From assembly GCF_008831285.2 (NCBI RefSeq), contig NC_045145.1, positions 11,780,802 to 11,844,801 of the forward strand: 64,000 nt of DNA, written 5' to 3'. Of this stretch, positions 1 to 64,000 are shown one piece after another. A model generated the notes under the pieces. It did no database searches. It worked only from the letters and a program-made list of their open reading frames with translations, and was not told where the DNA came from. Source of the stretch: Nymphaea colorata (Eukaryota > Streptophyta > Magnoliopsida > Nymphaeales > Nymphaeaceae). The translations under genes were made by a program, and so were the position numbers. The first letter of the stretch is position 1; every line of letters starts with the position of its first letter.

Positions 1-447
1 TTAACATATATAATGAACTATAAAAATTGAAAGCATCTAATCAAATAAGCAGTAGCAAACATGGAGTTGCTAGCACATTCAGAGGTCATTTGACTAGGAA
101 ATATATTACTAGAACTGAGTACCAATAAAAGGGAGTTGGTTAATGTGATGTAGCAGTAGTAAATTATAACAACCACAATGGTGCCCAAGTGGCACATGGA
201 AGACACTCAATGATTGAACAAACTCAATGTAAATTTTATTTGCTTACCTTAGTATTTACTGAGTCAAAGATCAAATGAATTGACATTGTTTCTTGAGATC
301 CAAGATGGATTGAAAAGAAGATCATGGTCTACAAGATCTTTCGTCAAATGGCCTTTGAAACAAGCATGTCCCCTTGTTGCTTGTTGAAGCCTTGATGCAA
401 ATTTGTTGAAGTAGAAGCAGCAGCAACATCAAATTGATTACAGTCTG

Positions 448-449
<2 letters not shown>

Positions 450-494
<45 letters not shown>
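450..494. repeat. (GA)n microsatellite
   Basis: Uninterrupted GA dinucleotide run of about 45 bases. It has no coding value; open frames across it are low-complexity Arg-Glu or Ser-Leu runs. Confidence 0.95.
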
Positions 495-497
<3 letters not shown>

Positions 498-586
498 ACT
501 TAAGGCAAACTAGCCAACAGTGGGAACCGATGGCAGCAGGTGATTTTCAGCCAGCAAAGGCTAGGCATTACAGGAGGATACATGAG

Positions 587-587
<1 letters not shown>

Positions 588-658
<71 letters not shown>
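588..658. repeat. (GA)n microsatellite
   Basis: Second and longer GA run, about 70 bases, 95 bases after the first. The two are separated by ordinary sequence, so they are separate loci and not one interrupted array. Confidence 0.95.
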
Positions 659-661
<3 letters not shown>

Positions 662-869
662 ACATGAGACAGTGAGGTTTGGTCCCGTCGATGGTTTCAA
701 TAGAAGGCAGCAGCAATTTGGCTGACGGCGAGGAGTTTCCAACTTTCCACAGCAACCACAAGGGCCAGCTTCCAGTCTCAAAGTCCAGGGTTTTTCTCAA
801 AACCCTAGTATGTATAACTGTTAAACATAGTAACTTAGTAACATTAAAAAATTTATTTTACCTTTTTTT

Positions 870-1080
870 TAAACCTGCCTGAGGCGCGCACCTAAGGCAT
901 GCCACAGACATCCGCTTGAGGCTTGCACCTCACCCGGTTGAGGTGCATGCCTCAAACAGGGCTGCACCAGCCAGGCGCCTCGACACATTTGTCTAGGTGG
1001 CACGCAGTGAGGTGCGTCGCCTCGACACGTTTGGCTAGGTGGCACGTAGTGAGGTGCATGCCTCACATGTTAAAGCATGT
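870..1080. repeat. GC-rich block with 42-bp tandem repeat
   Basis: GC-rich patch in AT-rich surroundings. Two tandem 42-bp units (974-1015 and 1016-1057) share the words CGCCTCGACAC, CTAGGTGGCACG and AGTGAGGTGC with a few substitutions. The motif GAGGTGCATGCCTCA also recurs as a short palindrome at 939-954 and 1051-1065. The patch resembles the GC-rich ends of some plant DNA transposons, but no terminal repeat or target duplication was found. Confidence 0.6.
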
Positions 1081-2617
1081 GCCCCTAATAACATTGCACA
1101 CGCTAGTTTTTGTGGCCCTGCTTTGCCTCTCCTATTTTTCCCTTCTTTTCTTTGACAACCTTTATATGATATCCTTATCCTTCTTAGGTCCATGATATTG
1201 CACAACTTCCTCTTGACTCCTCTTGCAATGAGGCAGGATCCATCAACATCACAGTATTAATCTCTGAGTCATTAAATATAATATTAACTGAAGGGTGAAC
1301 TCTTTCTTGATGGGGGTTATAGGCTTGGTTTTGCAACTTGGACTCCTTCCTTTCAAATGATATTTTTCTTTTGCATGTGCAAGTGACGAACATTTTTTAT
1401 GATCCTTAGACATGCCACCATTATGTATTAGTATATCTTTCACCCTTTGATGCAATTTTAGCTACATGCATGATGGTGCTACATAATCGCCGGTAACATG
1501 CTGCAGCAATACGTGTCTTATCCATACCTTTCTTAACGAGGTTGTATCTACGTTCCTTGTGGCGAAGAAATCCCCCGGTCCCAACTAGATAACATGCTAT
1601 TTGACAAGCATCAAGAAATTGTAGCTTCATTTCATAATCTACAAGAAACGTACAACCTTATGCTTTTTCTCCTCTTATACTTTAAAAGGTCCCCTCATTA
1701 CGAAAAAAAAAGGATAAAGTGCACATAACCTAAATAGTTTACGATTCCAAATTTTACCATAAAAGCTCTATAAAACAACTAAATTATCAATCTGCTGAAT
1801 GGAAGATAGCTCATCATCCTTTCTTGGAATTTCATGTTTTCCATCTTAACTCGAACATATCCCAACTTAAAATCTAAATTTTTTACCAAAACAATCTTAA
1901 CAAATGAGTATGAGGCTGGGTATTTTATTCAATTCAGAGGCCCTAGAGCTATTTGTGATTATGAAACTTTTCATAATCTACAACTGCTTGGAAGCACAAA
2001 ATGTGCCCAAGCCTAGACTGAAGACCAATGACATGGTAAAGATGCTTGGCTCTCGAATAGGAGAATAACTCTTTCACTTGATTGATAGCAAATAAAAATG
2101 AGACTATGATGATCTCATGGCTACCACTTGAAGAAAGGATAAAGAATGATATACTTAAATACTTTAGCCGCATTTTTGTAAGCCAATTAAGAAAATTTCA
2201 GGCAATTCAAAATTATAGAAAAGAAAAAAAATCAGAATTTTTGATTTGGTGAGGTCTTTTCAAAACTACCATTGCATGCGAGATGCCTCATATTTTGCAC
2301 TCTCATGTCATCTCGCCCATTAAAATTGATTTCTAACGTGGGTTCTTAAGACCTTTACAAAAATCTTCTTTGGGACAACATTTTCCTTTTCATAATAAAG
2401 TTAAAAGGTCGAAATCAGATTTTCTTTTAACTGCTCAAAAACCCTCAAAACCTTGACTTTCAATGAAAAAAAGCTTGGATCTGTAACTAAAAGGACTATC
2501 AAAAGCATCACATGCGACTTCAAAGCTCACAAGCAATTAACACCTAATATGATAGGAAAAATGACAAAAACACAAGAGAAAAGATAAAAACGTAATCTAT
2601 AATCGAGCAATAATATA
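1081..2617. other. Intergenic DNA, nothing recognised
   Basis: AT-rich, no frame resembling a known family, no RNA gene and no repeat structure visible by eye. Confidence 0.6.
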
Positions 2618-2661
2618 AGAGAGAGGGAGAAAGAGGGAGAGAGAGAGAGAGAGAGAGAGAG
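2618..2661. repeat. Imperfect (GA)n microsatellite
   Basis: GA run broken by GGG and AAA interruptions in its first half, clean in its second half. Confidence 0.9.
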
Positions 2662-3066
2662 CCTTGGGCTTGAGCAAAGAATGGTGAAGCGGTGACGTCT
2701 TCTCCTTCTACTCTCTCTTTTTTCTTTTTCACTGCATCAAAAATGAAATCCAAAAGTCAGCAATGTCTCTAAGATAAGGGATGATGATGGAGGACTTAGG
2801 AAGTGAGAGGAAAAGAGAAAAAGCTAGGAAAATGCTTGTGGATTCCTAGAGCAGCACCAACAGAGCTCAAAAGTTCCCATTGACAATTGAAGTGGAAATC
2901 TACATCCATTAGTAAAGAGCGTAATGAATAGTGATAGACAATTAGAGATATGGAGTTCTGTACGCCACCCCATATACAGAACGAGTGTATGCCAGGGGTG
3001 GACTCTACTATCAATATGCACATTTACTTGAATTTCCTAGCATTGCACATGCACAACAAACATTCT

Positions 3067-3216
3067 TAACCATGTCGTTATCTCATACTCTTTTCTTTAT
3101 CTCATACCCTTATCATTATCTTTTACTTTTTTATTATCTCATACCCATATTGTTATCTCATATCTCTGTCATTATCTCAAAATTATAACATCATAGATAA
3201 TGATAGGGGTGGTATG
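3067..3216. repeat. Left half of a foldback minisatellite
   Basis: About ten degenerate copies of the motif TTATCTCATA (rc TATGAGATAA). The motif reverses orientation near 3185, so the array is itself partly inverted. Its partner lies at 6435-6614, where TATGAGATAA runs in the opposite sense; CATGTCGTTATCTCATAC at the left end pairs with GTATGAGATAACAACATG at the right end. Removing the solo LTR between them would leave one ~330-bp hairpin-like repeat. Confidence 0.6.
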
Positions 3217-6200
3217 CGTCACAACCCAACCCTTTAACCTTAAAAAAAAACATAAAACATTGAGGTGTGACGACACAACGATTCAAAAGGAGATGAGCAA
3301 TGCAATTCAAAACAATGGGACAACTTTCATTTATATAATAATTTTCAGTTCATACAAAAATCACATCATATTTCTCAATAATACGTATGACAAAAATGCC
3401 CCGAAATCACAACATTGATGTCTTAACAAAAACAAGACATCAATATGACCAAAACAAGACGCACCAACACTACAATAGACCGAAAACCTCTCCAATAGGA
3501 TGTGAGTAGAGCCATCTGATCAACATGCTGCCCTTGGACCGTTAAAACCTGAAAAAGAAAGAAAACTGAAGGCTTAGCCTTCGTAGTATGGCAACAAGCT
3601 AGATAAATCCCCAACCCTCTAAGATAAGGGCTCAAATATGAGATATAACAAATATGAACGCAAATCACTATCATGTAGTGATAGGACATACATTCACATG
3701 ACTTGTCATGGAAGCCTCTCACATATACCATGACATGTAAATGTCACTCAATGACTATAATAGCACATTCATTAGTCACATGCAATTCATGCATGAACAC
3801 ATCATAAACAATCACTTCATTCACATTTTTTTTAATTTACATTAGTTTTGGTGAATTGACAGTTTTTGTGGGTGCAAATATAGACACGTGCATACCACGG
3901 GAGACCTACAGCCAGGAGACAACCCCCATGGTGACCCAAAATGATATGGATCCATTCACGCTGCAGCGGAAGAGCACTCACCCATGGATGCATGAATTCC
4001 AAGGAGAGATACTCAGCATTCCCTAGGACACCCAGGTTGGGAAGGCGGGAGCCCAATGCTCCAAGCACATCACACAACAATACCCTGAGGCCTTGCACCT
4101 CTGCCCTCCGAGCATGCGAGACCAGTAGCAAAGGCGGAACATCTCCCAAACACATTGCCACAACGCGTTGGCCTCTCATCTCTTATTCTTCTTACTTATC
4201 ATTATGAAAACACATTCACAAAATGACCAGCTAGCTCATGAGGTTGGTTTACTTCGCGAGTGCCCCCATACCTCCAATTGCCTCTACAAGAGGGCTACAC
4301 ATATAGTTAACATTCTTAGCTGACCATCATAACACTACGAGTACAACTACCCTTCGATTTCATTTATTTGCATTCATGCCCACGATAATGCATGTGCAAC
4401 ATATCACAACATTCACATTAATCACACACATCAAATACATCTTTAAAAATTTAGCCAAACCACGGAGAGTAGTCTCGACCCATGATTGACTCGTAGCTGT
4501 CCTAGGCAATTATCATTATAAGAAGCTTTCTAATGTGCAATTGAGGTCAAGAAGTTACTCGACTCGATACCCCCACCTCATCTGTCCTAAACGGTTATCA
4601 TTTCTAGCATGCACATGCAATTGTGTAGTAATTTTCAAAGCAAAACTTATAGAATTTTTTCACAAAACTTATCTCACAACAAATTAATCACATGCATACA
4701 TTCACTCAATCAAAACACAACCATTCAATCACATCACAATCATAGGATCCAATGATTCTAAAAACACACATACCAAAGGTTGGTCAGGCAGAAATTTGCC
4801 TAGAATGAAGTCATACCTGTCGCACGTCAACAAAACACCCAAAACGCCTCGTGCTTCGAATCTTGTCGCTCAATGTCTACTTAACATACTCGGTGTACCT
4901 GTAAACATAAGAAAATAATAAGTTCTCTATTGGCTTTGCTTTACATTCTATACAAGTATGAAATATAATCTCTAAGACAAAGGTCATCGCCTGAAGAGGG
5001 TGTCGACAGGTAGTATCGACCCAAAGCCCTCCAAAAGGTTTCTTTCCAACTCCTAGAGGTTGTGACCAAACGTCTAAACTCAAAGCTTCGATTAATCTAT
5101 CACTAACACATTTCTCACTTGTTTTTCTCAGTTGATGCATCTTCTCAATAATAACACCCAACTTACATATTCTTTTCCAACTAACACTGCAATACGCACA
5201 TCGATGATAGTATGTGCCACAAGTTTGCAACAACGGTCCTATATCTTCTCAACCGCATCCCATCTCAACCATGTTTCCTAATCGTTTCGAAAATTAACCC
5301 ATCATACTAGAGGGACAATTATACACATAGATCCTCGTCATTCTCAAAATGGTCATTAAATTTCTCCAAAATAGCAACATCGCTATATGCATTCCAAATC
5401 ATCGAATCATGATTTTAACATGCTCAAATAATAATTATACATATATTAACAGTAAATTTTAGATAATTAAGCTCGATTAGGCCTCGCTCACCCCAATCTT
5501 AGTGTCCAAACTGCTGCAATGTTTCCGGTAGCCACCTCAAATGTTCGATTGATTCCCTAGTGGCAAAAATCATATAATGCTGCCACCACCAATGCCGTCA
5601 ATTCGCTGTTATGAGGGGAAGAACGCATCTCCGAACTACAATCCAATCCAACAACCACAAAAGAGTCAAAATTAGTGAAAATGAGGTTTAAGAGAGGGGT
5701 CTGTCGTTAGAAGAGGCCACAGTAGCTGTGAGGGTGGCTAAAAACGAGTGAGAAAGGGAACGAGAGGATGGGAGTGAGGGAGAGACAACCCACGAAAAGT
5801 GAAAAACAGCAATGGACAACAAAGAGAGGGAAACTGAGGGCTCAGACGAGGGGGAAGGGACTGGCGCAAGAGAGAGAGAGAGTGCAGAGACTGTTCGGTT
5901 GAGGGAGACTCGAGCAGAGAGAGCATGGGTAGAGAGAGAGAGAGTGAGAGAGTGCATACAAGGGGAGAAGAGAAGGATAGAGAGAGCGAGAGGGAATGCA
6001 AAGGAAGACGTGAGCAGAGAGACGAGAGAGTGGGCAGGGAGAAAGCACTGACAGAGTGGGGAGAGGGTTGCACAGGAGGGAGGCCGTGCGGCTGAGAAAG
6101 GCAGACAGTGAATGTGTGGGCAGAGGGACAGACAGACGGAGAACGGGACAGGGAGAAGAAAGAAGAAAGGAGAAAGAAGAGCGAGAGAAATCGGCGAGCT

Positions 6201-6434
6201 TACCCCAACGCCACTGCACATTCGCTGCTGATCTATCCTCCACCTTCTTCTCTCTGAGTTCGGCACTCACTTGCGGGCTGAGAGACAACGAAGAGGGAGA
6301 CTGAGAGGAAAGACGAGGGAGAAAAGACAAAGAGGAAGAGAGAGCCAGTGTGGGCTCCTCTTCACGCCTGGAGTTTGGGTCCGGGTCTGGACTTGCTCCT
6401 GCCCAACCTAAATTAAAAAAGAACGAATGTTACA
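3217..6434 (+). mobile_element. Solo LTR, copy A, of a ~3-kb LTR family
   Basis: This 3.2-kb segment is the reverse complement, with divergence, of 7436-10389. It starts CGTCACAACCC where copy B has the canonical TGTCACACCCC, and ends GTTACA. GTATG before it (3212-3216) and ATATG after it (6435-6439) form a 4-of-5 target duplication. The shared start TGTCACACCCC and end CA are typical of plant LTRs. Shared landmarks include the CCCGGGTCCGG-like stretch near 6375-6390 and a purine-rich zone at 5820-6200. No gag or pol lies beside it, so it is read as a solo LTR. The open frames inside are purine/pyrimidine artefacts. Confidence 0.75.
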
Positions 6435-6614
6435 ATATGAAATAATGACAGGAGTATATATGACAACATGAGTATAAGATAATGGTAGGGGTATGAGACA
6501 ATGACTCGGCTATGAGATAATAGATACAATATATGTGAGTAACAACATATGAGATAATGGGTATAAAGATGATTGGGATGTGAGATAACAACATGAGTAT
6601 GAGATAACAACATG
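6435..6614. repeat. Right half of a foldback minisatellite
   Basis: Degenerate tandem copies of TATGAGATAAC in the orientation opposite to 3067-3180. The LTR copy A sits within this array, splitting it. Confidence 0.6.
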
Positions 6615-6846
6615 AGCGAGCCATTCTTTGCTGCTCAGAAGGGTATATTGATCATAATGATTTGCACATAGAGACTAATACAATCATTCTTTCTGATCTT
6701 TATCGAATCTCAAAACCTTATTTTTTATGTTTAGTTTTTCCTGTTCCTACAGAAAGTTCTCTTTTCTATTAACTAGAAGCATTTTTTGTCATTACTATAT
6801 TAGCGCACAAAAAAATCGTGCACCATGGGTGCATATAGCTTGCTTC

Positions 6847-7435
6847 CACTACAAAAAAAAGATGGTTTCACTGATGCGTGGAAAATAGAACAATAGTGAA
6901 AGTCAACTTTTATTAACGTTTGGAGCCAAATGTCGATAAGTATGAATTTTCACCGATGTCCCACAAAGGATGTCGGTTAAAATCAGCCTTCACCAATGCA
7001 TGGAGCTATTGTGTCGTTGAAGTTGAACCTTTATCGACATCCAGCACCATACATCGGCAAAAGTGGAAAAAAGCATCTAGTTTTACAGATATGTTATGGC
7101 TCTTCATCGATGAAACTTTTCACTGTTGAAGATTACCGACGTCCAGCTGGGCATGTCAATAAAAAGTATACATATTATACATATAGATATAGTTCTTACT
7201 AATGCATAACTTTCTCCGTGTTGTTGAAACTTATCTTCATTAGAACATTACTGACATTAGGTGCACATGTCGGTAAAACTCTACTTTGATTGACCTTTTT
7301 TACCAATGTGCCTCAAACATAGGTAATGTTTACCATATTAACATTACTAATATTTTTAAGTAATATCTTACTGAAAAATGAGATGTGTCGGCAAAGGCTT
7401 CCCCCACTTATTACCTCCACCCGAACCATTCTTCT
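6847..7435 (+). mobile_element. CACTA transposon terminus with subterminal repeats
   Basis: Begins CACTACAAAAAAAAGATGG, the classic terminal motif of CACTA (En/Spm) elements. It is followed by several diverged copies of a subterminal word of the type ACCGA(C/T)GTCC...ATGTCGGTAAA, in both orientations (near 6950-6980, 7035-7060, 7135-7160, 7250-7275, 7380-7395). Such arrays are the usual transposase-binding subterminal region of the superfamily. It probably belongs to the transposase remnant at 11.28-19.46 kb; the other terminus was not found. Confidence 0.6.
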
Positions 7436-10389
7436 TGTAATGCTCAGCTTTTTGCAGGTTGAGTCAGGTCAGGGTCCAGACCCGGACCCGAGCTCCACGC
7501 GCGTAAGGAACCCGACACCATCCTCTTCTCCCTCATTTCCCCTCTGTGTTTCTCCCTTAGCCACGACTGCAACTCAGAGAAGAATAGGGCGGTGGGTTGA
7601 GCAGCGGCGACGGAGCGGCAGCACGCAGGTAAGCTCCCTCTCCCGCCCTCTCTATCTGCCTCTCCCCTTCTCTCCTGCGCATCCTTCCCTCTCTGCAACA
7701 CTCTCTCCTTCCATGCACGCTGTCCCTCTCCTCCTTGCTCGAGCTCTCATTCCCTCCTTCTCTCGCCTCCTTCTCCCTCGCCTTTTCCTCCTTCCTCTTC
7801 CTTCTTCTCCTCCTCCGTCCTGCGCAGACTCTTCCCTCATCGTCTGAACCCTCTCTCTCCGACCGTCTCTCCCCTCTCTATCTGCCCTACCCTCTCTGCC
7901 CGTCTCTCCACTCCGTCTGAACTCCCTTTGGTCAATTTTTGATTCGTTTAGGGCTTTTTGGTTAATGTGCAGCTTGGGGACACATTTGTTTCCCCCACAT
8001 AGCAGCGGGGTGAAGGCATTGGTATGGCAGCATTGAGGGATTCTAGCCGTTTGGGGGCCTTTCAAACCCGTGAGGTGGCTGCCAGAAGGATTGCAGCAGT
8101 CTAGACTCTTGAATTGGGGAGAGCAAGGCCTAATCGAGCCTAGATGATTGAATATTATCTATTTGACACGTATGATTATTGTTTGAGCATGATAGAATTG
8201 AGTATTGGTGATTTTGGGATATATATTAGTGACTTTGCTATTTTGAGAAGTTTATGACTATGTTGAGAAGACGATGATCTATGTGTGTAAGTGCTTTTCT
8301 AGCATGATGTGTTGATTTTCGAAGTAATAGGGAAGCATGATAGAGTTTTGATGTGGGTGAGAAGATTTAGAATCGTTTTGTTGAGCATGTGGCACAAGCT
8401 TTTGTCAACGGGTGTATTGCGGTGTTAGTTGGAGAAGAATATGTAAATTGGGTGTATTTTTGAGGAAGACGCTTTAACTATAGAAAACATTTAAGAATGT
8501 ATTAAGGATGGATCGATCGAAGCATTGTATTTTGACGTTTGGGAGCAAGCAACAGCAAGATGTTGGGAAGTAGCCTATTAGAGGGTTTGTAGGTCGACAC
8601 TACCCGTCGACACATTCTTGAGGCGATGACATGCGCCTCAATGATTTTGTTTTATATTTGTTTGGATCGATAAGCTAATTAGTAGAAATCTTATCTTTTG
8701 TTTATGTCTGCAAGTACACTAGGCACATCCCGTCGACCTTGAACACCAGATTCAAAGCTTGAGGCATTTTGAAGAGTTTTGTGAGCACGCCACTGGTATG
8801 GCGGCATTCCAGGTAAATCCTGCCTAGGGCAAATGTGTGAATGTGTGTTCCTAGGATCGTAGGATCATAGGATTGTGATGTGAATTGATTGATTGTTTTG
8901 TGAATGAATGTATGTATGCATGCACATGATTGAATATATGATACGAATTGTTTTGAAAGGCTATTAGTAGTTTGTTTTAAAAATATGACCCATTTGCATA
9001 TGCATGCTAGAATTGATAACTGTTTAGGACAGATGAGGTGGGGTATCGAGTCGAGTGTCTCATCGGCCCCAATTGTGCATGAGAAAGCATCCTATAATGA
9101 TAATTGCATAGGACAACTACGAGCCAATCGCAGATCGAGACTACTCTTTGTGGTTTGGCTAAGTTTTTCAAAGATGTGATTGATGTGATAATTGATGTGA
9201 ATGTTGTATTTTGTTGCATACACATTGTCGTGGGCAATAATGCAAATAGATGAATTGGAGGGTAGTTGTACCCATATTGTATGACGGCTAGCAATGACTG
9301 TTAATGTTATGTGTAGACCTCGTGTGGAGGCAATTGGAGGTGTGAGTGCACTCGTGAAGTGTACCAACCTCATGAGCTAGCCAGTCATCTTGTGAATGTG
9401 TAATTATAATGATAAGAATGAATGAATAAGAGATGAGAGGCCAGTGGGATGTGGCTATGTATTGGGAGACGTCCCGCTTTTGCCACTGGTCTCGCCTGTT
9501 CAGAGCGCAGGCGGTGCAAGGCCCTAGGGTTCTGTTGTGTGTTGTGCTTGGAGCATTGGGCTCCTGCCTTCCCAACTTGGGTGTTCTAGGGAAGGCTGAG
9601 TATCTCTCCTTGAAATTCACACATTCATGGATGAGTGCTCTACCGCTACAGCGGGTGAAATAGATCCATACTGTTCTGGGCCACCACGGGGGTTGTCTTT
9701 CGATTGTAGGCCGCCCGCGGTGTGCACGTACCTGTGTTGCACCCACAGGAACTGTTAATTCACTAAAGTTAATGAAAATGTAATGTATATGATTGAATGT
9801 ATGGGATTGATGTGCATGTGAATGTTGGGCTTATGAGTGCAAATGAAATGTTTAAGCATGCCTTGCATGTGATTGAAATTTTGTTATTGTAGCCATTGAG
9901 TGGCCTCTGCATGTCGTGCCCTGACACGACATGAAGATAGATAGTTTTGACGTTTGTTCTCATATTTGAGCCCTATCGGAGAGGGTTTGGTATTTTTCCT
10001 GACATGTTGCCATACTGTGAAGGCTAAGCCTTCAGTTGTTTCCTTTTTCAGGTTTTGCGGACCCGGGGCAGCAAACTGAGCAGATGGCTTTACTCACGTC
10101 CTACTGGGGAGGTTTTGGGTTTTGTTTTCTTTTGTAGTGTCGGCGCGTCTTGGTTTGATTGTATTGATGTCTTGTTTTTGTTAGACATCAATTATATGGT
10201 TTGGGGCATTTTTATCATACACATAGATGTGATTTTGTATGAATCAAAATTGTTATATAAATGAAAGTTCGCCCCATTGTTTTGAATTGCTTGACTCATC
10301 TCTTTTTGAATTGTTGTGTCGTCACACTTCAACTCTTTATGTTAACAAAAAAAAATTTTGTTAGAGGGTCAAAAGGTTGGGGTGTGACA
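7436..10389 (-). mobile_element. Solo LTR, copy B, with perfect 5-bp target duplication
   Basis: Read on the minus strand it starts TGTCACACCCCAACC and ends GCATTACA. CTTCT lies directly on both sides (7431-7435 and 10390-10394). No primer-binding site, gag or pol adjoins it, so this is a solo LTR left by LTR-LTR recombination. It is homologous along its whole length to copy A at 3217-6434 in the opposite orientation. It is inserted in the subterminal or 5' region of the CACTA element. The pyrimidine-rich zone at 7640-7900 matches the purine zone of copy A. Confidence 0.85.
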
Positions 10390-10394
10390 CTTCT

Positions 10395-11281
10395 CATTTC
10401 TTCTTCTTCCCTCTTCCTCTCACCAGCGATCCTTTGGTGATTTTTCTGCAAGCTTATCGTGCTTTTTAGATTGCTTGAAACTTGAAAAAGGTTAGTTCCT
10501 CAATCTCTTCTCTCATTTTTTCTAATTATGTATGATTTGAAGTTATAACATGCATGTAGGGTATATATCTAAACTTTTCAGTGACATATCACCATTTTTT
10601 GGTAGTATTAGGCCATGAAACTTTGTAAGAATGTTTGTTTAGCTTATTACCCTTAATTTGATATATTAATTGCATAAAAACTCTACACAATAAAAAAAAT
10701 CTCTAATTTTCCTTTAATTTTTGTCATTGCTGGATTTCAGTGCATTGTGGCTAGATTTCAACGACAAATTTGGACAACTTCTAATGAAATTTGGACTATC
10801 TCTAATTCAAGTATACATATATTTATTCACAAAATATTAGTTTGACTGGTTGTCATTTGAATGCTTTTTTGAATGGTTGAATGTTTCTGGTTTCTAGCCC
10901 TTTTAGCCACCCACCAAGTGTTTGAAGAATTGTTTAAATGGCCTAAAAGTTATAATTTTCTTGAACCACTTGGATTGTAGCGTCATTTAGGAATTATATA
11001 GCATGTTACATCACCGTATGGTGCAATAAATATTTTGTTAATACTCTTTGAGTTAGGGATAAGATAATATTTATGTTGCATGTATGTTAAAGGCATGACT
11101 TCTTGATGTTGTTCGAAATATGTAAGATTATACAAATAAAGTGTTTATGTACTTGCTTGAAAGATTGCAAGATGAGCTATGTAAAGAGTATTCATTTGCA
11201 TGAATTGAAAACCAAATGGTTAAAATTTATCATTGACAATATGAATAGTTGATCATATTGAAGTTGGTTGTACATGTTTAT
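10395..11281 (+). other. Probable 5' leader/intron of the CACTA transposase
   Basis: No coding frame is recognisable. It starts with a pyrimidine-rich leader (TTCTTCTTCTTCCC) followed by a GT-rich stretch compatible with a 5' intron. It lies between the CACTA terminus region and the first transposase-like frame, so it is probably the transposon's own leader. This is inference from position. Confidence 0.35.
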
Positions 11282-11375
11282 TAAAATATGGATGATCAAA
11301 CTTAGATTACAAAAAGAGAAGAGAGAGTTTGGAATATGTAGCTGATGTGCAACAATTTTTTGATGTTATATGCAA
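11282..11375 (+). pseudogene. CACTA transposase, N-terminal fragment (upstream of organelle insertion)
   Basis: One frame gives LDYKKR-type residues followed by ESLEYVADVQQFFDVICNE, like the start of plant TNP2-class proteins, whose N-terminal transposase-associated domain begins with a short Arg/Lys-rich stretch and an EY..GV..F..FA-like helix. The frame stops being transposase-like at about 11376, where organelle repeats begin. The second half of the same domain reappears at 16684, after the insertion. The match is short, so the call depends on the downstream half. Confidence 0.5.
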
Positions 11376-11388
11376 TGAGTCCTGTTCA

Positions 11389-11580
11389 AGAAGAATGAGT
11401 CCTGACCTTTCAAGACAGTCTTGACCTTTCAAGAAGAATCAGTCCTGACCTTTCAAGACAGTCTTGACCTTTTTGGTAAGGTCAGTCCTGACCTTGAAAT
11501 ACAGTCTTGACCTTTCAAGAAGAATCAGTCCTGATCTTTCAAGATAGTCTTGATCTTTCAAAAAAGGTCAGTTCTCTCCT
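11389..11580. repeat. Palindromic organelle repeat cluster 1
   Basis: Head-to-tail copies of the ~22-bp words TCCTGACCTTTCAAGACAG and TCTTGACCTTTCAAGAAGAA, with variants reading TGATCTTTCAAGATAG. TCAAGACAGTCTTGA is a near-perfect palindrome, so each pair can fold back. The reverse complement of part of this cluster recurs at 11715-11785. Confidence 0.85.
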
Positions 11581-11988
11581 CAAAGTCGAGGCGACCCCCG
11601 GTCTTCTCGCGCGGCTTCGCGAAAGGGCCGGCTTGTTGATATGCTTGTCGATATGGAAGAAGATCCCAAGGTTTCGACCACTCACCATCTAGAGAGAAGC
11701 CCCAACCTCGCGGACTCACCTTTTTTGAAAGATCAAGACTATCTTGAAAGATCAGGACTGATTCTTCTTGAAAGGTCAATTCCATCATTTCCGTTAATGA
11801 GACTGAATGTCACTTAACTGATTCAGGTCAGACAAATCGTTCAAAGTGCTGACCTATTATTGAGTCTACTACTCCATTATTTAGTCTATTCCCCTAAAAG
11901 GGGTTTTGGGGTGTATTATATATTACCCTAAAGGTTCAAGGGGTTTTGGGATGCCCCTATAGTTGAATAACTGATAACTGATTTCCTT

Positions 11989-12092
11989 AAAAAATACACC
12001 TTAGTGTCATTTTGGGCCCAAAATAGGGCATTTTTCCAGGTTATAAACACTTTTGCAGGAGAGTTTGAGCTGAGCAAATCGGCCCTAAATTG
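11989..12092 (+). repeat. 104-bp inverted repeat, left arm
   Basis: Identical, by eye, to the reverse complement of 12890-12993. The arm runs from AAAAAATACACC to CCCTAAATTG and contains the palindrome TTTTGGGCCCAAAA. Confidence 0.9.
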
Positions 12093-12889
12093 CAATTTGT
12101 ACTACCTATGCAACACTTTTAACACTCCTTCTAAATACAAAAGACTAGGTTATAAACATTTATTGAATGAGGGTTTATCCTAACTCTCTATGTACATAAT
12201 CCAGGTTATAAACAATTACTGCAGGAGGGTTGAGGGGTGCGAAACACTTTTTATTGCCATAATTATAAATCAAAGTGAAGGAGAGTTAACTATTACTAAC
12301 TCTCTTATGGACATACAGCCCACGGTTTTTAAACAGACCTATAGCCCATCATCCCACTCATATGTACTTGGTTCTTCATTCCATCCGTCTTTCCCGTTCT
12401 ACTGTATTTCAAAGTCAGGACTGACCTTATCAAAAAGGTCAAGACTGTATTTCAAAGTCAGGACGGTTAGGTTGTTTGACTCATGTGAGGTTTTTCTGCC
12501 GGTAGCTTGCCTGAATGAGGAAGGCAAGAAGGAAGATCGTTGGTTCTACTGCAGTGTATTTAAAATTGCCAAAGGGCGGGCCGTCAGGTCTGATTGATCG
12601 GTTTCATTAGATCCACCCACTATCACTTGCCTTGAAGCCCTGCTGAACATGTTGATCCATGGGATCAATGAACGAGCAAAGCCCTCACGCTTCGCTTTGC
12701 GAGTGCTTTCTTGATTGCCACGAGCTCTATTATAGATATAGAGAACTGCTGTACGACCCTCCACCTTGAGGTTCCGGAATGTGAGATGGCCAAAGCTGCT
12801 CTCATTCGATCGCGAAAACAGGGCTTCTCTATGAAAACTTCACTGACGGTACTCAGTTCCCCGACAGTTCGTCTCGTTCCTTCCTCCAA

Positions 12890-12993
12890 CAATTTAGGGC
12901 CGATTTGCTCAGCTCAAACTCTCCTGCAAAAGTGTTTATAACCTGGAAAAATGCCCTATTTTGGGCCCAAAATGACACTAAGGTGTATTTTTT
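12890..12993 (-). repeat. 104-bp inverted repeat, right arm
   Basis: Reverse complement of 11989-12092 with no mismatch seen. The arms bracket about 800 bp of non-repetitive organelle-like sequence. Immediately outside the right arm the palindromic repeats resume at 12994. Confidence 0.9.
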
Positions 12994-13210
12994 GGTCAGG
13001 ACTGATTATTCTTGAAAGGTCAAGACTGTCTTGAAAGGTCAGGACTGATTTTTCTTGAAAGGTCAAGACTCTCTTGAAATCAGTACTGACCTTTTTTGAA
13101 AGATCAAGACTATCTTGAAAGATCAGGACTGATTCTTCTTGAAAGGTCAATACTGTATTTCAAAGTCAGGACTAACCTTACCAAAAAGGTCAATACTGTC
13201 TTGAAAGGTC
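12994..13210. repeat. Palindromic organelle repeat cluster 2
   Basis: About eight copies of TCTTGAAAGGTCAGGACTGAT-type words in the orientation opposite to cluster 1, with variants TATTTCAAAGTCAGGACT and ACCAAAAAGGTCAA. Confidence 0.85.
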
Positions 13211-13263
13211 GCACTCGCAAAGCGTAGGGCTTTGCTCGTGACGTGACGTGACATGACAGCCCT

Positions 13264-13330
13264 CTTCGCTTTGCGAGTGCTTTGTCGCTTTGCGAGTGCT
13301 TTGTCGCTTTGCGAGTGCGTGCTTTGTTCC
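13264..13330. repeat. 19-bp tandem repeat
   Basis: Three consecutive copies of TCGCTTTGCGAGTGCTTTG. The same word, in both orientations, is scattered elsewhere in the organelle insertion (12695-12710, 13645-13710), as is AGGGCTTTGCTCGTGACGTG (13226, 13732, 15852). Confidence 0.85.
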
Positions 13331-13921
13331 TCGCTTTTCTCAATTAACATGGTGAATAGAAGTCAGTACCTGGCCTCGAACCTACTCTATAGTCAGGGAT
13401 TCTGATGATGGAGGAGAAGTCGATACGGGACTATCCGGAGCAGAAGATCCGTCTTGGTCTTCCTCCCTACCTCCGTTCGGAAAGAGGTGGAGGTGCTTCT
13501 ACAGCGCCCTCAAAAAACTAGGCGAATTCGGAAACTGAAACGAAGAAATTCCTTCCATTCTTCTGACTGCGCTAGCATCATCGGATACGGCAACTCCCTA
13601 TCTTGATCGGAGATACTCATGGCGTGAGGGAACGTCACGTCACGAGCAATCTTTGCGAGTGCTTTGACAATCAGACGTGCAAAGCGAATCGACAAAGCAC
13701 TCGCAAAGCGAAGCGTGAGGGTCGCTGGGGGCTTTGCTCGTGACATGACGTTGGGCTACGCTTTGAATTGCATTAGGGCTTTGCTTATCAAAATGACATG
13801 ACGTTCATGCTCCCCTGGGACCCCTGACTCTGATTCTTATGCTTCTGACACTCACCTCTCTCTCTCTAGTGGATGAGATCAGAACTACGAATGCTAAGGA
13901 CCCTTGGAAATGTGTTTAGAG

Positions 13922-14130
13922 GGTCCTGACCTTTCAAGACAGTCTTGACCTTTCAAGAAGAATCAGTCCTGACCTTTCAAGACAGTCTTGACCTTTTTGG
14001 TAAGGTTAGTCCTGACTTTGAAATACAGTCTTGACCTTTTTTATAAGGTCAGTCCTGACTGTGAAATACAGTATTGACCTTTCAAGAAGAATCAGTCCTG
14101 ATCTTTCAAGATAGTCTTGATCTTTCAAAA
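13922..14130. repeat. Palindromic organelle repeat cluster 3
   Basis: Near-copy of cluster 1 in the same orientation, including the same order of variants (CTTTCAAGACAG, CTTTTTGGTAAGG, TTTGAAATACAG, CTTTCAAGATAG). This suggests duplication of a whole block and not independent seeding of single units. Confidence 0.85.
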
Positions 14131-14622
14131 AAGGCGGCTCTTCTAGGTGGGCGGCTGTGTGAAAACACTCCAGAGAAAGCGACGCTTTCGTGTAACATGC
14201 TATGGTCTCAACGCCCTCACGAGGTAGTGATGAGTTTCACGCGCTCTCAGCCTGTGGAGTCGACGTTCCGAAGGCGTCACTGGGCAGGCCCGCGCGCGGT
14301 TAGGAAGATTGGCCGCAATCTGAGCTGTCCACCAGTCACACATGGCTCAGGCAGTCAACTCGGATGCCCAGTGGTTACTCGTCCTTTCCATACGCTCGCT
14401 AATCTTCTTCTTCCTGACGCTTGAGACAGTTGTACGTCCTTTCATTCCATAATTGCACAATTATGGAAGGACTCTCTGGAAAGGTCAGGAAGGTCAAGAC
14501 TCATTTGTATGTCATCAGTACTCACCATACCAAACAGGTGAGGACTCTTTTGAAAGGTCAGGACTCTGAAAGGTCAGGACTAATGAGAATGATTGAGGAA
14601 AAGTCAGATTCCATACAGGACT

Positions 14623-14865
14623 CTGAGTAGCTTTATCTAAATCGGAAGCGAATTGCGCAAAGGCTTCTAACTCTGCAAATTGAGCCAATTCTAATTTTAA
14701 TTTGCCGGCTACTTGTTTCATGGCTTTAATTTGAGCTGCGGATCCTACTCTGGAGACGGAAATACCCACATTAATAGCTGGACGGATTCCAGCATTGAAT
14801 AAATCCGCGGATAAGAAGATTTGCCCATCTGTAATGGAAATGACATTAGTGGGAATATAAGCCGA
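14623..14865 (-). pseudogene. atpA: Plastid atpA fragment (ATP synthase CF1 alpha subunit)
   Basis: On the minus strand, 81 uninterrupted codons match the plastid ATP synthase alpha subunit, including [29 protein letters not shown] and [17 protein letters not shown]-like residues (read as [17 protein letters not shown]). In the complete protein of about 505 residues this is the part just after the nucleotide-binding domain, spanning the conserved VSRVGSAAQ motif. The fragment is abrupt at both ends: TTCGGC at 14865 runs into unrelated sequence, and after the ATQ codons at 14623 comes repeat-like DNA. It has no start, no ATP-binding P-loop part and no C terminus, so it is not functional. Confidence 0.9.
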
Positions 14866-15180
14866 AAAGAGTCCCCTCTCTGGTAACCCTAGCCGGTCGC
14901 CCCCTGCTGGACAATCAACGAAGTGGGTGAGCTATGACTCCGTTCCTCGACTGCCCGACCAATAGAGATCGACCATTTATGTAATGAAAAGGATCAATTG
15001 GAATTGTATGCCATTAGTACTTTTTCAGGAAACGGGGGAGGATGGACTACGTTACCAGGCCGAAATCCATAAAGGCCTCTTCCTTCGATAGAGAGTTCAA
15101 TTAAACAGTCCTTAAGAAGAAAGCTCCTGGCCCGGTCAGGGTGGTGGGTTAATAGGCCTACCTCGGAATATCACCCATAA
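14866..15180. other. Unidentified organelle-like unique sequence
   Basis: Balanced base composition, no repeats, no long frame. It begins directly at the broken atpA edge and is flanked on the right by a second copy of the word ATAATGAGAATGATTGAGGA that also occurs at 14580. It looks like organelle non-coding DNA; I cannot assign it to a gene. Confidence 0.4.
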
Positions 15181-16100
15181 TGAGAATGATTGAGGAAAAG
15201 TCAGATTCCATACAGGACTCTTTTGAAAGGTCAGGACTCTAAAAGGTCAGGACTAATGAGAATGATTGAGGAAAAGTCAGAACTCACCTTATCAAAAAGG
15301 AGACTTGACCCTCGGAAAGAAAGAGCCGGTTGGCTTGGTCCAACCAAGAAAGGCATCATGGGAGTGGAGGGGCGGAAGTGAAAGACGGAACAAGATCCCT
15401 CACTGCACGTATCCACAAACACGCTCTATCAATGACGCGCCCTTCCGCCATCAGAGCTACGAGTCACCTGACCAAAAATGGAAAGGTCAAGACTGTCTTG
15501 AAAACTTGATCTTCTAGACAGCGAGCAGGTGGACAAGGTTCATGAAATTTTGTCAAATAGTCTGATAGGTCGTATGTGGCTTCTGAGACTTCCGGTATTC
15601 ACTGATGCTCTTCCTATCTGGTTCCCAGGGCACTCTCCCAATGCTGCCCTACTCAAAAGCGCCTGGCCATCGACAACAAGCTACTAACCCAGGATAGGCT
15701 CAGGAAGCTTGGCCACTCACTAGTTGGTTAGTCGGTGTCCTTGTCTTAGGAGGCTCTTCCTCTCGTGTACAATTGCAATTGGTCCTGTCCTTCCATAATC
15801 AGTCCTGACCTTTCAAGACAGTCTTGACCTTTCCAGAAGAATCAGAAGCGTAGGGCTTTGCTCGTGACGTGACGTGACGCTGGGGGCTTTGCTCATTTCC
15901 GTCACTCAGGTTACCTTTTGAATCAAAGTAGCGACGAAAGAAAGGATTGGGATAGATTTTTCCAAAGCCAACCAAAGCGCAACCGGAGTTCTCGGCCTAT
16001 GAATGACACTCGCAACGTCGAAATTGCTTAAGGGAAAAGCGAAGAATGACGTCAGGGAACTCGCAACTTTCTTAAGTTAGGATTCTGGAAATTGTCGATG

Positions 16101-16250
16101 AAGGAGAGTTAACTATTACTAACTCTCTGTACAAGTGGGTGTGGTGGCAGGTAGACCCCACCCACTTGTAGGGCATACAGCCCAGTCTGTGGGCGGCGTG
16201 GTAGGTAGACCCCGCCCACTTGTGGGCTGTATGTCCATAAGGACATACAA
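16101..16250. repeat. Cluster of strong hairpins in organelle insertion
   Basis: Several inverted repeats lie side by side: ACAAGTGGGTG pairs with CACCCACTTGT, and TGTATGTCC pairs with GGACATACA across a 4-base loop. The word GAAGGAGAGTTAACTATTAC at the left also occurs at 12280. The stretch GTAGACCCC(A/G)CCCACTTGT occurs twice. Confidence 0.7.
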
Positions 16251-16498
16251 ATGAGTCTTGACCTTCCTGACCTTTCTATAATGAGTCCTGACCTTTGGTT
16301 CGTTGACTCAACCTTCCCAAGAACTGAACCACAGGTGAAAGGAGGATCAAAACTTTATACTGTATTTCACAGTCAGGACTGACCTTACCAAAAAGGTCAA
16401 TACTGTCTTGAAAGGTCAGGACTGATTCTTCTTGACTATATGCAGGCTCAGAAGTCTTGGGAAAAGAATCTTGAAAGAGTCTCTCTTGTCGTGAGAAA

Positions 16499-16566
16499 GC
16501 GCTCTTAGTTCAGTTCGGTAGAACGCGGGTCTCCAAAACCCGATGTCGTAGGTTCAAATCCTACAG
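16499..16566 (+). pseudogene. trnW-CCA: trnW-CCA, plastid type, 3' acceptor stem replaced
   Basis: GCGCTCT acceptor strand, D arm (AGTTCAGTTCGGTAGAAC), anticodon arm with CCA at 16533-16535, and T arm GTAGGTTCAAATCCTAC match plastid tRNA-Trp. The 3' acceptor strand should read AGAGCG; instead, after CTACAG the sequence becomes CACCTTATCAAAAAGGTCAA, one of the local repeat words. The acceptor stem therefore cannot form and the gene is dead in this copy. Plastid-derived trnW is common in angiosperm mitochondria, which supports a mitochondrial source. Confidence 0.9.
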
Positions 16567-16683
16567 CACCTTATCAAAAAGGTCAATACTGTATTTCAAA
16601 GTCAGGACTAACCTTACCAAAAAGATCAAGACTGTCTTGAAAGATCAGAACTTCTTCTTCTTAAAAGGACAGGACCCTTCATA

Positions 16684-19460
16684 ATAAAATAATGAATGGA
16701 AGAATGAGATGTCTTTGTGTTAGATGCAATGGCAGACAGTACAGAAGATGGTTAGATCAATAATGATTATGAAAAATTGATTAAAGATGTTAAACATCTA
16801 CTATATCTAAGGTACAGTAAATTTAAGAAGATGAGTTTTTTAATATGATTGTTTCTTATAAAAAAATTTATGTGGGTGGACCAACAAAAGCTTTGGTTTG
16901 TTGCTTGAGTTGTTAATGAAATCATTTTTTACAGGGGTAGAACTACCGAAGTCAGTTTATGAGGCGAAGGAGATCATGAAGAGTTGGGGTTTCATTGCCA
17001 AAAATTGATATGTGTCCTAATAATTGTATGCTATTCAGGAATAATAACACAACGAAAGATACATGTAATAAATGTGGTACTTTGTTATGAAAGGAAAATG
17101 ATGATGAACAGAGAAGGACAAAGACTAGTAAGCATACGAGGACATCAATAAAGACTATGATATTTTTTCTTAACTACATAGTTGAAGATAATGTTGACAA
17201 TGACTGAAGTTACAAAATATAGAAAATGATATAGTGACCAACGTGTAAAGGATAGAGTCCTCAAACACCCATAAGATGTTGCAGCATTGAAGAACTTTGA
17301 TGAGATGCACCAATCATTTGCATTTGATGCTCATAATGTATGCTTGGGCTTGGCGAGTGATGGATTCAATTCATTTGAAAATTTAAGTCCAACCTACGTC
17401 ATACGGCTTGTGATGCTGGTGATATATAATTTGCCACATTGGATGTGCGTGAAGCAACCGTATAAGTTGTGGTAATTAATCATCTCATGACCAACAATTC
17501 CAAACACAAATGACATGAATGTATATCTACAACTGTTGGGTATATTGCACAATATAACATTGAATACAAATATAAAAGGACTTAGATATAATTGAAAGAA
17601 AAAGACTAATTTGTTCACTTTGCCATATTGGAAGCATAACATATTACATCACAATTTAATTGTCATGCATATAGAAAAGAATGTTTGTGACAACATCACT
17701 AGTACATTATTAAATACAAGTATTAAATAAAAAAATCATTGGAATGCTAGAATGGACTGTAAAGAAATGAACATATAAGAGTCACTTCATGCACGACAAC
17801 ATCCAAATTCAAATAGGTGGGTACTTCCTTCAGCATGTTATAGCATTAACAAGTATGAGAAAGATAAATTTTGTAATGTGATGAAGAATTTAACAGTTCT
17901 AGATGGTTATTCAGGCAACATAACAGATGTTGAGTTAATGCACATGTTCCTAATGCAACATAACAACAACACCACAAAGATCTCCAATTTGAAGAGTCAT
18001 GATTGTCACTACTCCTACAATAATTTTTTCTTTTGGCTTGAAGGACATCTCTACTTAAGAAGGTCAGTCGTGTGTTGACAAAATATTGTGAGTTTTTCAA
18101 AAAATATGTATGAAGACCATAATAGATGCTGAGTTACAAAAATTATAACAACAAATTAACATTACACTTTGGCAATTAGAGATGATATTTCCACCAACTT
18201 TTTTCGATGTGATAGTGTTTTGACAATTCATTAGCAAATGAAATTCAATTGGTGGACTAGTGCAGTACATGTAGATGTATCCTATTGAAAGGTATGTTTC
18301 TGTTTTATTTTTTGATACAAAGAAGTTGTTAACGAAAGTACATATGTTCACACTATTACTTCATGTTTGTATCAGGTACTTATTTAAGTTGAAGAGGCAT
18401 GTACGAAATAAAAGTCAACCAAAAGGGTCAATTACAATGGGCTGTTTGGAAGATAAATGTACAATATTTTGTTCAACATATTGCCGATGTATAGAATCAA
18501 GAATAAATAGAACTGAAAAGAATGCTGAAGACATTGACGTTAATCTAGAAGATGAATCCTATGTAGAGAGAGTGGGGCGTCAATTAGGGCGCATCATAAT
18601 TGGTAACCATGGGCACATTAACTCGCTAGCAAGTGCATACATACATATTATTTAATCACAAGGCTGTTCTACCATATATTACATAAGAATATTCTGAACT
18701 TCACATATATATGTTCATACAATACATGATGGTGTTATTGCGTCCATTTTTAGTGTCTAGATTGGTTTGAAAAATATGTACGGTTCATACATATGCTTGT
18801 AGGTATTAAGATTTGGATTTACATTATTTGTGACATTTATATAGCGATATTTATTGTTACAGATTAGTAAAAAACGTGATCAAGGAAATCAACATATACC
18901 AGTAGATATTGTTTGGTTGTCTGAATTCCCAAACATGAATGCATTTAGATATAAATTGTTCAAATGGATTCAGACTTCATAGAAGGGATAAAAATGCATG
19001 AAATACCATAATAGTGGTATTGTTGTTAATGCACATGTTCCTAATGTTGGTGAAGTTGAATACTGTGGATATATTACTAATATAATGAATGTCAGTTATT
19101 GTGTGAGACTGAAGTACATGTTATTCAAATGCAAATAGTATAATGTCTTGACTGCACGTCAAAGGGACATTAAAGTTGACAAATTTGGATTTACATGTGT
19201 TAACTTCAATTACAAAATGTATGAAAGATGAACCATTTGTTTTAGCATTCAATGTCAACAAGTGTTTTTTTTTTTAGAGGATACAATAGAAGACAATTAG
19301 CATATTGTTATTAAAATAAAACTAAGATACTTGTACAACATATTGGTACAAGTGACATAGTGTGACATAAATGTACAAAACCCATCAAATAGTTAAGCTG
19401 ACAATGAAGATGATGATATCTATTGGGTTAGGGATGACAAACATGCAATATTGATTAATA
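16684..19460 (+). pseudogene. CACTA (En/Spm) TNP2-type transposase, interrupted and decayed
   Basis: Multiple frames on the plus strand match plant TNP2 in collinear order. First comes the second half of the transposase-associated domain, RMRCLCVRCN (about 16702-16731). Next is the zinc-finger-like CPNNCMLFR...CNKCG (17009-17075), then HQSFAFDAHNVCLGLASDG and IYNLPHWMCVKQPY (17308-17468). HNLIVMHIEKNVCDN (17650-17695), LKSHDCH (17990-18010), WQLEMIFPPTFFDV (18170-18212), MYPIERY (18275-18295) and HVRNKSQPKGSI (18395-18430) follow. Last is the C-terminal DUF4216-like part, NAHVPNVGEVEYCGY and WVRDD (19030-19430). Stops and frameshifts are frequent. It would catalyse cut-and-paste transposition in an intact element. 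Its N terminus lies on the other side of the organelle insertion, at 11282-11375. Confidence 0.85.
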
Positions 19461-19870
19461 ATTGGTATGACTATATCTTTTATGTCTTTGATTGTATAAA
19501 TCTTTTTTATGAATCCATTATTTTCTTTTTGTACATGTTCTTTTCTTGTTGTAATTTTATGTTTTGTTTTGAAACTGATATAATGTTTGTGTTGTTTAAG
19601 TGTTAAAGATGAAGAGTACATATATGAGAAATACCATTCCTTTGACATATGAGACTGAATCACATACAGAAGAAGAATACAAGACCATAAAGAGCAAAGA
19701 TACAGACAATGAAGAGCAAACAACTATGCACATCCCCCTGATAATGAATACAAAAGAATTTATAGTTCATAATCTATCACCCATATTGTGATTCATATGT
19801 ATATAAACTTTAATTGGTTTTCTTGTAGGCCCTTCAAGTAGGAATACACGTGGCCTCACTCGAGCTTTGG
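19461..19870 (+). other. Probable 3' part of the CACTA element
   Basis: Charged residues (TEEEYKTIKSKDTDNEEQ at 19668-19720) are followed by RNTRGLTRAL (19838-19868). The latter resembles the RGPTRG-type motif found in the C-terminal or second protein of some plant En/Spm-like elements. The frame is cut at 19870 by the next TIR element and appears to resume at 20707. Assignment is tentative. Confidence 0.4.
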
Positions 19871-20706
19871 GGGCCGTTTGATGGCCTGGAGATCTCCTGT
19901 AGCAAAGGAGAAAAATTTCAAATATTTGAAATTTTTCTGATTTCATCAAACGTGGAGATTTTTTTTACCATTGGAGGTGGAAACGGAAAAAAATTTCCGG
20001 AAATTTTCTTCCCTCCAACGGATTTTTTTTTTTTTACCGTTGGAGGAAGAATGGACGGGAAGGAGAAGAAGAAGGGAGGAAGAAGAAGGGAAGAAGAGAA
20101 GGAGTAGAAGGAAGGAGGAAGGAGGAAGAAGGGAAGGAGTAGAAGGAAGGAGGAAGGAAGGAGGAAGGAGGAAGAAGGGAAGGAGGGAGGGAGGAGGAAA
20201 AAGGGAAGGAGAAGAGGGGAAGAGGGCACGGCGAGGAGGGAAGGAGAAGAGGGGGAGGAGGAAGACGGGAAGGAGAAGAGGGGAAGAGGAGGGAAGGAGA
20301 AGAGGGGGAGGAGGAAGACGGGGAGGAAGGAGAAGAGGGGAAGAAGGGGAAGAGGGCACTGCGAGGAGGGAAGGAGAAGAGGGGAAGAAGGGGAGGAGGG
20401 CACTGAGAGGAGGGAAGGAGGGCATGGTGAGGGCACCTCCCCACGTCCCCTGCTGCCGCCGATGGCACCGCCTCCATTACCCGCTCCCCATCTCTCGCCG
20501 CCGCCGCTCCCCACATCCCCCGCCACCGCCTCCATTACCCGCTCCCCATCTCCCCATCTCTCTTCTTTCCACGGATGTAAATCCCGACCTATCAAACACA
20601 TGGTCATTTTGGAAATTTTGAAATTTATTTCCATTTCACTGTTTCCAAAATTTTATTTCCGAAAACATCTTTCCTATTCCAGATTTCTCGCCCATCAAAC
20701 AGGCCC
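19871..20706. mobile_element. Non-autonomous TIR element with polypurine core
   Basis: Terminal inverted repeat GGGCCGTTTGATGG at the left pairs with CCATCAAACAGGCCC at the right (one-base bulge). TTGG lies on both sides (19867-19870, 20707-20710) and may be the target duplication. Removing the element restores an open frame across the junction (RAL to AIANLRN). The interior has ATTTCAAATATTTGAAATTTTT palindromes near each end, about 390 bases of almost pure purine (20041-20430) and a GC-rich C/T stretch. It encodes no transposase. The right end is closely similar to the left end of the element at 47771. Confidence 0.65.
20041..20430. repeat. Long polypurine/polypyrimidine tract
   Basis: Nearly uninterrupted purines made of irregular GGAAGGA, GAAGAGG and GGAGGAAG words, with only a few C or T interruptions (such as GCACGGCGAGG and GCACTGCGAGG). 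Long open frames on both strands here are composition artefacts (Arg/Glu/Gly or Ser/Pro/Leu). Confidence 0.95.
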
Positions 20707-21569
20707 TTGGCGATTGCAAACTTAAGAAATATCTCAAAGCACAAGATTAATATGAATCGGATAGACCAATCTACTTGAAGGAAGACATAATATTTGATGA
20801 CATACATCGGTGCACAGGTGCATGATCCTGTTGCCATACCATTGTTATATCATAATTTTTTCGAGCTCCTAGTGTCATTCAAGACAGATCTATGATTGCG
20901 TGTACAAATATATAATAGTTTCACATATATTTTACAAGCCACAATTTAACTAGACATATATATTTTCATAAAAGTAACAATGCCTACAAAATGTATTTTT
21001 TTTTTTGCAAAGCAAGCATTTCATGTTGCAACTGTAGCAGAGACAATATCATTTGATATCAAATGACGTACGCCGCTTTGAAAGGCGTAATTGCATGCAA
21101 TAATGCTATACTGATAGCATTTACTTTAAAACAACAAGAAGGACGAAATTGCATGCACTGACACAATATTGGTAGCGATTACATAAAAACGGTAACAGTG
21201 GCATAGGATTTGATATACCATTGGATCCACGCTTGTGCTTACCAAATAAGTCAGAAAAGAGATGTAAAACCGATAAAATTGCAGCGAATAGGTTTTTCAT
21301 TGCGTTTCAGTTTTATTGCGTTTCAGTTTTAACAATGTAGAAAATGTGATCTGAACTACAACGACAACTTACAACATTTTACATTTAGAGGATGAAGATA
21401 AAAGAACCTAAAATAACGATAGCGTTTTTATATATGTTGCTCGAGTTTAATTTGGCATAGCGGATTATAGATAACACACGTCCCTTGCGACAACACGTTC
21501 TCTTTTTATTACGGAAGCAAGTGAAAGGCGTTTCTATATACTTGTTTCTTATGTGCCGTGTTATTATCC
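20707..21569. other. Intergenic or CACTA-derived DNA
   Basis: The first ~60 bases may continue the CACTA frame. Beyond that nothing is recognised apart from short palindromes (CATTTGATATCAAATG near 21048). Confidence 0.4.
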
Positions 21570-21686
21570 AAAAAAGACATTTATAAAATACCACCTCTTA
21601 ACTATATAGTATATACTGGACGCAAAAAAGACATTTATAAAATACCAGTATACCACCTCTTAACTATATAGTATATACTGGACGCT
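21570..21686. repeat. Tandem duplication of ~57 bp
   Basis: AAAAGACATTTATAAAATA and CCACCTCTTAACTATATAG...ACTGGACGC occur twice in tandem. The second copy has an extra 6 bases (CAGTATAC-type) between the two words. Confidence 0.9.
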
Positions 21687-21699
21687 TCGTTGCCCTATT

Positions 21700-22310
21700 T
21701 TAAAGGACGCTCATGCAATACCACCTTGTAATTTGCTGGCATCCGCGCCTTCAGGTATCGGCTATTCCGAGACATCCGATAAATTGGAACGCCTTCTGGT
21801 ATTCGATCCAAAGCACTGCGTATTCATCACCCACCCATAAAATCAACTCCCAGCTTACCCGACTTCGCACATGTGGTGGATATATTGACGGATTTGCTTC
21901 AATCCGCCGCCGGCGGATTGACTCGCACCCATCCTTGCACCTCTAATTCTCACGACCGGCAACGCCGGCCTGCCGTCAAAATTCGCCCATACTTTCTAAC
22001 GGCGAACGAAGGTCTCTCTCTTACTGCTCGATCAGATCCGCCCAGTAGGCTGGCCGCCGGTAGACCAAGTTACCAAAGGTCTCAGCCCTTTGGCGCTCAG
22101 TCGGTCAGGCCTGCCTCGGTATCTGGGACGCTGGCCAAGGCCACCCATCCTCAGCGGTGACCTTCTCAGCACGACGGTTCGTCGCTCCCTCTTTCTTCGT
22201 CTCCTCCATTTGCTTGTTGTTTGTTCACATATTTTTTGGGAAATTCCTGCTTTGATTGACAGGATTAAAAGATCTCTGAGCTGGAAACGTTCGTTCCTAT
22301 TGTAGTTGCA
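21700..22310 (+). promoter_or_regulatory. GC-rich island, possible promoter or 5' non-coding exon
   Basis: Base composition rises sharply here (CCGCCGGCGG, ACCGGCAACGCCGGCC) compared with flanking AT-rich DNA, and a CT-rich stretch follows (TCGCTCCCTCTTTCTTCGTC). Such islands are common at plant transcription starts. No conserved protein is encoded. The elongin A start codon at 35723 is preceded by a splice acceptor, so that gene may have an upstream non-coding exon; this island is one candidate, 13 kb away. Inference only. Confidence 0.3.
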
Positions 22311-23820
22311 GATTTTTATGATTAGTGTACTTCTCGTGGATAAATAGGCGATATTCCTTTATTTATTCTTGGTCTGCGGGTTACAGCCTTAGCGGTTTAT
22401 GATCTTCAGAGCTCGAGTTCATGATTGCATTTTCCGGATTTAAGGTCATATTGTATGGACATTCAGTTCGATTATATGATAAGTTCTATTTATTTTTCAT
22501 ATAATTGGGCTAGAATTATGCGATCTAAGTTTCCTTCAAAAAATATAGATAGATTACGATGACTAAAGATCGTATCATTTACTTAAAGTCCTCCTAGCGA
22601 TTGATGCTGCATGAGTTCTATTCACGAATAAACAGCAATTGAAGGACTGTCTGTCACTGGTGCCCCAGTTTACTGTTGCCAAGGTGCACAAGGTCTTAGT
22701 GTCTAGTTTGATAATACTCCATCTTCACTAAGAATTCTGCTTCTCCAGGACCATGTTAGACACATAAGGCCAAGCCACTCTCTCTGAGTTTCCGGCTCAT
22801 ACTTTTACAGAAACGTAGGAACAAACTTATGTTAGGTACAAAACTAAACAACTTGAAATTGTGAGATGAGATGCTTTTTATATAATCTGCCCTTGTACAT
22901 ATAATTTTATCATTTTATGATTGATTTAGTAAGAAGCATCTGTTAATTCAAACATTTTCAGTGTAGATGATTTTTTTTAGCCATATAACAACTAATGGCT
23001 CTTAGAGCACCCAAAATTTGATAGAAAAATGACTCTCTTATGAAATAAACTTGAACCAAAACATGTTATGTGCCAAAAAAAAATAATGACAGGCATATTA
23101 ATATATTCATATAAAGTTAAAAGCAGGTTTAAGTGTGTAATTTGAGCTGTCTGACCTGGTCGCTTGCCCAATTACCATTTCCTCATGTATACACATATAT
23201 TATATGCGTGTGTGTATAATAAAAATTTTCTAGCCACACTCTTCTCAAGGAAGCATTATTATAGATAGTCAATATAATTGCATGTAATATGGATGTAAGG
23301 TTGTCAATAAAGCTACTATTGTATCACAGATTCACATCGTTATATCGATCACTTCTTTTAGTCAGAAACTCCTTATAACTTCTCCACAACCTTCTTGACA
23401 TGGAAACTTAAAGAGACTTGGTTGTCTCAACTTGACAAGTGTATCTTTTATTCTGACAAATATCTTTGAATATTTGTCTTTTGACTTAAAATTTTCACCA
23501 GTCTTGAAGCTACTGGTTAAAATATTGAAAATCCTTTTTCTCATAGAGTTCCTTCCAAATTCTATCCCCATGTCCAACTCTTTTCCGGAGAATATTTATA
23601 TGATAATTTTTTTTTTCAGGTATTGAAGTTGAACACAGCCAACCTGTGTTACATTAAATGTATTATCACAATCAACCATTAAATAGGTCATCTCATCCTG
23701 GGGCATATAGTGACTTGAATCTGATATCTACACAACTCTTCTACGTATTTTGAATTTAGGGAATTTTTTAAAAAACAAATTAGAGATTTGGCAATAAAGA
23801 AATACAGTCCACTTTTCAAT
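22311..23820. other. Intergenic DNA, nothing recognised
   Basis: AT-rich, no coding frame with family resemblance and no obvious repeat. Confidence 0.5.
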
Positions 23821-23827
23821 GTTGCTA

Positions 23828-23828
23828 A

Positions 23829-23870
<42 letters not shown>
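23828..23870. repeat. Compound (CA)n(GA)n microsatellite
   Basis: ACACACACACACAC followed directly by a GA run. Confidence 0.95.
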
Positions 23871-23874
<4 letters not shown>

Positions 23875-23884
23875 TATAAACTAT

Positions 23885-24965
23885 GTTGGTAAGGCCAGCC
23901 CGAGTCCACACCCGTCACCTAAGTCCACCACTTAGGTGACTGGATATGTGTTGTCGCCTAGGCTGGCCTAGGCGCCAACATGCCTAGTCCATGGAAAAGT
24001 GAAAAGACACATTCCCTTCTTTCAATTAAAGTTTATTAATTGAATATATATTGTTATGTAATATGTACTTTATTCTGTGTATTTTTATGTATTGGTATGT
24101 TGATTATGCTGCTATATATGTATACTGTTATATGTATATACAGTTAGTCACTTAGTCTGTTATATAGTATTGTGATACCTCATACCTGTTATAACTATAC
24201 ATTAGTATGGTTATGTTACTTATATCATATAGTTGTATACTTGTATGTATTGTTACTTTGTTATACCTGTTATAAACTTATATGTATATACTATTATGCT
24301 AAATTGTATTGTAATAAGATTTGTTATTCCTGTTATATATATTGTGGTACACGTCATATGTAGATATTGTTATGTACAGTGTGTTATACCTGTTATATAG
24401 TCTTGCGTCAACCTATTATATGTATATATATACTGTTAGCCTGTTATATAGTATGTAATGTTGTGATACTTGTTGCATGTATACGTTAGTATGGTTATGT
24501 ACTTATATGTATTGTTACTGTTATGTACTTATATGTATACTATTATGTACTGTTAGTCTTTTTTATTATATTATGTCTTTCTTTAAGTACAGATGGGTTA
24601 AAGCGATGGATTAAAGCCTTCTTGCGGATTTGCATTCCTTCTTCTAGAGATTAGATTAGTTTTTTTTTGGTTACTTGTATTAGTTACATTTAATGAGTAA
24701 TGTTAAACTTCTTCTATTGATTTTGCATATTCAATGAAGTCAACAATTAATTTTTGATTGTTTAAGACTTTAAGTTGATTATGCTTGTTATATTAGTACT
24801 CTCCACATTCCAAATATTAGTAATAGTTATTCAAAATAACTTGACATATTAACATAACTAACAAAATTAACCAAAAAAAAAAAATTGGTCGCCTTTTTTG
24901 CTACGCTCGCCTAGGCACTAGGCTCTGCCTGGTGCTCAGGCGGTGCCCGGACGCCTTGACAAAAT
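23885..24965. mobile_element. Possible non-autonomous element with GC-rich ends
   Basis: Both ends are GC-rich with the word GCCTAGGC (23947-23975 and 24905-24960). The interior is AT-rich and made largely of degenerate TATATGTATACTGTTATGTA repeats (24040-24560). At the left end GTCACCTAAGT (23914-23924) and ACTTAGGTGAC (23930-23940) form a perfect 11-bp stem with a 5-base loop. This GC-end, AT-core layout is seen in several plant DNA transposons, but matching termini and a target duplication were not identified. Confidence 0.4.
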
Positions 24966-27850
24966 AGGGTATAAAAAGCTGCCATCCAGCACAACAGCTT
25001 TTCTCAGGCATAATGATGCATAGTGTACTCATACCTTACCATTTCAAGTAGGCATTTGATTACTTTTTTTGCTATATTGCATCAGCACTTGCAAAAGCAT
25101 GAAGTGTCAATGTCAGACACTTTGTGACATGGACATGAACACAAGACGTGCCAAAACAACATTTTTAAAGCATGACATGTTCACAAAAAGGGTTACACAT
25201 GTTTGTTTGTTGACACATCCTGAAACACAGTATCAAACTACCAAATATATATGGACATATTAGACAACCCTTTCAAATCTAGGTTCATTTGACAACCTTA
25301 AAGGAGTCAGATCAACAACGCTCCAAGATGCTCGACAACTTGAAGAGGCAGACTGGCACCCAGTGTAGGTTCACCAACATGCATGAAACATAGTCAAAGA
25401 ATGCTGAAAAACCACCTGGAGAACAGGTGAGCCCCAAAAATTTAAATGAAAAGTAGATTTTTTTAAAAATAGTTTTTAATAGAAAAAATTAGGGTTCCTA
25501 CAAAATACTCATCTTTCCTTCTTCTCCTTTTGTCTTTTTGGAATTTGGCATGGGATTTGTCTTTTCTTTTCCTTGCATGAGTGAGCCCCTCTTCTCTCCC
25601 TCCCACCTTCTCCCTTTCTCAGTTGAGATCTGAGTAACACAGATTCTTTAAAAAGTGTTGCCTGCTTGGTGCTGCTTGGCTGTGGCAATTGACAAGCTTC
25701 TCTATTTTTGTTAAATTGTTACCAGAACTATAGCTTAGTGATTGTTAATTATTGGCTTTGTTGTTTGTAAGACAATTCATACATATAGCAATTTTATCTT
25801 GTTTAGGTACTCCATATACGCCATTAATCCTATCTCAAGAGTTCAAAATTTTCTCTTCAGAAATAAAATACCAACCTCTAAAATCTGGGAATATGCTTGT
25901 GCAAGCTTATGTCCATAGCCGTGCAGCCATTCAGTTACGCTGAAATTGTTATTAACACTTCCCTGTCATACTGTGAGTCTGTGACATAATGTGTGCAACC
26001 AAGGTCTGATCTTGCTTCATGCATGCTGTAAATTTCGGATTCCAAAGTGTTGAAGTCTTCTGCTATCCTTTGTTTCCTATGAAATAAACTATGGTGGAGC
26101 TGAAATCAATCCATCTAGATGCCTGAAGAAAACCTTGGCTCCTTATGAAAGAAACAATTTGCCTGCCCTACATCAGAAAATTAGTGTGATTGAGTTTTTC
26201 ATGCACAGGGAGTCAAAAAATTTAGGGAAAGGCCAGCATAGGCAGTCGAATCCAATGATTACACAAGAAAAAGGAAACAAGGACGGACATAATAGTGGAA
26301 ATAAAAACTGATTAGAATCTGATTGAAAAGGCTAATTCAGTTGCATATAAAGTATGCAGCAATTCAGATATGAAGTATGCACCCTAAAACTGATTAGAAA
26401 GATATACATCACCTCTTTCTTTTTTTTCTGATCAGCACTCTTTCAATCACAATTTCTGCTCACAATTTGGGGCTTGCGATCAAACTTGCAATTTGCTAAC
26501 GTAGGAAACAAAAAAATCACTTTGAAATTTGAATACATCGAGAAACTTCATATTAAAAACTCATGGAAGAAATTTATTTTCAACATAGTGTCAAAATATT
26601 TTAAACATGGCATGAAATCAGACAGAAGATTCTGATCTCACACTGATTTGATGGTATTGCAAAACAGAAATTGATCAGGGAGAAGATTCTGATCTCACAT
26701 CTTGATGAGATTTTCAGATTGGGATTTTAATTCGACACTAGAGTGGGTAAGGTTTCATATCAAAGGATTGCTGAAAGAAGGATATGAGAAAAGAAGTCTT
26801 GAAGAAAACAGAATATGAGAAAGGAAAGAAAGAAAACAGTTTATACTGGAAGAACAAGGAAAAAAAGGACGCGAGTTTTCTTACTAGACGAACATTTTTC
26901 GTTTTTTAATTGGGTATATCTTCTGGAAAACATCTACAGCCTTGCCATGATATGATGATACCATGAAAGAATTTGAAGGACCAAATATTGTGATGGCCAA
27001 ACAACTTTCATTCAGCAGGGAGAGAAGAAGGAACAGAGAGGAGTTTAGGGAAGGAAAGGCAGCCACTTATCAGGTGTGCCTTAATCCCATTTAAGAAAAG
27101 TTGAGATATGCTTGACTAGTCATACGCATAGTCAGTTAGGTATATTGATGAATGACGTAGCTAAATATAAGCTTGCGTACATGAACTGATGTTCATTTAT
27201 GATGCATGAACATATGATTGCAAATGGTTAATCGACTTAGAAATATACTGGAGTTATGATCAATTTTCTTCGGCTTAAGTTTAATTAATCAAGCAAGGTT
27301 GAGCCTGAGCAATATAAAGATTTATTTCATATTCAAGACGCTTAAGTTCAGGCTAAAACTGAGCTCTATGTTGTAGAGGTTATGTCTCTCTTACCTTATC
27401 TGACTTGAGATGGGAATGTCATAAGGAGTTATTACATTTGTCCAAACTGAGGAGACTAAGACTCTTGGATGATAAAGGTTGAGAATTGAGCTTCAAGGCA
27501 TGCTGAGCAGAAGCAGGATCCTCCTTAAGGATGTACATATCCCCTCAATGCTCTCTTCTAGTGAATGTTTTTTTCATTTAAAGATCCTTGACATAAATGA
27601 AGAAGAGTATATTCAACAAAAGAATTTGAATGATTGATAAGTTGTGAAACAAAAATTATGTTTTTCTTGATATCGAGAACATGGAGAACAGATAGAATTT
27701 TAAGACAAGAACCAGACATGGGAATAGAGACATGTCCAACATCAGTGATGGAATGGTGAGACCCATCTCCAGTGAGTATATTACCTTTACCAAAATAATA
27801 AATTAAACTAGAGAAATTATCGCATTACCCATAACATGTGTAGCAGCCCT
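24966..27850. other. Intergenic DNA, nothing recognised
   Basis: No gene or structured repeat seen. It may contain 3' remains of the minus-strand copia element whose gag begins at 28886, but no pol motif or second LTR was found. Confidence 0.45.
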
Positions 27851-27942
27851 TGAATAGATATACAACACACCTTGGTCATCACATTTTACCTCGGTCATCA
27901 CGTTTTAAATCCAACCCTGACAATATCAAAAGAACCTTTATA

Positions 27943-28886
27943 TCAGGCACAAGTTTGGGGGAAGTATCTTTGTCTTTGTCTCCTCTCCATTGGTGCCATC
28001 TCTCTTGTTAAAATTGCCTTTATTTTGGGGTTTATTCCAGTAGTTGCCTTGATGGGACCCCGCTTATTGCAATTGAAACATGTAGGCACATTCCTGTTTG
28101 GCAGTATTTGGGATACATAACTGCCCACACCCCCTAAAGGATCCTCTACCTCGTCCTCACCCTCATCTAAAACAATCAACCCATCCCCCTTGAGTAGTAA
28201 ATATTGTATTGGCCTGCACTTGTCTGCTTGTCCCATTAGAGAGACCCTTCAAGGTCATCTTGTATTGCAGAAGTTTCACCTACTAGTCTTCAAATGACAA
28301 AGCTCTATAAACGTTGCAGTGACTGTGGACAGCACATGATATTCTGGTCTAAGTCCTATCAAATATCTTATGAATTTTATCCGTTTCAGCCAGCTTATAT
28401 CCCATAGTAGCCAATTGATCAGAAATAGATGCACTCCGATTCAAATATTCCATGATAGACATCAATCCTTTTGAGAGCATCTGAAATTCATGTTGAAGGT
28501 AAGAGATTCTAGCCTCTGAGGCTGTCAATAAGTCCTCACAAGTTTGTTTCATAACTCAGGTGAACACTCATTTGGAACACGCACCAGCACCTCTTGATAA
28601 AGAGTAGAAGTAATAAAAGAACAACTTCCCAATCACGTTTCAACCAGGCTTCAAATTTAGAATTTGGAACTGATTTTTGAGTAGCAACTCCATCACCATC
28701 CTTGATTTCTTGCGAGATATGTTCTAGAGGGACTGGGAAGAACCATGTATGCTGTCCAAAGAAACCTTGACTTTGAATGAATAGGAGGATTTGATGCTTC
28801 CACGTAAGAAAGTTGGTATTGGTAAATTTTTCAAAAATAAGTGGACCCAAAAAATGATAAGAGATGTACTTAGAGGAAGATTCCAT
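27943..28886 (-). pseudogene. Ty1/copia gag remnant (minus-strand element)
   Basis: Starting at an ATG at 28886, the minus strand gives LIFEKFTNTNFLTWKHQILL, the typical copia gag N terminus, then the UBN2-like LQHEFQMLSKGLMSIMEYLN and SISDQLATMGYKLAETDKI (28349-28552). A broken zinc knuckle CFNCNKRG with no proper His/Cys tail follows near 28070-28085. Frameshifts separate the three parts. No protease, integrase or reverse transcriptase follows toward lower coordinates. The upstream half, with the 5' LTR, lies at 34952-35201, beyond an inserted plus-strand copia element. Confidence 0.75.
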
Positions 28887-29478
28887 GGAAGAACTTAGAA
28901 AGAGCCTTGTTGAATAGGATTACTCAGCGATAGAAGAATCTTGCAGCCAATAAAATAAAAATCAACAAATACTGCCCACATTTGAATTCTCCTTTTTTTT
29001 TTTTGGAACAGTTCAGGTTAGGGGAACTTTGGCTGCAATAATTAATTTCTTTATTGTGCAACAGATTAGCGTCTGTTCCAAATAGCTTTTTGTTCCTCTT
29101 TTTATACGTTAGGGAGCAAAAATGAAAATAAGAAGCTATACAATGAGAAAATAATAACGCAAAATTTATTTTTTCAGTCGCTGCTAGGTACAGACTTTGC
29201 TGACCAAGAATAAAGCAAAAACAGTTTCAATGTCGGCAAAACAGGAATGGAGAAATCCATGGCAGACCAACATTAATCATGAGGGATGATTAGTTATTTC
29301 CAGCAAAAGAGGATTTGTAGAAACACAAAACAGAGATATTCAGACATCTAGGACTGATTTAAGACTGATATAATGAGGTGTGCAGTTGTAAATCAGTGCA
29401 AAACAGACAAAAGACAGTGAATGACAATGAAAAGGGAAGATTAGGGCAGATGGCAGTCAAAAGAGGAGATCAAGGTGG

Positions 29479-29837
29479 TGTTAGAATTTAAGGTTTAGCC
29501 ATCATGTAAGTATGCATATGTGTATTTTATATGTACTGTCATACATCAAATACTCTTGGTAGTTTGATGTGTGATTTGTATATATAAATATATATATGTA
29601 TGCATGGGTTGGAGCAGTCCCAACAGCTAGTTTCTTTAACCTTTCTTCTATAAATATGGGACTTGGGTCCCTTGCTTGGTGTTGGCTTTAAGGCCTGATT
29701 TTGTGTATCATTTGAAATTTAATACAAGTTCCTTTTCACCTCTATGTTCCTCCTTCTGTGACTTCTTGGAGTGACTGGTATCTTCAAGAGTGTAACTTTT
29801 GGAGTGTTTCTACCATCAAGTTTGGACATGGTTTACA
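29479..29837 (+). repeat. 5' LTR of plus-strand copia element
   Basis: Starts TGTTAGAATTTAAGG and ends TTTACA, 359 bp, with a TATAAATATGGG promoter motif at about 29651. Compared with the 3' LTR it lacks roughly 110-120 bp, including the left side of a hairpin, so the LTRs differ by one indel plus substitutions. Confidence 0.85.
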
Positions 29838-29849
29838 TGGTATCAGAGC
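29838..29849 (+). promoter_or_regulatory. Primer-binding site (initiator tRNA-Met type)
   Basis: TGGTATCAGAGC directly follows the 5' LTR, the standard plant copia primer-binding site complementary to the 3' end of initiator tRNA-Met. Confidence 0.9.
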
Positions 29850-30192
29850 CGTGGTTTGGATCTTCGTTTGCTGATTTTCAAAGTCTTGAAAAATCAGTCC
29901 TTGCTGCCTATTTGTAGCTGTGAAGCACACCAACTGTTTGACAAAATTATTGGCTGCTGTTTTGCACAAGAAGAGCTGTCTTCTTGCTGATCTTTGGTAG
30001 CTGTTTTTCGTGGATATCTCGCTGACTTTTGTGGCTGTTTGGCTCTGTCACAAGCTTCTATCTTGCTATTTTTGTGGCTGATTTCATGGACTGTTTTGGT
30101 GCTGCATCAAGCTCTCTTGTTGCTGTTTTTGTAGCTGTTTTCATCTTAGTGCTACCTCAACAACTCAATTACATCTAGTCAAGGTACACATC

Positions 30193-33100
30193 ATGGATGA
30201 GAGAACTACTTTCATTCTTCTGTCTAGACTTACTTCATCTAATTATGTTCAATGGGCAAGAAGTATGAAATTCTTCCTTAGAAGTAAAGGATTGTGAGGA
30301 CTAGTTGATGTGTCTAAAAGTGAGCCACAATTAGTCTTAACAAAAAAGATGGAAAAGCCCATGAACTAGATGAATTCGAAAAAGATAAGGTTGTGAATGA
30401 ATATGAGAAAAAATGAGATGAATGAAATATAGGACACCACAAAATCATTACATGGATTTTTGCTTGTGTTGATACTACAACTATGAGTCAAATAGCAAAA
30501 CATGATTTTGCTCATGAAGCTTGGGAATTCTTTGAGAAAACTCATACTATGAAGGATGTAGCCTACATTTGCAACCTTCAAATGAAGATTGCAAGTCTCC
30601 AGCAAGAAGATAAATTTATTTAGGAGTATGTTGGTGAGATGGAACAATTATGGGATGAATTAGCCTCATTTGAATCCGAATGATTTGATCCAAGAGACAT
30701 AGTACTAAGAGAAAAACAAATTCAAAGGGAGAAATTTTATAAATTTATTCTTGGTCTTAGACCAGAATATAATGGGTCAAAACTTCTTTACTTCATAGAC
30801 ATAAAGTGTGTCATCCATAAAAGAGACCATAGCGGAGCTTCAAATGAAAGATAATAAATTTAACTTTTCTAGAGAAAAGAATGAAAGTGTTCTTGCTACC
30901 TCAAGACCCAGTGCTCATATGAGAACCTATAGGCCTCCTCATTTCAATCAAAATTATGAGGATAACAACAAAAGAATTATATGTTTTTTTTGCCAAGAAG
31001 AAGGATATACTAAACCTAGGTGTCCTAAATTGGGGAAATTTGATAAGAAGACAAGTGTGCAGTGATAATGCATGAAGAAAGTAATCACTTCGACTTAGAC
31101 AAGCTTGTAAGTGATCTCCAACCGAAGCTCATTGATCTTCAATCACTTTTCAAAGGAGGGGCTTATCCAATTTCCGGAGCAACGGTGACATCTACATCAT
31201 CAAGTAAGTACTCTTGGATGTTTGATTCCGGAGCTTTATTTCATATGACCTCTTGTAGTTCACTACTTATCGAATGCACTAAGGAAGAACATGCCCTTTT
31301 GTTAAAACTGCCGATGGAACTCCTCGTGAAATCAAATATATTGGGAATATTGATCAAAATTTTAATTCAAAAGTTTTCAAAATACCAAAAGTTAGATTTA
31401 TTGCCAAACTTAACTTAAATCTCTTGTCAGTTTCTCAAATAACCAATCATGGATGTGATATTGTCTTCTCACAAAATAAATTTTTGATACATGACCATCT
31501 TTCCAAAAAGACGATTCAGGAAGGTTCTAAGAAAAATGATCTCTACTATGTTAATTATTTGGATCTTTCCAACCCTACTTGCAACGTTGTTAAGAAAAGT
31601 GACATCCAAATTTGGCATCAAAGATTTGGACATTCAAGTTTCAGAAAAATGTCTTGTATCCCATTTTTGGAGGAGAAATGTAAAGAAAAGATTGTATTAA
31701 AGCCAAAATTAAGGCTTTACCTTTTGGCAATAGAAACTTTATTCCAAAAGCACCATTTGAATTAGTGCATTCGGATGTATGGGAACCCGCTCCTATTATG
31801 TTTAAAGGTGGTTTGCTATATTATGTTGTTTTTGTGGATGATTACTCTCAATATGCTTGGGTCTATTTTCTTAAACGCAAATCGGAAGTCTTTATGAATT
31901 TCAAAAACTTTTGTAACATGATTAAAGCACTATTTGACGCCAACCTAAACATTTTTAGAGGTGATTCTGGGGGAGAATTCATTTCCAATGAATTTGAAGA
32001 ATTTCTAAAGAAAAAGAAAATTATACATCAAAAGTCTTGTCCCAAAACCTCCCAACAAAATGGATTTGCCGAAAGAAAACATAAAAATATTCTTGAAATA
32101 ACAAAAGCTCTTCTTATATCAAAAAATGTTCCAAAAATTTTTTGGGCTGAAGCCATTTTAACCTCCATTTATTAACTTATAAAATACCTTATAAAGTTTT
32201 AGAAAACATTTCACCTTTTCAAAGACTTTTAAATTTGGAGCCAATTTATAAACGATTTAAGGTCTTTGGTTGCAAGTGTTACATTCTAAATGACAAAAAT
32301 GACAAACTTTCATCTAAGGCTATTTCATGTATCTTTATTGGCTATTTCGAAACTCAAAAAGGATATAAATGCTATGACATGGAAAAGGATAAAGGGTAAC
32401 TTGTATGTTTCAAGAAATGTGATATTTTTAGGAGAAGAAAATGAGTTTGATGCAAATGAACCCAAGCATGAAGATGACTATTCTTTCGTATGAATAAAAG
32501 ATGATGATGATGATGTTTTGCATTCTTCATATGATGATGCTTTGAATGAGATTGATAGCATTTCTTTTGATAATAGACCACCAAGAGAAGTTATAATTTG
32601 TAGAAAAAGAACTAAAGAAAACGCCCATGAGTCTCAACCTACTCTTAGGAGATCTCAAAGAGATAGTAATCCACCTCAAAAGTTTGTCTCCTACGAGCCT
32701 TTTTCCCCAAAACATAGTGCTTGCTTATTAGCTATTCACTCATTTGATGAACTTTCATCCTATCTTGAAGCCAAGACTAACTCACATTGGATTGAAGCTA
32801 TGAACAATGAACTTAGAGCCCTTGAAGACAATAAAACTTGGGACATTTCTTCTCTTCCTGTCGGGAAAAGACAATAGGATGTACATAAGTATATAAAGTT
32901 AAGACTAGAAGTGATGGATCACTTAAAAGGTATAAAGCTAGATTAATTGCTAAAGGGTATGCTTAAGAATATGGCATAGACTACGAGGAGACCTTTGCTC
33001 TTGTTGCTAGAATGACATCAGTCAGGACCCTAATAGCCATTGCCACCATCAAGCAATGGTTCATATGTCAAATGGATTGAATGGTTATTTAAATGAGGAT

Positions 33101-34238
33101 GTGTATATGGACTCACCCCCTGGGCTTGATTTACCTAAAGGAAAAGTTCTCCATCTTAGAAGACACTATATGGATTGAAACAAGCTCCGAAAGCTTGGTT
33201 TGACATGTTTAGCAATGTTATGTTTAAACAAGGTTGTAAATCATGTTATTCTGATACTGCTATGTTTGTCAAAAATACTACTATAGGTATAATTGTGTTG
33301 CTTTTATATGTAGATTATATAATTATTACAGGTACTGATGCCAACAGAATTATGCAGGTAAAGGATTTCCTAAAGAATGAATTTGAAATGACTTATTTGG
33401 GTAACTTAACATATTTCCTTGGTATTGAAGTACCTTATTGTAGGAGATGATACTTACTCTCACAAATGAAGTTTGCCAATAATATTATAAGTAGATCAAA
33501 AATCAATGATGGCAAGGTGGTCGACACATTAAAACTTTAGGAGTAAAGATGAAGATTGATGATAGAGAAATTATAGAAAATCCCACACCCTTTCGTCATT
33601 GGTTGGAACTCTCACATATCTATCTATCACAAGGCCTGACATATCTCATGCTGTACATGTCATGAATCAGTTTCAACAAAGACCTACTTTTGTACACATG
33701 GGAGCTGCATTGAGGACTGTTCGACATGTCAAACACACTATCACTAAGGGACTTTTTCTATCATCCTCATCAAATTTGATTATGATTGCCTATACTGATG
33801 CTGATTGGGTGGAGATCCTAACAATGGGCATTCCACCACTGGTTTTTTGTGTTTTTCTAGGTAACTCTTATTTGTTGGAGGTGCAAAAAACAAAATAAAG
33901 TCTCTTCATCTTCAACCGAAGTAGAGTATCGTGCTATGGTTACCACCACCATGGAGGTTTTATGGTTAAAAAGCTTATTGAAGGACATTGGAATTGACTT
34001 GACTGAAGCTACTAAGCTCTGCTGCGACAATAGCAGCACCATCTACATTGCTGGCAATCATACTTTTCATGAAAGGACAAAACATATTGAAATGGATTGT
34101 CACTATGTGAGAGAAGAATATCTTAGCCGAACAATTGACATATCTTTTGTTCCTTCAAATTGGAGATTTCTTTATCAAGGCACTTGCTTCAGCAAGATTT
34201 CAATTTCTTCTTTGCAAACTTTCGGTGATCACACCGTA
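30193..34238 (+). pseudogene. Ty1/copia gag-pol, degenerate
   Basis: The gag begins MDERTTFILLSRLTSSNYVQ with an early stop. The zinc knuckle CFFCQEEGYTKPRC (about 30985-31025) has Tyr in place of the essential His. Protease core FDSG is at 31220-31232. The pre-integrase motif HQRFGHSSFRKM is near 31617. Integrase keeps all three acidic positions: HSDVW (31765-31780), GDSGGEF (31960-31980) and NGFAERKHKN (32059-32089). Reverse transcriptase has KQAPKAWFD (33178-33204) and LLYVDYIIITG (33301-33333), where the second catalytic Asp of YVDD is Tyr. RNase H ends with LCCDNSSTIYIAGN and HERTKHIEMDCHYV (34015-34110). There are at least eight frame breaks. Confidence 0.9.
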
Positions 34239-34252
34239 AGTTTGAGGGGTGG
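34239..34252 (+). promoter_or_regulatory. Polypurine tract
   Basis: AAGTTTGAGGGGTGG immediately before the 3' LTR, the usual position of the plus-strand priming site. Confidence 0.7.
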
Positions 34253-34734
34253 TGTTAGAATTTAAGGTCTAGCCATCATGTAAGTATACATATTTTATAT
34301 GTATTGTCATATATCAAATACTCTTGGTAGTTTGATGTATGATTTGGATATATAAATATGTATATGTATGAATAAGTTATTTATTTTCTCTTCTTTTTCT
34401 TTGTATTTTTTTGTCTTTTTTATTTTCTTTTTGATCAGGTTGGAGAGCTAGCTGTTGGCTGCTCCCACGGGCTAGATTTTTAGCCATTGGAGCAGTCCCA
34501 ACAGCTCGTTTCTTTAACCTCTCTTCTTTCATTTTCTTCTATAAATAAGGGACTTGGGTTCCTTGTTTGGAGTGGGATTTAAGGCCTGATTTTGTGGATC
34601 ATTTGAGATTTAATAAAAGTTCTTTTCACCTCTAGTTTGAGATTTCTCCTTGTGTGATTTCTTGGAGTAGCAGGTATCTTTAAGAGTGTAACTCTTGAAG
34701 TGTTTTTTACCATCAAGTTTGGGCCTGGTTTATA
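34253..34734 (+). repeat. 3' LTR of plus-strand copia element
   Basis: TGTTAGAATTTAAGG to TTTATA, 482 bp. It contains a strong hairpin at 34450-34506 (AGCTGTTGG and CTGCTCC pair with GGAGCAG and CCAACAGCT, with a nested GGCTA...TAGCC stem) and a TATAAATAAGGG motif near 34541. The 5' copy lost one side of this hairpin. Confidence 0.85.
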
Positions 34735-34965
34735 GGTAGAATGGCTGGAAAAAGCTCCGAAACAAGAGAACATCAATACTAGATGGATTAGGGCAAACAT
34801 GATGAACCATATAGAGGAGTATAAGATGGGGCAGGCCGCAGAACAATTGCAAGACCAAAGCAATACTGAGGGGAAGAAGATTCAGAAAGAGTTACTATAT
34901 CTTGAAGGAAACACCTTTTGGATTACTATTCAGTTCCTGACCCAGACGTGTTTCTGATACCATGT

Positions 34966-35201
34966 GAGAAGTGTCCAGAAAATATTTACTGCAGAAAATA
35001 GATAAGGAGAAGGAAGTGCATGAAGTTGGAATGCACATGTTTTTGACAGTGTGCAATAGATTAATAAAATAGGGCAATGCCCTAATGTGAAGTTTTATAA
35101 AAGTACCGTCAAATACAATGGGTAATTACGAAAGATGCAAAAAACATCACACCCTGTATAAACAACAACAATCAGATCCATAATGGATCATGTCTTAACA
35201 G
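34966..35201 (-). repeat. 5' LTR of minus-strand copia element
   Basis: On the minus strand it runs TGTTAAGACATGATCC to CTTCTCACA, 236 bp, and is followed by TGGTATCAGAAACACG (34951-34965), an initiator tRNA-Met-type primer-binding site. Its coding part is the gag at 27943-28886, displaced by the inserted element at 29479-34734. No 3' LTR copy was found. Confidence 0.7.
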
Positions 35202-35722
35202 TCCCCACCTGATCAGTGTAGGGTGTCAAAGCCCGATATAAATAGTGTGAAAAGGAGGCCTAATCTCATCATTTTTTTAGTAAATTGTTGCTTGGACATG
35301 CATCTACCCCTAAGATAGTAGAAGCTTGCTAATATATTTAACCTAGCTTGCTCTTCTCTCCCTTTTGTGTTTTTTTTTTCCTGTCATCTATGACTATCTA
35401 TAGTGGTCAACAAAAGAGACACCCAAAGCTGCTGACACACTAAACTTTTCTCATGTACTATTGCGAAATGATTGAATGCAATCAAAATGCAGGTTGTTGA
35501 ATATTGTTAATGTTGTCTACTTTGAATGGCCTCCTTTGTTGCCTTTAATCTTTCAGTTTGTTACTTAGATAAACTATTATTATTTACTGTACTTGATGGA
35601 AAATTAGAATTTGCCAAGATCTTTCCCTTTGTTCTTGATTTCTGAGATATATTATTTGTGCTAATTCTACTCCCTTTTTTCATTACAGAATTAGAGTGAC
35701 TTGGGTTTCCCAATAAAGCAAC
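35202..35722 (+). other. Upstream region of the elongin A start codon
   Basis: AT-rich, no coding. TTTTTTCATTACAG ends at 35690 and looks like a splice acceptor, leaving a 32-base leader before the ATG. The true first exon is therefore probably further upstream. Confidence 0.45.
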
Positions 35723-35884
35723 ATGGTAATCAGGATTCCCTCTTTGGTGGATCTCTGTGTCCAGACTGCAATTGACAACATTAAATATATTGGCGATGTT
35801 GGAGAAACTGACATAAATCTGTTGAAGTTCATTCTACCACACTGTACTGCCGATCAACTTATGCATATTGAAGCTTCTTCCTAT
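35723..35884 (+). CDS. ELOA: Elongin A exon 1 (coding)
   Basis: Residues 1-54, MVIRIPSLVDLC through HIEASSY, phase 0 end, donor TAT|GTGAGC. Contains the elongin C-binding BC-box and the F-box-like motif. Reading on past the donor gives a non-conserved tail, so the donor is preferred. Confidence 0.92.
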
Positions 35885-37975
35885 GTGAGCAGATGCATTC
35901 CTGTCTATTCATTCTTGCTCATCCCAAAAAGAAGCAGTCTGTTTTTTGGCTAAGTACTTACCGTTGCTTATTTGCAAATGGTTTATGTCATAGCCTTGAT
36001 ATTGTTTAGTATCTTTCATTTATTCACAGTTTGACAGATCAACTCTGTGCTCAAGGCTTGTTTAATAGTTTCGTTTGCAAGTGTTAAAAAATGGGAATTA
36101 TATTTCTCCTTGTTCAACTTTGCTAGGGAAGAGATTTGACTGCAGTTACCGACAACTTATGGAAAAAGCACTATGAACAACTTTTTGGCGTGGAGAATGC
36201 TAATGTTGTTATCAAGAGAATGAAGAAAGTTCAGCGCTCCTATAAATGGCGGGATTTATATAAGGTAGTTTTCTCTCCCTTCACGCTATTTCCTTGAATC
36301 TCCTTTTGGACATTTATGTTCCCTCTAATTTACTATTCAAAGCCATAAGGAAGCAAAAACAAGATTATAGCAAAAATGGGGTTTATAAGACCTAGTGTAA
36401 GGATGGATCAATAAGACTTTACATCGTTGTATTATAAACCAAGTCACAGTTAATGAGAAGCATAATATGCCCAAGATGGTTCTGTTCAACAAATGAAAAT
36501 TGCAGAACTCGTTTTCCAGATCCACTTAAGGTCAAGATACCACCACTTGATGATAGAGGAGGAAGATATACCTACAATCAGCCTAGTATGGACATTACAA
36601 ATTCTGTCATGCCATTTGGATTGACAAATGCATTTCTGGAAGGACCTCCTCACTTTGAGAAACTTGATTGCAGGCAAAATTGAAGGAAAGAGATGAGGCT
36701 CAAAAGAAATCTGTGGACAGACTGAAAAATCTTTACGCACAAGAAGTTCTTAGTAAGCTCTTTTCAGTCAAACTTATTTTCCTTTCTTTCATGTGAATTG
36801 GAGGGAACTCGAATTAGAAGAAAATATCTGCTTTTGTCTACTCCAGATCAGATTTCTTTGGCTTAGAATGTTATGATGTGCTGCAACCTTCTCAGTTGCA
36901 TGTAATTGGTAACTCCAAGGCAATTGTAACTTCATCAAAAGTTATGTTCAAATGTTTATTGATGCATAATTCTGTAAATTACTGTAGCATTTTTTCTCTT
37001 AAAATCCTTTTGTGCTCGATCTATGATATTTTAGATGCATAGTACACTTGGTTAAAACCTATCTTCTCTTGTTCCTGTACAATATAGTGACCCAAATAAA
37101 ACATTTAATTGGACATATTCACTCCAGTGGTTGTCTTAGTATAATTTATGTTCTTTAGTCTTCTTTATTATGTGTACTTAGCCTACTAGGTGAGTAACAA
37201 GCCAATGACAGCTAAGATGCTCGAATTACAAGGCTGATATGGTTTGTTTCTTTTCTGTTCTCTCTCTCTCTCTTTCGATTGGGTGCTGTGCTAGGAAGAT
37301 CATCTCTAGATAATGCCAAAAGATGCACTTGGATGCAATGTTCAAACATTCACCAAGTTGACTCAAACCTTATTGGCTCTCTACCAGGTCAACCTAGTTG
37401 GTGGACTTGGGATGGTGGAAAACTTACCATGACTCGTTTAAAACTTGCTTGAATCAACCAAGCGGCGCATTCGACACTTTGGGGTGTCCAACGGATATTT
37501 CTCTTGCAAAACATTTGTTGAATTGGTGGAAATTTTGTAAAACTTAAGGCTTTGTATATTGTCAATTTTGTTGAAGTTAAGCATTAATTTGATTTCCTTT
37601 AACTGAAGAACTAATTTTAAGTGAAGAAATGCTAGCTAAGGTCTCTTGTTCTTTCTCTCCCTATGCTGCATGCAAGGATCTTGGGTCCTTTGTCCCTGCA
37701 GAACGTACCCCTTATAGCATTGAGTTCTTCCAGTTACTAGTTCTAATATCTGGTTGGCAAGAACATTTCCTTCAATGACTAGAAAACATGTTCAAGAAAA
37801 ATTTTTGTTTTTTGATGTTCATTTTATTTTTTCCTCCTTTTTGGTTTCTTCACAACTTTTTTTGGCATATCTGTCTCTCTATAGTACATTTTTTGTTGTG
37901 AATAACTTTGAAAGTAAAAACGCTTGTGTTTGCATTTTTGGTGGGAGTTTCTTGACAGACCCAAGACTGTAAGTG

Positions 37976-38006
<31 letters not shown>

Positions 38007-41000
38007 TATGTGTGCTAGTCTCAAAAAAGCTTGTAATAAACATAGGGTGTGTTTGGAAGCCTCAAATCTTGATACGAGGATCTCAAATCAATGGCTTCTC
38101 AAAACTAGCATTGGAGAAGCCCTCATATTTAGACAAGGATCTAGCCTTCAGAGCTTTCTCACCAATAAGTCTCTCTCTCTTGCCCTCTTTCCACCTGAAA
38201 AGAGGAGTTTGAAGCCCACTTTACCCACCTTCAAGCCTTTTACGTTTTAATGGGTAAGAGTGTTTAAAGCCCCCATGTCTCTCTCTTGATGCAATCATGA
38301 GATGATCTTTCTGTCTCCTTTTCATCAGTCAACAGATTGAAGGCGGTTTTGCTCCTTCGTTTGCAAAGCCATGGATGCTCCCTTGTCATCTAGGAGGAGT
38401 CATCCTTAACGGTTCTGGTAGATCTCATTACATCATCTCCCTCACAAAAATGCACAAATGCTATGGACAATGGCAAGACACGGTAATTTGTTGGGCTTAG
38501 ATTGGGGCCTTCATTGTGTAACTATTCAAGCTGTTGCTTCCAATAAGTGGATTAAGCGATGAATGACTAGATGGAGGCCATGCATCAATATCAAACAAGA
38601 ACTGTTGTTCCACACCTTCCTGATAGAAATATTATTGGTTTTCAGTGGGTTTATAAGATTAAAGATAAACCAGATTGAAGTGTTGAGTTTTATGAAGCCT
38701 ATCTTGTGGCTAAAGGCTTCATGCAAGAGTTTGGACGTGAGGAACTATTCGTACTGTATTGGCCTTAATTATTTACCATGAATTGTAAAATAAGTTAATT
38801 AGATGTTAAGAATTTTCTTCACAGAGATCTCAGAGAAAAAGTATATATGAATGTCAAAATATATAGGTCCCTTTGTTTCTTTTTGTTGGTCAAAGGTTAT
38901 GTTTTATCTGTTTTGTTGTAATCTGACTTAGTGTTCCTGTTACAACCTTTACTAAAAAGGGGCAGATTGGTCTTTCACTGTTATAAGTATTTCTTAGACT
39001 ACGGTTTCGTCCACTTCTTTTTGTATTTTCTGGTTTCTCTTGTACAGTTCTGCTGTATGCTGCTGCTGCTTGCTACTCTTGCAGCTTAGAGGTATTGAAG
39101 AGTTTCACTCTTCCTGCTGATTTTATGTGTTGGGTTTGATATTTCATCATGGTCTCAGAGCCAGAGGGTTCGATCTGGCTTAGGACTGTTTGCTGCTTGT
39201 TTTGTGAGACAACTCTTTATATTCCTGTCGGGAAGTGCTTTGTATGCAGCTGTACTGAAGATTGGAGTAGAAGGAATTTTTTGGGTCTGTAAACTCCTAA
39301 TGTTTGTGTCATTCTTCTATTACTTAAAACTAGCTTAGCGACTTGCAGTGCAGCAGATTTGGGGTGACAGCTGTGCCAGTTTGGTTATCTGAGTGCACGT
39401 CATTTTCTGATATCTTGAAAAGAGTCTTCCATGCATGTTGGATTCACTGTTCACTATTGTTTTCTGGAAGAAAAATATATGCACCAATGTAATTTTGCAT
39501 GCGTATGAGGTTTGTGTTATTGACAATCTAAAACATCATTGATGAATCACATCTTGAAAGAGCAAGCTCCATGAACAGCAAGTTCCAGCCATTATGACAG
39601 CAAATACTAAATGAAGTAATATAAACTATCCAAGTCCTAGAATGAGGTAGATGAGGTTAATGCGATGGTGTTGACTGTGCTTGACATGGAAGATGTCATG
39701 GAAGTGACACGTGGATGCTTGAAATGAGATACATGTATTCTACTTATAAACCTCACAAGCATGATGAAGGCTATTTCTTGTGTTGCAGGAAAGCAGAGCC
39801 GGCAAATTCGACTTTGCTCGAAGATTCCACCATCAGTCAATAAAAGGAGCTATTTTGAAGGTCTGATGACACTGCTCTGCACAATTTATTATATACTTCA
39901 TCCATCTGCTGATGCGTCAGCCCCTTGAGTTGGTCTTACCTCTCGTGCATTATCTTCTCAGGTAGTGGGTCCTGCAGTAGCTTCTCTAATGTAAAGGGCA
40001 ATCTGATGAAAAAGGCAAAAATGGAATATTTGAACAGGTCGAACCGATTATTTGTTGCATTTTGGTTTTTCAGTTGTTCCATAAAAACCATTGTATTTGG
40101 TGGATCCAGCTTTAGTTCTTTCGATCACTGGCACCTTACCATTGTTGATTTTTGTTGGTTCAATAGCCATGAGGCAAAAGTACATGCTGCTATGAGGAAA
40201 AATGCATTGCAAAAGAAGTCTAATCTGCAATCAAGGTGTGCTCCAGACCTCAACTTTGGTCACCATTTTCATTTGTTTCTCTTCCAGATGTGTATAGCAT
40301 TTAGAGAAGTCACATGCATATATAGTGGTTCCTCATTTAGATTTAGCTATCTTTGTCTTGATTAAGCTACAACATGAATTTTTGGAAGAAAAACCCATCC
40401 AAAAATATCATGCTTGGTTTATGCAGAATGCTTTCAGCTAACTTGATCCATCTAGTTCAGACATAAAATTCTGTCAACTTCATGTTTGTCTTAAAGCAAT
40501 AAATTTCTTGCAGCTAGGTCTTGGTTTTGCTTGCGACTAGCTAAATATTTTCTTTACTCAGTATGGTTAAATGGGAGCTTGCAATAGGTAAATTTGGTCC
40601 TTGCATACATACTATATGATTTATTACTGGATTAATGTCAAGCTGGTCCATGCTGGCTTAGGTTGTGGGTTCAACATCTCTGAACTCATTTTTCGAGTCA
40701 GGTTAAAACTAACTGACTTTTTCAGTATGAGTCTGAGAATTATGTTTGGACTGCAATCTCATCGTTTGATGATTACCCAGAGTTGGTATATATGATTGGA
40801 TGACAAATTTAATTGCTAACGAGTAAAACCTGGGAAAATATTGTAAACCATACCACAATCACGAAGAAAATCTTTTTCACATTCAAATATATTGAGGACA
40901 ACAATTCAGAATGATAATTGAATATTATTCATGCAAAACAGTCGTATAAAACTAGCTTCAAAAGCCATAACCTTAACTTAGACTGATACAATATTTATAG

Positions 41001-41184
41001 AGAGAAAGAAACAAAAGATGGAGAAGCTAGCATTGGAATTCTCCAACAACTAGAAAGACGAAAGAAAACTAAAAAAAAGGTAAAAACAAAAAATAGAAAC
41101 ATTACAAAAATAAATGTAAACAAAGCATATTCAGTTGTATGCACATAATATATGCATAAGTATACATACAAGCACTTAAATACA

Positions 41185-41233
<49 letters not shown>

Positions 41234-44200
41234 TTAGATATAAACTAACACCTCCTGTTAAACTTATGGTGAGATCACTGAAAGTTTGCGAAGGAGAAAT
41301 TGGAATATATTTGATGCCAATGCATTGGTGAAAAATTTGGTATTTAATATTCTGAGTAAATGAAAAAAACTCAATATTCTTCTTGAACAAAGCGACAATC
41401 CATCTCGATGTGCTTGGTTCTTTCATGAGATGTGTGATTACTAACAATATAGACTGCGCTCTTGTTGTCACAACATAATCTAGTGGCTTCTTTAATCTAA
41501 ATCCCCATATCTTCTAACAAACTATTGAACCACACAATCTTCATAGTTATAGTAGCATAGCTCGATATTTTACTATTACGACATGTTCCATTCCCCTAGT
41601 AACATCCCCTTGATACTTCCAATGGGTAACATATATCTGTTGCGCTTGTGCTTAATTCTTTCTCACCACAAATCAATCCTATATAGGAAATAGAGACTTG
41701 TTAAAATACTAGCGGATCCATTGGATCGGTTGTCAATAGCTTTAAGTCATAATCTCCTTTTTTTTTTGGCTTTGCACCTCCAACTCCCCTATTATTATTT
41801 TAGGGATCAATAATGTAACAATTCCTTCATATTCATCGAGATAGGGGGCATGATTCACATGGATAAGTCTCACTTGGGCTGCTTTAATGGTAGTGTTTAC
41901 GTTTTCTCTTTCACCCGTAGTATGGGGAAGAAGTGGACTCTAAGGGTACCACTAATTGAGTGTAATTGAGTTGAGTAATCAGCTTGTATCAATTGTTTAA
42001 TTTCATAATTAGATCGTTTGATGTTTAGATAAACATATCTTCCAGTCTTCAATGGAGGGTAGCGTAACTTTATTCTATTTCTTGCATCATCAATAAATTA
42101 TTGATTCACCTAAAAATACACAAAACCAGTGGTGGAGTGTGTATTATTTGGGTCTCCAACCAAATCAGCATCTATATATACAATTATATTATGGGAGGAA
42201 GAGGAGGATAAAACGTCCCTTTATTTGTGGTGTTCTTGATGTATTTAGTGGTCCTTATAACTGCTCCCATATGTACAAATGTTGGTGTCTGTTGAGACCA
42301 TAGTCACAAATAACGTTTTGAAGTTTCAAACGGCGAGGTTTTTCTCGGGTATAATACAGCGAGCTTGAAAAAAACAGGAAAAAAGCGGGAAAAATACAGT
42401 AATTTTTTAAAATTTTTAAAAAACTAAAAATGAAAAAAAAAAGTGAGAAACTAATAACACAAACATCAAAAGATAAGTAGATTTGCAACAAATAAAAAAC
42501 AGAAAATTGAAAAAAATTGTTTGGCATTAAAAAAACTGAAAAAAGTAAAAAAAAAAGTGAAAAAAAGCGAAAAAACACATTAAAAACGTGTTTTTTAACT
42601 TTTTTCAAAAAAACCAGTTTTTTTAAGTTGTAAATGGTCATTTAATTTATTTCTTTTTTTCGTTTTTTTTCGAAAAAAACACGTTTTCTGTGACTATGGT
42701 TGAGACTGACTCGCAACATGAGCAACATGAACTATGTCTGATCTAATAATAGTCAAATAGGTGAAAACTCCAATCAATTGTCGATATCGGGTAGGATTCT
42801 TTAATGTTTCACCATCATATATGAATTCATCTTATGCCCAGAGGTTTGGGTGTCTCAACAACTTTATCATCTGTTAGTCTATGCATGTTTATCAAATCAT
42901 TTGCAAATTTGATTTTTGAAGGTGGATAACCTCTTTTTCTATGTGCAACTTCAATACCCAAATAATAAGAAACCCCAAGTCAGTCATTTTAAACTCATTT
43001 TCCAAACAACATTTGACTTGCTTAATGTCATATCATCACTTCCAGTAATAATCTTATACCAGCAAAAATATTTGTAACAAAAATAATTGTAGACAAACAT
43101 GATCTAAACCCTTGATCAAGTGTTACCTTATTGAATCTATCGTACCACGCCTTAGAAGCCTGTTTTAGGCCATACAAAGCTTTCTTAAGGTGTACGACCT
43201 TACCTTTAAATATTTCATAACAAGGCGGAGCATCCACGTAGACTTCCTCACTTAGATTGCCCTTAACAAATGCATTCTTGACTTCTATCTGAAAAGTGGC
43301 TTAATTTTTTATGGATGCAATTGTAATTAACGTCCTAATAGTGGTCATTCTGACAATAGGTGCAAATGTTTCCTCAGAGTCTATACTATACTCTTGAGCA
43401 TACCATTTGGTTACTAATCTATCTTTATATCTTTCAAATGATCCACACTTTGGGTTTTGACTTTATAGACCCATCTACAATTTTTAGTCTTTTTTTTAAT
43501 GTGTAAACCTGTTATTTCCCATATCCTCCATTTTTCAAATGCATCAAGTTCAACTTTCATGGCATCAATCCAATGAGGTTGACTTCTTGGAAACAAATCC
43601 TTGTGGTTGTCTTGTAGTTCTATTAAATGTCTCAAGAGTAGGTTGTATTTTCTACATTATTTGGCTCAATAGGTTGATTTCTTTTCCTACAAGTAAGCAT
43701 TCTTTAGCTGGCTCATTTTTAGATGGAAACATCTTCCTGTTCACGTGCAATTTCACTGTTAAATCATTTGTCATCATCATGACTACCTTCAGAACATTCA
43801 TCATCATCTATTAACTCAAAAAGAAAAGTATAATCATCACACTTGGAATAAAGGTCATAATGTCTATACCCTTTTTGAGTTTCGAATACCCAATAAAAAC
43901 ATATTTAATTGTTTCAGATGAGAGCTTAACACTTTTATTGTTCAAAATAAGACATTTACATCTAAAACTTTTAACCGATTATAATTTGGCTAATTAGGAA
44001 GCTTATGAAAAGGAGAGACATTATTCATTTTTCTTGAGAGCATTCTATTTATCAAATGTACACTAGTAAGAGCTACTTCAGCCCAAAACTTTTAGGAACA
44101 TTTTTTGAAATTAGAAGTGCTTGTGTAGTTTCAAGTATATGTCAATGTTTTCTTTCAACAGTCATATTTTGTTGAGGGGTTTTAGAGCATGATCTTTTGT

Positions 44201-47103
44201 GAACAATGCCTTTTTCCTTAAAAAAATGCATGAAATGAAATCATTTGAAGGGTACTCTCATACACATTCTCTCCTCAAGACTTTTATAGTAGCATCAGAT
44301 TGAATTTTGATCATATTGTAAAAATTCTCAAAGTGAAAGAGAACTTCAGATCTGTGTTTGAGAAAGTAAATCCAAGTGTATTTAAAGAAATCATATATGA
44401 ATATCACATAATATGACAACCCGTCCTTGATATAATGGGACGGGTCCCCATGCATCCGAATGCACTAAGTCAAAAGGAATTTTGAAACAAAGGTTCTTTT
44501 ATTGAAGTGTAAGGAGCTCATTTTTGCTTTGAAACAATCATCACTTGTGACATTTTTGATACATATTTCTTTCCAATAGGTATATATGATATTTTTCTAA
44601 AGTTTAAATGCCCCAATCTTTGATGCCAAAGATTTACATTGGTTTCCTTAACTAGATTACAAAAAGGTTTGTATGAGTCTAAATAATCCACGTAACATAG
44701 ATCTCCTTCTTGAAAACTCGGTTCTATATGAAACATTTAGTTTGTGAGAAAGTTATATCACAACCATGATCAGTTATTTGAGAAATAGACAAGAGATTAA
44801 GATTTAATTTAGGAATACATCTTAATTTTGTTATAAATTTTGAGTCAATTTTTTTGGTCAATATTTCCAACAAAGTCAGTAGGAAGAAGTCTTTCACTGG
44901 CAGTTTTTACGAAAAAAAAAAAAGATCATTGGTGCATTCAGTAAGAAGGGGACCATGAGGTTGCATCCAAGAGCTTAGGTTGAAGAGCCACTAACCAATT
45001 TGTCAAGGTCCAATGACGATTCATTATTGTTTTTTTCATTCATGGCTCCAACAATTCCTGTTGTCCTTTTAAATTTCTTCAATTTTGGACACTTAGGGTT
45101 TGTGTGTCCTTTTTCTTGGCAATGGAAGCAAATGACTTTCTTAGTTTCATTATTCATTTGTTTTGTAGAAGTCTGGTGGTTTATATGGTCTGATATGAGG
45201 TCTGGGATATGAAGTTGCAAAAGCACTATCATTCTTTTCTTTAGAAAAGTTCAGACTGTTTTCTTCCATTTGCAATTCAGCAATGAAGTCATTCATAGAA
45301 GGAACTTTAGGTCGATAAAGTAGGAAATTCTTTACACCATCAATTCTTAGGACCACATCATGTGGATCCATCAAATTTGGTTCAAACATAACCATCTCAT
45401 CCTACAATTGATCTATCTCAACAACATACTCCTTAATAGTTTTATTTCATTGTTGAAGATTAGTAATTTTAACTTTGATATTGCACATATCGGCCATGTT
45501 CTTCATTGTCGGAGTCTTCTCAAAAAATTCCATGCTTCATGAGCATGGTTGAGTTTTGAAATTTGCCCTCCAATAGCATTATTCATATAAGTGAGGATAA
45601 ATAATAATTTTGTGATGGCCAATCTTTCATTCATCCTATTTCTTTCCATAATCAGCCATAACTTCTCCTTTTCACTACCTTCTAATTCTTGGGCGTATCG
45701 TTCGTCATTCGTCAACCACTTTATTCAATATTAATTGATGTTCTGTTTTAGTCCTATCAACTAATCTCCAAAAAACTTTACTTCTAGTAAAATGGTCCAT
45801 GATTCTAGCCCATTGAGCATAATTAGTGGAAGTAAGTTTTCGAAAGGGAATTATGGAGACTTTTTCTTCTGTAATGCCCACAAAAAAATTGAAGGATACC
45901 AAAAATTGATGAACTTACAGGTTTTGGAGTAAATCCAGTTGCAAAGATTAATCAGGATAGATGCACTCCAATTGCCATTATGAATCTTGTCACTCGTCCT
46001 CCTATTCTAATCGTTGAAACTTGGTGGGTAGAACCATAAGCTGTTCGATTTCCTCAATAACTATTGATTAAATTGTTGTTCACCATAACAACAGTCACTA
46101 GGAACTAAGAAGCTTCTAGCAAAAGTTTAAAAAAAAAAAGCGTAACTTTAAATAGTGAACTCATCAAACAGTTGGTGAGCAAAAACTGCAAGTCGGCTTC
46201 AACGACACATCCATAAGATGTCCAAGAGAGAATCAGATCGAACAAAGTCCTATGGAAATTGAATATTGTTCATAAAAGATAGTCATAAGTGACAAAAGCC
46301 ATAACCTTAAACTAATACAATATCTATAGAGAGAGAGACCAAAGGGGAGAAGCTAGCTGTTGGGTTGAGCGTTTGAACTTTGAACTATCCAACAGCTAGA
46401 AACATAAAAAAAAAAAAATAGAAACATTACGAAAATAAATATAAACAAAATGTACTGCAATCCTATGTATGAAATATATGTATAAGTATATATGTATACA
46501 TACAAACCACCGTCACAAATATCACACAAATATCACGTCTTAATAAAAAAAACATTAAATATGCAAAAAATAAGTCAGCTGTATAAACGGCAATAAAATG
46601 TGTTTTTTTTAATTCCAGAATATAAAAAATGTGAAAAAATACATATTTTTTCATATTTTTGATTAATTTTTTATTTATTTTATTTTTTATAATTTTCAAA
46701 AGTTTTTAAATTTTTAAAAAAATTGCCAAGATTTTTTCAAGATATGTTCAAGAAACACAACTTTGCTGTATTATTTTTGAGAAATTCATCGCCGTATAAT
46801 ACCTATACACGATATATGTGATACACGATATGTGTGACAATGATACAAACACTTAATACAATGATATATGCTGATATATATATATATATATATATACAAA
46901 ATACAACAAATAGCTTTTTTTTTATTAAAAGTAAAAATTTCATCTTAAGGATATGGAATCTACGTGCTTAGTTGATAACTTCTTGTTTTTTTTAATGTAG
47001 TGCTTCTCAAATGGCAAGACCAAGCAGTTTCACTTTGAAAGGGTCATCATCATCCTCCAATTTGAGGACTGCTGTTCCATCAGTGAAGAAACACCCATGG
47101 TAA
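35723..47103 (+). CDS. ELOA: Elongin A (RNA polymerase II transcription elongation factor subunit), 7 exons
   Basis: Coding exons are 35723-35884, 36127-36264, 36674-36752, 39789-39860, 39962-40037, 40167-40235 and 47001-47103. They total 699 bases, or 232 residues plus TAA. All introns are GT-AG and every phase joins in frame. The N terminus has the BC-box SLVDLCVQTA (residues 7-16), which in elongin A binds elongin C, then an F-box-like helix region (LLKFILPHCTADQLMHIE). GRDLTAVTDNLWKKHYEQLFG and the MKK...YKWRDLYK segment follow, then AKLKERDEAQKKSVDRLK, RKQSRQIRLCSKIPPS, LMKKAKMEYLNSHEAKVH, and a basic Ser-rich tail ending KKHPW. Elongin A is a nuclear protein that promotes elongation by RNA polymerase II and can act as a substrate adaptor in a cullin ubiquitin ligase. 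Length is somewhat shorter than many plant homologues. Introns 3 and 6 contain retrotransposon DNA. No internal stop was seen, so it may be functional. Confidence 0.9.
36127..36264 (+). CDS. ELOA: Elongin A exon 2
   Basis: Residues 55-100, acceptor TTTGCTAG|GGA, donor AAG|GTAGTT, phase 0 both sides. Encodes GRDLTAVTDNLW, HYEQLFG and KWRDLYK, highly conserved in plant elongin A. Confidence 0.92.
36674..36752 (+). CDS. ELOA: Elongin A exon 3
   Basis: Acceptor TTGCAG|GCA, donor CTTA|GTAAGC, ends in phase 1. Encodes AKLKERDEAQKKSVDRLK then NLYAQEVL, a Lys/Glu-rich helix. Confidence 0.9.
38557..38745 (+). pseudogene. Ty1/copia reverse transcriptase scrap
   Basis: In one frame RTVVPHLPDRNIIGFQWVYK and IKDKPD*SVEFYEAYLVAKG match the copia reverse transcriptase N-terminal core (normally ...GCKWVYKIK...G...YKARLVAKG), with one stop. 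It is shorter than 200 bases and lies in intron 3 in the same orientation as the gene. Confidence 0.7.
38870..39171 (+). repeat. Degenerate LTR and primer-binding-site remnant
   Basis: A promoter-like stretch with GTTATAAGTA and a TCT-rich leader ends at TTTCATCATGGTCTCAGAGCC (39144-39164). This is close to the copia sequence ATGGTATCAGAGCC found at LTR/primer-binding-site junctions. LTR borders could not be fixed. It is downstream of the reverse transcriptase scrap, so the original element is rearranged or two scraps are adjacent. Confidence 0.5.
39789..39860 (+). CDS. ELOA: Elongin A exon 4
   Basis: Acceptor TGTTGCAG|GA, phase 1 in and phase 1 out; donor GAAG|GTCTGA is weak. Encodes RKQSRQIRLCSKIPPSVNKR then SYFE. 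Confidence 0.88.
39962..40037 (+). CDS. ELOA: Elongin A exon 5
   Basis: Acceptor CTTCTCAG|GT, donor AACAG|GTCGAA, ends in phase 2. Encodes GSGSCSSFSNVKGNLMKKAK then MEYLN, the conserved SNVK.LMKKAK block. Confidence 0.88.
40167..40235 (+). CDS. ELOA: Elongin A exon 6
   Basis: Acceptor TTCAATAG|C, donor TCAAG|GTGTGC. The joined codon gives Ser, then HEAKVHAAMRKNALQKKSN and LQS(R/S). If intron 6 were not removed, a stop would follow soon after (acceptor at 40289 gives RCV then stop), which would be a truncated alternative C terminus. Confidence 0.85.
40912..41250 (-). repeat. 3' LTR of the intron-6 copia element
   Basis: On the minus strand begins TGTTAGTTTATATC, preceded by a purine tract (AACAGGAGG), and ends ATTATCA-type sequence at 40912. 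It includes an (AT)n run at 41189-41231. It lacks the MITE found in the other LTR and so shows that MITE's empty site at 41166-41173 (ATACAAGC). Confidence 0.8.
41251..45902 (-). pseudogene. Ty1/copia gag-pol of the intron-6 element, degenerate
   Basis: Minus-strand order: gag from 45902 (FRKLTSTNYAQWARIMDHF); AHEAWNFLRRL (near 45520-45550); zinc knuckle CFHCQEKGHTNPKC with all four ligands (45089-45131); pre-integrase WHQRLGHLNFRKI (near 44600-44640); integrase MHGDPSHYIKDGLSYYVIFI (44396-44455); reverse transcriptase HWIDAMKVELDAFEKW (43530-43577) and VHLKKALYGLKQASKAWYDR (43135-43194); RNase H with HERTKHIEMD-type residues (41395-41440). Frame breaks are throughout, and a 400-bp MITE interrupts the reverse transcriptase to RNase H interval. 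Confidence 0.85.
42299..42698. mobile_element. hAT-like MITE, copy 1
   Basis: 400 bp flanked by the perfect 8-bp target duplication GTTGAGAC (42291-42298 and 42699-42706). Termini are CATAGTCACA and TGTGACTATG, with further pairing of AACGTTTT and AAAACGTG. The interior is A/T-rich with the internal words GGCGAGGTTTTTCTCG and TATAATACAGCGAGCTTG. It has no coding capacity. An 8-bp duplication with CA-starting inverted repeats points to the hAT superfamily. Confidence 0.8.
46253..46908 (-). repeat. 5' LTR of the intron-6 copia element (with MITE)
   Basis: Homologous to 40912-41250 once the 335-bp MITE and one 8-bp duplication are removed (about 313 bp remains). It contains a hairpin CTAGCTGTTGG...CCAACAGCTAG at 46353-46399 in the position of the similar hairpin in the other copia family's LTR. 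Confidence 0.75.
46508..46842. mobile_element. hAT-like MITE, copy 2
   Basis: 335 bp flanked by the perfect 8-bp duplication ATACAAAC (46500-46507 and 46843-46850). Termini are CACCGTCACAAATATC and GATATGTGTGACAATG. Compared with copy 1 it is in the opposite orientation: its right side carries GGCGATGAATTTCTC and AATAATACAGCAAAGTTG when reverse-complemented, matching the left side of copy 1. It is inserted in the 5' LTR of the copia element; the 3' LTR shows the unoccupied site. Confidence 0.85.
47001..47103 (+). CDS. ELOA: Elongin A exon 7 (terminal)
   Basis: The T at 47001 completes the split Ser codon. Then ASQMARPSSFTLKGSSSSSN followed by LRTAVPSVKKHPW and TAA at 47101-47103. The frame agrees with exon 6 across the 6.8-kb intron, which is the main evidence that the gene continues here. 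The SSNLRTA...KK tail resembles the basic C-terminal end of plant elongin A. Confidence 0.82.
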
Positions 47104-47770
47104 CAACAGCACCATATGTGTCTGAATGCTAGATAGCAGTTTCATGGGCTTCCTTCTGGATACACTGCAACTCATTTAGAACTCGTCCTTGGGGTGTTTG
47201 TTGTAGTGGGGCTATAAATTACAGAACCATTTGTATGTACGTCCTTCCTACATTTGCAATGCAAGCCGTCTTTGCAGGTTCTTTTTCCTGCTAGGGCTAG
47301 CTTTCTCAATCTTCGTTCAGCTTTGCTTGTGCATATAAGCCTTAAAGATTCCTTTTTTGGCATCTTTACCAGTCACAACATACTTCTTGGAGGAAAGAGG
47401 GTGACTTAATTGTCCTACTCTAGATGTATGGTGTTTTATTTGTTGTTAAATAGGCAGGGTGGGGTCAGACAGACCTCTGTCAGTTTGTGATAAAGGACTC
47501 TGCAGGAACTCTCAACCTTTTTTAGCCTTGCAATTCGTGGCAGCCTTTAATCTAACGAGAATTTTTATAATCGGTTTCTTGAGAAAAAAATAAGAACTCT
47601 TGGTACTTGCCAAATAAGCAGTGAGAGTAATTGTAGTGAATGAAATGAAATGGAAGCGCTTATACCTAGTGAGAGAGAGAACAGCTGATGGTTGTCATTT
47701 TTCACAATGACGTTCATTGGTATTGAACTTTTTGAGGTTTCGTTTTCTCTTTCCTGTTATGTAAGTTCAG
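47104..47770 (+). other. Elongin A 3' flank, probable 3' UTR
   Basis: No coding similarity. T-rich and GT-rich blocks with possible AATAAG (47588) and AATGAAATG (47638) polyadenylation-type signals. The end of the transcript cannot be fixed from sequence alone. Confidence 0.4.
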
Positions 47771-48892
47771 GGGCCTTTTGATGGATTAGGAATCTGGAAT
47801 GAAACTAAGAAACAAATTTTTTAAACTACTTAGTTTGATGGCATTTGGAAAGCATGGAAAGTGAGATAACACTGTCTTTCGCTCGCTCCGCCTGTACCTC
47901 TGTCTTTCGCTTTCTCTTTCTGTCTATGTCGTTCGGTTAGCGTTTGGATCTCTTATTTTCGGAGACCAAAATTGGGAAAAAAGCGAAGAAAAAGAGGGGT
48001 CTTTGGCCTTCTCGGAATCTGATTTTTAGGCCGGATTCTTGTTTCTGCTGAACCGGTCTTGTCTCAGCGCCTTCTTTCTCGGTGTTCTTTTCCTGTGGTG
48101 TCTTTGGATCCTTTAGCCTCTCTCCGATGGAGAATCTAATGCCTTTGTTCTGAATTCGCGGCCAGACGGTCGGATTCCTCTCCGATTGCGTCTGGATTCG
48201 AGGAGTCGAGGATGAATTGGGGTTGCCTCTCCCCTTAGCGTCGATCGATTCGTTTGGCTCATCCAATCTTTTGTTAAACGGTCTTCGTTCCGTCTCCTCA
48301 GCAGGAAACGATTCGATTGAGAAAGGGAGAGATCTGGAAGGATGTTGGATGGCCAATCGTGCGTGTTTTGGAGGTCGGCCGCGTCGTCGTGTGATCTTGA
48401 ACGGGATTGTTACTTCTCTTCCTGTTCGATCGAGATGAGGCAGGGTTCGGATGGAGACCAGCAAGCTGGTGACGGTGATGCGGTGGGCCTGCCGGAGGAG
48501 GCGGTGTCCGCGGCAAGAGACACCGTATTCGGTCGTTCCCTGTGCGCTGGGGAGGAGGAGAAGCTGCTGCGGTGGAGAGGAGAGGCTACTGTGGTGTGGA
48601 CGAGAAGCTGCTGCGGAGGCCCTATTTCCCTCTTTTCTGAAACGGGGAGGAAGGATGCTGGGCTCTTCCCTACGGGCTACGGGCAGAAATTTAGTCCGGG
48701 AATTTTCTTAAATTTAGTCCGGAATTTTCTTCCGACCCGAAAATTTCGAAAAGGAATTTTTAGAAACGATGTCATCGATTATAAATTTCATGAGTATAAA
48801 TTTCATCCAGGGTTTGAGGAGATGAATTTTTTTTGTTAAATTTGAATTAAGTTTCTGTACCACAATGCATTTCCAACTCATGAAACGCCCCC
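47771..48892. mobile_element. TIR element with GC-rich cargo (same family as 19871-20706)
   Basis: The left end GGGCCTTTTGATGGATTAGG and the adjoining AATCTGGAATG match the right end (reverse complement) of the element at 19871-20706. The right end CATGAAACGCCCCC is its imperfect inverted partner. Flanks AAGTTCAG (47763-47770) and AAGATGAG (48893-48900) agree at 6 of 8 positions, a possible aged 8-bp duplication. The core (about 47880-48690) is GC-rich and exon-like in composition, in contrast to the AT-rich ends. Confidence 0.55.
47937..48464 (-). other. 175-codon open frame with AT-hook-like motif, unrecognised
   Basis: An uninterrupted minus-strand frame inside the TIR element. It contains RRRGRPPKH (48363-48389), similar to the AT-hook core RGRPP that binds minor-groove AT tracts, and a charged, Pro/Arg/Glu-rich remainder. 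No family was recognised. The plus strand is also open for 165 codons over 48342-48836, so high GC may explain both. It could be a captured host exon or simply non-coding. Confidence 0.25.
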
Positions 48893-48900
48893 AAGATGAG

Positions 48901-49690
48901 TGGGGTTACCCCGCAGGGAGAGCACTCATGTAAGGATTAACTTGTTAAGGGTTCTTGGCTTTTATGTCTGACATCTGCTGGGTGGGGCTTTCATGGAACT
49001 ATTAAGTTAAAAAAGGGTAGAATAAATGAATGCCATCCCTTCCATTTTCCAATGGGAGCAATTTCAACCAAACTACGCTGGCTCATGTAGTGGTTTCAAT
49101 TCGCCAAAATGATCGATCACTCCAATACATCATTACAAATCCCCTGATGAGTGCTGGAGTGATTCCCCTTTCAATTATATGAGCAATGACATCGATTTGT
49201 GTCGCCTTTGCTTCTTCCTATTGATTTTCATGCACGTGAACAACTGTTGGCGGTGTATCCAACGACCTCTTGCCTCCCAATTGCTCAGACCGCTTTCTTG
49301 CTTTGCCACGCATGCTGTTAGGTTCCTCAACCAGAGTTCGATTGTCTCCCACTAGATTCTGCCATAAACAGTGCCACATGTTCATTGCTGTGAGGGTAAT
49401 ATCCTTAAACAAGCAGTGTTCCTTGCAAACATAGGCAGCGAGCTTACCAGAATCCTCTGCCTGGGTCACTCAAATTTCTGGTGAAGTTTTAAGGCAAGTC
49501 CCTTTAGTTTTTTTCTATATTTTACTGAATTTTCATCATTCGTTTGTGTTGCATTTTTTCGACAGAATCTTTGAATACCTTTCGTCACTTCAACGAGCGC
49601 AAGCCTTTATTGAGGAGTCATTCGTCCCAAACACGTCACTTGACCGACAGTGACCCTGCTTCCACAGGAGTGGTGAAGGTAGCTCTAGTG
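48901..49690. other. Intergenic DNA, nothing recognised
   Basis: May include the 5' part of the adjoining plus-strand gypsy element, but no LTR border or primer-binding site could be identified. Confidence 0.4.
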
Positions 49691-51513
49691 GTCGATGGCT
49701 TCAGCCTTTATCCTTCAGCGGCACTTCAGCCAAGACCCTGACCTAGGCTGCTACCATAGTCTGCTGCACAGTCTCAATGATGAGGAGGACGACACCACCT
49801 TCACCATGGAGATAGATTTCTACAACCTGTGGTATGAGCTGCCAGGATGCGAGCAACGTGAGATGGAGTTTCAAAATTTGATGAAAAGGATCTCAAGTAT
49901 TGGCTCTTTTGGGTATGTCAACACTTCACTCGACAACAGATTCCTTTGCAACAATGGATTCGGATGTGCTCAGTGAGCATGGAGGTAGATGCCATGAGCG
50001 GTTCACCTAATGATTTGGCTAGTCGACTTTCACCTCCTGCGACATCAAGTTGAAGGAGTTGCACCAAGCCGGCACCGTGGTCGAGTAGCAAGTGAGGTTC
50101 GAGCATCTCTCTTGCCGCATCAAGGACTGGTCAGAATCTGCCTTAGCTATAATGTACTTGGGCAGACACCGGGAAGACATCCATGTGGAGGTCCAGATGC
50201 ACCATCCAACCACTTTCCTCGATTGTTACGTTGGCTATTATCGTCGAGGGGACACTCAAGGTGCAAGACGCCTATCGGCTCCCCACCCATCCAACCGATG
50301 GCTGCAGCCACAGGCACCAATTGAGCCTCCTAAGCATTTGGCCGCCACCTTCCAGCCGAGACCTCCTCCTCCCATATAGTACCTTTCCCAGGAGCAGCAG
50401 TAATAAAATATGAAGCAGTAATAAAATATGAAGAAGGGGGAGTGTTTCAACTGTGATGAGAAATGGATGCGCGGCCACAAGTGCAAATATCTCTGTACCT
50501 TGCTCATGAAAGACGGTGCCGACTATGAGTACCAGTAGCCCACTGAGGAGGAGTATCCACGGTGTTGCTTCCCAAAGAAAAAGGAGAACAGACTGAGGAG
50601 ACTACCTACTGCACCACCATTACATGCCACTCTCTAGCTGAAGCGACCACGCCAAACTCTATGTGGGTTCACGACATGATCGGCAGCCGATGCCTATTTA
50701 TCTTGGTGGGCACGATTGCAACAGCCTTCTTGAATGTCTGTATCTTAGAAGAGATTGACAAACAGCAAAAGGAGAACTTGATCTTAGTTGGAGATGGCAA
50801 CAAGCTCTAATGTGGTTCGATGTGCCCCGACATTAATCTGGTGAACAAGGGTACCACGTTCTCCATTGATATCTACATTATCCAAATCGGCAGCATAAAT
50901 GTGGTCCTTGGAGTCCCTTGGCTATGGACTTTAGGCCACATCAAATGGGACTTCGGGTAGATGATGATGTCATTCAACAACCAAACCAGCCAGCATATGA
51001 GTTTGGCGGCCCTTTGCTCGGTTGCTACTACCAAGGAGGCTGTCCATGCCATCCAAGCAGCATAGCCTACACATTGGTTGTGCCCCTTGCTGTGGACACT
51101 CTACTGACCCCAACCGAGGAGGAGGCCCTGCCACCTACTATGGCCGAGATCCTTCGACAGTTTTTGAAGGTGTTCACCCAGCTCAGCAAGCTCGGCCTGC
51201 CTGCAGCCATGGTCATCACATTGACCTAATTCCTGGTGCACACACTCCATCAGTGTGCCCCTGTACAGATGCGTGCACACCCAAAAGGCTGAGATAAAGA
51301 TATTGGTGGCTGAGATGTTGCAATCCGACATCATCTGCCCATCGACCAGCCCCTTCTCCTCTCTCGTCCTCCTCATCAAGAAGAAAGATGGCTCATAGCG
51401 ATTTTGCATCGATTACATGGCTGCAGACACAAGTCTGTGGGACAACATATAGGAAAACGTAGAGAGGTTCATCCACGAGTGCCAGTCCGCCAGTAGTAGA
51501 AGCACGAGGTGAC
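49691..51513 (+). pseudogene. Ty3/gypsy gag-pol remnant, plus strand
   Basis: Gag-like part FEHLSCRIKDWSESALAIMY and EDIHVEVQMHHPTTFLD (50098-50220). A zinc knuckle CFNCDEKWMRGHKC (50448-50489) follows. The retropepsin region GTTFSIDIYIIQIGSINVVL then GVPWLW (50849-50930) has lost its catalytic Asp segment. Next are the reverse transcriptase start PPTMAEILRQF and QKAEIKILVAEMLQSDIICP with SPFSSLVLLIKKKDG (51150-51400). The frame then jumps to an integrase zinc-finger-like ENVERFIHECQ (51453-51485), so most of reverse transcriptase and RNase H is deleted. Stops occur throughout. Confidence 0.8.
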
Positions 51514-51517
51514 TATG

Positions 51518-53572
51518 TGTTAGGACGCCTCCAAGACCGCCAACACTATGGCTGGGTGCTTATAGATTTACAAAGGTAATCTCCCAACTGGATAGATACC
51601 CTAGCTTAAACCCCCTGGTATAGACAATATCCCACCCGAATCCTACTACAACGAACTATAGATCAAGGCCCTAATGAATACACATGCGCATGATACATGA
51701 TTTAATCCTCTCATCTCACTCACATCCATTCACATACATTCATCCATATCTATTGGCTAATCCACCCTGCATTGGCTAGCCTTTGGTCTACAAGCACAGT
51801 GTTGTTTGGCCAAGGCTGTTAGCGACATGTTCGTGGGCAATTCCAACCCTGGCCCAACACCGAAAGAGGTCTATCAAATGGCTTACCCGCTAGAGCTAGT
51901 CCAGCGCTCTTGAGTAGTAGAGCAGCCAAGATGATGACTGGACCTCTAAAGGTTTGCTTCCTCCAAGATTCATGTTAGCTTTCTCTTGGGTTTCAGCTCG
52001 AACAGTAACGAGTGTTCCATTGGTCCTCGATTATACATAGACTTGCCTGGCATAGGCCCATCAAAGGGCATCCGGTGTTTTGGGATGAGTCCATCTCTAA
52101 TGGTTGATAGCAGCCAGCAATCACCAGAGATGGCCAATTATAGTTGGTGAACTTGCCCACTGGTTCATAGGCGAGGTGGTCAACGGTCAAGCCTAATCAT
52201 CACCCCTGGCCAACTCTCACAATTGACAACAAAAAGTCCTCATGGTGGTTGCAGGCACAGTGTGGTCACCAGTCAAAAAAGACCAAGATTAGCATATCGG
52301 CAAGGAAGGACTCAGATGAAAGGACTCAGCTACAACTCTTGAGCATTAGAAAGGATGTCAAAAGAGCTTCTTAAGGCCAGAGACCCAAACTTAGAAACCA
52401 AAAATGGAACAGAAAGAAGTCTGTCGGTAGGCCTGACCTAAGTGCGAAATCATACAGTAGGAATCAGCATGGGGTTGGGGTGGGGGGGGGGGGGGGGGGG
52501 GGGAGGGGGTTAACTAAGTTCGGTTTGACTTTAAGTTCCCTTACAGATTCAAGAAGACACCAAGGACATGTTGGGCGAGTCCTCAGTCGTAAATTGTAGA
52601 AGAAGCTGGGAATTGCTGACAAAAAATGACAAAGAATGGGGATTCTAGAAGTAGAGTAGTAGGAAGGACTTACATAGTATGGATTTCCTGAAAAATTAGA
52701 TTTGCGGTTGATTGCTTGGTCGAATAGTTGCCAGCCGTCAGTTGGTTGCAGTGTCGGCTGAAGCTGCTAGAGTGTCAAAGCTCTCCACTGTAAGAATGGG
52801 GTTGTCTTCTTCTTGCTAATGTATACAAGAGAAGAAGGAAAAGAAATGATCTATGTTGTTCCTTCATGCGAAATGCCAAAGATGGTGAACAGTGGTAGCC
52901 TGCAAGCTTAAGTATATGTTGCGGCCTTGGTAAGTTTACTGCCTATGGCCAGTGATTACAAGGTAAAGAAAAACAAGAATGTTGGAGAAAGTGGCTACTT
53001 CTAGTTGTCGGTCGAGGGATGGCACATTGTAGCGGCTAATGCTGGTTGCCAGTTACCCTTCGAAGGAAAATACCCACTCGACTTGGCGCAATGCCACTGA
53101 AGGCTTGCTGTCAACCATACTCAAAAGCTAATGCTTGGCTAACCTGCTACTGACCTTGGCAAGTTGTGGCCGACTACGGCCTATAGTTGGTCGACCTCAA
53201 TGACTAATGTCGGGTTCCACTGGCTGATGTCGGCCGGCCTGTGTAACTTCTCCAAGTGGTTGGACTTGGCACACTTAATGCGTCAACCTGCCATGGCCAT
53301 GCATCCAGTGTAATATCGGTGCTATGGCTATCATATGAGCCCGTGGTTGGGCTCAGCTCGGCATCACTATGCCCCTAAGCCTCTCTGCATGCACTCAGCC
53401 GAGTACCCCTTGACTCGGTCTGTAATGTTGATGTTTCTATACATTGCTGGACTACGTTCCAACGGTTCAGCCAAACATGGCTGGCTGACTAGCTCCCACT
53501 TCGCCTCTCGTAGCCACATCTCTATTTGTCAAATTACTTGCTTGTGACCTCGTTGTAGGTGGGTGGGTATCA
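51518..53572 (-). repeat. Candidate 3' LTR of the minus-strand gypsy element
   Basis: On the minus strand, a purine tract (AAAAGGGGAGGAGT, 53573-53586) is followed by TGATACCCACCC at 53572, a plausible start of an LTR. The other border is uncertain; TGTTAGGACGCC at 51518 is a candidate because the plus-strand gypsy similarity stops there. Length would be about 2.05 kb. The region has no coding similarity and contains a long G run. Confidence 0.35.
52471..52509 (+). repeat. Poly-G tract
   Basis: GGGGTTGGGG, then 22 consecutive G (52482-52503), an A and GGGGG. It is a strong G-quadruplex candidate and also a likely site of sequencing or assembly error. Confidence 0.9.
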
Positions 53573-53589
53573 ACTCCTCCCCTTTTAAA

Positions 53590-55990
53590 TCGGTCCTGTC
53601 TGCAAGACTGAATTTGTGGGTAATGAAATGTCATCTCATCCTCATCTTCCCATGAAGTGCCTCCATCCGGTCCATCCCAAGCCAGTAAAATCTGCTTGAC
53701 TAACGCAACCCCTATTTGATTTTTTATGGTTTTAAGTATGTTTGAGGAACTTATTGTTCTTGGTATTCCATAATCTCTTGGAGTGGGTCTTCTATAAAGA
53801 GTTTTAGGTGGCTTACATGGAAGACTAGATGTACCCTTGATTCTCTTGGTGAACAAAATTTGTAGGTGGCTCTACTATTCTTCCTAATGATTTGATATAG
53901 GCCATAGAATCAAGATAAAAGAAATATGGTTGTATGAATAAGGTTTTTTTGTTTTCTAGGTAGCATTTTTAATACCCATGCTTATTCTTCAAACTTTCTT
54001 TGTTTTCTTTCCTTATTCTAATCTCGTTTCATTCTTTGTTATGCCCTCTCCAAATTATGCTTAGCAAGGCCAAAATCTCATCTCTATCCCTCAAAGCTTA
54101 TTTCCACCTCTGGTTCTAAGGTTGTTCCATGTTCATAGGCTGCAATGGAGGGTAGAGGATATCCATATAAGGTTACAAAAGGGGTTAATTGTATGGATTA
54201 TTGGAATTCGGTATTATAGGACCACTCTCCCTAAGATAGAAAATAACGCCATATATGAGGTCTCTCACTAGCAAAACATCTCAAATATGTCTCTAAAGTT
54301 CGGTTTAGGACTTCGGTTTCCCCATCAGATTGAGGATGATTAGGTGAAGTAAAATTGAGTTTGGTTTGGGCAAGTCTTATGTGTTCTTCCAAAACACACT
54401 TAGGAAAATTGTATCCCTATCACACACAACGGATTTGGGCATTCCATGAAGCTTTCCCACTTGATCTTGATAGGCTTCTACCGCTTTAGTTACGGTATAC
54501 TTCTTGAGTAAAGCTACAAAGTGTTTATATTCTGTAAGTCTATCAAACACCACCATTTTTACATTCATCCCATTTGATTTAGGGAGAGATTCTATAAAAT
54601 CCATTGATATGTCTCTTCATGGACCATTAGGAATGGGTAGAGGCATTAAGAATCCGAGCAGTTTTCCCTCACTACTTTGAAAGGTGGGCGGCTGTTTTTC
54701 ACTTGTCCCTTCATTCCATCCCAATGGAATACATCTTTTATTATTTTCATCATCTTATATCCTCCTTCAGAGCCTACCATCAGAATGTTATGAAAATGAT
54801 GTAGTAGATTGACTATTAGGCTAGAAGTCTCAAGGTATAATGTTGACTGGTTTGATTTCCTTCCCTTATATGTTCCTTAATAGATTGAAGTCTCTCATCA
54901 TTGTCCTGGTCTTGTTGTAGCTGTTCCCATAGGTTAGTAGTAAGAGTTGTGAGGTTATGTAAGCAGGATTTCCCTAACTAAGATAAAGAGTCTGTGGCAT
55001 GGTTTTAAGGTCCTTTCTTATATATTACTTCAAAATCATAACCAAGAAATTTAGCTAGCCATTTTGGCTATTGTGGTCTGTGCATGCCACAAAGTGATGC
55101 CCAAGTAGCTATGTTCATCCATTTCTTAAGGGCGGTCACAAAGACTAACTTTTCTTTTTCATTGAAAGGAAGCATGCTGGAGCTGTCAATGCCTTGCTTA
55201 AGTAAGCAATAGGGTGCCCATTTTAACAAGCATCAGTCTCAATGTCGAATGGTTTTGTGAGGTTGGCAGAACAAGCACGGAAGTACTTATGCTTCGTTAA
55301 GCTTCTCAAAGGCAAGACGAGCTTGGTCATTCCACAAGAATTGTCCATTCTTGAAGAGGTATGTCAAGGGCGTGGCAATATACCCAAACCCTTGATAAAC
55401 ATCCTAATCTGGTCAAGTCAATAAATCCTCTCAAGGCTTTGGGGTCATTGGGCAAGGGCCACACTTGGAAGGTCTCGGGCTTTTTGGCTTCAGCATTAAT
55501 TCTATCATCACACATGATATGACATAAATAACCAATCTCATGCTACCCAAAAATTGTACTTAGGCCTCTTTGCATAGAGTTGTTGTTGCCTCAAGGTGTC
55601 AAGCACAACCTGTGGATGATTGCCATACTCCTCAAGTGACCGACTATAGACTAGTACATCATCAAAGAAGACTAGGATGAATCTTCTCAAGTGTGGTCTA
55701 AACATGTCATTCATATAACTTTAAAATGTTTCTGGTGCATTTGTTCAACCCAAATGGCACGAAGAGAAATTCGTAGTGAACATCATGTATTCTAAAAGTT
55801 GTCTTTTCAATGTCCTCAATTGCCATTCTTATTTGGTGACAACCTGCCCTTAAGTCATGCTTTGAGTAGTACCTTGCCCTATGTAACTCATCAAGCAACT
55901 CATCTATTAAGAGTATTTGGTACCTATCCTTCACTGTTACATCATTTAAGGCTTTACAGTTTATGCCATTGTTTAGACAATACAACATTA
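53590..55990 (-). pseudogene. Ty3/gypsy pol remnant, minus strand, chromodomain-bearing
   Basis: Minus-strand order: reverse transcriptase from 55988 with TVKDRYQILLIDELLDELH, SKHDLRAGCHQIRMAIEDI and FLFVPFGLNKC (55745-55930); catalytic VFFDDVLVYS (about 55640-55670); PLPNDPKALRGFIDLT (55400-55450), which is the reverse transcriptase/RNase H connection; integrase core MDFIESLPKSNG, VFDRLTEYKHFVALLKKYT and HGMPKSVVCDRDTIFLSVFW (54377-54604), keeping the second Asp in CDRD; and a C-terminal chromodomain-like ILLAWDGPDGGTSWEDEDEM (53640-53700). Gag and protease are missing: similarity stops abruptly near 55990. Frame breaks are numerous. Confidence 0.85.
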
Positions 55991-56590
55991 GAAAACAACA
56001 AGATTTGAATATTGTGAAAGCACTTGAGTTGTCATTCAGAGATGCATGGTTGTTCTACATGAATGAGTTAAACTTGCAACACGACAACCGAGTCCTTATG
56101 CAGCACTGTTTAGACCAGTCGATTCCACAGCCACCTCAGCCCTACACGAGAAGAGAAAAGAACGAAACTGCTTTCAAGGCTAGAGTTGACAGACAATCGT
56201 TGTTTTAGAAAGAACTCCATAATTGGTCTCATTAGGGTGAGATGGCTTATGCTTACGACAGTGAGGGGTTTGCACCAGCATACTGCGAGCAGTATTGGGA
56301 AGTAGTGCTTCCTTGCAAACCTAAAAGCTATTTGATAGAGTTGTACCCTTGTTGATCACCATCTGCAGTAGTAGAAGATTGCCCAGCTCTATTACCATTC
56401 ACACATGGAGAAAATTGTTGGTGTCTCCAGATACACATCATGTCCTATCATCATCATCATCACCATTACCAATATCAACTCTATCGGAAGAGCATGCTCA
56501 GAGGAAGAACCCTAGCAAACAAGACCATGAGCATATTGGCAAGGAGATTCAGGGCAATGAGACATGAGCATGCAAAGACCATAGGCCAGT
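55991..56590 (+). other. Unrecognised coding-like stretch beside the truncated gypsy pol
   Basis: The plus strand is open at 55963-56206 and continues after a stop and a change of frame with coding-like residues (FRDAWLFYMNELNLQHDN, SIPQPPQPYTRREKNETAFK, GEMAYAYDSEGFAPAYCEQY). The residue mix is protein-like, not random, but I do not recognise a family. It may be a fragment of another mobile element joined to the gypsy fragment at about 55990. Confidence 0.35.
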
Positions 56591-57714
56591 GTAAACACCC
56601 TAATTTTTTTTTAAAAGACTACCTTATTTTACCCAAGCGCAAAACCCAAATTTAGACGCAAGATTCAAATCCAAGATCCAACTTTCAGGTCCAAATTAGA
56701 TCCGAAACCCAAATTCATATCCAAATCGAGCATTTCAGACCAAAATTCGAATCGCGTTCAAAACGACAAAATTTGAGCATCTCGCGTGCATGAACCTTCC
56801 CTTTGCTTTAAGAACTCATTTCTCATGCCAAAACATTTTCTAAACCCAAGTCACACGCTCGAACGAGTCGACAACCGACTAAACCAAAATCAGATTTGGA
56901 GCGAGTTCGGAGTCACTCAAAATGGAGTCGGCCACCCTTAAATAAGAAAATGAAATGCAAAATTATTCAATTGATCAAAGATTGTATGGAAGACACACAT
57001 GCAATCATCATACAATGATAAACATCCAACACTTTTGAAAGTCACCTTTATCATGCATATATTTAGAAAAGGAGAATAGGACCCTAATTGAATTGGATTT
57101 GATCAAATTGTTTCATATAAGGCATGCTAATATGCCTTAGCCAAAAGACTTGGTACGAGCATAAAATTTTTTATTTGGCAACTAAAAATAAGGTTTATCT
57201 ACTTCTTCTTGGACACTCATCGATATACCACAAGTTACCACTCATGGTACTAACGAGGGGGCTTTCCCGCCCAAGGTGTGGTCTAGTTGTAAAGCTTAGT
57301 CATGTGCTACCGCCTAAGACTAAGCCTGGCAACATGATGACCGGGACAAATAGGCATTGGAGAATTTTTGAAATATGAGAAATCATGCAAAATCGGTTGT
57401 CTCTAATGTAATGTGGCATAAGCTGATGATTAAAATAAGAAGAAGAAGAACAAACATTGTCTTCGAACAACTCTTAAATTGAGGAGGGTTGTATTTGATA
57501 CTAGATCTAGAGGGACATGATTAATCGTCCTCAATTAGTCTTATATGCAAGAGAGGAAACGTAATCATCAAGCAATGTAATGAAATGCTAATGAGGTCAA
57601 GACCAAAGAGGGGAACATGCTTTATCATCTACATTACATGAGATGTTCAAGTTTGTGAAATGCATCAATTATAATCATAACCAAACGATGATGGGTCCCA
57701 TCACGGTCGCCATC
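56591..57714 (+). repeat. Fragment of a third gypsy-like family: U3-like start
   Basis: Begins TGTAAACACCCTAATTTTTT, a common start of long plant gypsy LTRs. 56680-56740 (ATTAGATCCGAAACCCAAAT and following) is homologous to the reverse complement of 60645-60715 in the LTR at 57715-60775. The rest, with GGAGTCGGCCACCC (56924), has no assignment but is typical of untranslated gypsy sequence. Confidence 0.4.
57695..57711 (-). promoter_or_regulatory. Probable primer-binding site next to long LTR
   Basis: On the minus strand TGGCGACCGTGATGGGA follows the LTR end GCGAACA by three bases. TGGCGAC-type sites are used by several plant gypsy lineages. This orients the LTR at 57715-60775 as a 5' LTR on the minus strand. 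Confidence 0.45.
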
Positions 57715-58819
57715 TGTTCGCATTCCCAAAATTTTTGGTTGGCTTTGGAGTGCTCCAGAAAAATGAGTTTTGTTTGAAAATGATAAAGAAAGGGACTCGC
57801 CCGTCGGTACGAGGATCGATTGTTCTCGGCGCCTTTACCGGGGGTAATCAATCCAATGGCTATGTTTATTATTGATGCACTTCATTTTGGCTTAAACATA
57901 TTTTCTATATGTGGTATGGAAAAATATTAAAAGTTTGATGTTTCAAACTTTTTGAAAAGTTCTTGAAAAATTGCTTGAGAATGTGAAACATTTTAAGGAA
58001 AACTAGAGTTGGAAAATCTTTGTAGATATCATTTAGAAAGCTTGAGAAATCATTTTGAAGTCATTTTAGTGTTCTCTTAAGACTTTAAGTAGGTTTGAGA
58101 TTTTGCTCTAATTCGATTACCACCTAGTTAGAGCTCCATCTCATCTTGCTTAAGTTCTTTTACAGATGTGATTGTGCTCATTTGTGATATTGAATGGAAG
58201 TGAATGCATGGATGCATTGATCCTAAGATGAATGAAAGAAAAATGACTCATTCCCACCACAACATTCATCTAAGGCATTCCTACCATAATATACATTTAA
58301 GAATTTTGTTTTTATAGTTATCATATATAAGAAAGAAAAGTTTTTGAAAATGGATTGAGATTATAGGCCATCAAACATGAATCCAATATTGGGTCATTAC
58401 TTGAGTTGTGGTCTTAATGAAGTCGGTAAATGAAAATGATCTTGGAGAAGAAAAATGTCTAAAAGAATGCAAAAGATGAGATACTTGATTGTAAGAAAAA
58501 TTAGAGAAGGAGAAAGAGAAAGGGATCTTGAAAATCACAAAATCAAAGATTTAAAAAAAAGAAAGATATGCATTCATACACATATACACATATACATATA
58601 TATGTATATCTATATACATATAGATACATATATGTAAGTTTATGAAAATGAGGTTTGAATTTGAGTAGAGAAGGAAAATGAAGCTCTTAAAAGAAAGGAA
58701 GAAAGAGAGGGCGATAGAAAAGAAGCATATACATGTGTATATACTATCACATATACACATATATGAAAGATTGTAAAAACTTCATTGATTTGAATAAAGA
58801 GAGAGATTTTAGAGGAAAA

Positions 58820-58821
<2 letters not shown>

Positions 58822-58886
<65 letters not shown>
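58822..58886. repeat. (AT)n microsatellite
   Basis: About 65 bases of alternating A and T, followed 44 bases later by another run at 58930-58970. Ile/Tyr open frames here are artefacts. Confidence 0.95.
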
Positions 58887-58888
<2 letters not shown>

Positions 58889-58928
58889 AAATTTGTAGAT
58901 GAAGACATTTGGCTTAAAAAGAGACAAA

Positions 58929-58973
<45 letters not shown>

Positions 58974-60406
58974 TTCATATTGATACAAAAATTTATAAAA
59001 TGAAATATGTAAACATAGAGAGAGAATGACAAAAATCATCATGTGCACATACATGTATATACATGTATGTCTTTATGAGATTAAAGATAAATTAAAATAT
59101 CCGACTTCAACTTTGATGTAGGCCAGAGGGGAGCTTGGACTCATGCAAGAGTCTAAGCTAAGTCTTCAAAGCCATATTAAAATGTTTCTTTCAAAAATGT
59201 TTTGAAAAATATGATTTATATAAACATAGAATATTGTTATTCCATTGGTTGCAAATAAATATGTTTCTTCCACCATTGGATATGGAAGAAACTCAAACCA
59301 CACGATAAGGTGCTCATTAGGGTTCCTAATTGGATGATTAAAAAGAAACTAACGTGAAATGATATGAAAATGCACTTTAACATGTACAAATTCGTGAAGG
59401 TTCTTCTCAGGTTGGACAAGCCCCAATCTCAAAATTATATGAATAAAACAAAAGAATCCCAAACCATACTCCCATTCTCACCGTGCATTGACATATAAAT
59501 GAAAAATCAAATAACTATGTATGGATAATATGTGAGAGCTATCTCCTATGGCCATGGGGAAGTGAGGAAGAGAGAAAACTAGAGAAGCAAAATATAAATG
59601 AAAAATCAAGCAACTACGCATGGATAATATATAGGCAATATTCAAGGAAAGAAATAAAACATGATTCAATAATGAAATGAAATATTATCTCATCTTCTCA
59701 TGTTTTCGGTACACTTGAGCATAGCCTCTTGGCTCCAAAATAGAGTTGAGAACTATCTTTTATGGTCATGGGGAAATGAAAAAACGAGGAAAATAAAAAG
59801 AAGCAAAAGAACAACAAGAATGTATTGAAGAAATGAGATAACATGACTCAGACATGAAAATGAAAGATCATCTCATCTTCTCATGCTCCCGGTACACTTG
59901 AGCATAGCCTCTTGGCTCTAAAATAGAGTTGAGAGCTATCTCTTTTGGCCATAGGGAGAGGAAGAAGAAATGAAAGAAAATAAGAGAGAAATGAGAGGAT
60001 GATTATTACATACTTCTAAATGATAAAATGAATTAGGGAAAATGAAAAATCATGCTTGAAATAAACTTGAACTCACCTTGAATGAAGCTTCAAGATGATG
60101 AAGATGAGTCTTTCAAGGGACCTTTGGTGCTCCCTTGGAGAGTTGTAGCTAGGTCCAAATTAGAGAGAAATGGAAAGAGGAAGAGGGAGAGAGCGAGAGA
60201 GAGCTCAAGAAAAACCCTAAGTCTTCAAGTGAGAATACTCTAGGGTTTCTCCCAAGGGCCACTCTTACCCAATAGAGGGGGAAGTGAGTGGTATTTATAA
60301 AGATTTTGTAGCCAAAAACCCAAAATTTTAAATTTTTTTGAATGTCACATAATTTTGAATTATTTTGAAAAAGAAATGGTTTCAAAATGGGTATGATTGG
60401 CCATTA

Positions 60407-60507
<101 letters not shown>

Positions 60508-60921
60508 TGAGTTGAGCCTTTGTCCACCCAAAAAAACTAAAATTACCCTCTAAAAGGAGGTTTTTTGTCAAAAGAAATGGAAAATGGGTCTTGCCCACCA
60601 AAATGACCAAAATCGCCCTCTAAAAGGAGGTTCTTTGTCAAAAGGAGGGGCAAATAGGTATGAAATACTTGATTTGGATTTGAACTTGGGTTTTGGATCT
60701 AATTTGGATCCAAAGATGGCGTTTTGTGTGTTGCTAAAAGTGCGTAGTCTGTTGAAAGAATTTGGGGTGATTACAGCGCGCAACAATGCCCGGGTAGGGC
60801 CTGGAGCAATGCAAGCCCCCTCCCCCCTCCTTTTCTTTGCAAAAAAGACCCTTGGGGGTCAGTTTTCGAAAATTTTGGGTGGGCATAGCCCTGCCCATAC
60901 CTCAAAGAGGTATTTGCAGGG

Positions 60922-62529
60922 CTAGTGGCCAATCTCACTTAGTCAAAACCTATTTTTCTAAAAAATTTTGAAAATAATTCAAAATTATGTAAAATTTGAA
61001 TGAAAATGAGGTGAAATTTAAAAAAAAAAATCAAATTTTGAGTTTTGACTCCAAAATTCTCTGTAAATACCCCCACAATCCCCCCTCTTGGGAAAGAGTT
61101 GGCCCTTGGGAGAAACTTTAGTGTATTCTCACTTGAAGACTTAGAGTTTTTCTTGAGCTCTCTCTCTCTCTCCCTCTTCCTCTTTCCATTTCTCTCCAAC
61201 TTGGAGCAAGCTACAACTCTTCAAGGGAACACCAAAAATCTCTTGGAGGACTCATCTTCATCATCTTGGAGCTTCATTCAAGGTGAGTTCAAGATTATTT
61301 CAAGCATGGTTGTTCATTTTTCTTAAGTCATTTTTCATTTAGAGGTATGTAATCATCATCCCTTTCATTTCTCTCATATTTTCTTTTCTTTCTTCTTCAT
61401 CTCCCAATGGCCATACAAGATAGCTCTAAAAACTCTATTTTAGAGTAAAGAGACTATTCTTAAGTGCACCGAGAGCATGAGAATGAGAAGTGATATTTCA
61501 TTTTATGTTTAAACCATGTTATCTCATTTCTTAAATATAGTTTTTTTTTTTGTTTCTCCTATTTTTTCTCTTCCTCACTTCCCCATGGCCATATGAGATA
61601 ACTTTCAATCTTTATTCAAGAGTCAAGAGGCTATGCTCGAGTATACCGGGTGCATGAGAGGAGATGTTATTTCATTTTATGATTGCATCATGTCATAACT
61701 TTTCTTGAATGTAGTTTTGTTGTGATGCTTTTTCTTTCCTCTCTTCTTCATCTCTCCATGACTATATGAGATAACTCTCAATCTATATTCTAGAGTCAAG
61801 AGGCTATGCTCGAGTGCACCGTGAGCATGAAAAGATAAGATAATATTTCATTTGTAGTTGAAGCATCATCTCTCTCTTTTCTTGAATGTTGCTTTGTTTC
61901 AAGATATTACGCATAGTTATTTGATTTTTCTTATATATATGTGAATGCACCATGAGAATGAGAGTGTGACTTGAGATTCTCTCCTTATTATTGTGTTGAT
62001 TAATTTTGAGGTTGGGGCTTGTCCAACCCGGGAAGAACCTTCATGAATTTGTACGTGTTAAAGTGTATTTTCATGTCATTTCGTGTTAGTTTCCTTTTAA
62101 TCACCCGATTAAAAACCTTAATGAGCACTCTATCGTGTGGTTAGAGTTTCTTCCATACCCAACAGTAGAAGAAACATATCCCCTTGCAACTAATGAAATA
62201 ACTATGTTTTATGTTTATGTTTTCCAAAATACTTTCAAAGAATTCTTTCTAATATGGCTTTGGAGGCTTAGCTTAGCATGAGTCCAAGCTCCCATCTGGC
62301 CTATATCAAACTTGAAGTCGGATGTTTCAACTTATCTTTAATCTCATGAAGACACACATGTATATACATGTTATATACATATGTATGCACATGATGATTT
62401 TTATCATTCTCTCTCTATGTTTACATATTTCATTTTTTCGTATCAATATGAATGCATACATATACATGAATCTCCTACTTTCTCTCTCTTGAATCTTTTT
62501 CTCTCTTCAAGTCCAATGCCTTCATCGAC

Positions 62530-62618
<89 letters not shown>

Positions 62619-63672
62619 ATTTCCTTTCCTTTAAAATCTCTCTTTTTATTCAAGTCAATGTTATTTTTACAAGCTTCCACATATGTGTATATGTGATGAT
62701 ATATACACATGTATGTGCATCTTATCTATCTCCTTCTCTTTCTCCCTTTCTTTTGAAAGTTTCATTTTCTTTCTCTACTTAGATTCAAACATCATTTTCA
62801 TAAACTTACATATATGTATCTATATATATTAAATATACATGTATACATATGTATATGTATATGAATGCATATCTCTCTTTCTTTTAAATATTTGATTTTG
62901 TGATTTTCAAGATCTCTTTATCTCTCTCCTTCCCTATATTTTCTTATGATCAAGTATCTCATCTCTTGCATCCTTTTGGACATTTTTCTTCTCTAAGATC
63001 ATTTTCATTTACCGACTTCACTAAGACCACAACTTAAGTAATGACCTAATATTGGATTCATGCTTGATGGTCTACAATCTCAATCTAATTTCAAAATTTT
63101 TCTTTCTTTGTACAAATGTTTAAGTTAACTATAAAACAAAAAATTTACATGTATGTTATAATATGAATGCCTTAGATGAATGTTGTGATAGGAATGCTTC
63201 ATTCTCTTTTAATCATATAGAATCAATGCATTCATGCATTCACATTCACTTAATATCATAAATGAGCACAATCACATCTCTAAAAGAACTTAAGCAAGAT
63301 AAGATGGAGCTCTAAGTAGGTGGTAACCAAATTAGAGCAAAATCTCAGACCTACTTAAAGTCTTAAGAAAACACTTAAGTGATTTCAAAATGATTTCCAA
63401 ATGATATTTATAAAGATTTCTCAATTCTAGTTTTTCTCAAAATGTCTCACATTCTCTAGTGAATCTTCAAGAATCTTTTCAAAAGTTTGAAACATCAAAC
63501 TTTCAATATTTTTCTACACCGGTTATAGAATTAAAAATATGTTTAAGTGTAAAGGCACCGGGAACGGTCGATCCTTGTACCGACGGACGAGTCCCTTTCT
63601 TTCATATTTCAAAATAAAACCTCATTTTTTTGGAGCACTCCAAAAACCAAAGAAATTTTGGGGATGTGAACA
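60922..63672 (+). repeat. Second copy of the long gypsy-like LTR, plus strand, 5'-truncated
   Basis: Inverted homologue of 57715-60405. It reads on the plus strand from TGGCCAATCTCACTTAG to GGGATGTGAACA. A TATA-like CTGTAAATACC (61062-61072) is followed by a CT-rich leader and CAAGGTGAGTTCAAG (61279-61293). It lacks the first ~370 bases of the left copy. No primer-binding site follows, so it is a 3' or solo LTR. Divergence from the left copy is obvious throughout, so the pair is not a recent duplication. Confidence 0.6.
62533..62616. repeat. (AT)n microsatellite
   Basis: About 84 bases of TA repeat at the place corresponding to the runs at 58822-58970 in the inverted copy. Confidence 0.95.
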
Positions 63673-64000
63673 ACCAGCATCCTATCCTTGATGGGGAAGA
63701 CAAGTTGTTGGTAACAATAAACACATTGATTAGGCATATTGCCGTTTTGACTCGCAGAGAATTTGTAAAAAACAAAATGGCATGAACAAAATGACTAATA
63801 ATAAATGTATTTTATTACTAACGACTGTCTTTATTAGTGTGTTTATAATGTTTGTGTTAATGATGTGAAAGAAGGACCATGTGTCCATGGTGTGAGATAA
63901 GATAAAGCCTTCTTGATAATGGAAAAACCATATGTGAATGGATAATAAATGTTTATGAATGGTGTGAGATAATGAATGTCTTTTAATGGTGTGAGATAAT
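63673..64000. other. Window end with short tandem word
   Basis: The word ATGGTGTGAGATAA occurs three times (63887, 63959, 63986), the last two 27 bases apart. No gene is seen; the array may continue past the window. Confidence 0.5.

What the first reader, a model, noticed from the sequence alone, without database searches (positions are those of the whole stretch)
42291..46850. A MITE family with CAnnGTCACA ends and 8-bp target duplications, two copies in one retrotransposon
Copy 1 (400 bp, duplication GTTGAGAC) and copy 2 (335 bp, duplication ATACAAAC) share termini CA(TA/CC)GTCACA and TGTGAC(T/A)ATG and internal words (GGCGA..TTTCTC, AATACAGC). They are inserted in opposite orientations. 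The empty site for copy 2 is present in the other LTR of the same copia element (ATACAAGC at 41166), which is strong internal proof of insertion. I do not recognise this family by name.
Basis: seen in the sequence. Interest (0 to 1): 0.7.

Follow-up and report, generated by a model that had tools for sequence, protein, structure and literature searches.

The report
Abundant plant mini-transposon family, two copies
Two short non-coding jumping-DNA pieces sit inside an older broken retrotransposon; the first belongs to a large, old family of mini-transposons spread through this plant genome, which is an ordinary kind of element even though this particular family was not found described.

Summary
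Copy 1 (42299-42698) and copy 2 (46508-46842) have exact 8-bp duplications and CANNGTCACA ends, and are the only such pairs in the window. The empty site of copy 2 lies in the other LTR of the Copia host. The requested genome-wide check: copy 1's 19-bp left end occurs 1167 times in the window's own genome (up to 2 mismatches), against 5 for the reversed pattern. Of 48 sampled copies, 27 have a recognisable right end; 11 of those 27 have a duplication within 2 mismatches, about 1.2 expected. Target sites favour T at position 2 and A at position 7, as recalled for hAT. 22 copies compared average 79% alike, and their consensus is non-coding, so the family is old. Copy 2 is a diverged subfamily; one further member with an exact duplication was found. 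Rare members of 1.0-1.2 kb carry another, partly G+C-rich interior. No autonomous element was found, though only part of the hAT candidates was scored, and the left end CATAG breaks the published hAT consensus at base 3. Verdict: a real, ordinary MITE family; it behaves like a hAT MITE, superfamily unproven.

The parts
42291..42298 (.). left target-site duplication of copy 1, GTTGAGAC
42299..42698 (+). copy 1, MITE of the main (A) subfamily, 400 bp, ends CATAGTCACA / TGTGACTATG; inserted in the pol region of the Copia host; about 90% identical to the consensus of 22 copies
42699..42706 (.). right target-site duplication of copy 1, GTTGAGAC
46500..46507 (.). left target-site duplication of copy 2, ATACAAAC
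46508..46842 (-). copy 2, MITE of a diverged (B) subfamily, 335 bp, in opposite orientation to copy 1, inserted in an LTR; a near-repeat of 16-17 bp (TCACACATATCGTGTA / TCACATATATCGTGTA) at its CATTG end
46843..46850 (.). right target-site duplication of copy 2, ATACAAAC
41166..41173 (.). empty site of copy 2 in the other LTR, ATACAAGC
40911..46918 (-). decayed Copia LTR retrotransposon that hosts both copies; outer borders not determined exactly
   Evidence: RVT_2 and gag_pre-integrase pieces; LTR pair 82% identical over 322 aligned bases; minus-strand reading of the two pieces

Best explanation
Both pieces are non-autonomous miniature inverted-repeat transposons (MITEs). A transposase encoded elsewhere recognised their ends (CANNGTCACA plus subterminal sequence), cut them out and pasted them into 8-bp staggered cuts, giving the 8-bp duplications. 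The Copia element inserted first; later one MITE of each of two related subfamilies landed in it, in opposite orientations. Shown: termini, duplications, empty site, high copy number, target preference, lack of coding. Inferred: that a cut-and-paste transposase of the hAT kind moved them, and that the 1.0-1.2 kb members with a partly G+C-rich interior are deletion derivatives of the autonomous element.
For: Exact duplications and empty site. 1167 left ends against 5 control. In 48 sampled copies (50 collected, 2 with duplicate flanks dropped) the 8 bases left of the element show T at position 2 in 40, A at position 7 in 34, G at position 1 in 30; this is the hAT-type pattern nTnnnnAn (pattern recalled, in no call). 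Of 27 with a right end, 3 have a perfect duplication (copy 1, used as query source, is one of them), 6 have 1 mismatch, 2 have 2 mismatches; the null of swapped partners gives 4.5% at 2 or fewer. Non-coding consensus, longest stop-to-stop stretch 68 aa. Member L046 is 1033 bp with a duplication of 7 of 8. The hexamer AAACGG, the binding site of maize Ac transposase (PMC3260210, passages), is the commonest of its 60 letter permutations in the 22 copies, 15 occurrences against a shuffle mean of 6.9 and maximum of 13 in 100.
Against: No transposase with these ends was found: 30 top PF05699 loci (1.5 kb each side) carry none; no listed family place lay within 10 kb of a scored PF05699 or PF14372 match when compared by eye, except one on C6 that proved unrelated. 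The terminal CATAG fails (T/C)A(A/G)NG at base 3. 16 of 27 copies with a right end lack a duplication within 2 mismatches at the exact place; 4 of these (L033, L036, L039, L049) show one displaced by 2 to 14 bp. The AAACGG excess is one or two shared sites by descent, not independent events; the two long members L046 and L026 have no AAACGG (L026 one CCGTTT).
Confidence: 0.85

Rival explanations
1. The MITEs were moved by a non-hAT transposase with 8-bp duplications, such as a P-superfamily enzyme.
For: CATAG fits the P-type end CANRG and the palindromic GTTnnAAC tendency of the target sites recalls P targets (both patterns recalled, in no call); hAT end consensus is broken at base 3.
Against: PF21787 gave 0 matches from 2 candidates and PF12017 0 from 0 in the own genome, but the control genomes were silent too, so this is weak. 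Other end variants (CAGTG, CATTG, CACCG) do not fit CANRG. The genome holds many hAT domains (150 scored of 1113 candidates).
Confidence: 0.07
2. The two copies are unrelated families that share a short terminal motif by convergence.
For: Overall identity of copies 1 and 2 is low; copy 2 scores 290 with the L104 element but at most 161 with any other fetched locus.
Against: Alignment of copies 1 and 2 in opposite orientation (162) exceeds all 200 shuffles (maximum 133.5), and the block near the left end (TACGGCGA..TTTCTC..ATAATACAGC) matches in order. Shuffles keep only dinucleotides, so the test is moderate for such A/T-run sequences.
Confidence: 0.12
3. The repeats are not transposons but spread by segmental or tandem duplication.
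For: Some places are duplicated with their flanks (L048, L063 dropped as duplicates; L065 shares flank with L062; L033 shows a 66-bp tandem duplication, 61 of 66 identical).
Against: 48 copies after dropping duplicates have different flanks with a target-site preference, and duplications exceed the null; both window copies have exact duplications and copy 2 has an empty site.
Confidence: 0.01

Closest known systems
hAT-type MITEs; maize Ds1 / Ds-like elements as the described model (PMC3260210, passages seen)
   Same: about 300-400 bp, non-coding, 8-bp duplications, 10-11 bp terminal repeats, many more non-autonomous than autonomous copies, AAACGG in subterminal regions
   Different: different terminal repeat (CATAGTCACA, not C/TAGGGATGAAA); no autonomous partner identified; copy number higher by left-end count (1167 matches; Ds-related 903 in the paper)
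BuT2 MITEs of Drosophila (PMC3942097, passages seen)
   Same: short hAT deletion derivatives with 12-bp ends and 8-bp duplications
   Different: there the autonomous element is known; here it is not
Common hAT families of this same genome (L073-L093 and others)
   Same: same genome, intact or nearly intact hAT reading frames
   Different: where near-identical copies allow the right border to be read, it ends ..GCCCAGCCCTA or similar, not GTGACTATG; none of 30 loci carries the family ends
P superfamily
   Same: 8-bp duplications; CATAG fits CANRG (recalled)
   Different: no P-element domain found, with silent controls; other end variants do not fit

Membership tests
MITE (non-autonomous miniature transposon) | short, with terminal inverted repeats | tested here: met
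   335 and 400 bp; 10-bp ends, exact for copy 1, 8 of 10 for copy 2 (CACCGTCACA / CATTGTCACA)
MITE (non-autonomous miniature transposon) | target-site duplication | tested here: met
   8 of 8 for both copies; 11 of 27 sampled copies within 2 mismatches against 1.2 expected
MITE (non-autonomous miniature transposon) | many copies | tested here: met
   1167 left-end matches against 5 control; this count is for subfamily A. The count for subfamily B did not complete
MITE (non-autonomous miniature transposon) | no coding capacity | tested here: met
   longest stop-to-stop stretch 68 aa in the consensus of 22 copies
hAT superfamily | 8-bp duplication | tested here: met
hAT superfamily | target preference nTnnnnAn (recalled; a search for the string in PMC3942097 found none) | tested here: met
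   T at position 2 in 40 of 48, A at position 7 in 34 of 48
hAT superfamily | terminal consensus (T/C)A(A/G)NG (PMC6027215, passages) | tested here: not met
   left end CATAG fails base 3; right-end variant CAGTG (for example L029, L066) fits; CATTG and CACCG of copy 2 fail
hAT superfamily | transposase with hAT domains between the same ends | tested here: inconclusive
   none found, but only 150 of 1113 PF05699 and 150 of 374 PF14372 candidates were scored, and family places were listed only in part
P superfamily | P-element transposase domains | tested here: inconclusive
   0 matches for PF21787 and PF12017; controls silent
P superfamily | terminal motif CANRG (recalled) | tested here: inconclusive
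   CATAG fits, CAGTG, CATTG and CACCG do not

The most novel reading that the evidence does not exclude
The family is driven by a transposase outside the hAT superfamily (P-like or undescribed) in a flowering plant, whose ends CANNGTCACA with GTTnnAAC-like 8-bp targets mark a plant lineage of 8-bp-duplication transposons not recognised so far; the 1.0-1.2 kb members keep part of its gene.
Probability: 0.06. Interest if true: 0.6.

Novelty: new member of a known kind. Interest (0 to 1): 0.2.

Why it matters
It adds a large, apparently unnamed MITE family with two subfamilies and long derivatives to the repeat annotation of this plant, and it gives a clean nested-insertion case (two MITEs in one retrotransposon, one with its empty site kept in the sister LTR). 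Which enzyme moved more than a thousand copies whose ends do not fit the hAT consensus exactly is a testable question, but MITE families of this kind are common in plants.

Tried and rejected
Whole-copy DNA searches of copy 1 and copy 2 against the own genome did not complete, so the copy count rests on the 19-bp end pattern. The count for subfamily B (pattern CATTGTCACATATATCRTGTA) did not complete either.

First pattern tried (CANNGTCACA repeated within 10-30 bases): 84 matches against 46 control, little better than chance; only a few were family members (L010, L013, L016).

Autonomous partner: the best lead was a copy on contig C6 about 3 kb upstream of a 665-aa hAT-like reading frame; rejected because the copy is a truncated fragment and no right end with a duplication follows the frame. 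The interior of the 1158-bp member L026 was used as query (23 matches), and that of L046 (8 matches). Two small fetches then showed more long members, one with a tandemly repeated interior (L106), but no transposase frame. Comparison of listed places with hAT domain matches was by eye with a 10-kb limit, not by script.

AAACGG subterminal motif: kept only as a weak lead, because the excess comes from one or two sites inherited by all copies.

Species: from the assembly size (407.8 Mb, 783 contigs) I guessed Nymphaea colorata; this is recalled and was not tested, and nothing in the argument needs it.

Literature: seven searches. The string catagtcaca is in 62 papers, of which I saw the 15 listed, by title and abstract start; these 15 are animal, human or cell studies, and the other 47 were not seen. 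The survey of MITEs in 207 plant genomes (PMC12550479, passages) has no 'Nymphaea' in its main text; its supplements were not open to me. So 'not described' is limited to these searches.

Full report
What is there. The window is part of contig C8 (11780802-11844801) of a 407.8-Mb assembly. At 42299-42698 and 46508-46842 lie two short non-coding elements with ends of the form CANNGTCACA and exact 8-bp duplications of different sequence. No other pair in the 64 kb passes the same test. They lie in a decayed Copia retrotransposon on the minus strand, recognised by RVT_2 (E 9.7e-16) and gag_pre-integrase (E 2.7e-7) in 2 of 5 pieces scanned. Copy 1 is in the pol region; copy 2 is in an LTR whose sister LTR keeps the empty site ATACAAGC at 41166-41173. 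The LTRs match at 264 of 322 aligned bases, so the host is old.

The family. The 19-bp left end of copy 1 has 1167 matches with up to 2 mismatches in the own genome against 5 for the reversed pattern. By my count 85 listed places are exact, copy 1 included; I read 50 others of these. One (L032) was left out as it lies 66 bp from L033, leaving 50 copies with copy 1; 2 with duplicate flanks were dropped, leaving 48. 27 of 48 have a recognisable right end within 490 bp; the other 21 are cut short or interrupted (the causes were not worked out one by one; L041 looks interrupted by another repeat). Of the 27, 3 have a perfect duplication (copy 1, L027, L044), 6 have one mismatch and 2 have two, at the exact place. 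Pairing the left flank of one copy with the right flank of another gives 4.5% at two mismatches or fewer, or 1.2 of 27. Sixteen of 27 do not pass; four of those have the duplication displaced by 2-14 bp (L033, L036, L039, L049; none to one mismatch), where the null for any place within 20 bp is 2.1%. L065 shares a flank with L062 and was not caught by the duplicate filter, so the 48 are not fully independent.

Target and age. The 8 bases left of the element have G30 T40 T33 at positions 1-3 and A34 at position 7, out of 48. This agrees with the recalled hAT pattern nTnnnnAn. Twenty-two of the 27 copies (L028, L031, L045, L061 and L065 left out as doubtful ends or duplicates) were aligned: pairwise identity mean 0.789, range 0.722-0.869; identity to the consensus 0.82-0.93; longest stop-to-stop stretch of the consensus 68 aa. 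The left half is A-rich and the right half T-rich; copy 1 as RNA folds at -77.3 kcal/mol against a shuffle mean of -59.7 (0 of 100 shuffles as low).

Two subfamilies. Copy 2 matches an element at L104 589-930 (326 bp between duplications) at 242 of 324 alignment columns; that element has GCTGCAAC on both sides, and its left end lacks the first two terminal bases. Copy 2 scores at most 161 with any other fetched locus, against 290 here. Copies 1 and 2 share ends and a left block in order, so I treat them as subfamilies A and B of one family. The copy number of B is unknown, because its search did not complete.

Long members. L046 is 1033 bp with GCTTGTTG / GTTTGTTG around it (7 of 8); L026 is 1158 bp and has family ends but no matching duplication. 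They share a different interior with a G+C-rich part. That part of L026 has 23 matches in the genome; an interior part of L046 has 8. L103 holds another long-type left end, L104 and L105 long-type right ends, and L106 a tandemly repeated interior. Read on the other strand, the G+C-rich part looks by eye like a 5' untranslated exon ending in CAG|GTAGG; that these are remains of the autonomous element's gene is inference.

What moved them. Duplication length, target preference and general anatomy are those of hAT elements. The genome has many hAT domains: 150 scored of 1113 PF05699 candidates and 150 of 374 PF14372 candidates. None of the 30 best PF05699 loci carries the family ends within 1.5 kb, and where their right borders can be read they are of another type. 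No partner was found. The left end fails the published consensus (T/C)A(A/G)NG (PMC6027215, passages) at base 3, although right ends of the form CAGTG fit it. By the rule for membership I therefore do not file it as a proven hAT family; it works like a hAT MITE. P-element domains PF21787 and PF12017 gave nothing, but the controls were silent. AAACGG, the hexamer bound by Ac transposase (PMC3260210, passages), occurs 15 times in 22 copies against a shuffle mean of 6.9 and maximum of 13, but mostly at one inherited site.

Verdict. It is an ordinary, old, numerous MITE family with a question left open about its enzyme. Interest 0.2.

Noticed in passing
L010 2001-2049 (contig C9 near 19214272): The left end of a family member is tandemly duplicated, 25 bp apart, including flank bases.
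   Followed up: partly
L033 (contig C2 near 21763869-21763953): A 66-bp tandem duplication spans the insertion junction (33 bp of flank and 33 bp of left end), 61 of 66 identical.
   Followed up: yes
L033, L036, L039, L049: The right duplication is displaced 2 to 14 bp from the terminal TG, as if filler bases lay between the end and the duplication.
   Followed up: partly
contig C7 5265893-5627401 (L062, L063, L065): Members with the same left flank recur within about 0.3 Mb, suggesting local segmental duplication; six exact left ends lie in 5.26-5.76 Mb.
   Followed up: no
contig C1 4529428-4529853: Three left-end matches of the CATTG type within 426 bp, two facing each other about 280 bp apart; may be a subfamily with long inverted ends. 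Not fetched.
   Followed up: no
L106 (contig C1 33492600-33497700): Interior of a long member amplified as a tandem array of roughly 450-bp units (by eye).
   Followed up: no
L102 3562-5559 (contig C6 near 2010261): An intact 665-aa hAT-like reading frame, not linked to this family.
   Followed up: partly
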